From assembly GCA_015058955.1 (NCBI GenBank), contig SVBJ01000001.1, positions 62,001 to 126,000 on the forward strand: a stretch of DNA of 64,000 bases. The letters run 5' to 3'. A model generated the notes under the pieces. It worked only from the letters and a program-made list of their open reading frames with translations. It ran no database searches and was not told the DNA's origin. Positions within the stretch are counted from its first letter, which is position 1. Each line of letters begins with the position of its first letter. A program made the position numbers and the translations under genes. The stretch is from Erysipelotrichaceae bacterium. GTDB lineage: Bacteria > Bacillota_I > Bacilli_A > Erysipelotrichales > Erysipelotrichaceae. This document shows, piece by piece, positions 1-64,000 of the stretch.

Positions 1-1513
1 GCTTTATCAGAGTGTAGTTGACCGGAATGGAACTGGATTCCCTGGCTCGTGAATAATAAGCGGCCAGCTGGGCACACAGTCTGATCTCTTCTTCGCTTGG
101 ATGGGAAGTGGTTATGACCACATGGGCACCGTGAAGATCCTTGACATGGAACCAGGTATCCACACGTCCGGCTTTCTTGAAGGTGATGTAGTCATTCTGA
201 ATATTGTTCTTGCCAACGTAGATGAACTTTTCATTGAAAGATATCTTGAGAAACTTAGGCTCTTCCTGCTTCTTCTTAGGCGCTCTGGTTTTCTTCCGCT
301 TCATGTAGCCGTTTCTTTCCAGTTCCTGACGGATCTCCCGGGCTGTCAGGAAGTCAGCCTGCTGCAGCTGTTGGTCAAGCAGATTGAAATAGCTGAGATT
401 TTCTTCAGCCTGTCGCAGCTGTTCTTCAATGTACTTCTGTCCGGTTGAACCCTTGCGGTATTTCTGGAAGCACTTGCGGGCATTGCCCTTGACGTCAAGG
501 CGCGGATCCAGCGGGATGGTCAGTTCTTCGCCGTCATAACCGGTCAGTGTCACTTTGGTCATTCCTTTGGTGACCTGATCCATGTTGCCGTAAAGAGCTT
601 CTCCATATCTTCTCCAGATGTCGCAGTTCAGGGCATCTTCCAGGGAGGCATTGAGCCTCTGGATCTTGGTTTCACATTTCTTAATTTCACGACGGGTAAA
701 CTTGAAAAGATCACCGGTCTGCTGACGGATCCTCTCGCGTTCTTCGCGGGCAAAGTATATTTCATCAAGTCCCTGACAGATCGGATAACTGTCATATGGA
801 ATGTTGAGATGGGTCAGAGGTATGCAGTGGAACATGTCGTTGGCACTGACGTAAACTTTATCTGACTCATCGATTTGTTTTAATATTTCACGGTAGCTCT
901 GGCCATGGTTTAAGCGGAAACGGACCTCGTCGGAAAGCAGAGGGGAGAAACCTATCAGTTTTTCAAAGAGGTTGTCACTGTCGGAAACATGGTCAATGCT
1001 GAAAGGATCGATCTTGTCCGGCTGGCTTTCGGTTACCTTGAACAGGGCTCCCGGATGGATGGTTCTCTTGGTATTTTCAAACGGCGGTATGCGCTTGAGG
1101 GCATCGATGATGCGTCCATCTGAGACCAGGATCAGGTTGGCATATTTGCCCATTAACTCTACATAGACGTCAATGGTTATGCGGTCCCCAATCTCATTAC
1201 GGTTGGCGACGGATATTACCAGGTAGCGGTCCAGACCAGCCTGTTCAATGGAGGTTATGGTGCCGCCTTCCAGGTACTTGCGCATCAGCATGATGAAGTT
1301 GGAAGGATTGTTTCTGGTCGGGTATTCTCTTTCCGTAAGGTGAATGCGGTTATAGCTGGAATGGCAGGAAACCATCAGCTGGAACTTCTTCTGCTGGTAC
1401 AGAATAAAGAGGATCTCCGTGTCGGAAATCTGATAGATCTTATTGATGTGTGAGCCGTTTACGCTCTGCAGCTGCTTTACGATCTGCCTCAGAAAAATGC
1501 CGTCAAATGCCAT
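1..1513 (-). CDS. rqcH: RqcH (NFACT family) ribosome quality-control factor, 3' end missing
   Basis: RqcH binds stalled 50S-peptidyl-tRNA complexes and directs template-free alanine tailing of nascent chains. The reading frame is open for 504 codons from an ATG at 1513, preceded on the minus strand by GAGGTAATT, and runs off the left window edge. The product begins MAFDGIFLRQIVKQL, as is typical of the NFACT-N domain, and keeps an Asp-Arg pair at residues 95-96, matching the DR pair needed for tRNA binding in B. subtilis RqcH. A central helical region follows, then the NFACT-R domain (DTWFHVKDLHGAHVV). Perhaps 50-70 C-terminal residues are missing. It was long annotated as fibronectin-binding protein. 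It diverges from gmk. Confidence 0.93.
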   Translation of the reverse strand, partial: MAFDGIFLRQIVKQLQSVNGSHINKIYQISDTEILFILYQQKKFQLMVSCHSSYNRIHLTEREYPTRNNPSNFIMLMRKYLEGGTITSIEQAGLDRYLVISVANRNEIGDRITIDVYVELMGKYANLILVSDGRIIDALKRIPPFENTKRTIHPGALFKVTESQPDKIDPFSIDHVSDSDNLFEKLIGFSPLLSDEVRFRLNHGQSYREILKQIDESDKVYVSANDMFHCIPLTHLNIPYDSYPICQGLDEIYFAREERERIRQQTGDLFKFTRREIKKCETKIQRLNASLEDALNCDIWRRYGEALYGNMDQVTKGMTKVTLTGYDGEELTIPLDPRLDVKGNARKCFQKYRKGSTGQKYIEEQLRQAEENLSYFNLLDQQLQQADFLTAREIRQELERNGYMKRKKTRAPKKKQEEPKFLKISFNEKFIYVGKNNIQNDYITFKKAGRVDTWFHVKDLHGAHVVITTSHPSEEEIRLCAQLAAYYSRARESSSIPVNYTLIK

Positions 1514-1547
1514 AATTACCTCGCAATTATTTTACCATATAATATCA

Positions 1548-1576
1548 TTGACCTCTATTTAAAACTGGTGTTAAAT
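1548..1576 (+). promoter_or_regulatory. Predicted promoter of gmk
   Basis: TTGACC at 1548-1553, a 17-base spacer and TTAAAT at 1571-1576 give a plausible vegetative promoter. The transcript would start near 1583, just ahead of the AAGAGGT ribosome-binding site. It lies in the divergent rqcH/gmk spacer. Confidence 0.55.
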
Positions 1577-1597
1577 TATAGGCAAGAGGTAGTGATG

Positions 1598-2167
1598 ATG
1601 AGTAAAAGAGGCTTATTGATCGTAATATCAGGACCTTCCGGTGTCGGTAAGGGAACAGTAAGAGCCGAATTCATGAAGAATGAGGATCTTAACATCGCAT
1701 ATTCCATTTCCATGACCTCACGTCAGAAAAGACCGGGTGAACAGGAAGGCGTCGACTATTTCTATGTAACCAGAGAAGAGTTTGAGAAAGCCATTGAAGA
1801 GGGCAAGCTGCTGGAATGGACCGAATTTGTCGGCAACTACTATGGAACACCTCTGGAATATGTGAATAAACTCAGAGATGAAGGTAAAAATGTGGTTCTG
1901 GAAATTGAAGTTGAAGGAGCCATGAATGTCAAGAACAAGTGTCCTGATGCCATCATGATCTTCATCACTCCGCCTAGCATGGAAGAACTGGAAAGAAGGA
2001 TCAGAGGCCGCCGTACGGAAGCTGAGGAGATCGTTCAGCAGAGACTGGCCAAGGCTGAAAGGGAAATGACCTATGTTGGACAGTACAAGTATGTCATCTG
2101 CAATGAGGACGTTGCCCTGGCAGCAGAACTGATTACCGTGATAATCAGAAGAAACATGGAGAAATAA
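1598..2167 (+). CDS. gmk: Guanylate kinase
   Basis: Guanylate kinase phosphorylates GMP to GDP with ATP in the cytoplasm. The 189-residue product starts MSKRGLLIVISGPSG, with the P-loop GPSGVGKGT near residue 12, the GMP-binding stretch TSRQKRPGEQEGVDYFYV and the lid-region RIRGRRTE. The frame is also open from a GTG at 1568. The ATG at 1598 is preferred because AAGAGGT at 1584-1590 lies seven bases upstream; the adjacent ATG at 1595 is the alternative. In many Bacillota gmk is followed by rpoZ, coaBC and priA, but here a terminator and a zinc operon come next. Confidence 0.96.
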   Translation: MSKRGLLIVISGPSGVGKGTVRAEFMKNEDLNIAYSISMTSRQKRPGEQEGVDYFYVTREEFEKAIEEGKLLEWTEFVGNYYGTPLEYVNKLRDEGKNVVLEIEVEGAMNVKNKCPDAIMIFITPPSMEELERRIRGRRTEAEEIVQQRLAKAEREMTYVGQYKYVICNEDVALAAELITVIIRRNMEK

Positions 2168-2187
2168 AGCGCTGCGGCGCTTTTTTT
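2166..2187 (+). terminator. Rho-independent terminator of gmk
   Basis: A perfect 7-bp stem AAAGCGC/GCGCTTT with loop TGCG is followed by four more T. The stem begins inside the gmk stop codon. Confidence 0.9.
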
Positions 2188-2188
2188 A

Positions 2189-2231
2189 TTGACTGTGCCT
2201 GTCATTAATAATAAAATGAAAACGGTTTTCA
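2189..2231 (+). promoter_or_regulatory. Zinc-operon promoter with overlapping Fur/Zur-type operator
   Basis: TTGACT at 2189-2194, a 17-base spacer and TAAAAT at 2212-2217 form a near-consensus promoter. A perfect 7-1-7 inverted repeat, TGAAAAC-G-GTTTTCA, occupies 2217-2231, covering the expected start point near 2224. Fur-family repressors bind 7-1-7 boxes of this form, so the site probably mediates autoregulation by the protein encoded at 2236. The predicted leader is only about 12 bases and carries no Shine-Dalgarno sequence. Confidence 0.8.
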
Positions 2232-2235
2232 AATT

Positions 2236-2664
2236 ATGAACAGCAAGACAGCATACAGAACATTACAGAAGGACAAGATCCTGGAAACACTAAAACAGCG
2301 GGAAGGACAGCACCTGACGGCCATGGACATCTACCGGATGCTCAAAAACAAGGGCGTAAAGGTCGGACTGACTACGGTCTACCGTCACCTTGAAAGGCTC
2401 ATGGCTGAAGGGCAGGTCGTAAAATCCATTGTGGATGAGAATACTCCCGCCTGTTTTGAGTACTGCAGTGATGAGGAACATGATCATCACCACGACAGCT
2501 GTTATCACTGCAAGTGCGTAAGATGCGGCAGACTGGTGCACATTCACTGTGACGATGTCAGTAAGCTGGAACAGCACATCAGGGAAGAACACGGTTTCTA
2601 CGTTGATCCGCACCGTACTGTTTTCTTTGGCTTATGTGAAGACTGCAGGAGGGAAAAGGCATGA
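2236..2664 (+). CDS. zur: Fur-family transcriptional regulator, probable Zur
   Basis: This is a 142-residue metal-dependent repressor. It has an N-terminal winged helix (LTAMDIYRMLKNKGVKVGLT, then TVYRHLERL), a His-rich hinge (DEEHDHHHDSCYHCKC) and a dimerisation domain with two CxxC pairs, CVRCG and CEDC, that should hold a structural zinc. The Zur identity is inferred from its first position in an operon with znuA-znuC-znuB; from sequence alone Fur or PerR cannot be excluded. The operator palindrome ends four bases before its ATG. No ribosome-binding site precedes the start, which suggests near-leaderless translation. Its stop overlaps the znuA start by four bases. Confidence 0.88.
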   Translation: MNSKTAYRTLQKDKILETLKQREGQHLTAMDIYRMLKNKGVKVGLTTVYRHLERLMAEGQVVKSIVDENTPACFEYCSDEEHDHHHDSCYHCKCVRCGRLVHIHCDDVSKLEQHIREEHGFYVDPHRTVFFGLCEDCRREKA

Positions 2665-3596
2665 AGCGTTTATTAGTTGTTGTAATGGCAGTAATGCTTA
2701 TGTTAACGGGTTGCAGTGCACCTTCGGATGATGATGGAAAGATCAGCATTGTCACTACCATTTTTCCGCTGTATGACTGGATAAGGGAAATAACAGCCGG
2801 TATTGATGATGTGGAAATAACTCTGCTGCAGGAAGGCGGGACGGATCTGCATAACTATCAGCCGACAGTGGCTGACATGGTCAGGGTATCGGAATGCGAC
2901 ATCTTCGTTTATGTCGGCGGAGAATCTGACCGCTGGGTTGAGGATGCCCTGAAGACAGCCGTAAATCCTGACATGAAGGTGGTTAATCTTATGGAAGCCA
3001 TTTCTGACAGGCTCTTTGTCGAGGAAGAGAAGGAAGGCATGGAAAAGGAAGATCACCGGGAAGAAGAAGCCGAATATGATGAACACATCTGGCTGTCCCT
3101 GCGAAATGCCCGGGAATGCGTCCGTGAAATCGGGAAGGTCATCAGTGAGGTGACCGGAGACAGCGGAGAAATTTTTAAGAAAACCTCAGGTTATATAAAT
3201 AAACTGAACAGGCTTGATAAGCGGTATCGGAACTTAACGGAATCATCAGCCAAGAAGGTGCTGCTGTTTGCGGACCGTTTCCCGTTCATCTATCTGTTCA
3301 GGGACTATGGAATTGATTACTATGCAGCCTTTAAAGGCTGTTCGGCAGAAAGTGAAGCCAGTTTTGAAACCATCAGTTTTCTGGCCGGCAAGGTCAGTGA
3401 ACTGCAGCTGGATCATGTCATGATCCTGGAAAACGGCAACAGAAAGCTGGCCGAGACCATCATAAGAGATTCATCCAGAAAAGACTGCAGCATTGAGGAA
3501 CTGAATTCAATGCAGTCTGCATTACTGCAGGATGGGTTAACCTATCTGGATATAATGGAAAACAATCTGAAAGTATTGGAAAGGGTGCTTAACTGA
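2661..3596 (+). CDS. znuA: Zinc ABC transporter substrate-binding lipoprotein (ZnuA/AdcA type)
   Basis: This is the extracytoplasmic metal-binding component of the zinc importer. The 311-residue product has a lipoprotein signal with lipobox LTGC near residue 18, the first ligand region TDLHNYQP, and DEHIWLSL as the second His site. Between them lies an acidic loop (VEEEKEGMEKEDHREEEAE) instead of the usual His-rich loop. The position that carries a third His in many ZnuA proteins reads FADRFPF here, followed by GCSAESEASF; I recall related Bacillota proteins with this variant, so it is probably a subfamily. Overlaps with its neighbours indicate translational coupling. Manganese specificity is possible but less likely. 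Confidence 0.88.
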   Translation: MKRLLVVVMAVMLMLTGCSAPSDDDGKISIVTTIFPLYDWIREITAGIDDVEITLLQEGGTDLHNYQPTVADMVRVSECDIFVYVGGESDRWVEDALKTAVNPDMKVVNLMEAISDRLFVEEEKEGMEKEDHREEEAEYDEHIWLSLRNARECVREIGKVISEVTGDSGEIFKKTSGYINKLNRLDKRYRNLTESSAKKVLLFADRFPFIYLFRDYGIDYYAAFKGCSAESEASFETISFLAGKVSELQLDHVMILENGNRKLAETIIRDSSRKDCSIEELNSMQSALLQDGLTYLDIMENNLKVLERVLN

Positions 3597-4282
3597 TGCG
3601 GCTGATCACATGCAGAAACATATCAGCGGGATATGGAGAAGGAGACATTATCAAAGGTCTCAGTTTTGAGGTGCAGCCGGGTGACTATCTCTGCGTTGTC
3701 GGGGAAAACGGTTCCGGCAAGACCACTCTGATGAAGGCCATTCTGGGACTTATAAAACTGTCTGGTGGCGAAATAGTCTATGGCGACGGTTTGAACCGCC
3801 GGGAAATAGGCTATCTGCCGCAGCAGTCCAACATTCAGAAGGATTTCCCGGCTACAGTCAGGGAAGTAGTGCTTTCCGGCTGTCTTAACAAACTGGGAAA
3901 GAGATTTTTCTACGGCCGGAATGAAAAAAGAATCGCTGAGGAGAACATGAAGAGAATGAACATCCTCCATCTGGCTGATCACTGTTACCGTGAACTGTCA
4001 GGCGGTCAGCAGCAGAGAGTACTGCTGGCGCGTGCCTTATGTGCCACCAGCAAGCTGCTGGTTCTGGATGAACCGGTTACCGGACTGGACTCGGCTACGG
4101 CAGAGGAAATGTATCTGCTGATCGATAAGCTCAACAAAGAGGGGATAACCGTCATCATGATCTCCCACGATCTGGGAGAAGTATATCACCATGCCGATAA
4201 GATCCTGGCATTTGACAGGGATGTATTCTTCGGATCCGTGGAAGAATATGTTAAGGGAAAGCGGGTGAAAGTGCATGATTAA
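3596..4282 (+). CDS. znuC: Zinc ABC transporter ATP-binding protein
   Basis: This 228-residue cytoplasmic ATPase powers the ZnuABC importer. It shows Walker A GENGSGKTT near residue 37, a Q-loop (YLPQQSN), the signature LSGGQQQR, Walker B LLVLDEP and the switch His in MISHD. The start codon shares one base with the znuA stop, and its end overlaps znuB by eight bases, so the three genes are almost certainly cotranslated. The length is typical of metal-type ABC ATPases. Confidence 0.95.
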   Translation: MRLITCRNISAGYGEGDIIKGLSFEVQPGDYLCVVGENGSGKTTLMKAILGLIKLSGGEIVYGDGLNRREIGYLPQQSNIQKDFPATVREVVLSGCLNKLGKRFFYGRNEKRIAEENMKRMNILHLADHCYRELSGGQQQRVLLARALCATSKLLVLDEPVTGLDSATAEEMYLLIDKLNKEGITVIMISHDLGEVYHHADKILAFDRDVFFGSVEEYVKGKRVKVHD

Positions 4283-5114
4283 GATGCTTCTTACCTATCT
4301 GCAGTTCCCGTTTGTCCGCTATGCCCTGATTGCCGGGGTACTTATTGCCTTATGTTCTTCACTGTTAGGCGTAACACTGGTGCTGAAGAGATATTCATAC
4401 ATCGGTGATGGGCTCTCTCATGTGGCTTTCGGAGCCATGGCAATAGCTACCGTGCTTAAAATGACTGACAGCAGGATGATCATCATTCTGCCGATAACCG
4501 TGCTGGCAGCCATCTGGCTGCTTAAGCAGGACAATAATGTCCGCATCAACGGTGATGCCCGCATTGCGATGATATCAGTGGGAGCGCTGGCTTTCGGATA
4601 TCTGTTAATGAATCTGTTTTCCGCTTCCGCTAACGTGTCTTCTGACGTTTGTACCACTCTGTTTGGCGCCACCAGTATTCTGACTCTGACCAGGGGTGAG
4701 GTATGGCTGTGCGTAGTATTGTCAGTCATTGTCGTGGCGATGTTTGTACTGTTATATAACAGACTGTTCGCTCTGACATTTGATGAGAATTTTGCCAGGG
4801 CTACCGGAATAGCCACTGACAGATACGGTCTGCTGATTGCGGTTATCACAGCAGTGATCATTGTTCTGGGCATGAATCTGGTAGGATCACTTCTTGTGAG
4901 TGCTCTGGTCATTTTCCCGGCCATTTCAGCCATGCAGGTCTATAAGAGCTTCAGGGAAGTGACGATAGCCAGTGCAGTGATTGCAGTCTTAAGTGCCATT
5001 GCCGGCATGATCGTAGCTATTTTAAAGGGAACCCCGGTAGGTTCGACGATCGTAGTGGCAGATGTTGCAGTATTTGTTATAATGAGTATTATCCAGAGAC
5101 TAAAGAGGAAATAG
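4275..5114 (+). CDS. znuB: Zinc ABC transporter permease
   Basis: This 279-residue integral membrane protein of the ABC-3 family forms the translocation channel. About eight hydrophobic segments are visible, starting with ALIAGVLIALCSSLLGVTLV. The family hallmark KRYSYIGDGLSHVAFGAMA follows the first segment, and the conserved FDENFARATG and GSLLVSALVIFPA stretches are present. No TonB or outer-membrane component is expected in a Gram-positive cell. Confidence 0.94.
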   Translation: MIKMLLTYLQFPFVRYALIAGVLIALCSSLLGVTLVLKRYSYIGDGLSHVAFGAMAIATVLKMTDSRMIIILPITVLAAIWLLKQDNNVRINGDARIAMISVGALAFGYLLMNLFSASANVSSDVCTTLFGATSILTLTRGEVWLCVVLSVIVVAMFVLLYNRLFALTFDENFARATGIATDRYGLLIAVITAVIIVLGMNLVGSLLVSALVIFPAISAMQVYKSFREVTIASAVIAVLSAIAGMIVAILKGTPVGSTIVVADVAVFVIMSIIQRLKRK

Positions 5115-5115
5115 G

Positions 5116-5652
5116 ATGAAAAAAATATGGCTGGCCTTCCTGGCAGCTGTCATTGCTCTTGGAATCCGGGGCTGCAGTAAGGAACCGGAGAAGAAAGAGG
5201 AAGGAAACGATAACCCGCTGGTTATCGTATCTGATGGCAGAAAACAGGATACCACGGCTCAGGAAAAGAGCCCATTTGACGAACCGGTAGATATAGACAT
5301 CAGTGAGATGAGCGGAACGGTCGTATACAGTACCGTTTATGACATGATGTGGAATCCGGAAAACTACGTCGGCAAGAAGATCCGCATTACCGGCTATTTT
5401 GCCCTGGGTGAGGATCAGAACGGACGCCAGCTTTTTGGCTGCATCGTTCCTGATGCCACGGCCTGTTGTTCTCAGGGAATTGAATTCGTCCTGAAGAACG
5501 ACCGGAAGTATCCTGACGATTACCCTAAGCCGGGTCAGTGGATGATCCTGCAGGGTGAATTCACCTATTATGATGAGGACAACATCATCAGAAATCTTGC
5601 TCTGATCAATGCAGACATGAAACTGGCTGACAAGCAGGGTTATGTAAATTAG
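5116..5652 (+). CDS. Putative lipoprotein with OB-like domain, zinc operon
   Basis: This 178-residue protein follows znuB with a one-base gap, so it is very likely part of the zinc operon. The N-terminus is a signal peptide, but the candidate lipobox reads IRGC, a poor match. A charged linker precedes a domain of about 120 residues containing YVGKKIRITGYFALGED, a GCIVPDATACCSQGIEFVL segment and KPGQWMILQGEF. The G(C)-I-V-x-D-x-x-x-CC pattern resembles the C-terminal part of TIGR03943/DUF1980-type proteins, which are often linked to metal uptake. The three cysteines could bind zinc; that is inference. Function is unknown. Confidence 0.75.
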   Translation: MKKIWLAFLAAVIALGIRGCSKEPEKKEEGNDNPLVIVSDGRKQDTTAQEKSPFDEPVDIDISEMSGTVVYSTVYDMMWNPENYVGKKIRITGYFALGEDQNGRQLFGCIVPDATACCSQGIEFVLKNDRKYPDDYPKPGQWMILQGEFTYYDEDNIIRNLALINADMKLADKQGYVN

Positions 5653-5657
5653 AATCC

Positions 5658-5690
5658 GAACACCTGGCAGTTTTTTCCGGGTGTTCTTTT
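5658..5690 (+). terminator. Terminator of the zinc operon
   Basis: A stem of GAACACC plus a short extension pairs with GGTGTTC across a T-rich loop and is followed by TTTT. It ends 17 bases before priA. Confidence 0.85.
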
Positions 5691-5707
5691 ATGTTAGAAT
5701 ATAATAT

Positions 5708-7879
5708 ATGCGCATTGTGAATGTATGGATCGAGCATCCGGTCATGGATCTTAATAAAACCTTTACCTATGCCCTTAAGGAAGGTGATAATGCCTGCCGT
5801 GGGGTCAGGGTGGAGGTGCCGCTTGGAAGCCAGAGTGTTACTGGCTTTGTTGACAGTGTGGAAGAGAGTGATCTTTCTCTGCAACAGTACAGCGAGAAAG
5901 CCGGATATCAGATCAGGGAAGTCATCAGAGTGATCGATGATGAACCGATCCTCAATGAAGAACTGTATCAGCTGGGCTTATGGATGGGACATCAGACCGT
6001 CTCTCCTAACATTGCCTGCTTCCAGAGCATGCTGCCAAGCAAGATGAAGCCCCGCAGCAACCGCAAGCAGTCAGTAGTTGAATACTATGTCCATCTTATT
6101 GATGAGACCAGGGCTACCAGCGAAAAGCAGAAGCAGGCTGTGGAACTGTTAAGACAGGGCGATGTGCTCAGAAGTGATCTCAACAGGGCTTATCCGGGCA
6201 TCAGTGCCATTCTGGAGAAAAAGGGAGCCGTCGAGATCTACGGTAAGGAAAAGACAGCCGATGTCAGTGAGCTTGACATCAGAGAAGCTGATTATGATCT
6301 TACCCAGCAGCAGGTTGAAGCCATTGAGAAGATCAATAAAAGCGAAAAGGATGTCATTCTGCTGCACGGCCTGACCGGTTCAGGCAAGACGGAAGTCTAC
6401 ATGCAGCTGGCTGCTCAGAAATGCCGTGAGGGACGTCAGGTACTGATCCTGGTACCGGAAATCTCACTGACTCCGCAGATGGTCACCCGCATGGTTTCCC
6501 GTTTCGGCCACAGCATTGCCATCTATCATTCCAAGCTTAATGACCAGCAGCGCTATGAGCAGTATCAGCTGGTCAGAAATCATCAGGTAAGCATTGTTGT
6601 AGGCACCAGAAGTGCCATCTTCATGCCGTTTGACAATCTCGGTCTGATCGTTCTGGATGAAGAACATGACCATTCATATAAGCAGGACAGCACTCCACGC
6701 TATCATTGCCGTGATGTGGCTGTTCACAGAGCCCAGTACCATCACTGCAAGGTCATCTTAGGCTCGGCTACTCCGACTCTGGAAAGCTATGCCAGAGCCA
6801 TGAAAAACGTCTACGAACTGGTGGAACTGAAAAACAGGATCCATCAGAATCTGCCTTCTTCCCACCTGGTTGACATGCAGAGTGAGATCAGAAGGGGAAA
6901 CTACATCATTTCCGCACCGCTGGAAAAGGCCATCCGCAACCGTCTGGATAACCACCAGCAGGCCATCCTGCTGCTTAACCGCCGCGGTTATACGACGATC
7001 ATGAAGTGCCGCAAGTGCGGAAAGATCATTCAGTGTCCGCACTGTGACATAGCCATGAGCTATCATAAGGATGAAAACAAGCTGATGTGTCATACCTGCG
7101 GCAGCGAAATGAGTGCCGACATGGTATGCCCGGACTGCGGGTCCAATAACTGGATCCATCAGGGCTTAGGCACCCAGAGGCTTTATGAGGCCATTCAGGA
7201 GAAATTCCCTGAAGCCCGCATCTTGAGAATGGATGCGGATACCACCAGAAAGAAAAACGGCCACCGGGAAATACTGGAAGCCTTTGAAAGAGGGGAAGCT
7301 GACATTCTCTTAGGCACACAGATGATTGCCAAGGGACTCGACTATCCAAACGTAACCCTGGTGGGAATCTTCAATGCCGATGCTTTATTGGGCAGAACGG
7401 ATTACCGCAGCGTGGAAGTTACCTTTGACCTGATCGTACAGGCTTCAGGACGAAGCGGACGCGGACACAGTGCCGGGGAAGTGTATGTACAGGCTTATGA
7501 CTGCCATCATTATGGCATCCGTCTGGCGGTCAGACAGGATTATCTGGGATTCTTTAAAAACGAGATGGAGTACCGTCACATCGGTGACTATCCTCCATAT
7601 AAATACATGATAGCCATCTGCTTCGCCAGCATCGACCAGCAGAAGGCCAGGGATCTGGCCTGGAGTGCCAGTGAACAGTTCAGAGAAGATGAAACCATCA
7701 GGACTCTGGGGCCTTCCCAGCTTACCAGGATCGCTGATGAATACCGATACCGTGTAGTACTGAAAGGAGCGAACAGGGATCAGCTTATTGAAACCGTCTG
7801 GAAATGGCATGACGGCCTGCAGATAAACCGCGGGCAGATGAAGATCCGGATCGATGTTGACCCTTATGTGTTAGACTGA
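5708..7879 (+). CDS. priA: Primosomal protein N' (replication restart helicase PriA)
   Basis: PriA is a 3'-to-5' superfamily-2 helicase that reloads the replisome at stalled forks. The 723-residue product has an N-terminal DNA-binding domain, Walker A GLTGSGKTE near residue 221, the DEEH box near 317, and a Cys-rich zinc insertion (CRKCG, CPHCD, CHTCG, CPDCG). Helicase motifs DADTTRKKNGH and GTQMIAKGLDYPNV follow. There is no Shine-Dalgarno sequence, and TAGAAT (5695) and TATAAT (5700) lie directly against the ATG, so initiation may be leaderless or the start slightly downstream. It overlaps rsmB by one base. Confidence 0.96.
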   Translation: MRIVNVWIEHPVMDLNKTFTYALKEGDNACRGVRVEVPLGSQSVTGFVDSVEESDLSLQQYSEKAGYQIREVIRVIDDEPILNEELYQLGLWMGHQTVSPNIACFQSMLPSKMKPRSNRKQSVVEYYVHLIDETRATSEKQKQAVELLRQGDVLRSDLNRAYPGISAILEKKGAVEIYGKEKTADVSELDIREADYDLTQQQVEAIEKINKSEKDVILLHGLTGSGKTEVYMQLAAQKCREGRQVLILVPEISLTPQMVTRMVSRFGHSIAIYHSKLNDQQRYEQYQLVRNHQVSIVVGTRSAIFMPFDNLGLIVLDEEHDHSYKQDSTPRYHCRDVAVHRAQYHHCKVILGSATPTLESYARAMKNVYELVELKNRIHQNLPSSHLVDMQSEIRRGNYIISAPLEKAIRNRLDNHQQAILLLNRRGYTTIMKCRKCGKIIQCPHCDIAMSYHKDENKLMCHTCGSEMSADMVCPDCGSNNWIHQGLGTQRLYEAIQEKFPEARILRMDADTTRKKNGHREILEAFERGEADILLGTQMIAKGLDYPNVTLVGIFNADALLGRTDYRSVEVTFDLIVQASGRSGRGHSAGEVYVQAYDCHHYGIRLAVRQDYLGFFKNEMEYRHIGDYPPYKYMIAICFASIDQQKARDLAWSASEQFREDETIRTLGPSQLTRIADEYRYRVVLKGANRDQLIETVWKWHDGLQINRGQMKIRIDVDPYVLD

Positions 7880-9126
7880 TGAGCAATGTACGTGAAACAG
7901 CTTTTGAGATCCTCAAGAAGGTAATGCTGCATAGTGAGTATGCTTCTTTGAACATGCGTTATGGTGATTACGGTCTTAATGAAAAAGATCAGGCTCTGCT
8001 GACCCAGATCGTCTATGGAACCATCCGCAATTACCGCTATGCCCGCTATCAATGGGAACTTTATGTTGACCGCCGGGTCCCTGACGATGTGGCAGTGCTG
8101 CTGGACTGTGCCACCTATCAGCTGATCCTGCTGGACAGACTGCCGGCTTACGCCGTGGTCAATGAAACCGTGGCAATTGCCAAGAAGGAATTTCCAGGTT
8201 ATGCCGGGCTGGTCAATGCCGTTTTGAGAAAGGTGGCCGACAAGGGTGCCACCGCAGTCAAGGCGGATGACGATTATGAGAAATTCGCGATCGAAACTTC
8301 ACATCCGGGCTGGCTGGTAAAGATGTGGCATGCCCAATACGGGGACAGATTCACTGAAGACCTATGCTGGGAAAACCTGAAGGATGGCCGTGTTGAATTA
8401 AGAGTCAACACTTTCAAGACAACTATTGAAAAGCTGCTGGAAGATCCTAAGTTCTCCAGATGCGCTGACAGCGATGCTCTGGTTTATGACGGGAACATCT
8501 TTGCGACCGATTATTTTAGTAATGACCTGGTCATTGTTCAGTCCTGCAGTTCCCAGATGGCAGTTGAAGCCCTGGACCCGCAGCGTAAGGAAAGGATCCT
8601 GGACATGTGCCGGGCACCGGGAACCAAGACGGTTCAGATAGCCATGATGGCGCAGAATGATGCCACTATTTACAGTGTTGACGTCTATCAGCAGCGTGTT
8701 GAACTGATTGAACAGGCTCTGAAAAAGTATGGGATCACCTGTGTCAGAACCGTCTGTGAAGACAGCCGTACCCTGCACACCAAGATGCCGCTGTATTATT
8801 TTGACAAGGTCCTGCTGGATGCTCCATGCAGCGGGCTGGGCACTTTGAAGCACAAGCCGGAGATCAAGCTCAACATTAAGCCGGAAGACATTGACGAGCT
8901 GACCAGACTGCAGTCCCAGCTGCTGGATTCAGCTGCGCTGATGGTCAAGGAAAACGGCATACTGGTATATTCGACCTGTACGCTCAATACCAAGGAGAAT
9001 GACCGACAGATCAGAATGTTCTTACGGCAGCACAGTGAATTTGAACTGATAAGTGAAAAAACCGTCAAGCCTGATTCACAACATTATGACGGGTTCTATA
9101 TATCAAAGTTAAGGAAAAAGTGCTAG
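7879..9126 (+). CDS. rsmB: 16S rRNA (cytosine-967-C5)-methyltransferase RsmB
   Basis: RsmB methylates C967 (E. coli numbering) of 16S rRNA using SAM. The 415-residue protein has an N-terminal NusB-like RNA-binding domain (ETAFEILKKVM, LLTQIVYGTIRN) and a C-terminal methyltransferase. The catalytic motifs are APCSGLGTLKHKPE and YSTCTLNTKEND, the latter holding the catalytic Cys. The SAM-binding motif I reads DMCRAPGTKT, where most family members have CAAPGGKT. It is coupled to priA by a one-base overlap; def and fmt, often found between these genes, are absent. Confidence 0.94.
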   Translation: MSNVRETAFEILKKVMLHSEYASLNMRYGDYGLNEKDQALLTQIVYGTIRNYRYARYQWELYVDRRVPDDVAVLLDCATYQLILLDRLPAYAVVNETVAIAKKEFPGYAGLVNAVLRKVADKGATAVKADDDYEKFAIETSHPGWLVKMWHAQYGDRFTEDLCWENLKDGRVELRVNTFKTTIEKLLEDPKFSRCADSDALVYDGNIFATDYFSNDLVIVQSCSSQMAVEALDPQRKERILDMCRAPGTKTVQIAMMAQNDATIYSVDVYQQRVELIEQALKKYGITCVRTVCEDSRTLHTKMPLYYFDKVLLDAPCSGLGTLKHKPEIKLNIKPEDIDELTRLQSQLLDSAALMVKENGILVYSTCTLNTKENDRQIRMFLRQHSEFELISEKTVKPDSQHYDGFYISKLRKKC

Positions 9127-9139
9127 AATTAACAACGGG

Positions 9140-10186
9140 ATGTTTATGAAGTCCATATATGATTTTGATCTGGCCGAAATGACCAAACTGATGGAAGACA
9201 ATGGGTTCAAGAAGTTCAATGCAACCCAGGTTTTTCAGTGGCTTTACCGCCAGAAAGTAACATCCTTTGATGAAATGACCAATCTCTCCATCAAGTTAAG
9301 AGAATGGCTGAAGGAGAACTATTCCATTGAAAGACTGGAAGTTCTGCGTCTGCAGGTTTCCCGCGACGGAACCAGAAAGTATCTTTTCAGGCTTTCTGAC
9401 GGCAGCAGCATTGAATCGGTGCTGATGCATTATGACTATGGCGATACCATCTGTGTCACTTCCCAGGTGGGCTGCAACATGGGCTGCACCTTCTGCGCAT
9501 CAGGCCTGTTAAAGAAACAGAGAGATCTGACCAGCGGGGAAATGACCCTGCAGGTACTGGAAGTACAGAGAGACGTGGAGACACTGGGCGTCAGGGTTTC
9601 CCACATCGTGGTAATGGGTACCGGTGAACCGTTTGACAACTATGACAATGTCCTGCAGTTCTGCCGTACGGTCAATCATGACCTGGGTTTGGGCATTGGA
9701 GCCAGACACATTACGATCTCAACCTGCGGGCTGGTACCGGGAATCATGAGATTTGCGGATGAACATGTCCAGTATAATCTGGCCATTTCTCTGCATGCAC
9801 CAAACAATGAATTGCGTAGCAAAATCATGCCTGTCAACAGACGGTATCCGCTGGAAAAGCTTATTGATGCCTTAAGATATTACTGTTCAAAGAATAACAG
9901 AAGATTAAGCTATGAATACATTCTGCTTAAGGGTGTAAATGATACTGACGAATGCGTATCCCAGCTGATAGAATTAACAAGGGAGTTTGACGTCTATGTC
10001 AACCTCATTCCTTACAACACGGTCGATGAGCACGGGTATGTAAGTACTGACTATAAGACAGCCATGGCGCTGTATAACAGATTAATGAAGAATAATGTCC
10101 GCTGCACCCTGCGCCAGAAGCATGGCGATGACATTGATGCGGCGTGCGGGCAGTTAAGAAGCAAGTATGAAAGGGGGAATGCCTGA
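9140..10186 (+). CDS. rlmN: Dual-specificity 23S rRNA A2503 / tRNA A37 C2-methyltransferase RlmN
   Basis: This radical SAM enzyme puts a C2 methyl on A2503 of 23S rRNA and A37 of some tRNAs. The 348-residue product carries the cluster motif CNMGCTFCASG near residue 114, the family stretch VVMGTGEPFDNYDNV, and the resolving cysteine region near the C-terminus (DDIDAACGQL). A second ATG six bases downstream (9146) is possible; the first is kept because AACAACGGG is the only weak ribosome-binding candidate. The stop overlaps the next start by one base. Confidence 0.95.
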   Translation: MFMKSIYDFDLAEMTKLMEDNGFKKFNATQVFQWLYRQKVTSFDEMTNLSIKLREWLKENYSIERLEVLRLQVSRDGTRKYLFRLSDGSSIESVLMHYDYGDTICVTSQVGCNMGCTFCASGLLKKQRDLTSGEMTLQVLEVQRDVETLGVRVSHIVVMGTGEPFDNYDNVLQFCRTVNHDLGLGIGARHITISTCGLVPGIMRFADEHVQYNLAISLHAPNNELRSKIMPVNRRYPLEKLIDALRYYCSKNNRRLSYEYILLKGVNDTDECVSQLIELTREFDVYVNLIPYNTVDEHGYVSTDYKTAMALYNRLMKNNVRCTLRQKHGDDIDAACGQLRSKYERGNA

Positions 10187-10902
10187 TGAGATACTACGGT
10201 ATGACTGACAAGGGCATATCGAGAGCGCAGAATCAGGACTGTTTCCGCATTGTGCGGGAAGATGACAATGTCCTGGCAGTTGTCGCTGACGGTATCGGCG
10301 GGCATCAGGCCGGGGATGTAGCCAGCAGACTGGCCTGCGATACCCTGGTAAAGAGTTTCCGCAAGAATTATGACCACAATCCGGATTTCTGGTTTGCAAC
10401 CTCTCTGGACAGGGTCAACAGAATAGTATATGAACTGGCCGGCAAGGAACCTAAGTACAGGGGCATGGGAACGACCATGGTTGCTGCCGTTATTGATAAG
10501 GATAATACCGTAAGTCTGCTTAATGTAGGTGATTCAAGAGCCTACATTCTTGATAATGAAAATCACCTGATCCAGCTGACGGAAGATCATTCTCTGATCA
10601 ATGAACTGATCAAGAGAGACGGGATGACCATGGAGAAGGCCATGGAGATCGGGGCTCATGTCATAACCAGAGCCATCGGCATCTGGCCGGCCATTGAAGG
10701 TGACATTTACACTGTGGAAGAGGACTTCAAGTGTCTGATGCTGTGCAGTGACGGTCTGCATAACTACGTTGAACCGGAGAAGATCATTCAGATTCTCAAT
10801 GATAAGGACCTGACTGGCCGCAGCAAGTGTGAAAAGCTGGTGGCCATGGCCAATGAAGCCGGCGGCTATGACAACATTACCGTTGTCCTGATGGAGAAGT
10901 AA
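10186..10902 (+). CDS. prpC: PP2C-family Ser/Thr phosphatase (PrpC/Stp)
   Basis: This 238-residue metal-dependent phosphatase reverses PrkC phosphorylation. Family motifs are TDKGISRAQNQDCF at the start, VADGIGGHQAGDVAS with metal-binding Asp-Gly, GMGTTMVAA, NVGDSRAY, LCSDGLHNYV and GGYDNITVVL near the end. Length and order are those of B. subtilis PrpC. It sits directly before its cognate kinase, with a one-base overlap to rlmN upstream, as in most Bacillota. Confidence 0.95.
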   Translation: MRYYGMTDKGISRAQNQDCFRIVREDDNVLAVVADGIGGHQAGDVASRLACDTLVKSFRKNYDHNPDFWFATSLDRVNRIVYELAGKEPKYRGMGTTMVAAVIDKDNTVSLLNVGDSRAYILDNENHLIQLTEDHSLINELIKRDGMTMEKAMEIGAHVITRAIGIWPAIEGDIYTVEEDFKCLMLCSDGLHNYVEPEKIIQILNDKDLTGRSKCEKLVAMANEAGGYDNITVVLMEK

Positions 10903-10906
10903 GCGT

Positions 10907-12562
10907 ATGGAAAGCAGAATAGGTAACAGATACATAGTCCGCAAGTCCATAGGCGAAGGCGGCATGGCCGATGTCTATCTGGCATACGATGCCATCCTGA
11001 AAAGAGAAGTAGCGATCAAGGTCTTGAGAGGGGAACTCAATGAAGACCCGATCAACCTGCAGCGCTTCCAGCGTGAAGCCAGCGCCATAACCAATCTTTC
11101 ACATCCTAACATCGTGGAAGTTTATGACGTGGGTGAAACCAATAAGAAGAATTACATTGTCATGGAATATGTCCCGGGCAAGACTCTCAAGCAGCTGATC
11201 AAGCAGAGAGGGGCCATCAATACCACGGAAGCCATCAACATCATGAAGCAGCTGGTTTCCGCCACGGCTCATGCCCATCACAATGACATCATTCACCGTG
11301 ACATCAAGTCACAGAACGTTCTGATAAAGGATGACGGAACGGTCAAGCTTTCCGACTTCGGCATTGCCTCAACCGGTGATTCCAATCAGCAGCTGACTCA
11401 GACCGATACGGTCATGGGTTCCGTTCACTATCTGGCACCGGAGCTGGCCAGAGGAAAGCCGGCCACGGTTCAAAGCGACATCTATTCACTGGGCATTGTC
11501 TTCTTTGAAATGCTGACAGGGGATGTTCCTTTCCATGCCGACACGGCTGTACAGATCGCTCTCAAGCACATGCATGATGACATTCCGTCCGTGCGAGCCT
11601 TTAATCCGAACATTCCGCAGTCAGTGGAGAACATTATTCTCAGGGCTACGGCAAAGGAGCCGGAACAGAGATACAGTTCCGCTGATTCAATGTATGATGA
11701 TCTGATTACCTGCCTGGATTTCTCCCGCAGCCATGAAGCCAAGGTCGTCATTAACAATCCGCATAAGGAAGCCGAAAAAAACACCGAGATCAAGCCGGTG
11801 GTCAGAAAGGTCAGAAAAGACAGATGGAAAGATGTCTTTAAGATCGCCTTTGCGGTTATCCGGAGTCTTTCAGCAATCGTACTGCTGCTGGTAATGTCCG
11901 GCAAGCTGGCACCTAAGGGCAAGACGGTAATCGTTCCGGATGTCACCAATTATGAAAGTGAAGATGCCAGAAAAGTCATGGAAAGCTACAGCCTGAAGGT
12001 TGAAAGCATCGTTTACGAAGCAACCGAAAACATTGAAAAGGGCCGTGTAATAAGAATATCCCCGAAGGAAGGTACGGAAGTACTGGAAAACGCCACCATA
12101 ACGCTGTATGTATCAAGCGGCAAGTTCTATAACGTTGCCGACTATACCGGCAAGAGCATTGACGATGTCAAGCCTAAGCTGGAAGGAGACGGCTTCACCG
12201 TTACGGTCAACATCGTGGAAGACAGCACCCGCAAGCCCGGTGCCATCATCACGCAGGATGTTGAACCGGGTACCGTTCTTGATCCAAAGCAGAAAAGGGA
12301 GATCACCTTTACGGTAGCCAGTGCCGTGACGATCCAGATACCGGAAAGCCTGATGGGCATGGCGGTATCCGATGCTGAAAAGTTCCTGAAGGACAAGGGC
12401 ATTACCGTCAAACTGACCCAGCTGCCGATTGAACAGAATCCGATCGATCCTGAGACGGAAACATATACCTACAAGACAGGCGTTGTTGTAGAGATCTCGC
12501 CTAATGCCGGCACTTACTTCACGCAGAAGGAAGGGGCCTACATCGAACTGAAATACTATTAA
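10907..12562 (+). CDS. prkC: PASTA-domain Ser/Thr protein kinase (PrkC/StkP)
   Basis: This membrane kinase senses muropeptides or lipid II and tunes growth and division. The 551-residue product has a kinase domain (GEGGMADVYLA glycine loop; HRDIKSQNVL catalytic loop; DFGIAS; LAPELARG), a basic juxtamembrane linker, one transmembrane segment near residues 308-330 (VIRSLSAIVLLLVMSGKLA), and three extracellular PASTA-like repeats beginning near 343, 405 and 475. The third repeat is diverged. The phosphatase gene lies immediately upstream and rsgA, a known type of substrate, two bases downstream. Confidence 0.95.
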   Translation: MESRIGNRYIVRKSIGEGGMADVYLAYDAILKREVAIKVLRGELNEDPINLQRFQREASAITNLSHPNIVEVYDVGETNKKNYIVMEYVPGKTLKQLIKQRGAINTTEAINIMKQLVSATAHAHHNDIIHRDIKSQNVLIKDDGTVKLSDFGIASTGDSNQQLTQTDTVMGSVHYLAPELARGKPATVQSDIYSLGIVFFEMLTGDVPFHADTAVQIALKHMHDDIPSVRAFNPNIPQSVENIILRATAKEPEQRYSSADSMYDDLITCLDFSRSHEAKVVINNPHKEAEKNTEIKPVVRKVRKDRWKDVFKIAFAVIRSLSAIVLLLVMSGKLAPKGKTVIVPDVTNYESEDARKVMESYSLKVESIVYEATENIEKGRVIRISPKEGTEVLENATITLYVSSGKFYNVADYTGKSIDDVKPKLEGDGFTVTVNIVEDSTRKPGAIITQDVEPGTVLDPKQKREITFTVASAVTIQIPESLMGMAVSDAEKFLKDKGITVKLTQLPIEQNPIDPETETYTYKTGVVVEISPNAGTYFTQKEGAYIELKYY

Positions 12563-12563
12563 G

Positions 12564-13424
12564 ATGACAGGACTGATTATAAAGATAGTTTCCAATCAGT
12601 ATACTTTGCTGACCCGGGAAGGGGAAAGCATTCTGGCAACCGCCATGGGCAAACTGCGCCTTGGCAGCAAGCCTCTGGTCGGTGACAGGGTGGAGTATGA
12701 ACTGCTTGAAGACCGCTATGCCATTCAGAAGATTCTTCCGCGTACCAATTATCTGATCAGGCCGGCCATTGCCAATGTGGATCAGGCCATGATCGTAATG
12801 TCAGCGGTGGAACCTGATTTTTCGCCTCTGCTGGTGGATAAGCTGATCTTTCTGATCAGCTACCGGTTCATTGAACCGCTGATCGTCATAACAAAAATGG
12901 ACCTGGTCAAACCGGGTAATAAGATATACGAATACATTGAAGATTACCGTAAGAGCGGATATCATGTCATCACGGTCGGAAAGGACCGCGACATTGAAGC
13001 TGTCAAGGACGCTCTTAAGGATAAGATAACGGTGCTGACCGGACAGTCTGGTGTCGGCAAGAGCACCATCATGAACAGACTGGATGAAGCCTTTGCGGCT
13101 GCAACCCAGGAAATCTCAAAGTCCATGGGCCGCGGCAAGCATACGACCCGCCATGTGCAGCTCTATCAGGTGGCTGGCGGTCTGATTGCGGATACCCCGG
13201 GATTCTCATCCCTGGATTTCTCCCGCATTGACGCCTTGACCCTGGCCGGCAGGATCCCTGATTTCCGCGATGCCGGTGAATGCCGCTTCAAGGACTGCAA
13301 GCATGTAAATGAACCGAACTGCCGGGTAAAGGAAAAGGTGGAAAAGGGAGAGATCTCCCGCATCCGCTATCAAAACTACCTGGAAACTGTTAAATTATGT
13401 AATCAGAAGGAGGACTGGGAATAA
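12564..13424 (+). CDS. rsgA: Ribosome small-subunit biogenesis GTPase RsgA
   Basis: RsgA is a circularly permuted GTPase acting late in 30S maturation. The 286-residue product has an N-terminal OB domain, G4 motif TKMDL placed before the P-loop GQSGVGKST, G3 DTPGFSSLDF and a C-terminal zinc knuckle (GECRFKDCKHVNEPNC). The permuted motif order is diagnostic. Only a weak ribosome-binding site precedes the ATG two bases after prkC, suggesting coupled translation. Confidence 0.95.
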   Translation: MTGLIIKIVSNQYTLLTREGESILATAMGKLRLGSKPLVGDRVEYELLEDRYAIQKILPRTNYLIRPAIANVDQAMIVMSAVEPDFSPLLVDKLIFLISYRFIEPLIVITKMDLVKPGNKIYEYIEDYRKSGYHVITVGKDRDIEAVKDALKDKITVLTGQSGVGKSTIMNRLDEAFAAATQEISKSMGRGKHTTRHVQLYQVAGGLIADTPGFSSLDFSRIDALTLAGRIPDFRDAGECRFKDCKHVNEPNCRVKEKVEKGEISRIRYQNYLETVKLCNQKEDWE

Positions 13425-14074
13425 TGACTATAGTATCACCATCCGTATTATCAGCTGATTTCCTGAATCTGGGAGAACAGATCAGGGAGCTGAATGAAAG
13501 CGAAGCCCAATGGATCCACTACGATGTCATGGACGGGGTCTTTGTTCCTAACATTTCATTTGGAACTGACATCCTGAAACAGATCGGCAAGCGGACCGAT
13601 AAGGTGCTTGATGTTCACATAATGGTCAGCAATCCGCTGAAAGTTGTTGACTATTTCAAGAAATGCCGCATTGATATCATGACTTTCCACAAGGAAGCCG
13701 TAAATGACAACATGCTGATACCGACAATTGAAAAGTGCCGCTTACAGGGCTGGAAGGTCGGTATTTCGATCAAGCCTAAAACCAGGCCGGAAGAGCTGAT
13801 TGGTATCCTGGATAAGGTCGATCTGGTTCTGGTCATGAGTGTGGAACCGGGATTCGGCGGACAGAGCTTCAAGCCTGAATCACTGGATAAGCTGGACTGG
13901 CTGCACAGCTACCGTGAAGAACACGGCTTAAACTATCTGCTTGAAATTGACGGCGGAATTAACCGGGAGACCGGTAAGATGGCAGTTGAGCATCATTGCG
14001 ATGCCCTGGTTGCTGGCAGCTATGTCTTTAAGCATCCTGAAGGTATTAAGGCAGGAGTAAAGTCTCTTTTGTAA
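13424..14074 (+). CDS. rpe: Ribulose-phosphate 3-epimerase
   Basis: This enzyme interconverts ribulose-5-phosphate and xylulose-5-phosphate in the pentose phosphate pathway. The 216-residue TIM barrel shows SPSVLSADF, HYDVMDGVFVPNISFG (metal-binding His/Asp), DVHIMVSNP, VMSVEPGFGGQSF and LEIDGGINRET. AAGGAGGACTGGGAATA, inside the rsgA end, is a strong ribosome-binding site. The rsgA-rpe pairing is standard in Bacillota; thiN, often next, is absent. Confidence 0.96.
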   Translation: MTIVSPSVLSADFLNLGEQIRELNESEAQWIHYDVMDGVFVPNISFGTDILKQIGKRTDKVLDVHIMVSNPLKVVDYFKKCRIDIMTFHKEAVNDNMLIPTIEKCRLQGWKVGISIKPKTRPEELIGILDKVDLVLVMSVEPGFGGQSFKPESLDKLDWLHSYREEHGLNYLLEIDGGINRETGKMAVEHHCDALVAGSYVFKHPEGIKAGVKSLL

Positions 14075-14076
14075 AA

Positions 14077-14574
14077 ATGAAAAAGATCCTAATACTGCTG
14101 GCTGCCGTACTTCTTCTGGCAGGCTGCAGCGGCAATGACAAAAAAACCGAGAATGACTTTTCTGAACTCTACGGTGTAAATGGAGATTCAGTGGTCTTTC
14201 TTGCGGACAGAGATGACATCATGGATAAATTACAGAACGGTACGCATGTAGTTCTGTTTGCCCATCCGGATGATGATCAGAAGAAAATTGTGAAGGATCT
14301 GGTAGAACTGACTAAGCAGTATGCCGGGGTAAGGATCTACTATTACGATCTGAATGATGTCAGTGAAAAACTGGGGAATGATATCCACCAGCTGCTGACT
14401 CCACACATTTCTTCCTGGTATTTCGACGGCAGTGAACCGGTCATCTACATGATCAGAAACGGGGAGCTTGTCCAGGGGTTCTGGAGTTACAGCGATAATT
14501 CTTCAGATGGCTGGAAAGAAGCCATGGACATAATGACCAAAGATACCAAACCGGCCTGTTCGGGCGGGTGCTGA
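14077..14574 (+). CDS. Putative lipoprotein with thioredoxin-like fold
   Basis: This 165-residue protein starts with a lipoprotein signal (lipobox LAGC near residue 17), so it should be anchored outside the membrane. The stretch HVVLFAHPDDDQKKIVKDLVE, then VRIYYYDLNDV and PVIYMIRNGELVQGFWSY, looks like a thioredoxin fold, but the position of the CxxC redox pair is occupied by HPDDD. The only other cysteines form a terminal ACSGGC. A redox role is therefore doubtful. It lies two bases after rpe and lacks an adjacent Shine-Dalgarno sequence. A second thioredoxin-like lipoprotein, with CPWC, is at 25737. Confidence 0.75.
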   Translation: MKKILILLAAVLLLAGCSGNDKKTENDFSELYGVNGDSVVFLADRDDIMDKLQNGTHVVLFAHPDDDQKKIVKDLVELTKQYAGVRIYYYDLNDVSEKLGNDIHQLLTPHISSWYFDGSEPVIYMIRNGELVQGFWSYSDNSSDGWKEAMDIMTKDTKPACSGGC

Positions 14575-14579
14575 GAATG

Positions 14580-14611
14580 AAAAAAGGAAAATCGGCTGAT
14601 TTTCCTTTTTT
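14580..14611. terminator. Bidirectional terminator
   Basis: A perfect 14-bp stem AAAAAAGGAAAATC/GATTTTCCTTTTTT with loop GGCT separates the rpe-side operon from the convergent 14613-14873 gene. A- and T-tracts on both sides allow it to work in both directions. Confidence 0.93.
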
Positions 14612-14612
14612 A

Positions 14613-14873
14613 TTAGTTGGCATTTTTGTTTTTCCAGGCGTAATAGGCCTCGTCCTTTTCACTGTCTATGGTACTTCCGTCCGGCACATACAGAAACAGG
14701 TCTTCCCTGGCAAAGAGGTCCCTGAATTCATTAAGAGTCAGACGGTAGCGGGAATTGGGAGTGTGAACGGTTACGGTGCCGTTATCCAGGTAGAATGATG
14801 TACGGTTACGGGTCAGAATTATCTCGCCATCCTTGAGGTAATTGATGGCTTCACTGAAAGAGACGTTTTTCAT
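14613..14873 (-). CDS. Small hypothetical protein (86 aa)
   Basis: I do not recognise this protein. It is 86 residues, soluble, with an amphipathic start MKNVSFSEAINYLKDGEII and alternating beta-like segments (NRTSFYLDNGTVTVHTPNSR). The frame ends at a shared terminator and is well formed, which supports a real gene. Its ATG lies six bases past the A/T tract of the rpmB terminator and has no Shine-Dalgarno sequence, so expression would depend on read-through from rpmB or an unseen promoter. Confidence 0.6.
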   Translation of the reverse strand: MKNVSFSEAINYLKDGEIILTRNRTSFYLDNGTVTVHTPNSRYRLTLNEFRDLFAREDLFLYVPDGSTIDSEKDEAYYAWKNKNAN

Positions 14874-14880
14874 AGAAAAT

Positions 14881-14902
14881 AAAAAAGTTAGTTGCCTAAC
14901 TT
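14881..14902 (-). terminator. Terminator of rpmB
   Basis: On the minus strand AAGTTAG-GCAA-CTAACTT is followed by a six-T run. The stem overlaps the rpmB stop codon. Confidence 0.85.
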
Positions 14903-15092
14903 ATTTACCCTGCTGTGCTTTCAAAGTTTTCAGAGCTCTCGCAGACATCTTAACTGTCTGTGGTTTTCCATCAACCATGACCTTAACCTTCTGCAGATTG
15001 ACATTCCATGAACGACGGGTTGCTCTCAGAGAGTCAGAACGCTTATTGCCTGTGACAGGACCCTTACCAGTTACTACACATACTCTTGACAT
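14901..15092 (-). CDS. rpmB: 50S ribosomal protein L28
   Basis: L28 is a small component of the large ribosomal subunit. The 63-residue product starts [19 protein letters not shown] and has the family stretch [11 protein letters not shown]. The frame is open six codons further upstream, but a strong GAAAGGAGG lies just before the ATG at 15092, which is the right start. The CxxC pairs of zinc-type L28 are missing, so this is a zinc-independent form. The rpe-to-rpmB neighbourhood with rpmB on the opposite strand is common in this phylum. Confidence 0.96.
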
Positions 15093-15242
15093 TCGATGAC
15101 CTCCTTTCAATCATACGCCTAGATATATTATCACGTAACAATAAAAAAAGCAAATAAAAAAAGACTAAAATTAGAACAATTATATGACAAATACATAGCG
15201 AATTATGATAAAATAAAAGTAATTTATGGGAGGCCTTTTGTG

Positions 15243-16505
15243 ATGGCAAATAAACAAATACTTGCAGCCTTACAGATTGAAAGCAATGAGGTTCGTTTAG
15301 TTGTTGGCGAGATTTTTAATACTCGTTTAAACACCCTGAAAAAGGAATGCGTCCCTTGTAAAGGAATGGATGGAATCCGCATTGCTGATCCTAAGGCTGT
15401 TGCCAAAGCTGTTAAGGAGGCTGTCAGTAATGTTGAATCCCATTTCGGCGTGGCCATTGAAAGCGTACTGCTTGCCATACCGGCATACCGTTTTAAGAAG
15501 GAAACCAGAAGTTTTTCAAAGGTAATTGATTCTGTTGACAGAAGAATTACCGCTGATGACATCAGAGATATATATCAGAAGGCATTGGCTGTCAATGTTG
15601 GCAAGGATTATGAAATCGTCAACGTTACCAGCAACATGTTCAAGACTAACGGTATCGTCTACCGCAAAATGCCTATCGGCGAGCAGTGTGACGTACTGGA
15701 AGCTGATGTAGATCTGTTATGCTGCGACAAGATGACAACATATGATTACGCAACGGTTGTGGAACTGGCTGGTCTGAAAATCACGGATGTCTGCCTGGAC
15801 AACTATGCCGTTTGCAAGGAAGCAGCACTGTTTGAACAGAATTTCCGCAATTATCTGCTGCTGATCCAGCTGGAAAAGGATCACACTCTGTTCTCAATGA
15901 TCTATGATGGCAAGATCGCCATCAGTGAAAATGAAAACATCGGTTACAGCACTCTGGCCAGAGCCATTGCGGACAGATTCAAACTTCCTGAAAAGCACAG
16001 CACGGCTTTATTACTCAAGCATGATATTATAAACAGAAAATCATTCAATTACAGACCGATCTATTCCTGGACATCAAGCCAGGTAACCAATACGATCTCT
16101 GACAGAGAACTGTATGACTCCGTTCAGGAAAAGGTACAGTTCCTCGCCAATGATTTCGCAAAACTGTGCGGACCGATCATTGCCAGAGAGAACACTTCGG
16201 TAATCATCAGCGGTGACGGTGCTGAAATTACGGGAATTGACGAAGTACTGGCTGACAGATTCAACCGTCCGGTAAAGTGTTACTATCCGGAAACCCTGGG
16301 CGCCAGAGCTGCCAAGTGGGCAGTTGATCTGGGCATGTTCTATGCCTACATCGATCAGCAGGTGATTCATCAGGATTCCAAGAGTTCGCTGAACATCACT
16401 CAGTATCAGCAGAACCTGCAGAGAAGAGTACACAATGCCGAAAAGGAAGAGGGATTCACAGCCCGTCTTAAGAAAATGCTATTTACAAATCAAAGGAATA
16501 ATTGA
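15243..16505 (+). CDS. ftsA: Cell division protein FtsA (divergent)
   Basis: FtsA is an actin-like ATPase that tethers FtsZ to the membrane. The product is about 420 residues; the best start is the ATG at 15243, nine bases after GGGAGG. An actin-like fold is suggested by the start (LAALQIESNEVRLVVGEI), VLLAIPAYRF and VIISGDGAEITGIDEVL. The C-terminus EGFTARLKKMLFTNQRNN fits the FtsA membrane-targeting amphipathic helix. Sequence conservation is low, and the call rests partly on its place directly upstream of ftsZ. The pair is next to rpmB here, with no visible mur/fts cluster genes around it. Confidence 0.85.
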   Translation: MANKQILAALQIESNEVRLVVGEIFNTRLNTLKKECVPCKGMDGIRIADPKAVAKAVKEAVSNVESHFGVAIESVLLAIPAYRFKKETRSFSKVIDSVDRRITADDIRDIYQKALAVNVGKDYEIVNVTSNMFKTNGIVYRKMPIGEQCDVLEADVDLLCCDKMTTYDYATVVELAGLKITDVCLDNYAVCKEAALFEQNFRNYLLLIQLEKDHTLFSMIYDGKIAISENENIGYSTLARAIADRFKLPEKHSTALLLKHDIINRKSFNYRPIYSWTSSQVTNTISDRELYDSVQEKVQFLANDFAKLCGPIIARENTSVIISGDGAEITGIDEVLADRFNRPVKCYYPETLGARAAKWAVDLGMFYAYIDQQVIHQDSKSSLNITQYQQNLQRRVHNAEKEEGFTARLKKMLFTNQRNN

Positions 16506-16513
16506 GGTGGAAT

Positions 16514-17584
16514 ATGAGCGAATTAACTTTAAACAATGTTACCAGAATCAAGGTGTTCGGTGTCGGTGGTGCCGGCTGTAACGCTGTCAACAGAATGGTT
16601 GAAGACGGTGTTGCCGGTGTAGATTTCTACGTAGCCAATACTGACTTACAGGTTATCAGAACATCAAAAGTTGAGAACAAAATCCTTCTCGGCGTCAATA
16701 CCACTCACGGTCTAGGCTGCGGCGGTAATCCGGAAATCGGCAAGCAGGCCTGCCTGGAAGCTGAGCGGGAATTAAGAGAGGCAGTCAAGGAAGCTGACAT
16801 GGTTTTCGTTACTGCAGGTATGGGTGGCGGAACCGGTACCGGTGCAGCTCCGATCATTGCCAGATATGCCCAGGAAGCTGGTGCCCTGACAATCGGTGTT
16901 GTTACAAAGCCATTCCCATTCGAAGGCAGAAGAAGAATGATGCAGGCTCTCGATGGACTCGATGAATTACGCAAGCATGTTGACTCAATCATCATTATTC
17001 CTAACAGCAAGGTTGAAAAGATCCTGGGCGACATTCCATTCAAGGAATCATTCAAGGAAGCTGACAACATCTTACGTCAGGCTGTCCAGACGATCACTGA
17101 CCTGGTAAGCTTCCAGGCAATCATCAACCTCGACTTCAACGATATCAAGGCAGTCATGAGCAATCAGGGCGATGCCTTAATCGGTATCGGCATGGATGAC
17201 GGTCCGAACAGAGCTGTTGAAGCAGCAACCAAGGCTGTCAACTCACCATTGCTGGAAGCCGACATTGCCGGTGCCAGAAATGCCATCATCAATATTACCG
17301 GCGGTAATGATCTTACCATCAATGATGCCAACGCTGCAGTTGACTACATCCGTACAGCTGCCGGTGGTGACATTGACTGCATCTTCGGTGTAGCATTCAA
17401 TGAGAACCTCAACAGTACCATCATCGTTACGGTAATTGCGACGGGATTCGAAAATGTTGACCGGGAAGAGCCGCTGAAGGTAAACAAGCAGGAAGAAGTT
17501 GTAAACGATCCAGCCAAGGAGGATAACTTCACTGAAGTAAGTCTTCCTTCCTTCGATACACCTTCATTCTTCAAGGATCGCTAG
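16514..17584 (+). CDS. ftsZ: Cell division GTPase FtsZ
   Basis: FtsZ is the tubulin homologue that forms the Z-ring. The product from the ATG at 16514 has 356 residues, with GAGRGGAGCNAVNRM-like opening (FGVGGAGCNAVNRM), the tubulin signature GMGGGTGTGAAP, and NLDFNDIKAVM at the T7 loop. The C-terminal tail SLPSFDTPSFFKDR should be the FtsA-binding peptide. GAGGTGG precedes the start; the upstream extension from 16502 is therefore not used. It follows ftsA by nine bases and ends at a strong terminator. Confidence 0.97.
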   Translation: MSELTLNNVTRIKVFGVGGAGCNAVNRMVEDGVAGVDFYVANTDLQVIRTSKVENKILLGVNTTHGLGCGGNPEIGKQACLEAERELREAVKEADMVFVTAGMGGGTGTGAAPIIARYAQEAGALTIGVVTKPFPFEGRRRMMQALDGLDELRKHVDSIIIIPNSKVEKILGDIPFKESFKEADNILRQAVQTITDLVSFQAIINLDFNDIKAVMSNQGDALIGIGMDDGPNRAVEAATKAVNSPLLEADIAGARNAIINITGGNDLTINDANAAVDYIRTAAGGDIDCIFGVAFNENLNSTIIVTVIATGFENVDREEPLKVNKQEEVVNDPAKEDNFTEVSLPSFDTPSFFKDR

Positions 17585-17585
17585 A

Positions 17586-17610
17586 AAATAACCCGTCAGG
17601 GTTATTTTTT
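17586..17610 (+). terminator. Terminator of ftsAZ
   Basis: Nine-base-pair stem AAATAACCC/GGGTTATTT with loop GTCA, then TTT. Confidence 0.93.
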
Positions 17611-17626
17611 ACAAAGGCAGGTAAGC

Positions 17627-18340
17627 ATGCAGAAATATAAGAAAGACGGAAACATTTCCTATGCCCTGGGAACGGAACTGACACTGGAACTGCTGCAGAT
17701 GCATCCTGAGGATGTCGTCAGCGTATACATTCATTCCCGTCAGAATGATAATGAGATATGTCAGAAAATCGTATCCCTGTGCAGGAAAAACAGAATAGAA
17801 GTCATTTACAGTGACAAGGCATTCAACATCGTCAATGCCAAGGAAAACTGCTACATAATGGGTGTTTTCCGTAAGTTTGAAAATAACATTGATTTCAGTA
17901 AGAACCATGTTGTCCTGGTAAATCCGGGAAACATGGGTAACCTGGGAACCATAATCAGGACCTGCGTAGGCTTCGGTATTGACGATGTGGCAATCATTTC
18001 GCCGGCCGTGGATATCTATGACCCCAAGGCCGTAAGAGCCTCCATGAGAGCTTTCTTCAGGGTCAGATTCAGTTATTTCAGTTCGTTTGAGGAATATCTG
18101 GAAAAAGCCGGGAAGAGGGATGTCTTTTGCTTCATGCTGGATGGAAAAACCAATCTGCAGGAGGTCAGAAAACCTGAGGGACAGTATTCACTGGTATTCG
18201 GAAACGAAGCCACGGGATTACCGGAAAAATTCCATGATTATGGTGAATCAGTCTTCATTGAACAGCTGAATACGGTTGATTCACTGAATCTGGACAATGC
18301 CGTCAGTATTGCGGTATATCATTTTGTAAATCTTAAGTGA
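17627..18340 (+). CDS. SpoU/TrmH-family RNA 2'-O-methyltransferase
   Basis: This 237-residue protein carries the knotted SPOUT fold motifs: NPGNMGNLGTIIRTCVGFG (motif 1), LVFGNEATGLP (motif 2) and SLNLDNAVSIAVYHF (motif 3). An N-terminal substrate-binding domain precedes them. The target nucleotide (rRNA as in RlmB, or tRNA as in TrmH) cannot be told from sequence. AGGCAGGTAAGC precedes the ATG, after the ftsZ terminator. Confidence 0.88.
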   Translation: MQKYKKDGNISYALGTELTLELLQMHPEDVVSVYIHSRQNDNEICQKIVSLCRKNRIEVIYSDKAFNIVNAKENCYIMGVFRKFENNIDFSKNHVVLVNPGNMGNLGTIIRTCVGFGIDDVAIISPAVDIYDPKAVRASMRAFFRVRFSYFSSFEEYLEKAGKRDVFCFMLDGKTNLQEVRKPEGQYSLVFGNEATGLPEKFHDYGESVFIEQLNTVDSLNLDNAVSIAVYHFVNLK

Positions 18341-18360
18341 TGTAATTATAGGAGACGAAA

Positions 18361-18843
18361 ATGACAATAAAGAAACTGTGGGCTCTGATAAGCTCGGTAA
18401 TAGTCATCGGTGCCTTTCTGGTAGGATACTTCATCGGCAAGGTCAATCCGCCTGATGACCCAATCATTGATCCCGATCCGGTCGTTGAGGTAACGGTTAA
18501 GGAGGATGGGGTTTATGACAGCAAGGAAGAAGTTGCGCTGTATCTTGTAACATACCATAAGCTTCCTTCCAATTACGTTACCAAATATGAGGCCCGTAAG
18601 GCCGGCTGGGAGGGCGGTTCGGTTGAACCTTATTTCCCGGGCTGCTGCATTGGCGGTGATTCCTTCGCCAACCGCGAGGGACTGCTGCCAAGCAAGAAAG
18701 GGCGAACTTATCGAGAATGTGACATCAATACCCTGGGAAAGAAATCCAGAGGGGATGAGAGAATAATTTATTCCAATGATGGTCTGATATACTATACTGA
18801 CGATCATTACGAATCGTTTGTACTTCTGTATGGGGAGGAATGA
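18361..18843 (+). CDS. Membrane-anchored barnase-type ribonuclease
   Basis: This is a guanyl-specific RNase of the barnase/N1 family. The 160-residue product has one N-terminal hydrophobic segment (LWALISSVIVIGAFLVGYFIG), a Pro/Asp linker, and the barnase domain: VALYLVTYHKLPSNYVTKYE, then GGDSFANREGLLP, GRTYRECDI, ERIIYSNDGLIYYTDDHYESF. The Glu in YRECDI, the Arg in ERIIYS and the His in DDHYESF match catalytic E73, R87 and H102 of barnase. No signal-peptidase site is obvious, so it may stay anchored. The next gene encodes barstar, supporting the call. Confidence 0.92.
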   Translation: MTIKKLWALISSVIVIGAFLVGYFIGKVNPPDDPIIDPDPVVEVTVKEDGVYDSKEEVALYLVTYHKLPSNYVTKYEARKAGWEGGSVEPYFPGCCIGGDSFANREGLLPSKKGRTYRECDINTLGKKSRGDERIIYSNDGLIYYTDDHYESFVLLYGEE

Positions 18844-18845
18844 GA

Positions 18846-19121
18846 ATGAACATTATCATATTGGACGGATCAGTAATGACCTCCAGAGAAAGAGCATATA
18901 AGCACATTGCCAGGGAACTGCGCTTCCCGGAATACTTCGGCAAAAATCTGGATGCTCTGTATGATCTGTTAACGGATCTTTACGTAAATGAGGATACCAT
19001 AGTCATTCTGATGAACTGCCGGAAGCTGAAAAAGAGCCTTGGTGAATATGGTGACAAGCTCATTGATGTATTCGCCAATGCCAGTGAGGAAAAAGGATTC
19101 ATTTTCATCGTCAAAGAGTAG
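18846..19121 (+). CDS. Barstar-family RNase inhibitor
   Basis: This 91-residue cytoplasmic protein should block the RNase encoded at 18361 before export. It has the barstar pattern MNIIILDGSVMTS, REL(R)FPEYFGKNLDALYDLLTD and an acidic helix. GGGGAGG at 18831-18837 fits the ATG at 18846 (eight-base spacing) better than the ATG at 18840 that overlaps the RNase stop. Tight coupling ensures inhibitor is made with enzyme. Confidence 0.93.
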   Translation: MNIIILDGSVMTSRERAYKHIARELRFPEYFGKNLDALYDLLTDLYVNEDTIVILMNCRKLKKSLGEYGDKLIDVFANASEEKGFIFIVKE

Positions 19122-19141
19122 GAATAAGCAAAGAAACTGTC

Positions 19142-19172
19142 AAAAGAGTATCAGGGAAACCTGATGCTTTTT
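19142..19172 (+). terminator. Terminator of the barnase-barstar pair
   Basis: GTATCAGG pairs with CCTGATGC (one wobble) around GAAA, flanked by AAAAGA and TTTTT. Confidence 0.8.
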
Positions 19173-19194
19173 ATTTCCCTGACAGGAGGATTCT

Positions 19195-22100
19195 ATGCAT
19201 ATAATCAGAAAGATCACCCTGATTACCCTGTGCCTGTTGTTAGGCATGGCCGGTAATGCGGGGTTAGCGATGGCCCGGAATACTCAGGGCAACTATCTGA
19301 CCGTGACCCTGGAAGTTGACAGATACGGTGAAATGCCGCAGGATGTCAGTTTTGTGGTTCGCAATCTGGATAAGGAAACAGTTGCAGGCATACTGAAGGT
19401 CGGTGCGGATGGCAGATGTTATTACGGTGACAAGCCATACATTGACCGTCTGGAACCGGGACGATATTCCGTTTCACTGATGGAACCAAACCAGCTGTAT
19501 GAATTTGACTGGCTGACTCAGGAAGTCATTCTGCATGACATGACGGTTCTGCCGGAAACTATTGAAGTAGGCATGATAGGTCATGTCTTCGGAGTTGACA
19601 GCAACGGTGAGTGGGTTGGAAACGATGACGGTGATACATCGACCATCATCTGGGATACCACTTTCGGTACCACGCAGTTCTATTGCGGCAATTCCGATGC
19701 CAAGTCACCTTCGGCGGTAGGCGGAATAGATAACATCGGCAGACAGAATACCGTCACAACCGAAGAGATGGAAAAATATGAAGGAGCTGATAAAGAAGCG
19801 GTTCGCAAGGTCATGTATTACGGCTGGAATGGCCCGGCTCAATGGGAAGGCTTTACTTCCGGCCGCTACCAGCTGCCTTACAGCAGTTTTGAAGCCATCG
19901 ACATCACCCGAGAACAGATCAAGGAAACCGGCATTCATGAAGAAAGAGGACTGGGTCAGTTCATAACCCATGTTGCGATCAATCATTATCATAATGACGG
20001 CCGTGACTGGTGGGGTAATTCCTCTCCCACTGCAGCAGAAAGACAGGATGGATACAGCGATTTCATCGCCTTTCTGGATACTCAGCCTGATCCACCCGAA
20101 AGCTTTGTCATTTATGGCTGGGAAAACTATGAGGAAGCCTGGCAGCCGGGCAATAAAAGATCGACTCAGGACATGTTCTTCAGCCGCAGTTTTCTCTCCG
20201 GGGATTATGACCATGCGGAAGTAAGATTCACGGCAATCCGTAAAACAGGAGAGTTTGCGATAAGAAAGGGAATCTATTCCGAACTAAGATCAGCCGTTTC
20301 GCCATTCAGTCCTGCCGGAGCAGTTTACCGGCTGTTCACGGATGAAAAAGCCACGGTCATGGCCAAGGATGTTGATGGCAATGATGCCGTTCTAACGGTA
20401 ACAGACGATTACGGTCTCAGCAACACCGTCAGACTGTATCTGGGTCAACAGTACTATCTTAAGGAAATCAAAGTACCGGTTGGCTTCGTGCTTGATGAGA
20501 AAATCTATCCGATTGTACTGAATCAGGAAAAGGAAGTCATGCCGGTCATGGATCATCTGCAGAAGATCAGGATCGTGCTGCAGAAAAAAGACAGTAAAAG
20601 CGGTAAAAGTGAACTTAAGGACGCCGTTTTCGGGGTATACCGGAAAGAAGGCGATGAATATATTCAGGTGGATGAAATAACCACTGATGAAAAAGGACAG
20701 GGATCCTCAGGAGAACTGTCACCGGGTATCTATTATGTCAAAGAAGTCATTCCTCCGAAAGGATACCTGGTGGATCCTGAGTATCATGAAGTGAAAGCTT
20801 ACGCTGATGACAGCGGTAAGGCAGTGATCGATTGTCCGGTCACGGTAAGCGATGATCCAACTGAAGTTGAGATCATCAAGACTGATGGCAATGGCAATCC
20901 TTTATCCGGAGCCTGGTTCCATGTTGAAGACAAAGAGGGCAACATCATTGAAGCCAAATGGCAGAGTGATGGAAATCCTCATGTCATCAGGGGACTGGAA
21001 GAAGGTGTCACATATTACCTGATCGAGGATGAAGGGGTCAGCGGTTATTTCCCTCTGAAAGGTCCGCAGGCATTTACCGTTTCCGGCAGGCTGTCAACAG
21101 TGAAGGCTGTCAATGAGAAAACTCCATCTATCCAGACAAAAGCTGTGTTCACTGACAGTCAGCAGAAACTGCACCTGTTACGGGAAACGGTAAGTGTTAC
21201 GGACAAGGTAACCCTCAGTGATCTTACCATCGGCCAGCAGTACCTGCTGTTAGCCAGACTGCTTGATGCTTCTGACGGCAGAAAGATTGCGGAAACAGAG
21301 AAGGAGTTTACAGCTGACATGATAAGCTGTGATATGACAGTGGTTTTTGATAAGGTAACTCCTGCTGAAACAATGGTCGTTACCGATGAACTGCTTCGCA
21401 GAAACTCAGCCGGTGAATATGAATCGGTGTGCCTTCATGATGATATGAATGACTCTGAACAGCAGGTATTCATCCCGTCATTATCTACTTTAGCATCATC
21501 CCTGGCTGATGGTTCCAGCATGCTGGCAAATGAGGGTATTCAGACAATAAAGGATGTTGTTGAATACCGTAGTCTTCTTTCCGGCAGGGAATATGAAATG
21601 GTAACGTCTCTGCATTATCACAATACCGGGGAACCGGTAATGGATGCTGACGGAAATCCGTATAAGGTAAAAAACAGATTCATTCCTGAATCATCTGACG
21701 GAAGTACCGAAATACTGATGGATGTGGACTGCGGAATGTTAAAGGGAACCAGGATCACGGTCTATGAGGAAATATGGCTGGACGGTGAGCTGATTGCCAG
21801 CCATTGCGACCCGGATGATCTTGATCAGACACTGTCAGTTCCTGATCTGATAACTCAGGCATCACATTCTGAAAAAGATGAAGATGGCTACATTCTTAAG
21901 GATTCAGTACGGCTGCAGGGTTTTAATCAGAATGATGAAGTGGAAATCACCGCAACAGTCATGGACTATGAAAGCGGCAGACCGCTTACCGATGAAAACG
22001 GAAACACTGTTGCCAGTACGGTCAAGGTCTTTGGCAGTGAGAAAGAAACGGAAATTGAAATCAGGGTTTCAGCCGAGCTTATTGAAGGCCGTAAGGTTGT

Positions 22101-22317
22101 CTTCTTTGAAGAAGGAAGACTGAACGGGTCAGAAAGCATAATTGTCACTCATAATGACTGGGAGAACGAAAAACAGACGGTTTTCATTGAAAAAGTTCCC
22201 GAAACAGGTGATGAGAACAGACTGGCAATGTATGCGGGACTGCTGGGACTGTCGTTATGCGGCAGCAGTGTGATATTGACTTACGGCAGTTTTCACAGAC
22301 GTAAAAGAAAGAAATAG
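19195..22317 (+). CDS. LPXTG-type surface protein with thioester, SpaA and VaFE-like repeats
   Basis: This 1040-residue wall protein probably mediates adhesion. It has a Sec signal (about 1-27), then an N-terminal domain with TTQFYCGNSDAKSP (Cys164), VMYYGWNGPAQWEG and LGQFITHVAINHYHN (Gln255), which fits a Cys-Gln thioester domain. Cna-B/SpaA-like domains follow (FSPAGAVYRLF, KEIKVPVGFVLD; ELKDAVFGVYRKEGDE, KEVIPPKGYLVD). The C-terminal third has VaFE-like repeats (MTVVFDKVTPAETMVV; GTRITVYEEIW; RKVVFFEEG) and ends with VPETGD, a hydrophobic helix and RRKRKK. The sorting motif is a VPETG variant. No sortase lies in the window. GGAGG precedes the ATG. Confidence 0.88.
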   Translation: MHIIRKITLITLCLLLGMAGNAGLAMARNTQGNYLTVTLEVDRYGEMPQDVSFVVRNLDKETVAGILKVGADGRCYYGDKPYIDRLEPGRYSVSLMEPNQLYEFDWLTQEVILHDMTVLPETIEVGMIGHVFGVDSNGEWVGNDDGDTSTIIWDTTFGTTQFYCGNSDAKSPSAVGGIDNIGRQNTVTTEEMEKYEGADKEAVRKVMYYGWNGPAQWEGFTSGRYQLPYSSFEAIDITREQIKETGIHEERGLGQFITHVAINHYHNDGRDWWGNSSPTAAERQDGYSDFIAFLDTQPDPPESFVIYGWENYEEAWQPGNKRSTQDMFFSRSFLSGDYDHAEVRFTAIRKTGEFAIRKGIYSELRSAVSPFSPAGAVYRLFTDEKATVMAKDVDGNDAVLTVTDDYGLSNTVRLYLGQQYYLKEIKVPVGFVLDEKIYPIVLNQEKEVMPVMDHLQKIRIVLQKKDSKSGKSELKDAVFGVYRKEGDEYIQVDEITTDEKGQGSSGELSPGIYYVKEVIPPKGYLVDPEYHEVKAYADDSGKAVIDCPVTVSDDPTEVEIIKTDGNGNPLSGAWFHVEDKEGNIIEAKWQSDGNPHVIRGLEEGVTYYLIEDEGVSGYFPLKGPQAFTVSGRLSTVKAVNEKTPSIQTKAVFTDSQQKLHLLRETVSVTDKVTLSDLTIGQQYLLLARLLDASDGRKIAETEKEFTADMISCDMTVVFDKVTPAETMVVTDELLRRNSAGEYESVCLHDDMNDSEQQVFIPSLSTLASSLADGSSMLANEGIQTIKDVVEYRSLLSGREYEMVTSLHYHNTGEPVMDADGNPYKVKNRFIPESSDGSTEILMDVDCGMLKGTRITVYEEIWLDGELIASHCDPDDLDQTLSVPDLITQASHSEKDEDGYILKDSVRLQGFNQNDEVEITATVMDYESGRPLTDENGNTVASTVKVFGSEKETEIEIRVSAELIEGRKVVFFEEGRLNGSESIIVTHNDWENEKQTVFIEKVPETGDENRLAMYAGLLGLSLCGSSVILTYGSFHRRKRKK

Positions 22318-22342
22318 CGGTACAGATGTCTGTACCGCCTTT
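22317..22342 (+). terminator. Probable terminator of the surface-protein gene
   Basis: A perfect nine-base-pair stem GCGGTACAG/CTGTACCGC with loop ATGT starts in the stop codon. Only CTTTC follows, so the T-tract is weak. Confidence 0.65.
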
Positions 22343-22346
22343 CATT

Positions 22347-22355
22347 TGTTATAAT
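22347..22355 (+). promoter_or_regulatory. Extended -10 promoter of the AAA ATPase gene
   Basis: TGtTATAAT at 22347-22355 is a perfect extended -10; no clear -35 is seen. AAGAGG at 22365-22370 is the ribosome-binding site. Confidence 0.7.
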
Positions 22356-22380
22356 GATGTCATAAAGAGGACTTATAATA

Positions 22381-23241
22381 ATGATTTATCTGAAGGAATT
22401 CATTCTGGGCGGTGAGGCTGATATCATCCGCAACATGAGAAACATTTATAACAGTCATTATCCATTGGGCATTTTTTCCCAGATGGGTCTTTCCTATCTG
22501 GAATTTGAACCAATAACCATTTTCTATGGCAGCAACGGGGTCGGCAAGACGACCTTGCTGAACATGATTGCCATGAAACTGCAGGCCAGCCGCCGTAACA
22601 TCAACAAGCAGAGTGATCTGTTTGAAAAGTTTGTGGACGGCTGCAGCTGTACCATGATAAACCAGGATGAACTTCAGGAAATAAAGAGTCTCTCCAGTGA
22701 TGACATCTTTGATTATCTGCTGGATGTCAGAGCCATAAACTCCGAGGTCAACCGCCGCAAGGAAACCATTGGCAATGAGTATCTGAGAGTAAGGGAAAAC
22801 AAAGAAGGACTGCAGTTTGACAGCAGAGTGGAAGGCAGCTACGAAGAACTGGTAAAACGTGTTGATTCCCGCCGCATGACGCAGTCAAAATACATCCGTT
22901 CCCGTCTGGCGAATAATAACATGGTTCAGCATTCAAACGGTGAATCGGCACTGGAATTCTGGCAGAATGAAATCAGAGAATACAGTCTTTATCTGCTGGA
23001 TGAGCCGGAAAACTCACTGTCACCGGAAAGTCAGATAAGGCTTAAGCAGTTCATTGAAGAATCAGCACGTTTCTATGGCTGTCAGTTCATCATTTCAACG
23101 CATTCACCATTTTTGCTGGCACTGGAAGATGCCAGGATCTATGATCTGGATAAAGGCGGTGAAATATCCAGGTGGCAGGATCTGGAGAATGTCAGAACAT
23201 ATTATTATTTCTTTAAGGAAAAACGCGGAAAGTTTGAATAA
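22381..23241 (+). CDS. AAA/ABC-type ATPase, uncharacterised
   Basis: This 286-residue soluble protein belongs to the broad AAA (ABC/SMC/OLD-like) predicted ATPase group. It has Walker A GSNGVGKTT near residue 51, a signature-like SNGESALEFW, Walker B SLYLLDEPENSLSP and the switch His ISTHSPF. A short middle insertion with Arg-rich SRRMTQSKYIRSRLANN separates the lobes. No nuclease or other effector domain is fused. It sits alone between two surface-protein genes, 31 bases ahead of the CWB2 gene. Similar lone ATPases occur in many Bacillota; role unknown. Confidence 0.82.
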   Translation: MIYLKEFILGGEADIIRNMRNIYNSHYPLGIFSQMGLSYLEFEPITIFYGSNGVGKTTLLNMIAMKLQASRRNINKQSDLFEKFVDGCSCTMINQDELQEIKSLSSDDIFDYLLDVRAINSEVNRRKETIGNEYLRVRENKEGLQFDSRVEGSYEELVKRVDSRRMTQSKYIRSRLANNNMVQHSNGESALEFWQNEIREYSLYLLDEPENSLSPESQIRLKQFIEESARFYGCQFIISTHSPFLLALEDARIYDLDKGGEISRWQDLENVRTYYYFFKEKRGKFE

Positions 23242-23272
23242 ACTGGCAAAAAAAAGAAATGGAGGCATAAAG

Positions 23273-25225
23273 ATGAAGTACAGAAGGTTTTTCATTCTTA
23301 TTCTGTCTGTTTTGATGATGCTGCCGGTAATGCAGCACAGTTTTCAGCATGTTCAGGCTGAAACGGAAATCAACAGAGTTACCCTGATGGGGGTTAAGGC
23401 TCCAATCGCCGGACAGAAAGCTACAACGCGGGGAATATATGTTCCCGGAACGGGAGTTGGCTATCATATTGACACTGCCGTGACAAACAGTCTGGTCTGG
23501 TACAATGACACTGACAGTGTTTATCTGCAGGAAGGTGACGTATTTAAAAAGAACAAGATTTATCAGCTGCATGCACGTTTTGCGCCTGATTCAGGATATT
23601 CATTTGCCCTGGTTCAGCAGATGATCTGCCAGCTTCCGGATATGTCCTACATATATGAATGTGAAATGGGCAGTTACGGAAGCCAGCAGTCAAAGCGCAT
23701 AGCAGTAATAACTTTCAAAACTGCTCTGGAAGCATATAATGTTGAATTTGACAGTGGCGGAGGCATAGGCGAAATGGAACCTGTCACCGTTTACTATGGT
23801 GAGAAGTATCTTCTCCCGGACAATGAATTCATGGCTCCCGGACCCCATATGATGTTTGATGGCTGGGATCTTGGTAAACCGGGTACACAGATTACTGTCG
23901 ACAGGGATACTGTTGTGACAGCCAGATGGAAAGTAAGGGACGGCTATACCGGTATCAGAAAAGTTGAGATAATCTGTGGGGTATTGCCGACACTGGGTGA
24001 GAAGATAGTCACGGATGGCTGGAAATCAGCAGATGAAAGCCAGTATAACGTCATATCAGATCTGGTAATGTGGAAGAACGTTACTGATAATGAATACCCT
24101 GAAAAGGGTGAAACCTTCAAGCCGGGAAAACGGTATGAAGTCAGCATGACGGTTGACTGTGCCGACATGTATTACTTCCCGTCATCACCAATGCCGTCAA
24201 TCAGCATAAAAGGCTATGACAGTTCAGTATATACCGCTTCCGGTGAAGTCAGAAGCTATCAACAGAGCATGATCGTTACCTTTACCTTTAATCCGCTGCC
24301 ATCATATAACCTGCTAAGAATATATGGAGACAACCGTTTCGGTACATCAATGGCCATTGCGGATAGTTACCGGAATAAGCGCGGTGTTTCAAAGCTTAAC
24401 AGTGTCATTCTGGCCTGCAGCGATAACTTTGCGGATGCCCTGGCCGGCAGTTATCTGTCAGCCGTCAAAGATGCTCCGATAGTCATCATCAACGACTCAA
24501 GGTCTGCTGATGTAGAGAAATATCTCAAGGATAAACTGGTATCCGGTGGTCAGGTGTACATTCTCGGTGGGGAAAAGGCGGTTTCAGCCAGGATAGAAAA
24601 TAACATGAAGGGGCTGGGATTTAAGGTCAGCCGTCTGGCCGGTTCCAACCGTTATGGCACCAACATGGCCATACTGAAGGAAGCCGGCGGTACACCGAAA
24701 TACATTCTGGTGGCAACCGGTACCAATTTTGCCGACAGCCTTTCAGCATCTGCATCTGGTCAGCCTATCCTGCTGGTGGGCACTTCAGTTACCGACGAGC
24801 AGATCGATTATGTCAAGAAGAACCACACAGCCGAACTTGTTATTCTGGGCGGTGTCAATGCGGTCAGCCTGGACATTGAAGACAAGCTCAATCACTACAT
24901 TCCAACCACCAGAATATCCGGTTTCAACCGTTATGAGACTTCGGAATACATTGCCCAGTTCTTCTTCAATGGTGCGGAAACTGTCGTTGTTGCCAACGGT
25001 GATTCCTTCCCGGATGGCTTATGTGCCGGACCGTTAGGCTATCTGCATAAAGCTCCTTTGCTGCTTGTCAAGGACGGGCAGTCAGTCCCGGCAAATCTGT
25101 TTGTCATGAACAGAGGAATCAGACAGGGAATAGCCGCTGGCGGCACAGCCGTAGTAAGTAACCAACTGTTTAAAGGTATCTTCAATCTTGACAGCACGGC
25201 GGTAATAAGAGAGTTAAAGAAATGA
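23273..25225 (+). CDS. Secreted cell-wall protein with InlB repeat and three CWB2 repeats
   Basis: The best start is the ATG at 23273 after GGAGG, not the 73-codon upstream extension, which overlaps the ATPase gene. The 650-residue product has a signal peptide (about 1-29). Two copies of an unrecognised module (33-150 and 227-342) share a pattern such as NSLVWYNDTDSVYLQEGDVF versus SDLVMWKNVTDNEYPEKGE. They flank an InlB/Flg_new repeat (155-222, YNVEFDSGGG to VVTARWK). Residues 348-650 form three CWB2 repeats (RIYGDNRFGTSMAIA, RLAGSNRYGTNMAIL, RISGFNRYETSEYIA), which in clostridia bind anionic wall polymers. No sorting signal, as expected. Function likely surface display. Confidence 0.88.
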   Translation: MKYRRFFILILSVLMMLPVMQHSFQHVQAETEINRVTLMGVKAPIAGQKATTRGIYVPGTGVGYHIDTAVTNSLVWYNDTDSVYLQEGDVFKKNKIYQLHARFAPDSGYSFALVQQMICQLPDMSYIYECEMGSYGSQQSKRIAVITFKTALEAYNVEFDSGGGIGEMEPVTVYYGEKYLLPDNEFMAPGPHMMFDGWDLGKPGTQITVDRDTVVTARWKVRDGYTGIRKVEIICGVLPTLGEKIVTDGWKSADESQYNVISDLVMWKNVTDNEYPEKGETFKPGKRYEVSMTVDCADMYYFPSSPMPSISIKGYDSSVYTASGEVRSYQQSMIVTFTFNPLPSYNLLRIYGDNRFGTSMAIADSYRNKRGVSKLNSVILACSDNFADALAGSYLSAVKDAPIVIINDSRSADVEKYLKDKLVSGGQVYILGGEKAVSARIENNMKGLGFKVSRLAGSNRYGTNMAILKEAGGTPKYILVATGTNFADSLSASASGQPILLVGTSVTDEQIDYVKKNHTAELVILGGVNAVSLDIEDKLNHYIPTTRISGFNRYETSEYIAQFFFNGAETVVVANGDSFPDGLCAGPLGYLHKAPLLLVKDGQSVPANLFVMNRGIRQGIAAGGTAVVSNQLFKGIFNLDSTAVIRELKK

Positions 25226-25230
25226 AAAAA

Positions 25231-25604
25231 GGAGCTGTAACGAAATAAACGGCAGCTGAAATTACCACTGGATTACATAAAAATAATACCAGAGGATGAT
25301 GAAATTCATACATTTCTAAGGGTTATGGGGAGGATAAATACAGAAAAGTATCTTCCAGTTAAAGTTGGCAGAGGAAGAAAAGGATATAACCCAAAGAAGA
25401 TGTTAAATACAGTGCTGTTTGCGTATATGAATCAGATCTATAGCTTGCGTCAGATCGAAAAGGCAATAAAGACAGATATCAGATTCATGTATCTGATGGA
25501 AGAAGAAGAGCTGCCGGGATCATAGGATATCTGACCTCTTATAATCCCTTAAGCCAAGAAAAAAGAACTGTATTGAAATGTTTATCTCATTTCGTTACAG
25601 TCCC
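25231..25604. mobile_element. Internally deleted IS1182-like element (MITE-like)
   Basis: Terminal inverted repeats GGAGCTGTAACGAAAT (25231-25246) and, reverse-complemented, GGGACTGTAACGAAAT (25589-25604) match at 14 of 16 bases. Between them lie only the two ends of a transposase frame. The 374-bp element begins five bases after the CWB2-protein stop codon and ends 13 bases before tRNA-Gly. No target-site duplication is clear. A full-length relative elsewhere in the genome could mobilise it. Confidence 0.82.
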
Positions 25605-25608
25605 TTAA
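25241..25608 (+). pseudogene. Transposase remnant (IS1182-like, DUF772 N-terminus)
   Basis: The frame from 25241 to 25525 reads KLPLDYIKIIPEDDEIHTFL, then EKYLPVKVGRGRKGYNPKKM, LNTVLFAYMNQIYSLRQIEK and DIRFMYLMEEEELPGS before a stop. This matches the N-terminal part of IS1182-type transposases (pattern xPxDD...YNPxxMLKxxLF...SLRxIE...IRYMYLM). A second frame, shifted by one base, covers 25528-25608 (NPLSQEKRTVLKCLSHFVTV) and looks like the extreme C-terminus. The catalytic DDE core has been lost, so it cannot transpose by itself. The first ATG is at 25325, well inside the frame. Confidence 0.82.
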
Positions 25609-25617
25609 TATAAAAAA

Positions 25618-25691
25618 TGGAGCAGGCGACGGGAATCGAACCCGCGTGGTTAGCTTGGGAAGCTAAAGTTCTGCCATTGAACTACGCCTGC
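25618..25691 (-). tRNA. tRNA-Gly(CCC)
   Basis: On the minus strand a full cloverleaf starts GCAGGCG, has anticodon loop TTCCCAA (anticodon CCC), T-loop TTCGATT and acceptor CGCCTGC-T-CCA. CCA is encoded. It reads glycine codon GGG. Confidence 0.96.
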
Positions 25692-25721
25692 GTATAAACA
25701 ATTATAACACATCGGATGTTA

Positions 25722-25730
25722 TGTTATAAT
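25722..25730 (+). promoter_or_regulatory. Extended -10 promoter abutting a start codon
   Basis: TGtTATAAT at 25722-25730 is followed by only AAGCAT and then the ATG at 25737, so the expected transcription start coincides with the start codon. Confidence 0.75.
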
Positions 25731-25736
25731 AAGCAT

Positions 25737-26420
25737 ATGAAAAAATTATTGGCTTTATTGGTATTTGCATTAGTGCTGACGGGATGCAGTGTTCCAAAAG
25801 AAATCAATGAAGATGCCAGAAGATTCAGGGAAGAATATGAGTCTCTTAATGGTGTTTCCAATGGTTATGACGGTAACTACCGCACGGTAAAGATAAATGA
25901 GGACAATCCTTTTGAGTATGCAACGGTTGAGGACATTGTCCGGAAAATGAAGAACGGGGAATCGTTCATTGTTTATTTTGGCGCAAACTGGTGCCCATGG
26001 TGCCGCTGTGTCATTCCGTTTTTCATTGAAGAGTGTGCCCGGAATAAAATAAGCAAGGTCTACTATGTTGATGTCAGACCTGATAATGATCTGGACAGGG
26101 ACATCAGAGATGAATACAGTCTGAATGATAATAATGAAGTATATCTTTCCCAGCAGGGGACCCCGGGTTATCATGAATTCATAAAGATGGCATCAGACGT
26201 GCTGGATGATTACAGCCGCGGAAAGATAACAAGTCTTGACGGTACGCCTTTTGAGGGTGCCAAAAGAGTAGGGGCTCCTAACTTCATCGTAATTGAAAAC
26301 GGCAAGGCAGTCAGAATGTCCCTGTGCACACCTGCCAGTCTGGAAGATCCGTACATGATACTGGATGATAAAATAAAACAGGACATCAGAAATGAAATAG
26401 AGGAACTGTTGAATGGCTAA
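25737..26420 (+). CDS. Thioredoxin-fold lipoprotein with CPWC motif
   Basis: This 227-residue protein has a lipoprotein signal (lipobox LTGC near residue 18) and a thioredoxin-like domain with YFGANWCPWCRCVIPFF near residue 85, so it is a probable extracytoplasmic thiol-disulfide protein. A further long segment (YLSQQGTPGYHEFIKMAS, then VGAPNFIVIENGKAV with the cis-Pro) is consistent. The start at 25737 is preferred over the in-frame GTG-like upstream extension because the -10 box lies six bases before it; there is no Shine-Dalgarno sequence, hence a leaderless mRNA is inferred. It overlaps the U32 gene by eight bases. Confidence 0.85.
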   Translation: MKKLLALLVFALVLTGCSVPKEINEDARRFREEYESLNGVSNGYDGNYRTVKINEDNPFEYATVEDIVRKMKNGESFIVYFGANWCPWCRCVIPFFIEECARNKISKVYYVDVRPDNDLDRDIRDEYSLNDNNEVYLSQQGTPGYHEFIKMASDVLDDYSRGKITSLDGTPFEGAKRVGAPNFIVIENGKAVRMSLCTPASLEDPYMILDDKIKQDIRNEIEELLNG

Positions 26421-28761
26421 AGTTGAACTGCTGGCACCAAGCGGCAATTTTGAATGTGTAAAGGCCGCTGTAGCGAATGGGGCTGACGCCGTATATCTGG
26501 GCGGACAGCAGTTTTCAGCACGCGCCTATGCCAATAACTTCTCCAATGAGGAACTGGAGAAGGTATGCGACTATTGTCACAGCTATGGCGTAAAGGTATA
26601 CGTTACCGTCAATACGCTATATAAGGACAGTGAGTTCCAGCAGATGCTGGATTTTGTCGGACAGCTTTACGTAATGGGCGTTGACGGCCTCATAATGCAG
26701 GATCTGGGCGCAATTTCAGCAGTCAGGCAATGTTATCCGGACATGCCTGTTCATGCCTCTACGCAGCTTACAGCCAACTCCATGGACGAGGTAAGAGCCT
26801 TTGAAAAAATGGGACTGACAACGGTTGTATTAAGCCGTGAACTGTCAGTTGAGGAAATAAGAAACATCTGCAGCCAGGCTAAGGTCCGCATTGAGGTATT
26901 CATTCACGGTGCGCTGTGTGTCAGCTATTCCGGCCAGTGTTACATTTCATCTGTTCTGGGTAACCGCAGCGGCAACCGAGGTCGCTGTGCGCAGAACTGC
27001 CGCATGGAATATGATCTGCTGGAAGAAAACAGAAAAGTAGCTACCGGACACTTACTGTCAACCAAGGATATCTGCACGATCGATAATCTGGGTGAACTGC
27101 TGGATGCTGGAGTAGCTTCTCTTAAGATTGAAGGAAGAATGAAGGCGCCGGAATATGTCCGGACCGTTACCGGAACATACCGCAAGTACATTGATGAGTA
27201 TTACAGGGGCAACCGCATGAAGCTGAAAAATGAAGACCTGCTGGCCCTGCAGTACAGTTTCAACCGCGGAGGATTTTCTGCGGGATATCTGAAGAGGCGC
27301 AGCGGCCCTGACATGATGTGTCCGGTTCATCCGCGTAACTGGGGAGTATTTGCGGGGCGTGTGGTTTCCTATGATGCAAACAGAGAACAGGTTACCATCA
27401 GATTCAATAAGGACATGAATAACGGTGATGGGGTGGAGATCTGGAGCGATGATGAAAACGGTGCAGGTTTCTACATCAACAAGCCGGTAAAAGCTGAACA
27501 GACTGCCGTTTTCAAGGTAAAAGGCAGGATCAGAAAGAATCAGAGGGTTTATCAGACCTTTAACAAGGAACTTAACGATGCGGTAAACCGCGACTATCAC
27601 AATAACCGCAGGAAACTGAATGTTTCCGGTAAGGTGATCATCAAGGAGGGGACTGAATCCTCTTTGATCCTGAGCCATGGCAATATGGCTGTTGCCGTCA
27701 AAGGTGATGTGCCTCAGCCTTCACTTAATCAGCCGTTGACCCGGGAAACGGTCATCAGCCAACTTTCCCGTACCGGCAATACCAATGTCCGGTTCGAAAA
27801 GATTGATGTCATTCTGGATGATGGACTGTTCCTTAACCGATCCCAGCTCAATGCCTTAAGAAACCGGGCCATTGAGAAGCTGAATGAAGAGATTCTGGCC
27901 AACAGTAAAAGATTCAGCATCCGTCCGGTATTGCCACAGTTAAAAGAAGAAAAGAATAAAGAAGAATACCGCCTGTCAGTACTGGTGGAAAACATGGATC
28001 AGCTTGAAGCAGTACTGAGTGAAGAGAAAGTTGAAACCGTCTATCTGCCGGTAACAGGCTCTCTGGATCTGCCGGAAGCAGTCAGCACGGTTCATCAGCA
28101 TGGCCGCAAACGGGTCATTAAGGTACCAAGACTGTGGCGTGATCATACCCAGAAGACATATCGGGACATCCTTAACAGGGTCAGGGAACTTGACATAGAC
28201 GGGTATCTGATTCATAACATCGGACAGTATGAGCATTTCAGCCGGTTTGATAAGCCGCTGTATCTGGATTATACCGGTAATATCATCAACAGCTATTCCC
28301 GGCAGTTCTGGGATAAGCTGGCCAGAAAGGGACTGTCAATTGAGGTATCCTTACAGGAAATCAACGGCTTACGGGATAATACCGGTACCGAAATACTGGT
28401 TTACGGCAAACTGCCGTTAATGATCACGGAACAGTGTCCGGTAGGTAATTTTGCCGGAAATAAGAAGAAACTGTTCTGCCGGAAAAGAAATTCCGGAACA
28501 GATTATTATCTGGAAAGGGGAACCGACCGTTTCCTGCTGCAGAGGGACTGTCAGGACTGTGTCTGTTCGATCATGACATCCAGCCCGCTTAAGCGGTTCT
28601 CACTGCTGACGCAGACCTCAGTTCCGTTCTACAGACTTGATTTCTCCAGTGAATCATCATCGGAAATAAGAAATCTGCTGAAGGAATTAAAAAAGGCCGT
28701 CACAGACGGCACTTATGAAGACAGCAGGCTTGCCGGGATCTACTATCGCAGCATTGCCTAA
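26413..28761 (+). CDS. U32-family (RlhA/TrhP-like) RNA hydroxylation protein
   Basis: Proteins of the former peptidase-U32 family are now linked to prephenate-dependent hydroxylation of RNA (23S C2501 by RlhA, tRNA U34 by TrhP). The 782-residue product has the family start ELLAPSGNFECVKAAVANGA, ADAVYLGGQQFSARAYA, and the Cys cluster GALCVSYSGQCYIS plus RCAQNC, followed by SLKIEGRMKAPEYV. Length and a C-terminal DUF3656-like region with further Cys (QDCVC) point to the longer RlhA-like type. A collagenase role is the older annotation. GAGGAA precedes the ATG. Confidence 0.88.
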   Translation: MAKVELLAPSGNFECVKAAVANGADAVYLGGQQFSARAYANNFSNEELEKVCDYCHSYGVKVYVTVNTLYKDSEFQQMLDFVGQLYVMGVDGLIMQDLGAISAVRQCYPDMPVHASTQLTANSMDEVRAFEKMGLTTVVLSRELSVEEIRNICSQAKVRIEVFIHGALCVSYSGQCYISSVLGNRSGNRGRCAQNCRMEYDLLEENRKVATGHLLSTKDICTIDNLGELLDAGVASLKIEGRMKAPEYVRTVTGTYRKYIDEYYRGNRMKLKNEDLLALQYSFNRGGFSAGYLKRRSGPDMMCPVHPRNWGVFAGRVVSYDANREQVTIRFNKDMNNGDGVEIWSDDENGAGFYINKPVKAEQTAVFKVKGRIRKNQRVYQTFNKELNDAVNRDYHNNRRKLNVSGKVIIKEGTESSLILSHGNMAVAVKGDVPQPSLNQPLTRETVISQLSRTGNTNVRFEKIDVILDDGLFLNRSQLNALRNRAIEKLNEEILANSKRFSIRPVLPQLKEEKNKEEYRLSVLVENMDQLEAVLSEEKVETVYLPVTGSLDLPEAVSTVHQHGRKRVIKVPRLWRDHTQKTYRDILNRVRELDIDGYLIHNIGQYEHFSRFDKPLYLDYTGNIINSYSRQFWDKLARKGLSIEVSLQEINGLRDNTGTEILVYGKLPLMITEQCPVGNFAGNKKKLFCRKRNSGTDYYLERGTDRFLLQRDCQDCVCSIMTSSPLKRFSLLTQTSVPFYRLDFSSESSSEIRNLLKELKKAVTDGTYEDSRLAGIYYRSIA

Positions 28762-29102
28762 CCGGCAAAGGCGAATCCCAGATAGACGTACATCATGTAC
28801 ATGAACAGTCGGCCAAAGCCCAGCAGGTTCAGTACATTGGTGAGGGCAGCGATCTCAAAATAACCAAGTGAATAGACGACCAGCGCCACGAAGAGGCAGA
28901 AAACCAGAAACTTCTTCAGGGAGCTGGTTTTTCTGACAAGGCGGGAAGGAGTATTCAGGGTGTACCCGAAGCTTGCCAGCAGTACTGCCGTACAGACTGC
29001 CACGATTTCATCGATCATGGCAACATGAACATAGTTTCTTAACAGATAAAGCAGCAGATTGCCGCAGATCAGGAGCACCAGGGGATTACCGTATTTCTTC
29101 AT
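28758..29102 (-). CDS. Small membrane protein, unknown
   Basis: This 114-residue protein has three to four hydrophobic segments (PLVLLICGNLLLYLL, IDEIVAVCTAVLLASFGYTL, FLVFCLFVALVVYSLGYF and a C-terminal one). I recognise no family motif. The start follows GAGGAAAA on the minus strand, ten bases after the stop of the neighbouring membrane-protein gene, so the two form an operon. Its stop overlaps that of the convergent U32 gene by four bases. Confidence 0.75.
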   Translation of the reverse strand: MKKYGNPLVLLICGNLLLYLLRNYVHVAMIDEIVAVCTAVLLASFGYTLNTPSRLVRKTSSLKKFLVFCLFVALVVYSLGYFEIAALTNVLNLLGFGRLFMYMMYVYLGFAFAG

Positions 29103-29112
29103 TTTTCCTCTC

Positions 29113-29499
29113 CTACATTACACGGGCATTCTGGAAAGCCAGGATCAGGGCTACGGCACGGTAGCCGATGTTCCATAAGCCGCTGGCACCGTTTGTAAAC
29201 AGCAGCAGGATCATCTGCAGGTTATGGAAGGTCAGCAGATCGGTAACGATGATAACCCGGGCAGTCAGTCCAACTGCCAGCAGGGAAAACTGGATCTGAA
29301 CCCCACGGCCATAACGGCGGATCAGCCAGGAAATAAGGTAGGCCGCCGGGATGAAGAGTACCGGCATGTAGACGCCGATGATGTTTGAAACGACCCAGAG
29401 TATTATGGCACAGACGATGGCAGCGCCAACGCCGAATAAAATGGCGTTGTTCATTCTCTGTTGTCTGGTAATGGCATTACGGTTATATATCTTAAGCAT
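29113..29499 (-). CDS. Small membrane protein, unknown
   Basis: This 128-residue protein has a basic N-terminus (MLKIYNRNAITRQQRM) and about four hydrophobic segments, e.g. NAILFGVGAAIVCAIILWVV and PVLFIPAAYLISWL. No family was recognised. CGGAGGAACTA precedes the ATG, and an extended -10 promoter lies about 30 bases upstream. It leads a two-gene operon with 28758-29102, perhaps a heteromeric membrane pair. Confidence 0.78.
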   Translation of the reverse strand: MLKIYNRNAITRQQRMNNAILFGVGAAIVCAIILWVVSNIIGVYMPVLFIPAAYLISWLIRRYGRGVQIQFSLLAVGLTARVIIVTDLLTFHNLQMILLLFTNGASGLWNIGYRAVALILAFQNARVM

Positions 29500-29526
29500 T
29501 AGTTCCTCCGAAAAATAACTATTGAC

Positions 29527-29535
29527 ATTATAGCA
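29527..29535 (-). promoter_or_regulatory. Extended -10 promoter of the small membrane-protein operon
   Basis: TGcTATAAT on the minus strand at 29535-29527. An 8-bp inverted repeat, TTGACATT (29523-29530) with AATGTCAA (29542-29549), brackets it and could be an operator. Confidence 0.65.
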
Positions 29536-29577
29536 AAAAAAATGTCAAAATAAATAGGCTTGAAACTTAAGTATTTA

Positions 29578-29607
29578 TTGACTTAAACGGTCAAAGTATG
29601 CTAAAGT
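29578..29607 (+). promoter_or_regulatory. Promoter of the tRNA array
   Basis: TTGACT at 29578-29583, an 18-base spacer and TGcTAAAGT (-10 at 29602-29607) lie 19 bases before tRNA-Val. Confidence 0.6.
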
Positions 29608-29625
29608 ATTAAAGCATTGGTAAGT

Positions 29626-29701
29626 GGAGGTTTAGCTCAGTTGGGAGAGCATCTGCCTTACAAGCAGAGGGTCAGCGGTTCGAGCCCGTTAACCTCCACC
29701 A
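29626..29701 (+). tRNA. tRNA-Val(TAC)
   Basis: Cloverleaf GGAGGTT...AACCTCC-A-CCA with anticodon loop CTTACAA. CCA is encoded. First of six tandem tRNA genes. Confidence 0.97.
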
Positions 29702-29709
29702 TTTATTTT

Positions 29710-29785
29710 GCCGGATTGGCGTAATTGGCAGCGCAACTGATTTGTAATCAGTGGGTTGGGGGTTCGAGTCCCTTATCCGGCACCA
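29710..29785 (+). tRNA. tRNA-Thr(TGT)
   Basis: Acceptor GCCGGAT/ATCCGGC, anticodon loop TTTGTAA, encoded CCA. It reads ACA codons. Confidence 0.97.
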
Positions 29786-29801
29786 TTTTTTTCTAAATAC
29801 T

Positions 29802-29885
29802 GGGAGGGTAGCGAAGTGGCTAAACGCGGCAGACTGTAAATCTGTTCCTTCGGGTTCGGCAGTTCGAATCTGCCCCCTCCCACCA
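29802..29885 (+). tRNA. tRNA-Tyr(GTA)
   Basis: Acceptor GGGAGGG/CCCTCCC, anticodon loop CTGTAAA and a long variable arm, as expected for bacterial tRNA-Tyr. CCA is encoded. Confidence 0.97.
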
Positions 29886-29908
29886 TTTTTTTGAAAAGAC
29901 GTAAAGTT

Positions 29909-29983
29909 TGGGACGTAGCCAAGTGGTAAGGCACCAGACTTTGACTCTGGCACTCGATGGTTCGAGTCCATCCGTTCCAGCCA
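29909..29983 (+). tRNA. tRNA-Gln(TTG)
   Basis: Acceptor TGGGACG pairs with CGTTCCA (T1-A72 as usual for tRNA-Gln), anticodon loop CTTTGAC, encoded CCA. Confidence 0.96.
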
Positions 29984-29986
29984 AAT

Positions 29987-30062
29987 GACCCGTTAGCTCA
30001 GGCGGTAGAGCATTTGACTTTTAATCAAAGGGTCGGGCGTTCGAGTCGCCCACGGGTCACCA
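29987..30062 (+). tRNA. tRNA-Lys(TTT)
   Basis: Acceptor GACCCGT/ACGGGTC, anticodon loop CTTTTAA, encoded CCA. Confidence 0.97.
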
Positions 30063-30070
30063 CTTAACAT

Positions 30071-30144
30071 GCGGGTGTAGTTCAATGGTAGAACTTTAGC
30101 CTTCCAAGCTAACCACGCGGGTTCGATTCCCGTCACCCGCTCCA
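30071..30144 (+). tRNA. tRNA-Gly(TCC)
   Basis: Acceptor GCGGGTG/CACCCGC, anticodon loop CTTCCAA, encoded CCA. It is closely similar to tRNA-Gly(CCC) at 25618, apart from the acceptor and the anticodon region. Confidence 0.97.
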
Positions 30145-30157
30145 GATAACATATGCG

Positions 30158-30178
30158 CTTCCTGACGGAAGTTTTTTT
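30158..30178 (+). terminator. Terminator of the tRNA array
   Basis: Stem CTTCC/GGAAG with loop TGAC followed by seven T. Confidence 0.85.
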
Positions 30179-30235
30179 ATGCTCTGAGAGGAAGGCAAGT
30201 GCTGATTGCATTTACTGTACCGGTGTTTGTAGTTC

Positions 30236-30244
30236 TGCTATAAT
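30236..30244 (+). promoter_or_regulatory. Extended -10 promoter of the M13 peptidase gene
   Basis: TGcTATAAT at 30236-30244, 28 bases before the ATG; no good -35 element. AAAAAGGAG is the ribosome-binding site. Confidence 0.7.
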
Positions 30245-30272
30245 GGAAAAGACGAGAAAAAGGAGTAATCTT

Positions 30273-32171
30273 ATGGAAAACAAAGTAAGAATACAGGACG
30301 ATTTATATGAAGCTGTCAACGGTGACTGGCTGGCAACAGCAGTCATACCTGATGACAGACCAAGCACCGGCGGTTTTGCCATACTCGACCAGGAAGTCGA
30401 AGCCAAGATGATGGATGAATTCAGGGCTTTCGCAGCCGGTGAAAAGACAACCGATATTCCGGAAGTTGGGGAAGCAGTCAAGCTGTACCGTAAGGTTCTG
30501 GACGTTGAAAGACGTAACAGGGAAGGTATTGCTCCGGTAATGCCGTTGCTGCACCGGATCGCCGCCATTGATTCCGTAGAAAAATTCAACAATAAGGTTG
30601 GATATCTGCTGGAAAACGGTGCAAGTCTGCCATTCTCATGTTACGTAGATACCGACATGAAGGATACTTCCCGCAATGCACTGTACATTCAGGGACCTGG
30701 AACCATTCTGCCGGATACGCCTTATTACGGTACTGAACCGGGCAATCAGCTGTTGGAACTCTATAAGATGATGGCAGCCAAAGCCCTGGGCTTTACTGAT
30801 CTCAGTGAAGAAGAACAGAAACAGTATCTGGAAGACACCATTGCCTTTGACGCTCTGATTGCTCAGAAGGTCAAGAGCCAGGTTGAATGGGCTGATTATG
30901 TCAAGAACTACAATCCAATGAGCACACAGGAAGTTGCCGGTTATGTCAGACCTCTTGATATCAGAGGAATGATGCATGGCTTATGGGGCGAAGATATCCC
31001 TGAAGACATCATTGTCCGGGATCCTAAGGCTGTTAAGGAAATGAATTTCTATTTCAATGAAGACAATCTGTCCAAGTATGTTCACTGGGCTTATGTCAAG
31101 ACCTTATTATCCAAGACAGCTTATCTGTCAGAAGAACTGGCCTCAACAGGAACGATGTACAGAAGAGCTCTGATTGGCGTACCAAATGACCCTGTCATCG
31201 AAAAGCAGGCTTATCAGATGGCTTCACGCTGCTTCAGCGAGCCTGTTGGCGTTTACTACGGCAGAACATATTTCGGTGAGGAAGCCAAGAAGGACATCAT
31301 TTCCATCGTTAAGGAAATCATCGAAGTCTACAAGAGCAGAATGAAGAAGAATACCTTCTTACAGGAAGCAACCAAGGAAAAGGCCATTAAGAAGCTTTCA
31401 ACGATCGCCATCAAGATGGGTTATCCTGACAGTGTCAGAGAGATTTACAGCAAGATGAAAGTTGCTGAAGAAGACAGTTATTACGATACCATGAGCAAGC
31501 TGTCAAAGATCATGCTGGAAGATGAGATCGCCAAGCTGAACAAGCCGGTAGACCGCAGCATCTGGCAGATGCCTGGTCATATGGTCAATGCCTGCTATGA
31601 CCCGTTCAGAAACGACATTACCTTCCCGGCAGCCATTCTGCAGAAGCCGTTCTATTCAATCAACCAGTCCGTCAGTGAAAACCTGGGCGGCATTGGAGCG
31701 GTAATTGCTCATGAGATCTCACATGCTTTTGACAATAACGGTTCACATTTCGATGAAAACGGCAATCTGTTTGACTGGTGGTGCGAAGAAGACTTCGAAG
31801 CCTTCAGAAAACTCACTCAGGACATGATCGAACAGTGGGACGGAATTGAATATTTGGGTGATAAGGTCAATGGTGAACTGGTTGTCAGCGAGAACATTGC
31901 CGATAACGGTGGGGTTGCTGCAACGCTGGATATCATGAATCACACTGAAGGTGCAGACTTCCAGGCTTATTTCATTAACTGGGCTAAGATCTGGTGCATG
32001 AAGGCAAAGCCTGAATACATGCTGCTGTTATTAAAGAATGACGTACATTCACCGGCCAAGTTAAGAGCCAACATTCAGGTCAGAAACTTCCCTGAATGGT
32101 ACCAGGCATTCGGTGTAACCGAAAAAGACCAGATGTACATTGCTCCGGAAAAGAGAATAATCATCTGGTAA
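30273..32171 (+). CDS. M13-family zinc metallopeptidase (PepO/neprilysin-like)
   Basis: This endopeptidase of 632 residues, from the ATG at 30273 behind AAAAAGGAG, cleaves oligopeptides. The zinc site HEISH is near residue 480 and the third ligand ENIADNGG near residue 540. The N-terminal region QDDLYEAVNGDWL is typical of the family, and NACYDPFRNDITFPAAILQ precedes the zinc helix. No signal peptide is visible, so it is cytoplasmic like lactococcal PepO. A 40-codon upstream extension of the frame overlaps the promoter and is not used. It converges on an M16C peptidase. Confidence 0.93.
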   Translation: MENKVRIQDDLYEAVNGDWLATAVIPDDRPSTGGFAILDQEVEAKMMDEFRAFAAGEKTTDIPEVGEAVKLYRKVLDVERRNREGIAPVMPLLHRIAAIDSVEKFNNKVGYLLENGASLPFSCYVDTDMKDTSRNALYIQGPGTILPDTPYYGTEPGNQLLELYKMMAAKALGFTDLSEEEQKQYLEDTIAFDALIAQKVKSQVEWADYVKNYNPMSTQEVAGYVRPLDIRGMMHGLWGEDIPEDIIVRDPKAVKEMNFYFNEDNLSKYVHWAYVKTLLSKTAYLSEELASTGTMYRRALIGVPNDPVIEKQAYQMASRCFSEPVGVYYGRTYFGEEAKKDIISIVKEIIEVYKSRMKKNTFLQEATKEKAIKKLSTIAIKMGYPDSVREIYSKMKVAEEDSYYDTMSKLSKIMLEDEIAKLNKPVDRSIWQMPGHMVNACYDPFRNDITFPAAILQKPFYSINQSVSENLGGIGAVIAHEISHAFDNNGSHFDENGNLFDWWCEEDFEAFRKLTQDMIEQWDGIEYLGDKVNGELVVSENIADNGGVAATLDIMNHTEGADFQAYFINWAKIWCMKAKPEYMLLLLKNDVHSPAKLRANIQVRNFPEWYQAFGVTEKDQMYIAPEKRIIIW

Positions 32172-32186
32172 TATTTCAAACAGAAT

Positions 32187-32218
32187 AAAAAATGGAAATC
32201 AGACGATTTCCATTTTTT
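32187..32218. terminator. Bidirectional terminator
   Basis: A perfect 14-bp stem AAAAAATGGAAATC/GATTTCCATTTTTT with loop AGAC separates the two convergent peptidase genes. Confidence 0.93.
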
Positions 32219-32223
32219 GTTTA

Positions 32224-35112
32224 TTAGAGAGTGAATATTTCATCCAGCTGATCGCCGCACTTTTCAATGGCCTGCTTGTTGCCGATGACGCAGATGTTGT
32301 CCCGGTCACGTACCTTTTCCAGCAGCTCAACGGATCCGGCAATGGCTTTCTTGTCGGTTGCCAGAATTGAATCAAGCACTCTCTGCTTTGCTTCATCAGT
32401 ATATCCGGTGAAATAATCCATGTCGCTTCTTCTGGCCATGGTCTTGGCTGTCATTAACGGGTCAAAGTCGCCCATGGTACCGATGATGTATTTCTCGGTG
32501 TCCTGTTCGCTTTCACAGAAGCCCTTGAGATAATCCGGAGCATTCTTGAAGATGCGTAAGGTGTTGGCAGGGTTAGGGTCACGGTATGATCTGTAGGTCG
32601 AGGCATTGCCTCTGGCTACAAAACCGCAGCCGTAAGCGCCGCCCTTGACTCTGACATTGGTCCAGAGATAATCAAGGGATAGGATGTTGGAAATGACATA
32701 CATTGTTCCCAGCTGTTCATCGCTTAAGCCCGTGGTTGCTGAACCCATGCAGGCATAGGAGATGTTGGCCGGAACGACGATTCCTTCACGTCTGTGACCT
32801 AAAGGCTTTCTTTCGGCCTTCTCGCCGATCGTTCCTTCCGGTGCTTCATCCAGCATGGCCATGACGATTCTTGGCTTGGCAGGGGAAGCGATGCCGATGG
32901 TCAGACGGTCTCTGATAAACAGCTTTTGATACAGCTTGGCCATTTCGTTAATTACCTGTTCAGCCTTGCTGTCCCAGTTTTCTTCCAGATCCTTGATGAA
33001 ACGGTAGAATTCATAGCCGTTGGCATATTCAGCGGATACACCTGCTTCGCTGTCATAGGCGCTTACGCGAAGGCTTCCCAGCTGATTTCCGGCCTGGATG
33101 AATGCCTGCTCAAGAGAAGTCTTTGTCTGTCTGACAATGTCTCTGATGGCCTGACGGTCACTCAGAGAGGTATGATACAGCATTTCCTTAATGAGATCAG
33201 TACCGGCCAGATCGTTTCTTTCCAGGGTGCTCCAGATTACGGTGAAGGCTGAGGTGAGATTGCTCTGACGGTCAAGTGCAAAGGTAATGCCGGTGTTGAA
33301 TTCACCCAATGTGGCATTTATCTGCTGATTGAGATGAACGGTATCAAACTTTTCGGTAGCGATCCGTCCCAGCAGATTTGACAGTAAGGCCCGTACTGAC
33401 AGCTGATGAAGGCTGAAATCAGATATGTCACTGTATAAGGACACATAGCTGATGCCGTTGGTATCAAGTTCGTGTTTCAATACGACGTTTCTGCCACCGT
33501 GACGGCATACTTCCAGTGGAAGCTTTGTGGCAGTTTTTTTCAGGTCGGACAGATGGAGAACAGGTAAGGTTGCCTGCTGTTGTGGTGTGTCTTCCGTTGC
33601 CTGCCAGATAGCCAGCTGTTTATTCATCTCGACCATTTCACTGATCTGTTCCTTGCTCCAAGCTGCCTTGGCAGCTGCCAGTTTCCGTTTTTCTCTTTCG
33701 GCTTTCTGCTGCCCTAAGGATGTAGACGGCTTTAACATGATCTTAGCATGGTGATTGCTGTCGAGAATGAGTTTCTGCAGCAGTTCTTCAAAGTAACCGG
33801 TATTCATCTTTTCCCTTAACCGGGCAAAGATGTCATCGCGGACGATACCGTCTACCGGATCACCGCCATACAGCCAGGTATCAAGTGAACTTAAGGCAAA
33901 GACCAATCCCTTAGGAGCATTGCCGAAGTCTCTTTCCTTGGCCTTGAATTCAGCCTTGCTGAGAACGGCATTGAGTTCATCTCTGTCAATGCCTTCCCTG
34001 ATCATGGAGGCAATGACACTGTTGATGGCTTCTCTGATCTGAGCTTCTTTTTCAATGTCAGTATTGATTACGTCAATTTCAACAAATGACTGCAGCAGTC
34101 CGTCTTCCAGAGAGAAGTAGACATCTTCACCTAAGCCATTGGAAATGATGGCTTTCTTCAGAGGTGATTCATTTGATCCGCATAATACCTGAGATAACAG
34201 AGATAAAGCGGCATTGGAGAGACGGTCTTCATAGCTGCCGACTACATAGCCGTAAGCTATCTGAGCCTTGCCGGCAGGGTTTTCTTCCGGTGAGATCTCA
34301 TATTCAACAGTGTCTTCACTGATGACAGGCTGCTGTAATTCGAAATTGATTCTGGCACCATCTGATGTCATGTCTGAGAGATATTCATCATCAATGATTC
34401 CCAGTACTTCTTCAATGTTCATGTCACCGTCAAGAATGATGAATGAATTGGAAGGGCTGTAGTATTTCCGGTGGCTGTCGCAGAACTGCTGGAAAGTCAG
34501 TTCAGGAATGTGATCAGGATCACCGCCTGATTCAAAACCGTAGCAGGTATCAGGGAACAGGGCATGCAGCAGATTGCGACCTCTGATTCCATCCGGTGAG
34601 GAGAAGGCTCCTTTCATTTCATTGAATACAACACCCTTGTAAATAGGATCGGCTTCCGGATCAAGTATTTCATAATGCCAGCCTTCCTGATGGAAAACGT
34701 CAGGCTTGGTAACAGCCAGCGGCTTGAAGACGGCATCCAGGTAAACACGCATTAGATTGATGAAATCCTTATCGTTACGGCTGGAAACCGGATAGACTGT
34801 CTTGTCAGGATAAGTCATGGCATTCAGGAAAGTCTGCAGAGATCCCTTTAACAGGTCAACAAACGGTTCTCTGACCGGATAACGCTGTGATCCGTTCAGA
34901 ACTGAATGCTCTAGAATGTGGAATACACCGGTGTCATCAGTCGGTGTAGTTCTGAAGGCGATGGCGAAAGTCTTGTTTTCGTCGCCTCTTTTAAGCCAGA
35001 TGGTCTTGGCGAGAGTTTTCTCATGGACCATCTCGTATAAGTCAGCATTGATTTCCTCAATGTGTCTGATATTCAGAACACGGAAACCATGAATGACATC
35101 ATTAATGTTCAT
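32224..35112 (-). CDS. M16C insulinase-family metallopeptidase (presequence protease-like)
   Basis: This 962-residue protein has the inverted zinc motif HILEH near residue 65 (DDTGVFHILEHSVLNGS), with the distal Glu expected in VVFNEMKGAFSSPDG. Length and the order of two halves match M16C peptidases such as PreP/Cym1 and bacterial homologues, which fold as a closed clamshell and degrade unfolded peptides. No signal peptide is seen. ACGGAGGTTTTATCTGT precedes the ATG. It may act with the M13 enzyme opposite in peptide turnover. Confidence 0.93.
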   Translation of the reverse strand: MNINDVIHGFRVLNIRHIEEINADLYEMVHEKTLAKTIWLKRGDENKTFAIAFRTTPTDDTGVFHILEHSVLNGSQRYPVREPFVDLLKGSLQTFLNAMTYPDKTVYPVSSRNDKDFINLMRVYLDAVFKPLAVTKPDVFHQEGWHYEILDPEADPIYKGVVFNEMKGAFSSPDGIRGRNLLHALFPDTCYGFESGGDPDHIPELTFQQFCDSHRKYYSPSNSFIILDGDMNIEEVLGIIDDEYLSDMTSDGARINFELQQPVISEDTVEYEISPEENPAGKAQIAYGYVVGSYEDRLSNAALSLLSQVLCGSNESPLKKAIISNGLGEDVYFSLEDGLLQSFVEIDVINTDIEKEAQIREAINSVIASMIREGIDRDELNAVLSKAEFKAKERDFGNAPKGLVFALSSLDTWLYGGDPVDGIVRDDIFARLREKMNTGYFEELLQKLILDSNHHAKIMLKPSTSLGQQKAEREKRKLAAAKAAWSKEQISEMVEMNKQLAIWQATEDTPQQQATLPVLHLSDLKKTATKLPLEVCRHGGRNVVLKHELDTNGISYVSLYSDISDFSLHQLSVRALLSNLLGRIATEKFDTVHLNQQINATLGEFNTGITFALDRQSNLTSAFTVIWSTLERNDLAGTDLIKEMLYHTSLSDRQAIRDIVRQTKTSLEQAFIQAGNQLGSLRVSAYDSEAGVSAEYANGYEFYRFIKDLEENWDSKAEQVINEMAKLYQKLFIRDRLTIGIASPAKPRIVMAMLDEAPEGTIGEKAERKPLGHRREGIVVPANISYACMGSATTGLSDEQLGTMYVISNILSLDYLWTNVRVKGGAYGCGFVARGNASTYRSYRDPNPANTLRIFKNAPDYLKGFCESEQDTEKYIIGTMGDFDPLMTAKTMARRSDMDYFTGYTDEAKQRVLDSILATDKKAIAGSVELLEKVRDRDNICVIGNKQAIEKCGDQLDEIFTL

Positions 35113-35138
35113 ACAGATAAAACCTCCGTCTGTTTTAT

Positions 35139-35144
35139 ATTATA
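35139..35144 (-). promoter_or_regulatory. -10 box of the M16C peptidase gene
   Basis: TATAAT on the minus strand, 27 bases before the start codon. The -35 region is not clear. Confidence 0.5.
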
Positions 35145-35271
35145 TCTTATAATCCATCTTTATCCAAAAAAGAACACCTGCAGATGTCAAAAATCCCATT
35201 TCTGATGAGAAATAAGAAATAATCCTTTATTTTTCAGGCGCACTCTGTTTAAATATATCCGGGAGTAACGT

Positions 35272-35916
35272 ATGATTAAGGCTATACTTTTTGACCTCGA
35301 CGGTGTACTGGTTGATTCTGAAACCTATGACCAGCAGATAACTGCTGATTTTATCCATGAAAACAATTATAAGACTGATCCTTCCATCTTCAGAGTCTGG
35401 ATCGGCGGTTCTCCGGAAATAGATTCCTGGAGCATTATTCTGCCTCAGGTTCATCCGGATGATGATCCTTCAACTTTCCGTGACAAGGTCAATGAATATC
35501 ACCGTGTCAGAAGGGAACGGATCTTCTTCCCGCCACTGGCATTCCCGGATACGGTCGGGGCAATAAGACACTTTCATGAACTTGGCTATAAGATGGCCTG
35601 CTGTTCATCCAGTGAACCATGGTACATCGAAAGAGCACTGAACCAGCTGGAAATCAGAGACTGTTTCAACTTCGTTGTATCAGGAAGAGACCTGACTCAT
35701 GGCAAACCGAACCCACAGATCTATCTGCTGACCCGAGAACATCTGGGAATACAGAAGGATGAAGCTGTCATCATTGAAGATTCTCCATATGGCATCAAAG
35801 CCGGGAAGAATGCCGGAATACTGACCATTGCCAGAAAGGATCATAAATTCGGCATGGATCAGAGTGAGGCAGACGGTTTCATTGACAGTCTGTACGAAAT
35901 AGAAAAATATCTGTAA
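35272..35916 (+). CDS. HAD-superfamily hydrolase (beta-phosphoglucomutase-like)
   Basis: This 214-residue enzyme has HAD motif I DLDGVLVD with the nucleophile Asp9, a helical cap, motif II CSSSEPW, motif III HGKPNPQIYLL and motif IV IIEDSPYGIKAGKNAG. The arrangement is that of the PGM-B/GPH subgroup, acting on small phosphorylated metabolites; the substrate is unknown. CCGGGAGTAACGT precedes the ATG. It ends at a terminator shared with groEL. Confidence 0.88.
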   Translation: MIKAILFDLDGVLVDSETYDQQITADFIHENNYKTDPSIFRVWIGGSPEIDSWSIILPQVHPDDDPSTFRDKVNEYHRVRRERIFFPPLAFPDTVGAIRHFHELGYKMACCSSSEPWYIERALNQLEIRDCFNFVVSGRDLTHGKPNPQIYLLTREHLGIQKDEAVIIEDSPYGIKAGKNAGILTIARKDHKFGMDQSEADGFIDSLYEIEKYL

Positions 35917-35919
35917 CAA

Positions 35920-35943
35920 AAAAGGTCGCAATTGCGACCTTTT
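35920..35943. terminator. Bidirectional terminator between HAD gene and groEL
   Basis: A perfect palindrome AAAAGGTCGC-AATT-GCGACCTTTT. Confidence 0.92.
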
Positions 35944-35950
35944 AAGTGCT

Positions 35951-37862
<1,912 letters not shown>

Positions 37863-37875
37863 GAATATTCCTCCT

Positions 37876-37902
37876 TTAGCACTCTAACGCTGTAAGTGCT
37901 AA
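37876..37902 (-). promoter_or_regulatory. CIRCE operator (HrcA-binding site)
   Basis: TTAGCACTC-N9-AAGTGCTAA matches the 9-9-9 CIRCE consensus with one mismatch (first base of the right arm). It lies between the groES promoter and start codon, so HrcA should repress the operon. hrcA itself is not in the window. Confidence 0.93.
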
Positions 37903-37911
37903 CCATATATA

Positions 37912-37939
37912 ATTATAGTATACGAAATCATATTGTCAA
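37912..37939 (-). promoter_or_regulatory. groESL promoter
   Basis: On the minus strand TTGACA (37939-37934), 16 bases, TATAAT (37917-37912): both hexamers are consensus, fitting a strong sigma-A promoter. Confidence 0.88.
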
Positions 37940-37985
37940 GCGTAAGAAAGGGGCAGTTGTGGTATAATGGGAACAGGTGGTAAAT

Positions 37986-38843
37986 ATGTTCAGAAAGAAT
38001 AACTTCTTGCTCATCATGATCGTTCTTCTGGCAGCAGGGATCTTCGGTACCCTGTGGTTTTACAATACCTATATAGTTCCGAATGCCCGGATGTCCTCAA
38101 CCTACATGGAGGTATATCAGGACCTTGATGCCAACGAAATAAAGACCATCAGCCTTGATACCATCAATAACAAGGTCAATGTGGTAGCCACTAATGATCA
38201 GAAGATCAAGATCAGTTATTTCCAGAGAACTGACAGTGCCAACAGCTTTGTGGTTAATAAGAACGATGTCTCACTGAAGATCATCGAAAGAACGGAGACG
38301 CCTTCCAACAGTTTCATTTCCTCGACCAGACGGATCGATACCATTACCATTTATCTGCCGGCAGGTTCCGAGGTTTCCCTGACCAATAAGACATATGAAG
38401 GCCGGCTGACCATTGACGGTGTATCACTTAACAGAATCACTGCCAGCTCAATTAACGGAGCCATAACGATCAGAAACTGCAGGGCAGGATCAATTGATCT
38501 CAATACCAACTCCGGAGAAGTGAATGTCAGTGATAATGTATTCAGTAATGCTGTCATACAGGGAGTAACCGGTAAGGTAACGATGAAGATAACTGATTCA
38601 CTGGCTCTGTATAATCTGAACATCCGTACCGAAAACGGCTTTCTGACGGTAAATAATGAAAGAGTCAGAGTAGTTGTGGATGAACAGGAAACCGTTGTCA
38701 ACTACATGGAAGTAGAAAGAGAAGGGGTTGAGCGTTCCATTAAGCTTACCAGTTTCCGCGGCAACATTTCTCTTGCCAGCAATGAGGAAGCGGTAAACAA
38801 TAACGAAGAACCGGCAGGTGAAAATGAAGGTGTTCAGGAATAA
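37986..38843 (+). CDS. Membrane-anchored DUF4097-like beta-repeat protein
   Basis: This 285-residue protein has one N-terminal transmembrane segment (FLLIMIVLLAAGIFGTLWFY) followed by a beta-rich domain of short repeats (GRLTIDGVSLNRITASSING, GSIDLNTNSGEVNVSDNVF, IRTENGFLTVNN), characteristic of DUF4097 (putative adhesin or envelope-stress related). An acidic, Asn/Glu-rich tail ends it. The ATG at 37986 follows AGGTGG; TATAAT at 37963-37968 gives a short leader. It diverges from groESL. Function unknown. Confidence 0.8.
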   Translation: MFRKNNFLLIMIVLLAAGIFGTLWFYNTYIVPNARMSSTYMEVYQDLDANEIKTISLDTINNKVNVVATNDQKIKISYFQRTDSANSFVVNKNDVSLKIIERTETPSNSFISSTRRIDTITIYLPAGSEVSLTNKTYEGRLTIDGVSLNRITASSINGAITIRNCRAGSIDLNTNSGEVNVSDNVFSNAVIQGVTGKVTMKITDSLALYNLNIRTENGFLTVNNERVRVVVDEQETVVNYMEVEREGVERSIKLTSFRGNISLASNEEAVNNNEEPAGENEGVQE

Positions 38844-38876
38844 CTGAGCACCTTTTAAAAAATGAGGATACAAGAC

Positions 38877-39635
38877 ATGAACTGTGAACTGTATGACATG
38901 ATATTCAGGAGAAAGTCCTTCCATCTGTTCCGTGATCTGGGAGACCAGCGTATCAGTGAGAAAGAACTGGAAGAGATCAAGCAGATCTGGCAGCAGCTGG
39001 ATCCGCTTTATCCTGACATTAAGACCGCCATAAGGATCGTTTCGGCAGAAGAAACGACCTGTAAAAGAGGAGAGGAATACTGCATTCTGCTCTACAGTGA
39101 GAAAAAGGAGAACTGTCTCCAGAACATCGGCTATCTGGGAGAACAGCTTGATCTGTACCTGGTATCTCATGACATCGCAACGCTGTGGTTTGGCATCGGC
39201 AAAACCGAGGAGAAGCAGTTTGATGGTCTGGATTTCATCATCATGATTGCCATCGCCAAGGTATCTGGTGAAAAGAAGTTCCGTAAGGACATATTCAAAA
39301 GCAAGCGCAAGCCTGTTGAGGAGATCTGGGAAGGCGAATACATTGAAGGTGTGACGGACATCGTCAGATTTGCGCCAAGTGCCTGCAATACCCAGCCATG
39401 GCTTGTCCGTAATCATGAAAAACTGGAAGTCTTTCGCTATAAAAAGGACGGGAAAAGGGGAATCATGCCGGCTGACATGGTGCGGTATTATAACCGCATT
39501 GACATCGGCATCTTCCTGTGTTTCCTGGAGCTGTGCCTGATGCACAATGGCATTGGATTTGAAAGAGAACTGTTCGCGGATGGCGGCAGTGGGGAAACAA
39601 CGGTTCTTAACGCAGTATATAAAAAAACACCATGA
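38877..39635 (+). CDS. Nitroreductase-like flavoprotein
   Basis: This 252-residue protein shows a nitroreductase pattern in a rearranged form: N-terminal MIFRRKSFHLFRD (FMN-binding Arg region) and, late, RFAPSACNTQPWLVRN, matching the S-x-N-x-Q-P-W motif. Such putative nitroreductases bind FMN and reduce quinones or nitro compounds with NAD(P)H. GAGGA at 38864 lies eight bases before the ATG at 38877, so this start is preferred over the one at 38862. It follows the DUF4097-like gene closely and may be cotranscribed. Confidence 0.8.
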   Translation: MNCELYDMIFRRKSFHLFRDLGDQRISEKELEEIKQIWQQLDPLYPDIKTAIRIVSAEETTCKRGEEYCILLYSEKKENCLQNIGYLGEQLDLYLVSHDIATLWFGIGKTEEKQFDGLDFIIMIAIAKVSGEKKFRKDIFKSKRKPVEEIWEGEYIEGVTDIVRFAPSACNTQPWLVRNHEKLEVFRYKKDGKRGIMPADMVRYYNRIDIGIFLCFLELCLMHNGIGFERELFADGGSGETTVLNAVYKKTP

Positions 39636-39646
39636 CGACATGGTGT
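39621..39646 (-). terminator. Terminator of the HIT gene
   Basis: On the minus strand ACACCATG-TCGT-CATGGTGT is followed by a seven-T run. It overlaps the end of the opposite nitroreductase gene. Confidence 0.85.
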
Positions 39647-39661
39647 CCATGAAAAACTGAT

Positions 39662-39686
39662 GACAGGTGATTACCTGTCTTTGTTT
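39662..39686 (+). terminator. Terminator of the nitroreductase-like gene
   Basis: GACAGGT-GATT-ACCTGTC followed by TTTGTTT. It overlaps the 3' end of the HIT gene, so the two converging genes terminate inside each other. Confidence 0.75.
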
Positions 39687-40075
39687 ATGTCTCTGACTAT
39701 TTCAGCAAGATCATATGGTTCGTGGTGAGGGTCAAACTCAATGTTAAGACCTTCATCATTGCCGTATCTCGGGATGATGTGGAAATGCAGATGCATTACG
39801 GACTGTCCGGCTGCTTCGTTGGTGTTGACCAGAATGTTACATCCCCGGGCATCCAGGTTCTTTACGATCTTTCCTGCCAGATCTCTGACTACCTCTATCA
39901 GGTGAGCAAGAGTCTGTTCATCACATTCCAGAATGTTGGCAAAGTGCTGCTTAGGCATTACCAGAGTATGGCCTCTGGTAACCTGGGAAATGTCTAGGAT
40001 GGCCAGGCACTGGTCATCTTCATATACTTTGGCTGAAGGGATCTTTCCTTCAATGATATCGCAGAATATACACAT
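39671..40075 (-). CDS. HIT-family nucleotide hydrolase/transferase
   Basis: HIT proteins hydrolyse nucleotide phosphoramidates or dinucleoside polyphosphates. The 134-residue product begins MCIFCDIIEGKIPSAKVYED and has the triad HLHFHIIPR; the preceding GHTLVMPKQH is also typical. The frame extends five codons upstream, but that stretch contains the ribosome-binding site (GGAGG) eight bases before the ATG at 40075. Cys2 and Cys5 plus His residues resemble the zinc-binding HINT subgroup. Confidence 0.93.
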   Translation of the reverse strand: MCIFCDIIEGKIPSAKVYEDDQCLAILDISQVTRGHTLVMPKQHFANILECDEQTLAHLIEVVRDLAGKIVKNLDARGCNILVNTNEAAGQSVMHLHFHIIPRYGNDEGLNIEFDPHHEPYDLAEIVRDINKDR

Positions 40076-40107
40076 TTTCTTATCCTCCATGCTTATCTTA
40101 ATTATAA

Positions 40108-40926
40108 TTACTTGCTGCTTCCGTCTTCAACCTGTTTTTCCGGTTTCAGGTCAATGAAGATCAGTTCCGGCTGGTTATTCAGACGGAAAGGGAACAGGGA
40201 ATTGCCGATGCCGCGGGATATGATCAGAGAAGTGCTGCCTTTCTTATGCAGGCCTTCTGTCAGCTGCGGTTTAAATCCCTGATCAGGAGCATATCCGGCT
40301 CCGATGACCGGGAAACGCATCTGTCCGCCATGAGCATGTCCGCTTAACACCAGATCAGCTCCGTTTTCACTGTATGCCTCCAGCATTTCAGGGCGGTGGA
40401 ACAGCACGACGTTAAACAGTTCATCGTTCTTCAAAGCCTGATACTTCTGAGTGAAAAGGGAAGTACGCTGACCGTAGGGAATGCCATAGAAGTCATTGAG
40501 CCCAATCAGGTTAATGCCGTTTACCTGATAAGCTTCATCTTCAATGACAGTCATGGAACAACGGTATAGAGCTTCCATTATTTCATCGTGCTGTGATGAA
40601 CGGATCTCATGATTGCCCGTGACGTAATAGACCGGGGCAATTTTCGCCAGTTTTTCCACGAATTCCACGGCCTGTGGGATGTTGGTACGGCGGGAGTCGA
40701 CCAGATCTCCGGTAATGCAGATCAGATCAGGCTGCCGGCTTTTCAGTTCCCTGAGAATCCTGTTTATCAGCAGGCTGATGCGGGTATTATGAAAATCCGA
40801 GATGTGGGCTATTCTGACCGGCTGCTTCAGCTTACAGCTGGTTATCTGATGGCTGCTGATGGTCAGAATGGCATTACTCAGATAAAGAATGATAATGATT
40901 ACTGTAATAATGAATATATAAATCAT
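40108..40926 (-). CDS. Membrane-anchored metallophosphoesterase (YkuE-like)
   Basis: This 272-residue protein has an N-terminal membrane anchor (IYIFIITVIIIILYL) and calcineurin-like motifs: HISDFHN, CITGDLVD, YVTGNHE, VVLFHRPE and LSGHAHGGQ. Related proteins have been proposed to act on UDP-linked lipid intermediates or other phosphoesters; the substrate is not clear. It starts about 40 bases after the terminator of the PrsA-like gene, with no Shine-Dalgarno sequence near the ATG; a -10-like TTTAATTTATAT sits directly upstream. Confidence 0.87.
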   Translation of the reverse strand: MIYIFIITVIIIILYLSNAILTISSHQITSCKLKQPVRIAHISDFHNTRISLLINRILRELKSRQPDLICITGDLVDSRRTNIPQAVEFVEKLAKIAPVYYVTGNHEIRSSQHDEIMEALYRCSMTVIEDEAYQVNGINLIGLNDFYGIPYGQRTSLFTQKYQALKNDELFNVVLFHRPEMLEAYSENGADLVLSGHAHGGQMRFPVIGAGYAPDQGFKPQLTEGLHKKGSTSLIISRGIGNSLFPFRLNNQPELIFIDLKPEKQVEDGSSK

Positions 40927-40942
40927 ATATAAATTAAAACAT

Positions 40943-40966
40943 AAAAAAAGGATGTTTTCACATCCT
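40943..40966 (-). terminator. Terminator of the PrsA-like operon
   Basis: On the minus strand AGGATG-TGAAAA-CATCCT is followed by TTTTTT, starting at the stop codon. Confidence 0.82.
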
Positions 40967-41867
40967 AATTTTCCGTACCCAGATATGATGGATAGTTGGC
41001 CTTGACGAAGTTGTATGCGTCAATGTCATAAAGCTTGAAGTTATGCTTTGTGAAGAAATAGCCGTTTGATCTGTCCATGAAACTTGAGACAGTCTTCAGA
41101 TAAGCTACGAAATCATCCTTGAGCTGTGCCTGGTTGGTAACGGTAGTCTGAACTACATAGTAACCATTGGCGTTCTTGTTGACGATTGCGTCTGATAATG
41201 TCGGATTCTGTACTGTTGCCAGGTAAGCAAGTACGTTGTAATCCAGTGAAGTACTGTTGCGGGTATAGAGCTGTTCCTTGGCCAGATCTTCCTTGCTTCC
41301 GAATTCAGCAGCTACAGCTGCGAAATCTTCGCCGGTCTTGATCTTGGTGATGGCTTCATTGGCCTTTTCTCTGGCTGCTTCGTTTCCGATGTCAGAAGCG
41401 TCAATGAAGATCATTCTGGCCTTTAACGGCAGGTATTCCCGGAAAATGTCATCCCACTTCTCATCGATGTATTTTTCGACGAGCTTGTCTGACTTGGTTC
41501 TGGTTACGCAGAACTTCATGAAGTCATCAACACTGTCATAACCCAGGTTCTTCAGGACTTCTTCAAAGTCGCCCTGAGTTTCAAGCTGTGACTTGTAACT
41601 GTCAAACAGTTCCTGAGCCTTCTTGGTGATGTCTTCTGAATCTTCGATTTCAGCATTGGCTATGATTTCCATGGCCTTGGTGATGATGGTGTTGGCAGCA
41701 TCGTCCTTAACCATTCTGTCATAGAGATCCTTCTTAGTGATCTTTTCCTTGCCGATCTGAATGACTAATTCGTTAGGGTTTGAAACGGTTGCGGTTGCAT
41801 CCTTGCATCCGGCGAGAACGGTACATAAGCTTAAGGCGATAATGACGATCTTAATGAACTTCTTCAT
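40965..41867 (-). CDS. PrsA-like foldase lipoprotein (parvulin PPIase)
   Basis: This 300-residue lipoprotein (lipobox LAGC near residue 20) resembles extracytoplasmic folding factor PrsA. A SurA-like N-domain is followed by a parvulin segment (LPLKARMIFIDASD, GEDFAAVAAEFGSKE, NKNANGYYVVQ). The canonical GDLGWF segment is not clear, so isomerase activity may be weak. Start at 41867 fits AAGGAGAGTGAGTAAC; the frame's upstream ATG would place this site inside the gene. It follows the upstream PrsA-like gene with a one-base gap. Confidence 0.85.
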   Translation of the reverse strand: MKKFIKIVIIALSLCTVLAGCKDATATVSNPNELVIQIGKEKITKKDLYDRMVKDDAANTIITKAMEIIANAEIEDSEDITKKAQELFDSYKSQLETQGDFEEVLKNLGYDSVDDFMKFCVTRTKSDKLVEKYIDEKWDDIFREYLPLKARMIFIDASDIGNEAAREKANEAITKIKTGEDFAAVAAEFGSKEDLAKEQLYTRNSTSLDYNVLAYLATVQNPTLSDAIVNKNANGYYVVQTTVTNQAQLKDDFVAYLKTVSSFMDRSNGYFFTKHNFKLYDIDAYNFVKANYPSYLGTEN

Positions 41868-41868
41868 G

Positions 41869-42858
41869 TTACTCACTCTCCTTATCTTCAACTTTCAGGT
41901 TCTTCTTGACGATGGCTTCGATCTCATCGCTGCCGAACTTGACATTGAGCTTCTGAGCGGTTTCCCACAGGATCTTGTTGCTTAAGCCTTCATTTTCATT
42001 CATGATGGCACTGATGAAGTCTGTCTCTTCCTTGAAGTCGTCAACCTTGGTTGAATCACACTTGATCAGGAAGTAGCCAAATTCATCTGACTTGACCCAT
42101 TCACTTACCTGTCCTTCTTCCAGGGCGAGGGAAGTTTCCTGGAAAATCTTGTCGATTCCTGTTGTTTCAGCATCGAGGTAACCGAATCTGCCGCCGTTGG
42201 AAGCATTGCCGTCTTCAGAGAACTTTTCAGCGAAAGCTGCGAAGTTGTCAACGCTGTATTCAGCAGATGCCCAGGCATCCTGTGCACTCTTCAGCTTTTC
42301 AGCTTCTTCAGCAGTCGGGTTGTCAGGATCATCCATGGTCAGAACGACGTAGCTGATGATGCGAGGCTTATGCTCAGTTGTGAAGTGGTCGGAAACCAGT
42401 TCGCTGATGTGTTCGGAAACATACTGTCCGTACAGCTTTTCAGCCTTGGTGCTGTAAAGCAGATAATCATAGAAGGTATCGTATCCGTAATAGGTCTTGG
42501 CGATGTTGTCAAGGTAGGCCTCGTCATAACCGTAGTACTGACTGTAGGCAGCTAACAGATTCTGATAACGGGTCTTGATGTCGCTGATGAATTCATCAGT
42601 TGATTCTACAGCGTTATCCAGCAGAGCTGAATGGAACATCGTGTAGACTCTGTCATCGTAGTAGGTCTTTGACAGTTCGTCATATATCTGATCGGCAGAG
42701 AAGTTCTCGTCATCGACTGAGAAGACGATCTGCTGACCATTGACGGTTTTACCTGGTAATTTACCCTTGTTCTGATCATATGCAAAGTATACAGTGATGC
42801 ATACAAAGAAGATGCCAATTAACAGAGGGAACCAGTATTCTTTTAATTTTTCTACCAT
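41869..42858 (-). CDS. Membrane-anchored parvulin-type peptidyl-prolyl isomerase
   Basis: This 329-residue protein has one N-terminal transmembrane segment (WFPLLIGIFFVCITVYFAY), a helical chaperone domain and a parvulin domain (KPRIISYVVLTMDDPD, FAAFAEKFSEDGNASNGGRFGYL, EEGQVSEWVKSDEFGYFLI). The NGGRFGYL stretch matches the GDLG catalytic region better than in its neighbour. CAGGAGGATTACTATTT precedes the ATG. Together with 40965-41867 it forms a tandem secretion-foldase operon. Confidence 0.87.
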   Translation of the reverse strand: MVEKLKEYWFPLLIGIFFVCITVYFAYDQNKGKLPGKTVNGQQIVFSVDDENFSADQIYDELSKTYYDDRVYTMFHSALLDNAVESTDEFISDIKTRYQNLLAAYSQYYGYDEAYLDNIAKTYYGYDTFYDYLLYSTKAEKLYGQYVSEHISELVSDHFTTEHKPRIISYVVLTMDDPDNPTAEEAEKLKSAQDAWASAEYSVDNFAAFAEKFSEDGNASNGGRFGYLDAETTGIDKIFQETSLALEEGQVSEWVKSDEFGYFLIKCDSTKVDDFKEETDFISAIMNENEGLSNKILWETAQKLNVKFGSDEIEAIVKKNLKVEDKESE

Positions 42859-42963
42859 AAATAGTAATCCTCCTGGCGCGAACTTAATTATTATAAGTTA
42901 TATTTTTTTAATATGCAACCAAAAGAAATAGGGTGTATATTGGTGAAACTTGACGGAGGGTTA

Positions 42964-42972
42964 TGTTATAAT
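42964..42972 (+). promoter_or_regulatory. Extended -10 promoter of the suf operon
   Basis: TGtTATAAT at 42964-42972, 28 bases before the sufC ATG. No convincing -35 at the normal distance. Confidence 0.7.
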
Positions 42973-43000
42973 ACAACGTGAACGAAAAGGGGTGAAGCTT

Positions 43001-43825
43001 ATGTCAACTCTGGAAATCAGGAATCTTCATGTCAATGTTGAGGACAAGGAGATCTTAAAAGGTGTTGATTTAACAGTTAATACAGGAGAAGTCCATGCCT
43101 TAATGGGACCTAACGGCAACGGTAAAAGTACGCTGTTGATGACCATCATGGGCCATCCGAGATATAAAGTTACGGAAGGAAGCATTACATTCGACGGTCA
43201 GGATGTACTGGCCATGAGTGTTGACGAGCGCAGCAAGGCCGGTCTTTTCATCGCGATGCAGTATCCGCAGGAAGTCCCGGGAGTCACCAATTCCGATTTT
43301 CTGAAGGCCGCGGTAAATGCGCACAGAGAACAGCCAATCAAGCTGTTTGAATTCATCCGTCTGCTGGACAGAACCATTGCGGATGTACAGATGGATTCAG
43401 CCATTGCCCACCGTTTCCTCAATGAAGGATTCTCCGGCGGAGAAAAGAAGCGTAACGAGATCATTCAGATGAAGTTATTAAAGCCGAAGATGGCTATGCT
43501 GGATGAACTGGACTCCGGTCTGGACGTTGATGCCATCAAGGTCGTGGCTGACAACATTCTGAATCTGAAGCAGGAAACCGACATGGGAATGATCATCGTC
43601 TCTCACTATGAGAGATTCTACGATCTGATCAGACCTACCCATGCTCATGTCCTGATCAACGGACGAATCGTTGAAAGCGGTGACCATGAACTGGCCAAGA
43701 AGATCGATGCGGAAGGTTATGAGTGGCTTCTGAAGGAAAAGAACATTACTCTGGAACCGGAAGAGGAAATGAAGAGAGCCGTTTCTCTGGGAACCTGTGC
43801 CGTAAATAAGTCAGGAGCATTATGA
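43001..43825 (+). CDS. sufC: Fe-S cluster assembly ATPase SufC
   Basis: SufC is the ABC-type ATPase of the SufBCD scaffold. The product from the ATG at 43001 (after AAGGGGTG) has 274 residues, with Walker A GPNGNGKST, signature FSGGEKKRNE, Walker B MAMLDELDSGLD and the switch His in VSHYE. A C-terminal extension of some 20 residues (EPEEEMKRAVSLGTCAVNKS) is longer than usual. It leads sufC-D-S-U-B. Confidence 0.97.
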   Translation: MSTLEIRNLHVNVEDKEILKGVDLTVNTGEVHALMGPNGNGKSTLLMTIMGHPRYKVTEGSITFDGQDVLAMSVDERSKAGLFIAMQYPQEVPGVTNSDFLKAAVNAHREQPIKLFEFIRLLDRTIADVQMDSAIAHRFLNEGFSGGEKKRNEIIQMKLLKPKMAMLDELDSGLDVDAIKVVADNILNLKQETDMGMIIVSHYERFYDLIRPTHAHVLINGRIVESGDHELAKKIDAEGYEWLLKEKNITLEPEEEMKRAVSLGTCAVNKSGAL

Positions 43826-44622
43826 TGAACCTGATCAGTATAAACAAGTCAAAGAAGATAACAGTGAATTCCGACAGCGGATCACTGTGTCGTCTTGATC
43901 TTGAAGTGGAAAGGCGCACTGATGCCAAGGTGATCATTTTCCTGGAGGGAAAGGGAACGCTGAAGGTTGATCTGCAGGTAAAGGTCGGCTCTGACAGCCG
44001 TGTTACTTTTCTGACGGTCAATCACAATGAAGCTGACATTGAATTCAATGAGAAATTTGACGTCTTGGCAGACAGCAGTGTCATCATTGCCCATGCCGAT
44101 CTCACCGGATTCAAAGCAGAGTATAACTGCTGTTATCAGCTGCTTGCTCAGGGAAGTGACCTGAAGGTTCAGACTGCTTCCTTATCCGACAGCCGCAAGG
44201 TATTCAATCAGGATACCTTCCATCTGGCCGGCAATACCAGCGCCCACATCAATAACTACGGGGTGGTCATGGCCAACGGCTATACTGACATGGTAGTCAG
44301 AAATACTATCGTTCAGGGCAGCCACAATGCCTCAACGCATCAGACCAGCCGTCTTCTGACTTATGATAAAACTTCGGTAGGCAAGATTCTCCCGGTACTT
44401 TACATTTACGATAACGAAGTAGAAGCCTCACATGCTGCTTCATTAGGCCAGCCTGATGAGGAACAGGTATATTACCTGCAGTCCAGAGGTCTTTCTCATA
44501 AGGAAGCCATTAGCCTGATAGTAAAGGGATATCTGCTCCCGGTAACGCAGATAATCGATGATGACAGCATTAACACGCTGTTAACCGAAGAGATAGAAAG
44601 GAAGGTAACCCCGGATGCTTGA
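43825..44622 (+). CDS. sufD: Fe-S cluster assembly scaffold protein SufD (short form)
   Basis: SufD pairs with SufB as scaffold. The 265-residue product lacks most of the N-terminal helical domain of typical 400-residue SufD and consists of the beta-helix core (QTASLSDSRKVFNQDTFHL, NYGVVMANGYTDMVVRNTIV) and the C-terminal SLGQPDEEQVYYLQSRGLS segment. GTCAGGAG gives better spacing to the ATG at 43825 than to 43822. It overlaps sufC and sufS. Confidence 0.92.
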   Translation: MNLISINKSKKITVNSDSGSLCRLDLEVERRTDAKVIIFLEGKGTLKVDLQVKVGSDSRVTFLTVNHNEADIEFNEKFDVLADSSVIIAHADLTGFKAEYNCCYQLLAQGSDLKVQTASLSDSRKVFNQDTFHLAGNTSAHINNYGVVMANGYTDMVVRNTIVQGSHNASTHQTSRLLTYDKTSVGKILPVLYIYDNEVEASHAASLGQPDEEQVYYLQSRGLSHKEAISLIVKGYLLPVTQIIDDDSINTLLTEEIERKVTPDA

Positions 44623-45847
44623 TGTTAACAAAGTCAGAAAAGACTTTCCGATGCTTGACGGCAAGACGATGAGCGGACACCCGCTGGTTTACCTGGATAA
44701 CTCGGCTACCACTTTCAAGCCGTATGCCGTCATTGATGCCATCAATGATTTCTATCACAATTACACTTCAAACATTCACCGCGGTGAATATGAACTGTCA
44801 CAGAAGGCTGATACTGCCTATGATTCAGTCAGAAAGATCGTCGGCGATTTCATCAACTGTGACGAAAAGGAAGTAGTTTTCACAGCCGGAGCAACCAATG
44901 GGCTTAACATCATAGCCTACAGCTATGGTCTGGCTAACCTGAAGGCCGGGGATGAAATACTGATCACTCTGGCTGAACACGCATCCAACGTGCTGCCTTG
45001 GTTTGATGTTGCCAGAAGAACGGGTGCTGTCATCAGATACATTGATCTTGATGAAGAAGGCAGACTTCTGCCGGAAAACCTGGAAAAGGCAATGAACGAT
45101 AAGGTTAAAATCGTAGCCTTTGCGGCTGTTACCAATGTCCTGGGCTATATTGCCGATGTTAAGAAACTCTGCCGCATTGCCCATGAACATGGAGCCATCA
45201 CGGTAGTGGATGCTGCCCAGTCAGCAGCTCACATTCCTACGGATGTCAGAGACTGGGACTGCGATTTCATGGCTTTTTCATCTCATAAGATGTGTGGTCC
45301 TTCCGGGGTCGGTGTTCTTTATGGCAAAAAGGCTCTGCTTGATGCCATGACACCGTTTACTTTCGGCGGCGGATCCAATGCCCGCTTTGAAAAGGACGGA
45401 ACCGTCATTCTGAAGGATACGCCGGAAAAGTTTGAATCCGGTACTCCTGACATGGAAGGTGTCATCGGACTGGGTGCCGCGGTAAAGTACATCTCCCGGA
45501 TAGGAATGGAAAACATCGTTGAACACGAAAGGCAGTTAAGAAAGTATTTCATGGAAAAGCTGGCCAGTTATGACAATGTTGAGGTATACAATCCTCATGG
45601 TGATACCGGCATAATTGCCTTTAACGTGAAGGACATCTTTGCTCAGGATGCTGCCAGCTACATCGGTTCACAGGGCATTGCGGTCAGAAGCGGTAATCAC
45701 TGTGCCAAACTGCTGCACAATGTCATCGGTGTCACCGAGACGATCCGTGCATCCTTCTATTTCTACAATACCTTTGAAGATGCAGACAGGCTTCTGGAAG
45801 CTCTGAAGACCTGCACCATTGAAAACTGCATCGGAATATTCTTCTAG
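44615..45847 (+). CDS. sufS: Cysteine desulfurase SufS
   Basis: SufS uses PLP to take sulfur from cysteine. The 410-residue class-V aminotransferase has YLDNSATTFKP, the PLP Lys in SSHKMCGPSGVG, and the persulfide Cys in VRSGNHCAKLLHN. The sulfur goes to SufU, encoded next. The start overlaps sufD by eight bases. Confidence 0.97.
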   Translation: MLDVNKVRKDFPMLDGKTMSGHPLVYLDNSATTFKPYAVIDAINDFYHNYTSNIHRGEYELSQKADTAYDSVRKIVGDFINCDEKEVVFTAGATNGLNIIAYSYGLANLKAGDEILITLAEHASNVLPWFDVARRTGAVIRYIDLDEEGRLLPENLEKAMNDKVKIVAFAAVTNVLGYIADVKKLCRIAHEHGAITVVDAAQSAAHIPTDVRDWDCDFMAFSSHKMCGPSGVGVLYGKKALLDAMTPFTFGGGSNARFEKDGTVILKDTPEKFESGTPDMEGVIGLGAAVKYISRIGMENIVEHERQLRKYFMEKLASYDNVEVYNPHGDTGIIAFNVKDIFAQDAASYIGSQGIAVRSGNHCAKLLHNVIGVTETIRASFYFYNTFEDADRLLEALKTCTIENCIGIFF

Positions 45848-45857
45848 GAGGTGCGAA

Positions 45858-46313
45858 ATGTCAAGTTTATTAAAAGATCCAATGGTTCTGAGAGAGATAC
45901 TGCTGGATCACTATGAATATCCGCATAATCACAAGCTGACAGACAACCCTGCCTTCAGGGAAGCGCACATGGCTTCTGATTCATGCATCGACGACATCCG
46001 TGTTCAGGCCAAGATCACAGACGGCATCATTGAAGATGTCTGTTTTGACGGCCGTGCCTGCACGATTTCAACCGCCTCTACTTCAATGATGACTGATCTG
46101 GTCAAGGGCAAGAGCATTGCCGATGCCAAGGTCATCATGGATAACTACTTTGCAATGATCGACGGCAGGGAATACGATGAGGATCTGCTGGAAGAAGCTG
46201 TTGCCCTGCAGGGTGTCAGCAAGCAGGCTAACCGTATCAGATGCGCTACCATCGGATGGCGCGGTCTGAAGCAGCTGATCGAGGAAAGTGAGGCGGAAAA
46301 TGACGGAAAATAA
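45858..46313 (+). CDS. sufU: Zinc-dependent sulfurtransferase SufU
   Basis: SufU accepts persulfide sulfur from SufS. The 151-residue product, from the ATG at 45858 after TAGGAGGTGCG, has Cys-Asp zinc ligands in DSCIDDIRV, Cys in GRACTIS and Cys in RIRCATIGW. The usual NPxCGD is changed to SDSCIDD but keeps the Cys and an Asp. The 13-codon upstream extension overlaps sufS and is rejected. Confidence 0.95.
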
Positions 46314-47712
46314 GAATCAGGAGATCTTTCAGACTCAGGATGAGTACACCGCCGGTTTCGCTGATGAAGATACCAGCGTATTCAATACGGGCAGGGGAAT
46401 CAGCCGTGAAGTCGTAGAAACCATTTCCCGCATAAAGGGAGAACCAGACTGGGTCCTGGAATACCGTCTGAAGGCCTTCGAGGCTTTTGAAAAGATGGCT
46501 GTTCAGGATTGGGGACCGGATCTCAGTGACCTAAACTTTGATGACTACATCTACTACATCAGACCGGCTGACCGCAAATCATCTTCCTGGGAAGATGTAC
46601 CGGAAACCATCAAGAATACCTTTGACAAGCTGGGCATTCCGGAAAGTGAAAAGAAATTCCTGGCCGGTGTTACCACCCAGTATGAATCTGAAGCTGTTTA
46701 TCACAACATGCTGGAAGAAGTCGTTGAAAAGGGTGTCATCTTCCTGGATACCGACAGTGCCATCAAGCTGTACCCTGATCTGGTAAAGGAATATCTGGGC
46801 AAGATCGTTCCTTACACCGATAACAAGTTTGCGGCTCTTAACAGTGCCGTATTCTCCGGGGGATCATTCATCTACGTACCTCCGGGAGTAACGCTGGATA
46901 AGCCATTACAGTCCTACTTCCGCATCAATTCGGAACAGATGGGACAGTTCGAAAGAACCCTGATAATCGTTGACAAGGGTGCCAACCTTCACTATGTGGA
47001 AGGCTGTACCGCCCCAATATATAAAAAAGACTCACTGCATGCCGCAGTAGTCGAGATCTATGTTCATGAAGATGCCAAGTGCCGTTACAGTACGGTTCAG
47101 AACTGGTCAACCAATGTTCTCAATCTGACGACCAAGCGTTCCATGGTCATGAAGAACGGTTTGATGGAATGGGTCGACGGCAACATCGGCTCTCACATAA
47201 CGATGAAGTATCCGGCCTGCATCCTCGCTGAAGAAGGTGCCAAGGGCATGACCATTACCATTGCGGTCGCCAGCAAAAATCAGATCCAGGATACCGGTGC
47301 CAAAATGATCCATCTGGCTCCGAATACCTCCAGTTCGATCATTTCCAAATCCATTGCCCGTAATGGGGGCTATGCCAACTTCCGTGACTGGATCCGCATC
47401 GGACCTAAGGCGGATGGAGCCAGAACCAAGATCGAATGCGATACTCTGATCCTGGACGGTATTTCCAAGACGGATACCATCCCGGCCAATACGGTGCAGA
47501 ATGATAACTGTACCCTGGAACACGAAGCCACAGTCTCCAAGATATCAGATGAAGAACTGTTCTATCTGATGTCCAGAGGACTTAATCAGCAGCAGGCAAC
47601 CCAGATGATCATCATGGGATTCCTTGAACCTTTTACCAAGGAACTGCCGGTTGAATATGCAGTTGAACTCAATCAGCTGCTCAAGATAGACATGGAAGGA
47701 GCCGTAGGATAA
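46300..47712 (+). CDS. sufB: Fe-S cluster assembly scaffold protein SufB
   Basis: SufB is the main scaffold on which the cluster forms. The 470-residue product has the family start, [28 protein letters not shown], and the C-terminal core [16 protein letters not shown] and [29 protein letters not shown] precedes the ATG at 46300, overlapping sufU by 14 bases; the ATG-less extension to 46288 is not needed. Confidence 0.97.
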
Positions 47713-48164
47713 TGAAATTAGCAGAAGCATTACAGAGAAGAGCTGACATAAACAGAGAAATCGATCAGCTAGAAAGCCGCATCAGCAATAACATGCTGGT
47801 ACAGGACGGTGAAAACCCGAATGAAAAGCCGTCAGATCTTTTCAATGAACTCAATAACAAGATGGATGAACTGGATGATCTGATCACCCGCATTAATCTG
47901 ACCAATGCCGTTGTCAAGGTAAACGGCAAGACTCTGACACAGCTGATTGCTGAAAAAGATGTCCTGACCAGAAAGATTGCGGTATATAAGACTGCCGTTT
48001 ACCAGGCTTCTCTGAATACCTCAAGAGCCAGAAATACGGAAATCAAGGTTCTTCCAACCATTAACGTTCAGTCTTTCCAGAAGGAAATTGACAGAATGAG
48101 CAGACAGCTGCGTGAAACCGACAATGCCATTCAGTCAACGAACTGGACTGCAGATTTAATCTAG
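47712..48164 (+). CDS. DIP1984-family protein
   Basis: This 150-residue soluble protein is helical with coiled-coil character (LAEALQRRADINREIDQLES, NKMDELDDLITRINLTNA, KTLTQLIAEKDVLTRKI). The pattern matches the small DIP1984 family of unknown function, as I recall it. The start codon shares one base with the sufB stop (TAATG), making it the sixth gene of the suf operon. A link to Fe-S assembly is only positional. Confidence 0.8.
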   Translation: MKLAEALQRRADINREIDQLESRISNNMLVQDGENPNEKPSDLFNELNNKMDELDDLITRINLTNAVVKVNGKTLTQLIAEKDVLTRKIAVYKTAVYQASLNTSRARNTEIKVLPTINVQSFQKEIDRMSRQLRETDNAIQSTNWTADLI

Positions 48165-48180
48165 TAAAATAAAGGACAGT

Positions 48181-48281
48181 AGTTAAAAGGGCGAGTGCGA
48201 TCTCTGCATATTGAGAATGAATATGCAACAGGAGGATCTGCCGAAGAGCAGGCAAGGGGTTCGAGTCCCTGTTTGACTGTT
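48181..48281 (+). ncRNA. Putative tRNA-like structured RNA or 5' leader, unassigned
   Basis: The ends AGTTAAA (48181-48187) and TTTGACT (48271-48277-side) can form a seven-pair acceptor-like stem with one G-U. Inside are GAG/CTC around TGCGAT, a strong eight-pair stem TGCATATT/AATATGCA with loop GAGAATG, CTGC/GCAG around CGAAGA, and a T-arm-like GGGG-TTCGAGT-CCC(T). The T-loop TTCGAGT is canonical. The anticodon-like loop has A, not T, before the triplet and no CCA follows, so it is not a normal tRNA. TAAAAT at 48165-48170 could be its -10. It lies upstream of a Cof-type HAD gene, so a riboswitch is an alternative. Confidence 0.45.
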
Positions 48282-48374
48282 AAGCTCCGACTGTTATAAA
48301 CGCATGCTTACTGTTATGTATTTATGACCCAGCACTGACTTTTAATGAGGATGCGGGAGAAGGGGATATTTTTT

Positions 48375-49178
48375 ATGAAAGCACAGTTAGTTGTGGCTGA
48401 CCTTGACGGCAGTCTTGTCATTACGGGTCAGCCGATATCACGAAATAATGTTAAGGCAATCGATTATCTTCATTCAAAAGGGATAAAGTTCGGAATTGCC
48501 ACAGGCCGAAATCTTTTTGACATCATGCGTCTGCCACGCAGATGGAAACTGGATTTTGACTTTGATTTCTATATTGGAATGAATGGTTCAGAAGTATATG
48601 ATACTGCTACGGGAGTCAGAATCGATTCATATAAGCTGGCACCGGAAGATCTGAAAGACATAATCATGAAAATGAAGCCTTTAGGTCTGAATCCGTTTAT
48701 TCTCTATAAAGACGGAATGATGATGAAACATGAAGATGCCGGAGCAAAATCTTCATCAAAGAGAAATGAGTTCAGGATTTACATTGCTCATGATGACAGT
48801 GAAATGTGGCAGGAAGAGAATGCCAAAATCATGTTCAGAGTAGAAGAGGAAAAATGCGATGAGATCTTCAAATATGCCAAGAGCATATCGAATGATCGTT
48901 ATAAGGCAGTAAGAACCCAGAAGACCATGATTGAGTTCGTACATCCCCTCATTGACAAAGCCAAGGGTCTGATTAATTACTGTGAGATGTATGACATTCC
49001 TCTGGATGAGGTAATTGCCTTTGGTGATACCACCAATGACAATGAAATGCTGGAATGCTGCTATGGTGTCTGCCTGGAAAACGGTACTGATGATACCAAG
49101 GCCATAGCCAGGGAAGTAACTGACAAGCCATGTGAAGAAGACGGGTTTGCAGACTGGATTTTCAAGAATATTGATTAG
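48375..49178 (+). CDS. Cof-type HAD-IIB phosphatase
   Basis: This 267-residue HAD hydrolase has motif I VADLDGSLVITG, motif II IATGRN, an HAD-IIB alpha/beta cap and motif IV VIAFGDTTNDNEMLECCYG. Relatives dephosphorylate sugar phosphates, pyridoxal phosphate or flavin precursors; the substrate is unknown. AGAAGGGG lies nine bases before the ATG at 48375; the ATG at 48345 would include that site. The 200-base leader holds the tRNA-like structure. Confidence 0.9.
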   Translation: MKAQLVVADLDGSLVITGQPISRNNVKAIDYLHSKGIKFGIATGRNLFDIMRLPRRWKLDFDFDFYIGMNGSEVYDTATGVRIDSYKLAPEDLKDIIMKMKPLGLNPFILYKDGMMMKHEDAGAKSSSKRNEFRIYIAHDDSEMWQEENAKIMFRVEEEKCDEIFKYAKSISNDRYKAVRTQKTMIEFVHPLIDKAKGLINYCEMYDIPLDEVIAFGDTTNDNEMLECCYGVCLENGTDDTKAIAREVTDKPCEEDGFADWIFKNID

Positions 49179-49200
49179 CTGTAGAAATACAGCTTTTTTT
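49177..49200 (+). terminator. Terminator of the Cof-type HAD gene
   Basis: AGCTGTA-GAAA-TACAGCT followed by six T, beginning within the stop codon. Confidence 0.92.
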
Positions 49201-49205
49201 CTGTA

Positions 49206-49228
49206 GAAGAAAAGCTGCTTCTGCAGCT
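49206..49228 (-). terminator. Terminator of the radical SAM gene
   Basis: On the minus strand AGCTGC-AGAA-GCAGCT followed by TTTTCTT. Confidence 0.82.
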
Positions 49229-50168
49229 ATTCGTTTTCATAATTCTTACCCTGCCACAGGTTATATCTGACCATGGCTTTGTCGATGTCATTTATGACAC
49301 TGATCTTCTTGACGGTCCATAACGGTTCGATCAGCTGATCAGGAAGACCGTCTCCGGTAATTCTTTCAATGACCATTTCCGGGTTCAGATATGTTAACTG
49401 TCTGGCCACCAGTTCGGTATATTCCTGTTTGCTTAAAAGCGGGAAAGGCTGATTCTGATACATTAAGCCCAATGGAGTATCCTTAAGGACATGCAACATG
49501 TGTATTTTAACAGCCTGTACGGGAAGTTTTCCAATGGCTCTGGCTGTTTCCATCATCATTTCTTCGGTTTCATTTGGCCAGCCGTCTATTATATGAACGC
49601 TGATTTTTATGTCAGTGTTCTTCAGTCTATCTATTGCTTCAAGAAAATTAGCATAGTCATGCCCGCGGTTCATCTCCTGCAGAGTAACATCATGAATGCT
49701 CTGCAGCCCCAGTTCCAGCCAGATGTCCTTTATGGTGGTAAGTGACTGCAGGTAATCGATTATTTCATCGGAAAGGCAGTCGCTTCTGGTGGCGATGACC
49801 AGTCCGACTATTTCGGGATCATCAATGAAAGGCTGATAGAGTTCCTTAAGTCTCTTCAATGGAGCATAGGTGTTGGAATAGGACTGGAAGTAAGCCAGTG
49901 GTTTTCCTTCAGGCCACTTGCGGGTAAAGACCTTGCGTCTTTCCAGGTATTGAGCATAGATGTCTCCTCCGGAAATGTCCGGGAAACTGTTGGATCCGCC
50001 TGAACAGAAGAAACAGCCACCTGTTGAAACCTTGCCGTCACGGTTGGGACAGGTAAAACCGGCATCAAGAGGGACTTTGTAAAGTCTGGTGCCGTAATGA
50101 GCCTTGGTATAGTAGTTCCAGGTCTGGTAACGCTTGTTATCTTCCGTATGAGGATATGGATTATTCAT
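49227..50168 (-). CDS. TIGR01212/YtqA-like radical SAM protein
   Basis: This 313-residue protein has the family start RYQTWNYYTKAHYGTRLYKV and a radical SAM cluster motif with unusual spacing: AGFTCPNRDGKVSTGGCFFC, i.e. C-x10-C-x2-C. Later ATRSDCLSDE, LELGLQSIHDVTLQEMNRGH and HIIDGWPNETEEMM match oxygen-independent coproporphyrinogen oxidase/ELP3-like folds. The reaction is not firmly known; a tRNA or rRNA modification role is suspected for relatives. A promoter region is not clear. Confidence 0.9.
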   Translation of the reverse strand: MNNPYPHTEDNKRYQTWNYYTKAHYGTRLYKVPLDAGFTCPNRDGKVSTGGCFFCSGGSNSFPDISGGDIYAQYLERRKVFTRKWPEGKPLAYFQSYSNTYAPLKRLKELYQPFIDDPEIVGLVIATRSDCLSDEIIDYLQSLTTIKDIWLELGLQSIHDVTLQEMNRGHDYANFLEAIDRLKNTDIKISVHIIDGWPNETEEMMMETARAIGKLPVQAVKIHMLHVLKDTPLGLMYQNQPFPLLSKQEYTELVARQLTYLNPEMVIERITGDGLPDQLIEPLWTVKKISVINDIDKAMVRYNLWQGKNYENE

Positions 50169-50202
50169 ATCAGTATTTTAGCATATATTTACAGGCTTGT
50201 AA

Positions 50203-50231
50203 TTGACTTGAAAAAGCCCAGATAGTAATAT
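50203..50231 (+). promoter_or_regulatory. leuS promoter
   Basis: TTGACT at 50203-50208, a 17-base spacer and TAATAT at 50226-50231; transcription should begin near 50238, at the start of the T-box leader. Confidence 0.8.
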
Positions 50232-50237
50232 TTAAAT

Positions 50238-50430
50238 AGCGTTGAACGGAATAGTAGGCGAAACATTGCTTGAAGAAAGCCGGTGGCTGATGCGAACCGG
50301 TACCTTGTCAGCTGAACTCACCCGGGAGCAGAACGTAACGGCCGCGTTAAGGCTGAAATGAGGGCATGCAATGGCATGAACTAAGGTGGTACCGCGCTGA
50401 GGCGTCCTTAGAGTAGCGCCTTTTATTTTT
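50238..50430 (+). promoter_or_regulatory. T-box riboswitch, leucine-specific
   Basis: The leader contains AGTAGGCGA, AGAAAGCCGG and GATGCGAACCGG of Stem I, a likely specifier CTC (Leu) at 50317-50319 in GAACTCACC, and the T-box AAGGTGGTACCGCG at 50383-50396. A hairpin AGGCG/CGCCT followed by TTTTATTTTT is the terminator alternative. Uncharged tRNA-Leu should stabilise the antiterminator and allow leuS transcription. Confidence 0.95.
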
Positions 50431-50448
50431 GGCGCAGGAGGAAGGTAT

Positions 50449-52848
50449 ATGAGTTACAATCATGAAGTTACAGAAAAGAAATGGCAGAAATACTGGGCAG
50501 AAAACAAGACATTCAAGACTGATGCCTGGGATTTCAGCAAGCCTAAATTCTATGCTCTGGACATGTTCCCGTACCCAAGCGGTGCCGGACTTCATGTCGG
50601 ACATCCGGAAGGCTATACGGCAACTGACGTAGTTTCCCGTAAGAAGAGAATGGAAGGGTACAATGTACTGCATCCAATGGGATTTGACTCCTTCGGCTTA
50701 CCGGCCGAACAGTATGCCATCAATACCGGCAATCATCCGGAAGGCTTTACCAAGGCTAATATTGAGATATTCAAGAATCAGCTGTACAATCTGGGCTTCT
50801 CCTATGACTGGGACAGAGAGGTTTCAACCTGTGACCCTTCTTACTACAAGTGGACGCAGTACATTTTCAAACTGCTGTTTGATGAGGGACTGGCCAAGTG
50901 CGTTGACATGCCTGTCAACTGGTGTGAGGAACTGGGAACGGTTCTGGCCAATGATGAAGTAATCGACGGCAAGAGTGAAAGAGGCGGGTTCCCGGTTGTC
51001 AGAAAGAACATGAAGCAGTGGGTAATTGACATCGTCAAGTACGCTGACCGTCTGCTGGAAGGCCTCGATGAGATCGACTGGCCGGAATCAACCAAGGAAA
51101 TGCAGCGTAACTGGATCGGCAGATCATATGGTGCCCATGTCAAATTCGCCATTGACGGTCATGATGAAACCTTTACGGTATTCACGACCAGAGCTGACAC
51201 CTTATTCGGTGCAACATACTGCGTCTTTGCTCCTGAACATGCCTTAGTGGAAAAGATCACTACTGATGAGTGCAGGGAAGCTGTTGAAGCCTATGTAAAG
51301 GCCTGCTCAACCAAGAGCGATCTGGAACGTACGGAACTCAATAAGGATAAGACCGGTGTCTTTACCGGTGCCTATGCCATCAATCCGGTCAACAACAAGA
51401 AGATCCCAATCTGGATCTCAGACTATGTTCTGGCCAGCTATGGAACCGGTGCCATCATGGCTGTTCCGGCTCATGACCAGAGAGACTATGAATTCGCCAA
51501 GAAGTTCGGACTGGAGATAATCCAGGTTCTGGAAGGCGGAGACATCAGCAAGGAAGCCCATGTGGAAGACGGTCTGCACATCAACAGCGAATTCCTGAAT
51601 GGCCTGAATAAGGAAGATGCCATCAATAAGATAATTGAGTGGCTGGAAGAAAGAGGAATCGGCCAGAAGAAGGTCAATTACCGTATCCGTGAATGGATCT
51701 TTGCCAGACAGAGATACTGGGGTGAACCTATTCCGGTCGTACACATGGAAGATGAAAGCCTGATCTCACTGCCACTGGATCAGCTGCCGTTAGTATTGCC
51801 TGAACTGGATGACTACAAGCCATCTGGTGGTGCTTCACCGCTGGAAAAGGCCACTGACTGGGTCAATGTTGAAATCAACGGCAAAAAGGGCAAAAGAGAA
51901 ACAAGCACGATGCCTGGTTCAGCCGGCAGCAGCTGGTATTTCTTAAGATACATCGATCCGCATAATGACAAGGCCATTGCTGACAGAAAGCTGCTGGAAC
52001 ACTGGATGCCTGTTGACCTGTATGTCGGCGGTCCTGAACATGCCGTAGGACATCTGTTATACAGCAGAATGTGGAATAACTTCCTGTATGACAAGGGAAT
52101 CGTTCCGGTCAAGGAACCTTTCCAGAAACTGGTACATCAGGGCATGATTCTGGGTGCCAACGGCATCAAGATGGGCAAGAGATATCCTCAGTACATCGTT
52201 GACCCTAACGACATTGTCAGACAGTACGGTGCCGATACCTTAAGGATCTATGAAATGTTTATGGGACCTCTGGAAGCCAGCAAACCATGGAGCGAGCAGG
52301 GTGTTGAAGGTGCCAGAAGATGGATCGAAAGAGTCTGGAGACTGGCCATGGAATCTGAAGGCAAGATCACTGATGAGCCGACACCTGAACTGGACTATGT
52401 CTATAACTACACTGTCAAGAAGGTCACTGAGGACATTGATTCCCTCAACTTCAATACGGCCATTTCCCAGATGATGATCTTCATCAATGAATGTTACCGT
52501 GTAGATAAGGTCAACAGAGACATGATGATCAGCTTCATCAAGCTGTTAAGCCCATATGCACCGCACATGTGCGAAGAGATCTATCACCACTATACCGGTG
52601 AAGACACGATCGCCTATGCAAAGTGGCCGACATATGATCCTGCCAAGCTGGTCAAGAATGACGTGGAAATCGTTGTTCAGGTCAACGGCAAGGTCAGAGG
52701 CAGAGTTTCCGCTGCCAAGGACTGCTCACAGGAAGATGTTCAGGATCAGGCCATGGCACTGGATACGGTAAAGGCTCAGCTGGCCGGCAAGACCATCAGA
52801 AAGGTGATCTTTGTCAAGAATAAGCTGCTTAACATCGTTGCCAATTAA
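50449..52848 (+). CDS. leuS: Leucyl-tRNA synthetase
   Basis: LeuRS charges tRNA-Leu. The 799-residue class-I enzyme has the HIGH-type motif HVGHPEG ([17 protein letters not shown]), the CP1 editing domain with [13 protein letters not shown] and [16 protein letters not shown], and the tRNA-binding C-terminal domain. The KMSKS loop reads [18 protein letters not shown], i.e. KMGKR, a departure from most LeuRS. GCAGGAGGAAGGTAT precedes the ATG. Regulation is by the upstream T-box. Confidence 0.97.
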
Positions 52849-52895
52849 TAAATCTTTTATAAATAAAAATAAACGTGTAATGCTATAAAAAAGTA

Positions 52896-52924
52896 TTGCA
52901 CGGATCATGACAGTATGATAATAT
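52896..52924 (+). promoter_or_regulatory. infC-rpmI-rplT promoter
   Basis: TTGCAC at 52896-52901, 17 bases, TAATAT at 52919-52924 (overlapping TATAAT at 52922). It sits about 48 bases after the leuS stop. Confidence 0.65.
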
Positions 52925-52929
52925 AATCT

Positions 52930-53050
52930 AGCAAAGAAATTGTGGAAAGAAGAAGCACCCCTTCTCACCTGATGACCTCACGGACATAGGTAAACGCTAC
53001 GATCAACTGTTTTGATTGTTTAGTGGGTGCAAACCCACTTTTCTTTTGTA
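52930..53050 (+). promoter_or_regulatory. L20-type autoregulatory leader with attenuator
   Basis: The 5' leader of infC holds GCACCCC (52956 region), which can pair with GGGTGC at 53025-53030, mutually exclusive with the terminator hairpin AGTGGGT-GCAA-ACCCACT and its TTTTCTTTT tract (53022-53048). In Bacillota, L20 binds such leaders and represses infC-rpmI-rplT. The identity as an L20 leader is inferred from position and the competing hairpins. Confidence 0.75.
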
Positions 53051-53064
53051 GGAGGTAATGTCAC

Positions 53065-53589
53065 ATAGCAAAGAAGAATCAACCTGACGATTTAGTCAAC
53101 GAAAGCATTCGCTTCAGAGAAGTTCTGGTAATTTCACCTACAGGGGAATCCTTAGGTAAAATGTCAAGCAGGGAAGCACAGGAAAAGGCATACAGCTATG
53201 ATCTGGATCTGGTTTGTGTCGCCCCGCAGGCTCAGCCGCCTGTCTGTAAGATCCTTGACTATGGCAAGTATCGTTTTGAACGGCAGAAAAAGGCCAAGGA
53301 GGCCAAGCGTAATCAGAAGGTTACGGAAGTGAAGGCTCTGCGTCTGTCACCGGTTATTGACATTGGAGACTTTGAAACCAAGGTAAAGCAGGTCACAAAG
53401 TGGATCAGCGAAGGCAACAAGGTCAAGATCGACATGCGCTTCAGAGGAAGAATGATGACCAGACAGGATGTTGGCAAGAAAGTCATGGACAATTTCATCA
53501 CTGCATTAAGTGAAGTTGCCACGGTTGACAAACAGCCTAATCTTGAAGGCAACACGTTATCATGTGTATTATCACCGATAAGAAAGTAA
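53065..53589 (+). CDS. infC: Translation initiation factor IF-3, AUA start
   Basis: IF-3 checks start codons and blocks premature 50S joining. The conserved N-terminus [20 protein letters not shown] lies upstream of the first in-frame ATG (53161), so that ATG cannot be the start. The frame is closed by TAA at 53056; only TGT, CAC and ATA follow. The ATA at 53065, nine bases after GGAGG, is the only plausible start and gives 174 residues. AUU/AUC/AUA starts are a known device for IF-3 autoregulation. The motifs [20 protein letters not shown] and KIDMRFRGR are present. An out-of-frame ATG at 53059 opens only a nine-codon frame. Confidence 0.95.
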
Positions 53590-53608
53590 AACGGAGGAGA
53601 ATGTATTT

Positions 53609-53803
53609 ATGCCAAAGATGAAGACAAAGCGTGCATTAGCTAAGCGCGTAAAAGTAACAGGCACAGGAAAACTGAAGAGAAGTCATGCGTATACTTCTCA
53701 CTTAGCTCCAAGAAAGACCCACAAGCAGAAGGTTCATTTAAGAAAGTCTGCACTTGTAGATCCAAGCGATTACAAGCGCATCAAGAAGCTGCTTCATAAC
53801 TAG
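53609..53803 (+). CDS. rpmI: 50S ribosomal protein L35
   Basis: This 64-residue, very basic protein begins [20 protein letters not shown] and has the family segment [33 protein letters not shown] precedes the ATG. It is the middle gene of infC-rpmI-rplT. Confidence 0.98.
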
Positions 53804-53817
53804 GAGGTAAAGAAAGT

Positions 53818-54183
53818 ATGCCAAGATCAGTAAACGGAACAGTAAAGCGTAACCGTCATAGAAGAACATTAAAGTTAGCCAAGGGTTATTTCGGTTCAAA
53901 GCATGCGTTATACCGCACAGCTCATGAACAGGTAATGCATTCATTAAAGTATGCTTACAGAGACAGAAGAACCTTAAAGCGTGAAATGAGAAAGTTATGG
54001 ATCGCCCGTATCAACGCTGCTGCTCATACCAATGACATTAACTATTCACTGTTAACTCATGGTCTGAAGTTAGCCAAGATCGACATCAACAGAAAGATGT
54101 TATCAGAACTGGCCATCCATGATCCAAAGGCTTTCAGCACACTCTGTGACAAGGCCAAGAAGGCTCTGGAAAAGAACGCTTAA
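53818..54183 (+). CDS. rplT: 50S ribosomal protein L20
   Basis: L20 binds 23S rRNA early in 50S assembly and represses its own operon through the leader. The 121-residue product starts with the usual basic tail ([20 protein letters not shown]) and ends with helical segments ([19 protein letters not shown]). TAGGAGG lies before the ATG, 14 bases after rpmI. Confidence 0.98.
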
Positions 54184-54199
54184 TCATTAAAGTAAAATT

Positions 54200-54238
54200 G
54201 AGACTGAAATGTACTTAGTACATGGAAGTCTCTTTTTT
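54200..54238 (+). terminator. Terminator of infC-rpmI-rplT
   Basis: GAGACT pairs with AGTCTC; an inner ATGTAC/GTACAT stem extends it, followed by TTTTTT. Confidence 0.88.
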
Positions 54239-54296
54239 GATGTAAAATAACTGTATTGAGGTGTATAATGCCTTAGTCAGCAGGGAGGGTGATCAT

Positions 54297-54890
54297 ATGG
54301 ATATAATGATTGCGACCGGAAATAAGAACAAGGTCAGAGAATATAAGGAAATGCTGGAGCCATTGGGATTTACTGTTCACGATACCAGTGAACTGACAGA
54401 TTACATCGAACCGGTTGAAGACGGTACGACATTTGCGGAAAATGCCCTGATCAAGGCCAGAGGTGTCTTTGATCATGTTTCTATGATTTCCATTGCGGAC
54501 GATTCCGGTCTTTCCATCAGAGCTCTTGATAATGAACCGGGCATTCATTCAGCCCGTTACATGGAGGGATACGGTTATCCTGAAAAGAACCGTAACCTCA
54601 TTGAAAGACTTAAGGGATGTGATGACCGCTTTGCCTGGTTTACCTGTGACATTGCCCTGATCGATCATAACGGTCAGCCTCATGTCTTTGAAGGGATCAT
54701 GGAAGGAGAAATAGCTTACGAACCTGCCGGCAGTAACGGCTTTGGCTATGATCCGATCTTCTGGCTGGGGCAATACGGCAAAACCAGTGCTCAGCTGACT
54801 CCTGATCAGAAAAATGCCATATCCCACCGCGGCCAGGCTACCAGAAAACTGCTGGAATTCCTGAAGAAGGAGTATGACAATGAAGAATAA
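54297..54890 (+). CDS. rdgB: XTP/dITP diphosphatase (RdgB/HAM1)
   Basis: This house-cleaning enzyme hydrolyses non-canonical purine triphosphates. The 197-residue product from the ATG at 54297 (after AGGGAGGG) starts MDIMIATGNKNKVREYKEML and has TFAENALIKAR, IADDSGLSIRALDNEPGIHSARY and GSNGFGYDPIFW, with SHRGQA at the end. It overlaps the next gene, suggesting an operon through trmL. Confidence 0.96.
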   Translation: MDIMIATGNKNKVREYKEMLEPLGFTVHDTSELTDYIEPVEDGTTFAENALIKARGVFDHVSMISIADDSGLSIRALDNEPGIHSARYMEGYGYPEKNRNLIERLKGCDDRFAWFTCDIALIDHNGQPHVFEGIMEGEIAYEPAGSNGFGYDPIFWLGQYGKTSAQLTPDQKNAISHRGQATRKLLEFLKKEYDNEE

Positions 54891-55530
54891 GTCACTGTTT
54901 TATGTTTCAACAATAAGCTGGATGGCTTTTGTGATGGCTGTCTCAATTGCCATACCAATTCTTTTCAGACCATTCTATTATGCTCACATCAAGCCTTACC
55001 GGCTGGTAGAAGAGAGCGGATACAGTGAACAGCAGATAAAGGAAGCCTATGATGACATGCTGGATTTCTGCCTGTTTGGCGGTGATTTCAAGACCGGAGA
55101 CATGAAATGGTCTCAGGACGGCAGGCGGCACTTTGAAGATGTCGGTAAACTGTTCCGTCTGGATTTCATCGTCGGAGGCATCGGACTGGCAGGAATCATA
55201 ATTACCGGTCTGATCAACAGGGGAAAACGGCCTTTTACGGTAAAGGGCCATACCTCTCAGTTCTGGCGGGGTGTCTATACTCTGGTACTGTTTGTGATGT
55301 TGGGAGTACTGGGATCAGTTAATTTCAGCCGTTTCTTCGTGCTGTTTCACAAGGTGTTTTTCCCGGGCAAGACCAACTGGATCTTCTATCCAAATAAAGA
55401 TGAGATCATCCTGGTACTGCCGGAAGAATTCTTCCGTAACTGTGCCATTGCGATCGTGGCAATACTGGTCATTCTGACCGTTAGCCTGATCGTGACGGAG
55501 AAAAGAAGACTTAGGAGGCTGGAAGCATGA
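54880..55530 (+). CDS. TIGR01906-like integral membrane protein
   Basis: This 216-residue protein has about four hydrophobic segments (WMAFVMAVSIAIPILF, FIVGGIGLAGIIITGLI, GVYTLVLFVMLGVLGSVN, NCAIAIVAILVILTVSLIV) and the extracellular YDDMLDFCLFGGDF and SRFFVLFHKVFFPGKTNWIF stretches typical of TIGR01906 proteins. The start at 54880 suits AGGAG. Function is unknown. Confidence 0.85.
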   Translation: MKNKSLFYVSTISWMAFVMAVSIAIPILFRPFYYAHIKPYRLVEESGYSEQQIKEAYDDMLDFCLFGGDFKTGDMKWSQDGRRHFEDVGKLFRLDFIVGGIGLAGIIITGLINRGKRPFTVKGHTSQFWRGVYTLVLFVMLGVLGSVNFSRFFVLFHKVFFPGKTNWIFYPNKDEIILVLPEEFFRNCAIAIVAILVILTVSLIVTEKRRLRRLEA

Positions 55531-56057
55531 TCCATCTGGTGTTATATCAACCGGAAATACCGCCTAATACCGGAAATGTCATCAGAACTGCCATGGCAAC
55601 CGGCAGTGTCGTTCACCTGATCAAGCCCTATGGCTTTGTGTTAAATGAGAAACATCTGAAAAGAGCCGGCATGGATTATGTCGATTTGACAGACATCAGG
55701 GAACATCTCAACTGGACGGATTTCATGGAAACAGAAAAGCCTGTCAACATTTTCTTCCTTACCCGTTATGGGCATAAGGCTCCGGATCAGTTTGATTTTA
55801 CAAAATGTGAAGGTGACATTTATCTGGTCTTCGGCAGGGAATCAACCGGAATTGACAAGGCGATCCTCAAGGATCATCTTGATCACTGCATCAGGCTGCC
55901 GATGAAACGGGAAGCCCGCAGTCTCAATCTTTCCAACTGCGTGGCCATCATGACCTATGAGGTATTAAGACAGCTGGGCTATCCGGGTTTATCCGGTGAT
56001 GAAGTAATCAAGGGAAGCGATTTCCTGGAAAGAAACGAGTGGAAGCAGGTTGATTAG
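55527..56057 (+). CDS. trmL: tRNA (cytidine/uridine-34-2'-O)-methyltransferase TrmL
   Basis: TrmL methylates the wobble base of tRNA-Leu isoacceptors. The 176-residue SPOUT protein has VLYQPEIPPNTGNVIRT, FGRESTGIDKAIL and RSLNLSNCVAIMTYEVLRQL. It is the minimal domain length. The start overlaps the preceding stop (ATGA). Confidence 0.94.
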   Translation: MIHLVLYQPEIPPNTGNVIRTAMATGSVVHLIKPYGFVLNEKHLKRAGMDYVDLTDIREHLNWTDFMETEKPVNIFFLTRYGHKAPDQFDFTKCEGDIYLVFGRESTGIDKAILKDHLDHCIRLPMKREARSLNLSNCVAIMTYEVLRQLGYPGLSGDEVIKGSDFLERNEWKQVD

Positions 56058-56074
56058 CGAAACCTCAGCCTGTA

Positions 56075-56083
56075 TGATATAAT
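56075..56083 (+). promoter_or_regulatory. Extended -10 promoter of the small-protein/ridA operon
   Basis: TGaTATAAT at 56075-56083, 19 bases before the 57-residue ORF. Confidence 0.65.
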
Positions 56084-56102
56084 ACGGAAAAGGAGAAGAG
56101 GA

Positions 56103-56276
56103 ATGCTGGAAAATACCAATGACTACATGTCGATATTTACCGTTCTGTTCATACTGGCAGTAATAGTATGGGCGGGCTTTCATCTGCTCTCCTTACGTAC
56201 CACAGCCCGTCATCTGCGTCAGGAGGCGGACTACTACAGTCTTAAAAAGGAAAAGAATAAAGTAAAAAAGGTGTAA
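56103..56276 (+). CDS. Small single-pass membrane protein (57 aa)
   Basis: The ATG at 56103, after AAAAGGAGAAGAGGA, opens a 57-codon frame. The product has a short polar start (MLENTNDYMS), one transmembrane helix (IFTVLFILAVIVWAGFHLL) and a basic cytoplasmic tail rich in Arg and Lys (RTTARHLRQEADYYSLKKEK). The strong ribosome-binding site, own promoter and a three-base gap to ridA support a real gene. No family recognised. Confidence 0.72.
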   Translation: MLENTNDYMSIFTVLFILAVIVWAGFHLLSLRTTARHLRQEADYYSLKKEKNKVKKV

Positions 56277-56279
56277 GTT

Positions 56280-56717
56280 ATGTTTGCTAAAGCTATTAAA
56301 CCGGCCAGCGGTCCTAAGGCCATTGGACCATATTCTCCAGCCATCAAGCTGGGTGACTTTGTTTATCTCTCCGGACAGATCCCGGTAGATCCTGTTACCA
56401 ATGAACTGGTAAATGGTGACATCGCTCAGCAGACTCATCAGGTAATGCAGAACATCATTACCATTCTTGATGAGATGAATCTGAGACTAGATCACGTTGT
56501 CAAGACAACGGTATTCTTATCTGACATGAAGAACTTTGCTGCCATGAATGAAGTCTATGCGCAGTATTTTGAAGAACCTTACCCAGCCAGAAGCTGCGTT
56601 CAGGTCGGTGCACTGCCAAAGGGTGCCGATGTTGAGATCGAGTGTCTGGTAATTGATACTCTGAGATACGAACAGAGCTGCAGCGGAAGCTGTTCTGACT
56701 GCCGGGGCTGTGAATAA
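56280..56717 (+). CDS. ridA: RidA-family enamine/imine deaminase with Cys-rich tail
   Basis: RidA hydrolyses reactive enamines and imines such as 2-aminoacrylate. The 145-residue product has KAIGPYSPAIKLGDFVYLSG, the Arg of YPARSCVQVGALPKGADVEIE and the family fold length. The last 14 residues, SCSGSCSDCRGCE plus a preceding Gln, are an extra tail with four cysteines (C-x3-C-x2-C-x2-C) not usual in RidA. It could bind a metal. AAGGTG precedes the ATG. Confidence 0.93.
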   Translation: MFAKAIKPASGPKAIGPYSPAIKLGDFVYLSGQIPVDPVTNELVNGDIAQQTHQVMQNIITILDEMNLRLDHVVKTTVFLSDMKNFAAMNEVYAQYFEEPYPARSCVQVGALPKGADVEIECLVIDTLRYEQSCSGSCSDCRGCE

Positions 56718-57574
56718 TGCAGTCCAATGACAAGTTAACTGTCAGAAGTCTGCTTCTGGCTGTCCTTTCCGGTCTGCTGGCGGCCTTCAACCTGAAGGTC
56801 TTTGTTCATGCCGGCAATCTGACACCGGCCGGTTTTTCCGGAACGGCTGTCGTGCTGGAAAGACTGTCAGAGACCTATCTGCCGTTTAAGCTGTCATACG
56901 GTGTTCTGTATCTGCTGCTGAACATACCGGGTACCCTGGTAATTCTGAAGACTCTGGGAAAGAGATTCACTATTCTCTCCCGGATTGACATCTTGCTGAC
57001 CGCTACCCTGGTAAGCGTAATTCCGTCTCTGGACATCACCAATGATCTGCTGCTGATCAGCGTTTTCGGCGGTGTGCTTAACGGCATATCCGACTGCCTG
57101 GTCCTGGAATCAGGCGGTTGCGGCGGGGGAACTCATTTCTGGGCTATCTTCCTGTCCCGCAAGTACCAGAAATCCATGTGGAATGTCGTTCTGATCCTCA
57201 ATGCGTTCCTGTTATTGGTATCCGGAATGCTGTTTAACTGGGAGACGGCATTATACTCAATAATCTTCCAGTTCGTTTCCACGCAGGTCATTGATCACTA
57301 TGACAACCGCTACAGAAGAACGACCTTCATCATCATCACGGAAAAGCCTGATGAGATCACGGAAGCCGTCTTCAGACTGCTGGGACATTCCGTTACCAGA
57401 TTCAGAGGTGAAGGCAGTTATTCCCATGAAATCAAGGAAGTGCTGTACACCGTCTGCGGCAAGTATGAGGAAAAGCATCTTACCGACGTAATCATGGATA
57501 TCGACCCGAAAGCCTTTGTGAACATCATGGACAGTCACAGGGTAGTGGGAAACTTCAAGCAGAAACCATATTAA
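56717..57574 (+). CDS. YitT-family membrane protein with DUF2179 domain
   Basis: This 285-residue protein has five to six transmembrane segments in the first 200 residues, with LTPAGFSGTAVVLERL, LNIPGTLVILKTLGKRF and GGCGGGTHFWAIFLSRKY, followed by the soluble DUF2179 domain (TTFIIITEKPDEITEAVF, VMDIDPKAFVNIMD). Transport function is suspected but unknown. The start codon shares one base with the ridA stop. Confidence 0.93.
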   Translation: MQSNDKLTVRSLLLAVLSGLLAAFNLKVFVHAGNLTPAGFSGTAVVLERLSETYLPFKLSYGVLYLLLNIPGTLVILKTLGKRFTILSRIDILLTATLVSVIPSLDITNDLLLISVFGGVLNGISDCLVLESGGCGGGTHFWAIFLSRKYQKSMWNVVLILNAFLLLVSGMLFNWETALYSIIFQFVSTQVIDHYDNRYRRTTFIIITEKPDEITEAVFRLLGHSVTRFRGEGSYSHEIKEVLYTVCGKYEEKHLTDVIMDIDPKAFVNIMDSHRVVGNFKQKPY

Positions 57575-57592
57575 AAGCCGAAAGGCTTTTTT
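57573..57592 (+). terminator. Terminator of the ridA-yitT operon
   Basis: AAAAGCC-GAAA-GGCTTTT followed by TT. Confidence 0.9.
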
Positions 57593-57645
57593 CTTTCAGG
57601 ATAAACGCACCCTCCTTACTAAACAGTAGTGAAAGAGTGTGAGTC

Positions 57646-58458
57646 ATGAAAAAGAAACATCTTATCATAATCATCGCTGCCGCCCTGATTATCATTGTAA
57701 TGCTTGTCTTAAGAACCATCGGAAATACCCTGATGATGGACAGCATTTCCTTTACGGAAGTCAGCCTTGACAGCTTCCAACAGCAGTATAAGACCACGGC
57801 AACGGTAAAGGGACATCTGCACAGTTATTATTACAATGGCATTGTTACTGAGTGCTGCTTTACTGTGGGTGACTGGTTGGAGGCTGACAGCGTCATCCTG
57901 AAATATCTGGATGGGGAAAACCGGGAATGCGAACTGAAAAGTGAAACGGCAGGGATCATCAGGGAACTGAGCGGAAACTGCGTAACTGTCGAAGATTCGG
58001 ATTACTATCTTCTGGCTAAAGTACCGTTGGACAGGTTCTTTCTGATAAATGAACAGACAGTCTGTCTGTTTTCCTCATCATCATCTTCCTTCAGGGCAAC
58101 CGTTACGGCTAAAAGCCGTTACCGGCAGCAGGATGCTTCCCGGAATACCGCTGCCATAATACTGCAGCTGGAAAGCAGTGAAGGACTGTTACTGAATCAG
58201 AAAGGAAATCTGACCATTCCATTGCGGACAGTAAATGATGTCTGGACAGTCAGAAGGGAAGCGCTGCTGGAAAGAAATGACGGTTATTATCTTTTAAAGG
58301 CTGACTGGGTGAACAGAAAGGATCATTGGGAAAAATACCTTATTAAGGTAAAAGTGGAAATGGCGGATGACCAGAGGGCAGTTATAAGCGGCATCGAAAT
58401 TGAAAACCTGAAGGTGTGCATCATTGACGATCTGCTGAAGGAGCTTATTGATGATTGA
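57646..58458 (+). CDS. Membrane-anchored HlyD/MFP-like adaptor subunit
   Basis: This 270-residue protein has one N-terminal transmembrane helix (HLIIIIAAALIIIVMLVL) and an extracytoplasmic beta-rich region resembling adaptor proteins of MacA/HlyD type (TATVKGHLHSYYYNGIVTEC, GDWLEADSVILKYLDGENRE, then late PLRTVNDVWTVRREALLE). The similarity is weak and the call leans on the two ABC genes that follow it. In Gram-positive cells such adaptors assist lipid, peptide or antibiotic export. It overlaps the ATPase gene. Confidence 0.65.
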   Translation: MKKKHLIIIIAAALIIIVMLVLRTIGNTLMMDSISFTEVSLDSFQQQYKTTATVKGHLHSYYYNGIVTECCFTVGDWLEADSVILKYLDGENRECELKSETAGIIRELSGNCVTVEDSDYYLLAKVPLDRFFLINEQTVCLFSSSSSSFRATVTAKSRYRQQDASRNTAAIILQLESSEGLLLNQKGNLTIPLRTVNDVWTVRREALLERNDGYYLLKADWVNRKDHWEKYLIKVKVEMADDQRAVISGIEIENLKVCIIDDLLKELIDD

Positions 58459-59128
58459 ACTTCGCAACATCTGCAAGACTTACCATACCGTCACTCAGGA
58501 TATAAAGGCGCTTGACCGTCTTGAACTGACGATCAGGGATGGTGAGTTTCTGGCTTTAGTTGGCCACAGCGGCTGCGGCAAGACCACACTGCTGAACATT
58601 CTGGCTGGATATGACAGCTATGACTGCGGCAGTTATCTGCATGACGGGGTTGCGGTCAGCCGTCCCGGTGCCTTAAGTGAAAGTGCGTATTTCCGCTATG
58701 AGATCGCCACTGTCTTTCAGGAATACAATCTGCTGCCCTACCTTAATGTCCGGGACAACATTGCTCTGGCAGCCCGCTACCGGAAAACGGGAGAAAGCAG
58801 GAAAAAAACAGAGGAACTGCTGAAAAGACTTGATCTGACCGGGATGGGCGGGATGTATCCCCATCAGCTTTCAGGCGGACAGAAACAGCGAGTGGCGATT
58901 GCCCGTGCCCTGATGAAACAGCCGGGCATCATTCTGGCCGATGAACCCACCGGGGCTCTGGATGTCTCCAGTGCCAGAAACATCATGAACATCTTCAGGA
59001 CCCTGAATACTCAGGGCATGACAATCATACTGGTTACCCATGATCTCAACATTGCCAGGCAGTGTCAGAGCATTGCGGTAATGGAGAAGGGAAATGTGGC
59101 TGTTAAAAGAGATCTATTACCATCGTAG
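58451..59128 (+). CDS. MacB/LolD-type ABC transporter ATPase
   Basis: This 225-residue ATPase has Walker [11 protein letters not shown]-loop [13 protein letters not shown], signature [12 protein letters not shown], Walker [13 protein letters not shown] and VTHD. The [10 protein letters not shown] and ADEPTGALD signatures are typical of MacB/LolD (FtsE-like) ATPases. The start at 58451 is seven bases after AAGGAG, inside the adaptor gene. It pairs with the permease at 59094. Confidence 0.93.
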
Positions 59129-60164
59129 AGAGCACTATCTCAGCATGCTGGCACAGACGACGGCGGTTTTTCTGCTGCTGATGGTCAGTGTGATGTGCGA
59201 CAGTGGGGAGGCACTGCTGAAGGGACAGGTAAGTAAACTTGGCCTGGATGTCACACTCACTCAGATAACGGATGCTTCAGCTCTTCCGGTTAACTGGGAG
59301 AGGGAATTCATCAGACGTTATGGCATAAAACAGTTCTGCAGGTATCGCAGTGTTCCCTTTGAAAAGCTGCAGATCGTAAGCTGTGATCCTGGACTGAAGG
59401 AACTGTTCTCACTGGAAATGGATAAAGGCAGTTTTCTGGATGAATGCGATGCTCTTTACAATGCCGATAAGGTGGTACTGGGACACACCAGCTGGAAAGA
59501 ACTGGGTCGCCCGGGAATAGGTGATCTGATCTGTCTTGACGGTGTCAGTTTCAGGGTTACCGGAGTTCTTAAGGAATACAGCGAGAACCTGTTTGTTGAC
59601 CTTGACAACAGCATCTTCATTCCTTCCGGCTACCGTTTTTCCCAACGGCCTGAAAGCATCAGTTATTATTTCCGCTGCGGTGATCATTACGTGGAGGACT
59701 GGCTGCAGGAAACCCTGGGCCACGATAACTGTCTGATAATAAGCCAGCAGGGAATGGCTGAAGCCATTGATTCCATCTTCAGGGGTGTCAGAGGGATCCT
59801 GAGTGTCATCAGTGCGGTTTCCCTGGTGGTGGCCTTTATGGGACTAATAAACAGTTCACTGAACAATGTCCGGAAAAGAAGCTATGAAATAGGCATAAAA
59901 AAGTCACTGGGAGCCAGTGACAGGGATATTTACCGCCAGTTTGTCCTTGAAGGCATCTTCATCATTGCATCATCCGTAATTATGGCTTTACGGGGAGTAG
60001 CTGGGGTAATGGCGATAATGCCGCAGGAGTTAAGAGTATTCAATGCTTCCCGATGTGTGGCGATCATCTTCAAAGTGATGGCGGCAGGACTGGTCTGTTC
60101 ACTGTATCCGGCCATAAAGGCGTCCCGAACGACCGTTATCGGCTCATTACGTGGAAAGCAGTAA
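59094..60164 (+). CDS. MacB-like ABC transporter permease (FtsX domain)
   Basis: This 356-residue protein has one N-terminal transmembrane helix (HYLSMLAQTTAVFLLLMVSV), a large extracytoplasmic MacB-PCD-like region (VVLGHTSWKELGRPGIGDLI) and three C-terminal helices with the FtsX hallmark NVRKRSYEIGIKKSLGASDRDIYRQF. The third helix has a kinked RGVAG segment. The start overlaps the ATPase by 35 bases. Probably exports or extracts a hydrophobic or peptide substrate. Confidence 0.9.
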   Translation: MWLLKEIYYHRREHYLSMLAQTTAVFLLLMVSVMCDSGEALLKGQVSKLGLDVTLTQITDASALPVNWEREFIRRYGIKQFCRYRSVPFEKLQIVSCDPGLKELFSLEMDKGSFLDECDALYNADKVVLGHTSWKELGRPGIGDLICLDGVSFRVTGVLKEYSENLFVDLDNSIFIPSGYRFSQRPESISYYFRCGDHYVEDWLQETLGHDNCLIISQQGMAEAIDSIFRGVRGILSVISAVSLVVAFMGLINSSLNNVRKRSYEIGIKKSLGASDRDIYRQFVLEGIFIIASSVIMALRGVAGVMAIMPQELRVFNASRCVAIIFKVMAAGLVCSLYPAIKASRTTVIGSLRGKQ

Positions 60165-60196
60165 ATTATTGTCTAGGAAAAAAACGGAAATGATAC

Positions 60197-60202
60197 TATA
60201 AT
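60197..60202 (+). promoter_or_regulatory. -10 box six bases before a start codon
   Basis: TATAAT at 60197-60202, followed by GATGTC and ATG. The spacing equals that at 25725-25737, so the transcript should start at the AUG. No good -35 box. Confidence 0.55.
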
Positions 60203-60208
60203 GATGTC

Positions 60209-60289
60209 ATGAAAATCAATCTGAAGTTCTGGGTTCCTGTCATCATGACAGTGTTATGCATTATCCTCATTCTGATCTTCAAATGGTAG
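60209..60289 (+). CDS. Putative 26-residue membrane peptide
   Basis: The frame encodes MKINLKFWVPVIMTVLCIIL plus ILIFKW and then stops: a Lys-anchored single transmembrane helix. A -10 box six bases ahead and a terminator 22 bases behind make a compact transcription unit. No ribosome-binding site exists, so translation would have to be leaderless. It could be a regulator of the neighbouring exporter or a type-I-toxin-like peptide, or it may be chance. No family recognised. Confidence 0.45.
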   Translation: MKINLKFWVPVIMTVLCIILILIFKW

Positions 60290-60310
60290 AATGAGACTTT
60301 GAAACCATGA

Positions 60311-60345
60311 AAAAATGGGCTTAGAAGATATCTATGCCCATTTTT
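60311..60345. terminator. Bidirectional terminator at the trpS end
   Basis: AAAAATGGGC pairs with GCCCATTTTT around a 15-base loop that includes the trpS stop codon. Confidence 0.85.
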
Positions 60346-61310
60346 CTCTGTACTTTTTTCAGCTTTCTGAAAGCGATGTGGTGAGCTTTTTCGGCTCCCT
60401 GTTTCAGGGTATCCTTGATCAGGGAACCCCGCAGGATCTCATTGTATCGGTTCTGGATCTTTTCCAGTTCCCGGCAGACGACGTCAGCGACTTCCTTCTT
60501 GAATTCGCCATAGCCTTTTCCTTCATATCTGGCAACGATGGAATCGATGCTTTCCCCGGACAGGGAGGACATGATCTCCAGCAGGTTGGAAACGCCAGGC
60601 TGCTTTTCTTTGTCATAATTGACTCTGCCTTCCATGTCGGTTACCGCTGACATGATCTTCTTGCGGGCGACCTTGAGGTCATCCAGCAGGTAGATGCAGC
60701 CCTTGTTGGATTCTTCCGACTTGCTCATCTTTTTGGAAGGATCGGAGAGTGACATGATGCGGGCGCCGACCTTGGCGATCAATGGTTCAGGTACGACGAA
60801 GGTTTCGGAATAGCGGTTGTTGAAGCGCTGAGCCAGGTCTCTGGTCAGTTCAACATGCTGTTTCTGGTCTTCACCGACCGGTACGTAATCAGCGTCATAA
60901 AGCAGAATGTCGGCAGCCATTAAAGGCGGATAGACAAACAGACCGGTGGAAATGCTTTCGTTGGTGGCATTGGAAGTCTTTTCCTTGAACTGCGTCATTC
61001 TTCCCAGCTCACCCATGTAGCTCATGCAGGTCATTATCCAGCCAAGCTGAGCATGTTCATAGACATCTGACTGTAGGAAGATCGTACACTTTTCCGGATC
61101 AAGACCGCAGGCCAGGTATAAGGCAATGGCGTCCTTGAGGTTCTTTCTTAATTCCTTTGGTTCGATTGGAACCGTAATGCAGTGCAGGTTCGCAATGAAA
61201 ACATACAGTTCATAGTCGTCCTGATACTTTACGAAATTACGCAGTGCTCCGATGTAGTTGCCCAGGGTAAGTTCCCCGGTAGGCTTGATGCCGCTTACCA
61301 TTCTCTTCAT
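60321..61310 (-). CDS. trpS: Tryptophanyl-tRNA synthetase
   Basis: TrpRS charges tRNA-Trp. The 329-residue class-Ic enzyme starts MKRMVSGIKPTGELTLGNYI with the HIGH-equivalent TLGNYIG, and has GEDQKQHVELTRDLAQRFN and DPSKKMSKSEE. AGGAGGAATGTTTT precedes the ATG. A tryptophan T-box controls it. Confidence 0.97.
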   Translation of the reverse strand: MKRMVSGIKPTGELTLGNYIGALRNFVKYQDDYELYVFIANLHCITVPIEPKELRKNLKDAIALYLACGLDPEKCTIFLQSDVYEHAQLGWIMTCMSYMGELGRMTQFKEKTSNATNESISTGLFVYPPLMAADILLYDADYVPVGEDQKQHVELTRDLAQRFNNRYSETFVVPEPLIAKVGARIMSLSDPSKKMSKSEESNKGCIYLLDDLKVARKKIMSAVTDMEGRVNYDKEKQPGVSNLLEIMSSLSGESIDSIVARYEGKGYGEFKKEVADVVCRELEKIQNRYNEILRGSLIKDTLKQGAEKAHHIAFRKLKKVQRKMGIDIF

Positions 61311-61535
61311 AAAACATTCCTCCTAAAATAAAAAAAGCGCCTGTTCTGGGACGCTGTCAACGTGGTACCACCCAAATTATCTCTGGTAAAAAGATCACTC
61401 TGCGATAACGGTGCCACCGGCTTTACGCAACTGATAATGTCCCATTTCGACTGGTGGTCCGCCATCGGGTTTTCACTGTTCCCAACTCACTGAATGCCTG
61501 ATTTCACCAGCTACTTAATCATCGTCTTCGTCTTT
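61311..61535 (-). promoter_or_regulatory. T-box riboswitch, tryptophan-specific
   Basis: On the minus strand the leader has Stem I elements, a likely specifier TGG (plus-strand 61462-61464, in CCCGATGGCGG), the T-box TTGGGTGGTACCACG (61361-61374 region) and a terminator AGCG/CGCT followed by a seven-T run. It should respond to uncharged tRNA-Trp. Confidence 0.94.
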
Positions 61536-61540
61536 ACTTA

Positions 61541-61568
61541 ATTCTAGCATCATTGTGATATTTTGCAA
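61541..61568 (-). promoter_or_regulatory. trpS promoter
   Basis: Minus strand TTGCAA (61568-61563), 16-base spacer, TGcTAGAAT with -10 at 61546-61541. Confidence 0.7.
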
Positions 61569-61606
61569 GAAAATAAGTATATAATGGGATTTAGGAGAAA
61601 TGCATT

Positions 61607-62359
61607 ATGACTAACAGAAAACACCCATTGGTATTTGCTCACAGAGGTGCCAGCGGCTATGCACCGGAGAATACGATTGTATCATTTAAGAAGGCCATGG
61701 AATTGGGAGCCGACGGCTTTGAACTTGATGTCCAGCTTACCAAGGACAATGAAATCGTTGTGATCCATGATGAATGGCTGGAAAGACTTACTGACGGCAG
61801 AGGATTTGTCAGGGATTATACTCTGGAACAGTTAAGACAGCTTAACTTCAATAAGAATTTCCCAGAATACGGGGTTCAGAGAGTACGGACATTAAGAGAA
61901 GTGTTTGAACTGGTTAAGGACAGTGACATTGAAGTCAATGTGGAACTCAAGACCGGCATCTTTGAGTATCCGGGACTGGTGGAAAAGGTATTGGCATTAG
62001 CCGAAGAGATGGACATGAAGGACAGGGTCATCTATTCTTCCTTCAATCACTATACCTGTGTGAAGATAAGAGAACTATTGCCTGATGCCCGTATCGGCTT
62101 TCTGTATGGGGATGTGTTCATTGAGGTGGAGCAGTATGTAAAGGATCATGGCGGCGATGCCATTCATCCGGCTTTCTATCTGCTGCAGGATCCGATCCAT
62201 GCCATTAAAGCCAAGCAACTCGGTCTGGAGATCAATACCTGGACAGTCAATGAACCGGCTTACATGGAACTGTGCTGTCAGCTGGGTGTTGACCGTATAA
62301 TAACAAACTATCCTGATGTGGCATTGGGCATAGTTGAGAAATTCAAATCATCAAACTAA
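61607..62359 (+). CDS. Glycerophosphodiester phosphodiesterase
   Basis: This 250-residue cytoplasmic enzyme hydrolyses glycerophosphodiesters to glycerol-3-phosphate and an alcohol. It has FAHRGASGYAPENTIVSF with catalytic His11 and Arg, ELDVQLTKDNEIVVIHDEWLERLTDG with second catalytic His, NVELKTG and NTWTVNEP. No signal peptide, so it is UgpQ-like. TATAAT at 61580 and TTAGGAG give a short leader. Confidence 0.95.
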   Translation: MTNRKHPLVFAHRGASGYAPENTIVSFKKAMELGADGFELDVQLTKDNEIVVIHDEWLERLTDGRGFVRDYTLEQLRQLNFNKNFPEYGVQRVRTLREVFELVKDSDIEVNVELKTGIFEYPGLVEKVLALAEEMDMKDRVIYSSFNHYTCVKIRELLPDARIGFLYGDVFIEVEQYVKDHGGDAIHPAFYLLQDPIHAIKAKQLGLEINTWTVNEPAYMELCCQLGVDRIITNYPDVALGIVEKFKSSN

Positions 62360-62371
62360 GTATTACTAAAA

Positions 62372-62399
62372 AACGGGGGTCAGAGATCTGACTCCCGTT
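62372..62399. terminator. Terminator between glycerophosphodiesterase and MBL genes
   Basis: A 12-bp stem AACGGGGGTCAG/CTGACTCCCGTT with loop AGAT and one G-T pair. The A-run on its left gives a T-tract on the minus strand, so it mainly serves the MBL gene. Confidence 0.8.
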
Positions 62400-63597
62400 A
62401 ATTCAATATCAGTGAATCCTCTGTACCGCATACAACGTTAATGCTGTTGTTCTGAAGTTTTTTCTTAAGGGCCGAACAGTTTTTCTTCTGGCTGTGGAAC
62501 AACATGACGTTCTGAGCCCTGCACTGTGAGATCACCTTTAATACGTCCTCTTCATCCAGATGAACCTTTATGGTAAGCTGGACAACCCGGCACTTTATAT
62601 TGTTTTCCCTGCGGTATTCTTCCTTGAGAAGATTGTTGGCCAGGGTACCGGCAGCACTGTGACCGGAAATGATAATTGTTGAATCCGGATTGTCTTTTAC
62701 GGTTTCTAAGTATTCTGCCGCAGCCGCTGTAGTCATCATTCCATCCCCAAACAGATAGGTGCCGGGCAGATCTGAATTTCTGATCTCGGAGGTTACTGCT
62801 GTATAGTCGGCTTCAGATGAACTGATGTCCTTTATCCAGTCTTTTTCGCTAAAGAATGATGCGGTATTCTTCAGGATGTTGTTTTCGGCAGAAGGGTTGA
62901 GCTTCTGTGATTTCAGCCATTCAAACATGTCTATGCCGCGGCCGTTTGCCGGAGCGGGAAGCAGCAGTCTGCCCTTATTTCTGCGGGAGTATTCCGCCAG
63001 TGCTCTGTATTGCTGTTTCTGATCAAGGACTTTGCCGGCATATGCAGAGTCAATGATCACGGTATCAGCTTCAGGGTACGGATCAGTTACCAGCAGCAGG
63101 GAATCCATGGTGGTATCGCCGGTGTAGAGAATGCGGTGATTCTCCATGGTGAACAGATACCACAAGGAGCCGATCATGTGACCGCTTCTTCCATATTTTA
63201 TATTTAAGTCCAGTTGCTTTAGCGGCTTATAGGACAGTTTATCTATATTGTTTTTGTCAAAGGGAAGTATACCGTTATTCTTCTCAACATATTCCGCCCA
63301 TTTTCTCAGATAGCCCGGGATAAGATCAATGGTTTCCTCAGATGCGTAGATGTTCTTGCGGTAACCTAACTCATAAAGATATGGCAGAGCAGCAGTGTGA
63401 TCCTCGTGGGCATGGGAAATGATCACATAATCAAGTGATGACACGATTTCAGCTGTCAGGTTCGGGTATACGCGTGATACTGTGGCAATTTCCCTTCTGA
63501 CACCGCAGTCCAGCAAAACGTTACAGGAATCACTCTGCAGCAGGAAACAGTTGCGGCTGTCTTCACCGCTTCCGCCTAATGAGGTTATTCTGATCAT
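62398..63597 (-). CDS. MBL-fold hydrolase, beta-CASP RNase-like
   Basis: This 399-residue protein has LLDCGV, the zinc motif SHAHEDHTAALPYLYEL, GRSGHMIGSLWYLF, YTGDTT and the late GHSAAGTLANNLL and VHLDEEDVLKVI segments expected of beta-CASP nucleases (RNase J/CPSF type). It is shorter than RNase J and has no C-terminal domain, so it may be an RNA-processing enzyme of the YSH1-like group. AAGGAG precedes the ATG. Substrate unproven. Confidence 0.87.
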   Translation of the reverse strand: MIRITSLGGSGEDSRNCFLLQSDSCNVLLDCGVRREIATVSRVYPNLTAEIVSSLDYVIISHAHEDHTAALPYLYELGYRKNIYASEETIDLIPGYLRKWAEYVEKNNGILPFDKNNIDKLSYKPLKQLDLNIKYGRSGHMIGSLWYLFTMENHRILYTGDTTMDSLLLVTDPYPEADTVIIDSAYAGKVLDQKQQYRALAEYSRRNKGRLLLPAPANGRGIDMFEWLKSQKLNPSAENNILKNTASFFSEKDWIKDISSSEADYTAVTSEIRNSDLPGTYLFGDGMMTTAAAAEYLETVKDNPDSTIIISGHSAAGTLANNLLKEEYRRENNIKCRVVQLTIKVHLDEEDVLKVISQCRAQNVMLFHSQKKNCSALKKKLQNNSINVVCGTEDSLILN

Positions 63598-63721
63598 GGG
63601 ACAATCTCCTTCTCTATATTCTATTCTATTACAAAACTGTAAACTGCTGTTGCATGTTGTGAAAAAAACATAGACTTACATGATCGATGTTATTGAAAAA
63701 TATGGTAAGTTATCTCAAACG

Positions 63722-63730
63722 TGTTAAAAT
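63722..63730 (+). promoter_or_regulatory. Extended -10 promoter of the solute-binding lipoprotein gene
   Basis: TGtTAAAAT at 63722-63730, 42 bases before the ATG; -35 not clear. Confidence 0.5.
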
Positions 63731-63772
63731 AAAATTAGAAAAAGTTGCTGAAAAACAATGAAAGGGGATTAT

Positions 63773-64000
63773 ATGAAAAAGTTTTTAAGCATTTTATTGT
63801 GTGTTTTAGTTGTTTTATCTGTCGCAGCTTGCGGCAAGAAAGATGAAACTCCTAGCGGACAGGGCGATGGAAACGAAAAGTATTCCGGAACTGTCATGCT
63901 GTACACATCTGCCGGTGAAGATGCTGCTCAGTCACTGAAGGAAGTTTTCGAAAAGAAATATCCTAACGTAACATTAGACTTCTATGCTGCAACTTCTGGT
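63773..64000 (+). CDS. Solute-binding lipoprotein, 3' end missing
   Basis: The frame is open from the ATG at 63773 (AAAGGGGATTAT upstream) to the window end, 76 codons. It starts with a lipoprotein signal (MKKFLSILLCVLVVLSVAAC, lipobox VAAC), a polar linker, and the start of a type-2 periplasmic-binding fold: GTVMLYTSAGEDAAQSLKEV, FEKKYPNVTLDFYAATSG. This pattern is typical of iron(III)/Fbp- or AfuA-like ABC substrate-binding proteins, but the substrate cannot be fixed from this fragment. Transporter genes probably follow outside the window. Confidence 0.85.
   Translation, partial: MKKFLSILLCVLVVLSVAACGKKDETPSGQGDGNEKYSGTVMLYTSAGEDAAQSLKEVFEKKYPNVTLDFYAATSG

What the first reader, a model, noticed from the sequence alone, without database searches (positions are those of the whole stretch)
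48181..48281. Cloverleaf-like RNA with a canonical T-arm that is not a standard tRNA
A 7-pair acceptor-like stem closes the element. Inside are a short D-like hairpin, an unusually long 8-pair central arm with 7-base loop GAGAATG, a CTGC/GCAG arm and a T-arm with loop TTCGAGT. The central loop lacks U33 and there is no CCA. It sits between the suf operon and a HAD phosphatase gene, with a possible -10 just upstream. It could be a new tRNA mimic, a degenerate tRNA, or a riboswitch for the HAD gene.
Basis: partly seen in the sequence, partly recalled or inferred. Interest (0 to 1): 0.65.

Follow-up and report, generated by a model that had tools for sequence, protein, structure and literature searches.

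The report
Conserved RNA partnered with DIP1984 protein

Summary
The window does hold a real RNA, but not the proposed cloverleaf. The conserved element runs ~48174-48365, nearly twice the length reported. It is closed by a long-range helix (48182-48189 with 48339-48346) and contains a pseudoknot. In 28 sequences, 30 of 34 proposed pairs show compensatory double changes: 197 cells against 59 in shuffles, none of 500 shuffles as high. The T-arm is real but optional: 18 of 39 relatives carry a canonical T-arm, 0.12 expected by chance. No Rfam family matches.

The RNA lies just downstream of the DIP1984/DUF6847 gene (47712-48164). In two surveys (58 and 117 genomes) exactly the same 12 genomes carry the protein and the RNA; the other 163 have neither above threshold. 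The pair also occurs in Actinomycetota, Cyanobacteriota, and Alpha- and Gammaproteobacteria. Flanking genes vary, which argues against a HAD riboswitch. In Acinetobacter the pair sits in an rtcR-linked RNA-repair operon, rbn-rtcB-X-DIP1984-RNA-rtcA.

Best explanation: a trans-acting RNA that forms a ribonucleoprotein with DIP1984. A role in tRNA or RNA repair, like Ro60/Y RNA, is a hypothesis.

The parts
47712..48164 (+). DIP1984 family protein gene (DUF6847, PF20935 / NF038048), constant partner of the RNA
   Evidence: Pfam E 9.8e-47, NCBIfam E 6.5e-51; directly upstream of the RNA in the relatives examined
48174..48365 (+). whole conserved structured RNA (ends approximate)
   Evidence: CM R1 148 bits; alignments A2-A4
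48182..48189 (+). P1 5' strand GUUAAAAG
   Evidence: covarying long-range closing helix
48190..48193 (+). GGCG of the internal loop GGCG/GA between P1 and P2
   Evidence: near-invariant; retained in most Actinomycetota, Cyanobacteriota and Acinetobacter hits
48194..48199 (+). P2 5' strand AGUGCG
   Evidence: 6 of 6 pairs with double changes in A4
48205..48227 (+). P3 hairpin UGCAUAU-[UGAGAAUGA]-AUAUGCA
   Evidence: stem covaries; loop invariant in the close set
48239..48254 (+). P4 hairpin UGCC-[GAAGAGCA]-GGCA
   Evidence: 5 of 5 pairs with double changes in A4
48246..48249 (+). pseudoknot 5' half GAGC in the P4 loop
   Evidence: GAGC/GCUC, GGGC/GCCC and related swaps; top non-model pair in the unbiased scan, counted
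48256..48270 (+). P5, optional tRNA T-arm GGGG-[UUCGAGU]-CCCU
   Evidence: 18 of 39 relatives, 0.12 expected by chance; stem covaries
48284..48287 (+). pseudoknot 3' half GCUC
48331..48336 (+). P2 3' strand AGCACU
48339..48346 (+). P1 3' strand CUUUUAAU
48347..48365 (+). conserved G-run tail (GAGG..GGG..GGGG); here it also looks like the Shine-Dalgarno of the HAD gene
   Evidence: G runs invariant or nearly so in A2/A3; start codon at 48375
48375..49178 (+). Cof-type HAD phosphatase gene, a downstream neighbour not conserved with the RNA
   Evidence: other downstream genes in relatives

Best explanation
48174-48365 is a structured noncoding RNA gene, or an RNA module released from the 3' part of the DIP1984 transcript. 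It is paired with the upstream DIP1984 (DUF6847) gene, and the two most likely form a ribonucleoprotein acting in trans. Shown here: conservation, fold with pseudoknot, optional T-arm, and strict co-occurrence and adjacency with DIP1984. Inferred: that DIP1984 binds the RNA. Hypothesis: the particle serves tRNA or RNA surveillance or repair, with the T-arm recruiting tRNA-binding or tRNA-modifying factors, much as Rsr/Y RNA may do in the Salmonella rsr-yrlBA-rtcBA operon. My estimates: conserved RNA gene or module 0.97; functional unit with DIP1984 0.85; tRNA/RNA-repair role 0.35.
For: Covariation: 30 of 34 pairs with double changes, 197 cells against 59 shuffled, no shuffle as high, slid controls at most 43 cells; seen already in the smaller alignment, with RNAalifold finding P1, P2, P3 and the pseudoknot helix on its own. 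Co-occurrence: the same 6 of 58 genomes in the window's family and the same 6 of 117 in another order carry both; two other genomes there gave marginal RNA hits at E 0.06-0.08. All 16 genomes found by RNA pattern and tested have DIP1984. DIP1984 loci of Streptantibioticus, Streptomyces, Mycobacterium, Mycolicibacterium, Picosynechococcus (two), Paracoccus, Psychrobacter and Acinetobacter (two) have the RNA right behind the gene, E 4e-4 to 2.5e-15. Flanking genes vary widely. T-arm enrichment. Repair-operon context in Acinetobacter: rtcR, then rbn-rtcB-X-DIP1984-[RNA]-rtcA.
Against: No transcript or binding data were available. The RNA could act only in cis as an mRNA 3' element. RtcB is absent from the window's genome and from 5 of 6 DIP1984-positive genomes of its family, no commoner than among negatives, so a repair role cannot depend on RtcB there. 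About half of the relatives lack the T-arm. The Enterococcus locus scores only 11 bits at the expected place.
Confidence: 0.8

Rival explanations
1. Cis element in the 3' UTR of the DIP1984 mRNA: DIP1984 binds its own 3' end to autoregulate, or the structure only stabilises the transcript.
For: Always on the same strand, close behind the DIP1984 stop; terminators follow in many relatives; no own promoter found in the window.
Against: ~190 nt with a pseudoknot, invariant loops and a canonical T-arm is far more than a stabiliser needs. In G315 an insertion separates gene and RNA by ~165 nt, yet both remain.
Confidence: 0.15
2. Riboswitch or other cis regulator of the downstream gene (here the HAD phosphatase).
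For: In the window the G-run tail doubles as the likely HAD Shine-Dalgarno.
Against: Downstream genes are unrelated in relatives: ApbE, RapZ, acetate kinase, MscS, Peptidase_M55, GMP synthase C-domain, integrase; in L057 the next ORF lies on the other strand, and terminators follow the RNA in many. The upstream gene is the constant one.
Confidence: 0.03
3. Degenerate tRNA or chance cloverleaf.
For: A canonical T-arm; isolated folding gives a cloverleaf-like stem.
Against: ARAGORN and Rfam negative; acceptor and CTGC arms unsupported; a different fold strongly supported.
Confidence: 0.01
4. A divergent branch of a described bacterial RNA family such as raiA/ModT or YrlA Y RNA.
For: Similar size, closing P1 helix and pseudoknots as in raiA; T-arm mimicry and rtc-operon position as in YrlA.
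Against: The raiA model RF03072 finds none of them, though it also rang in no control genome over its cut-off. No TROVE/Ro60 gene in the window's genome. Y RNA models were not available to test.
Confidence: 0.06

Closest known systems
Rsr (Ro60) with Y RNA / YrlA in the rsr-yrlBA-rtcBA operon
   Same: Protein plus noncoding RNA with a tRNA-like part; in Acinetobacter the DIP1984-RNA pair lies in an rtcR-linked rtcB/rtcA operon as Rsr and Y RNAs do in Salmonella (PMC7790460).
   Different: DIP1984 is a ~150-aa DUF6847 protein with no Pfam match to TROVE; the fold with P1-P5 and a pseudoknot is its own; T-arm optional; most hosts in the window's family lack RtcB.
raiA motif RNA / ModT (RF03072)
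   Same: ~200-nt structured RNA with pseudoknots, common in Bacillota and Actinomycetota (PMC11706538, PMC11751092).
   Different: No match to the raiA model; the constant neighbour is DIP1984.
tRNA
   Same: T-arm with UUCRANY loop.
   Different: No cloverleaf, no CCA, not called by ARAGORN or Rfam.
OLE RNA with OapA
   Same: A bacterial structured RNA that works with a dedicated protein (PMC11706538).
   Different: OLE is far larger (own knowledge), and no Rfam family matches here.

Membership tests
tRNA | cloverleaf with acceptor stem, detected by tRNA models | tested here: not met
tRNA | T-arm with T-loop UUCRANY | tested here: met
   window 48256-48270; 18 of 39 relatives
Any Rfam 15 family | score at or above a family's gathering threshold in the window or relatives | tested here: not met
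   at gathering; at permissive E-values gave no relevant match at the RNA
raiA / ModT (RF03072) | match to the raiA covariance model | tested here: not met
   no positive control rang over the cut-off, so the test is limited
Y RNA / YrlA | partner protein of the Ro60/TROVE family | tested here: not met
   no TROVE (PF05731) in the window's genome; the partner is DUF6847
Y RNA / YrlA | Y RNA stem with the Ro60-binding site | not testable with these tools
   no Y RNA model or sequence was compared
Riboswitch | conserved control of downstream genes with an expression platform | tested here: not met
   unrelated downstream genes; terminators or an opposite-strand ORF follow in many

The most novel reading that the evidence does not exclude
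A previously undescribed, widely distributed ribonucleoprotein, DIP1984 plus its own pseudoknotted RNA with an optional tRNA T-arm mimic, that serves in tRNA surveillance or RNA repair as an unrelated counterpart of the Ro60-Y RNA particle.
Probability: 0.35. Interest if true: 0.92.

Novelty: categorically new. Interest (0 to 1): 0.85.

Why it matters
If right, it gives the uncharacterised DIP1984/DUF6847 family (found in some 340 Acinetobacter plasmid records, sometimes annotated 'septicolysin') an RNA partner and a testable job, and adds a new structured RNA class, spread over several phyla, that borrows the tRNA T-arm. The Acinetobacter operon ties it to the open question of what the RtcB/RtcA repair system and its accompanying RNAs act on.

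Tried and rejected
Cloverleaf reading: rejected by pair counts. Rfam at gathering and permissive thresholds on the window, close relatives and distant relatives: nothing relevant. raiA model in the family and phylum samples: no match. Phage origin: no pattern match in 2.9 million viral contigs; the few 'phage' records with DIP1984 include Acinetobacter contigs carrying chromosomal genes. RtcB as a general companion: not associated in the window's family. Defence-system models: only insignificant hits. Solved structures: only 3kdq, an uncharacterised protein, is a clear relative. Literature: no paper in the held library on DIP1984 or DUF6847 function, or on RtcB with an Acinetobacter noncoding RNA. 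G-quadruplex or pairing of the G-run tail, and a further helix in 48290-48330, were considered by eye and left open.

Full report
WHAT IS THERE. A search of related genomes found the region in the same genus, downstream of the same gene, and then in another genus of the family.

A FAMILY OF RNAs. A pattern from the conserved core (GGCGANTNNNATCTCYG...TGAGAATGA) found 27 contigs in a collection of 84,980 species: Erysipelotrichaceae, Oscillospiraceae, Lachnospiraceae, Candidatus Pullichristensenella and other Bacillota MAGs, and none in viral contigs. The alignment of 17 sequences supports P1, P2, P3, P4, the optional P5 and a pseudoknot between the P4 loop and a downstream GYYC. RNAalifold found P1, P2, P3 and the pseudoknot helix by itself. 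Counts: 24 of 34 pairs with double changes, 88 cells against 29 in shuffles. In 28 sequences: 30 of 34 pairs, 197 cells against 59, no shuffle of 500 as high, slid controls 43 cells at most. That alignment was fitted to the model, which favours its nested helices, but the pseudoknot was not in the model and still came out as the best unmodelled covarying pair in an unbiased scan.

THE T-ARM. P5 is a genuine tRNA-type T-arm: loop UUCRANY closed by at least 4 pairs occurs in 18 of 39 distinct relatives, in Bacillota and Actinomycetota, against 0.12 expected in shuffled sequences. Its stem changes in a compensatory way (GGGG/CCCC, GGAG/CUCC, CUGG/CCAG, GAGG/CCUC) while the loop stays. Other relatives have a T-rich linker, and three (L058, L061, L062) have a hairpin with a different loop. 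A D-loop-like GGUAG precedes P1 in many relatives, but also in those without a T-arm, so I do not count it as evidence for a tRNA-like elbow.

THE PARTNER. The gene just upstream is DIP1984/DUF6847. With the same sampled genomes searched for the protein and for the RNA model: in the window's family 6 of 58 have each, the same six; in the order of G240, 6 of 117 have each, the same six. The chance of identical sets is about 2e-8 and 3e-10 if genomes are treated as independent, which related genomes are not. Sub-threshold protein hits (E about 1e-4) and two marginal RNA hits (E 0.06-0.08) in other genomes were set aside. In 11 of the 12 the RNA lies right behind the gene; in G315 overlapping contig ends place it ~165 nt further, behind an insertion. 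All 16 pattern-found genomes tested have DIP1984, and local tblastn puts it next to the RNA.

BEYOND BACILLOTA. DIP1984 genes from plasmid and phage records of Streptantibioticus, Streptomyces, Mycobacterium, Mycolicibacterium, two Picosynechococcus, Paracoccus, Psychrobacter and two Acinetobacter sources each have their best RNA-model match directly behind the gene (E 4e-4 to 2.5e-15). Enterococcus has only a weak match in the right place.

NOT A CIS SWITCH. Genes upstream of the pair (alpha-amylase, phosphoglycerate-mutase type, glycosyl hydrolase 3, rRNA adenine dimethylase, SufB) and downstream (ApbE, RapZ, acetate kinase, MscS, integrase, Schlafen AlbA_2, HAD) vary. Many members have an intrinsic terminator right after the G-run tail (tails printed, read by eye). 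In the window no promoter-like site is listed just upstream of the RNA, and a terminator-like site lies after the HAD gene at 49177-49194; the RNA may therefore be made from the longer transcript.

HOW IT MAY WORK. Two Acinetobacter contigs (filed as phage records but carrying chromosomal genes) show rbn-rtcB-X-DIP1984-[260-nt gap with the RNA]-rtcA, and the longer view shows rtcR next to it. In Salmonella that operon carries Rsr and Y RNAs, is switched on by tRNA fragments through RtcR, and YrlA has a tRNA-like domain (PMC7790460). By analogy I propose a DIP1984-RNA particle in tRNA/RNA surveillance or repair. This is inference: the window's genome has neither RtcB nor TROVE, so the particle would work without them there. 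Sporadic distribution and plasmid carriage suggest an accessory function.

LIMITS. No expression data. The library held no bioRxiv and few subscription papers, so an existing description cannot be excluded; one paper on RNA repair that I tried to open was not held.

Noticed in passing
window 50233-50412: T-box leader (102 bits) upstream of the leuS-like gene at 50449; expected biology.
   Followed up: no
window 48355-48374: The RNA's G-run tail is placed like a Shine-Dalgarno for the HAD gene starting at 48375, so the RNA end and the HAD ribosome site overlap in the window's nearest relatives.
   Followed up: partly
L138 and L112: Contigs filed as 'Acinetobacter phage MD-2021a' carry bacterial chromosomal genes (aroA, pepD, rtc operon), so they look like host contigs.
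   Followed up: partly
L112 1981-2478: Unnamed 166-aa protein X between rtcB and DIP1984 in the Acinetobacter repair operon; no Pfam or PADLOC match.
   Followed up: partly
L117 1-144 and L122 end: An insertion of ~165 nt separates DIP1984 from the RNA in G315 and breaks the assembly there.
   Followed up: partly
L107 and L144: Both Picosynechococcus plasmid loci have a VWA-domain gene and a MerR regulator upstream of the pair on the opposite strand.
   Followed up: no
L063 2013-2233: A contig labelled Paludibacteraceae (Bacteroidota) carries the pair but lacks the G-run tail; possible misbinning or a truncated form.
   Followed up: no
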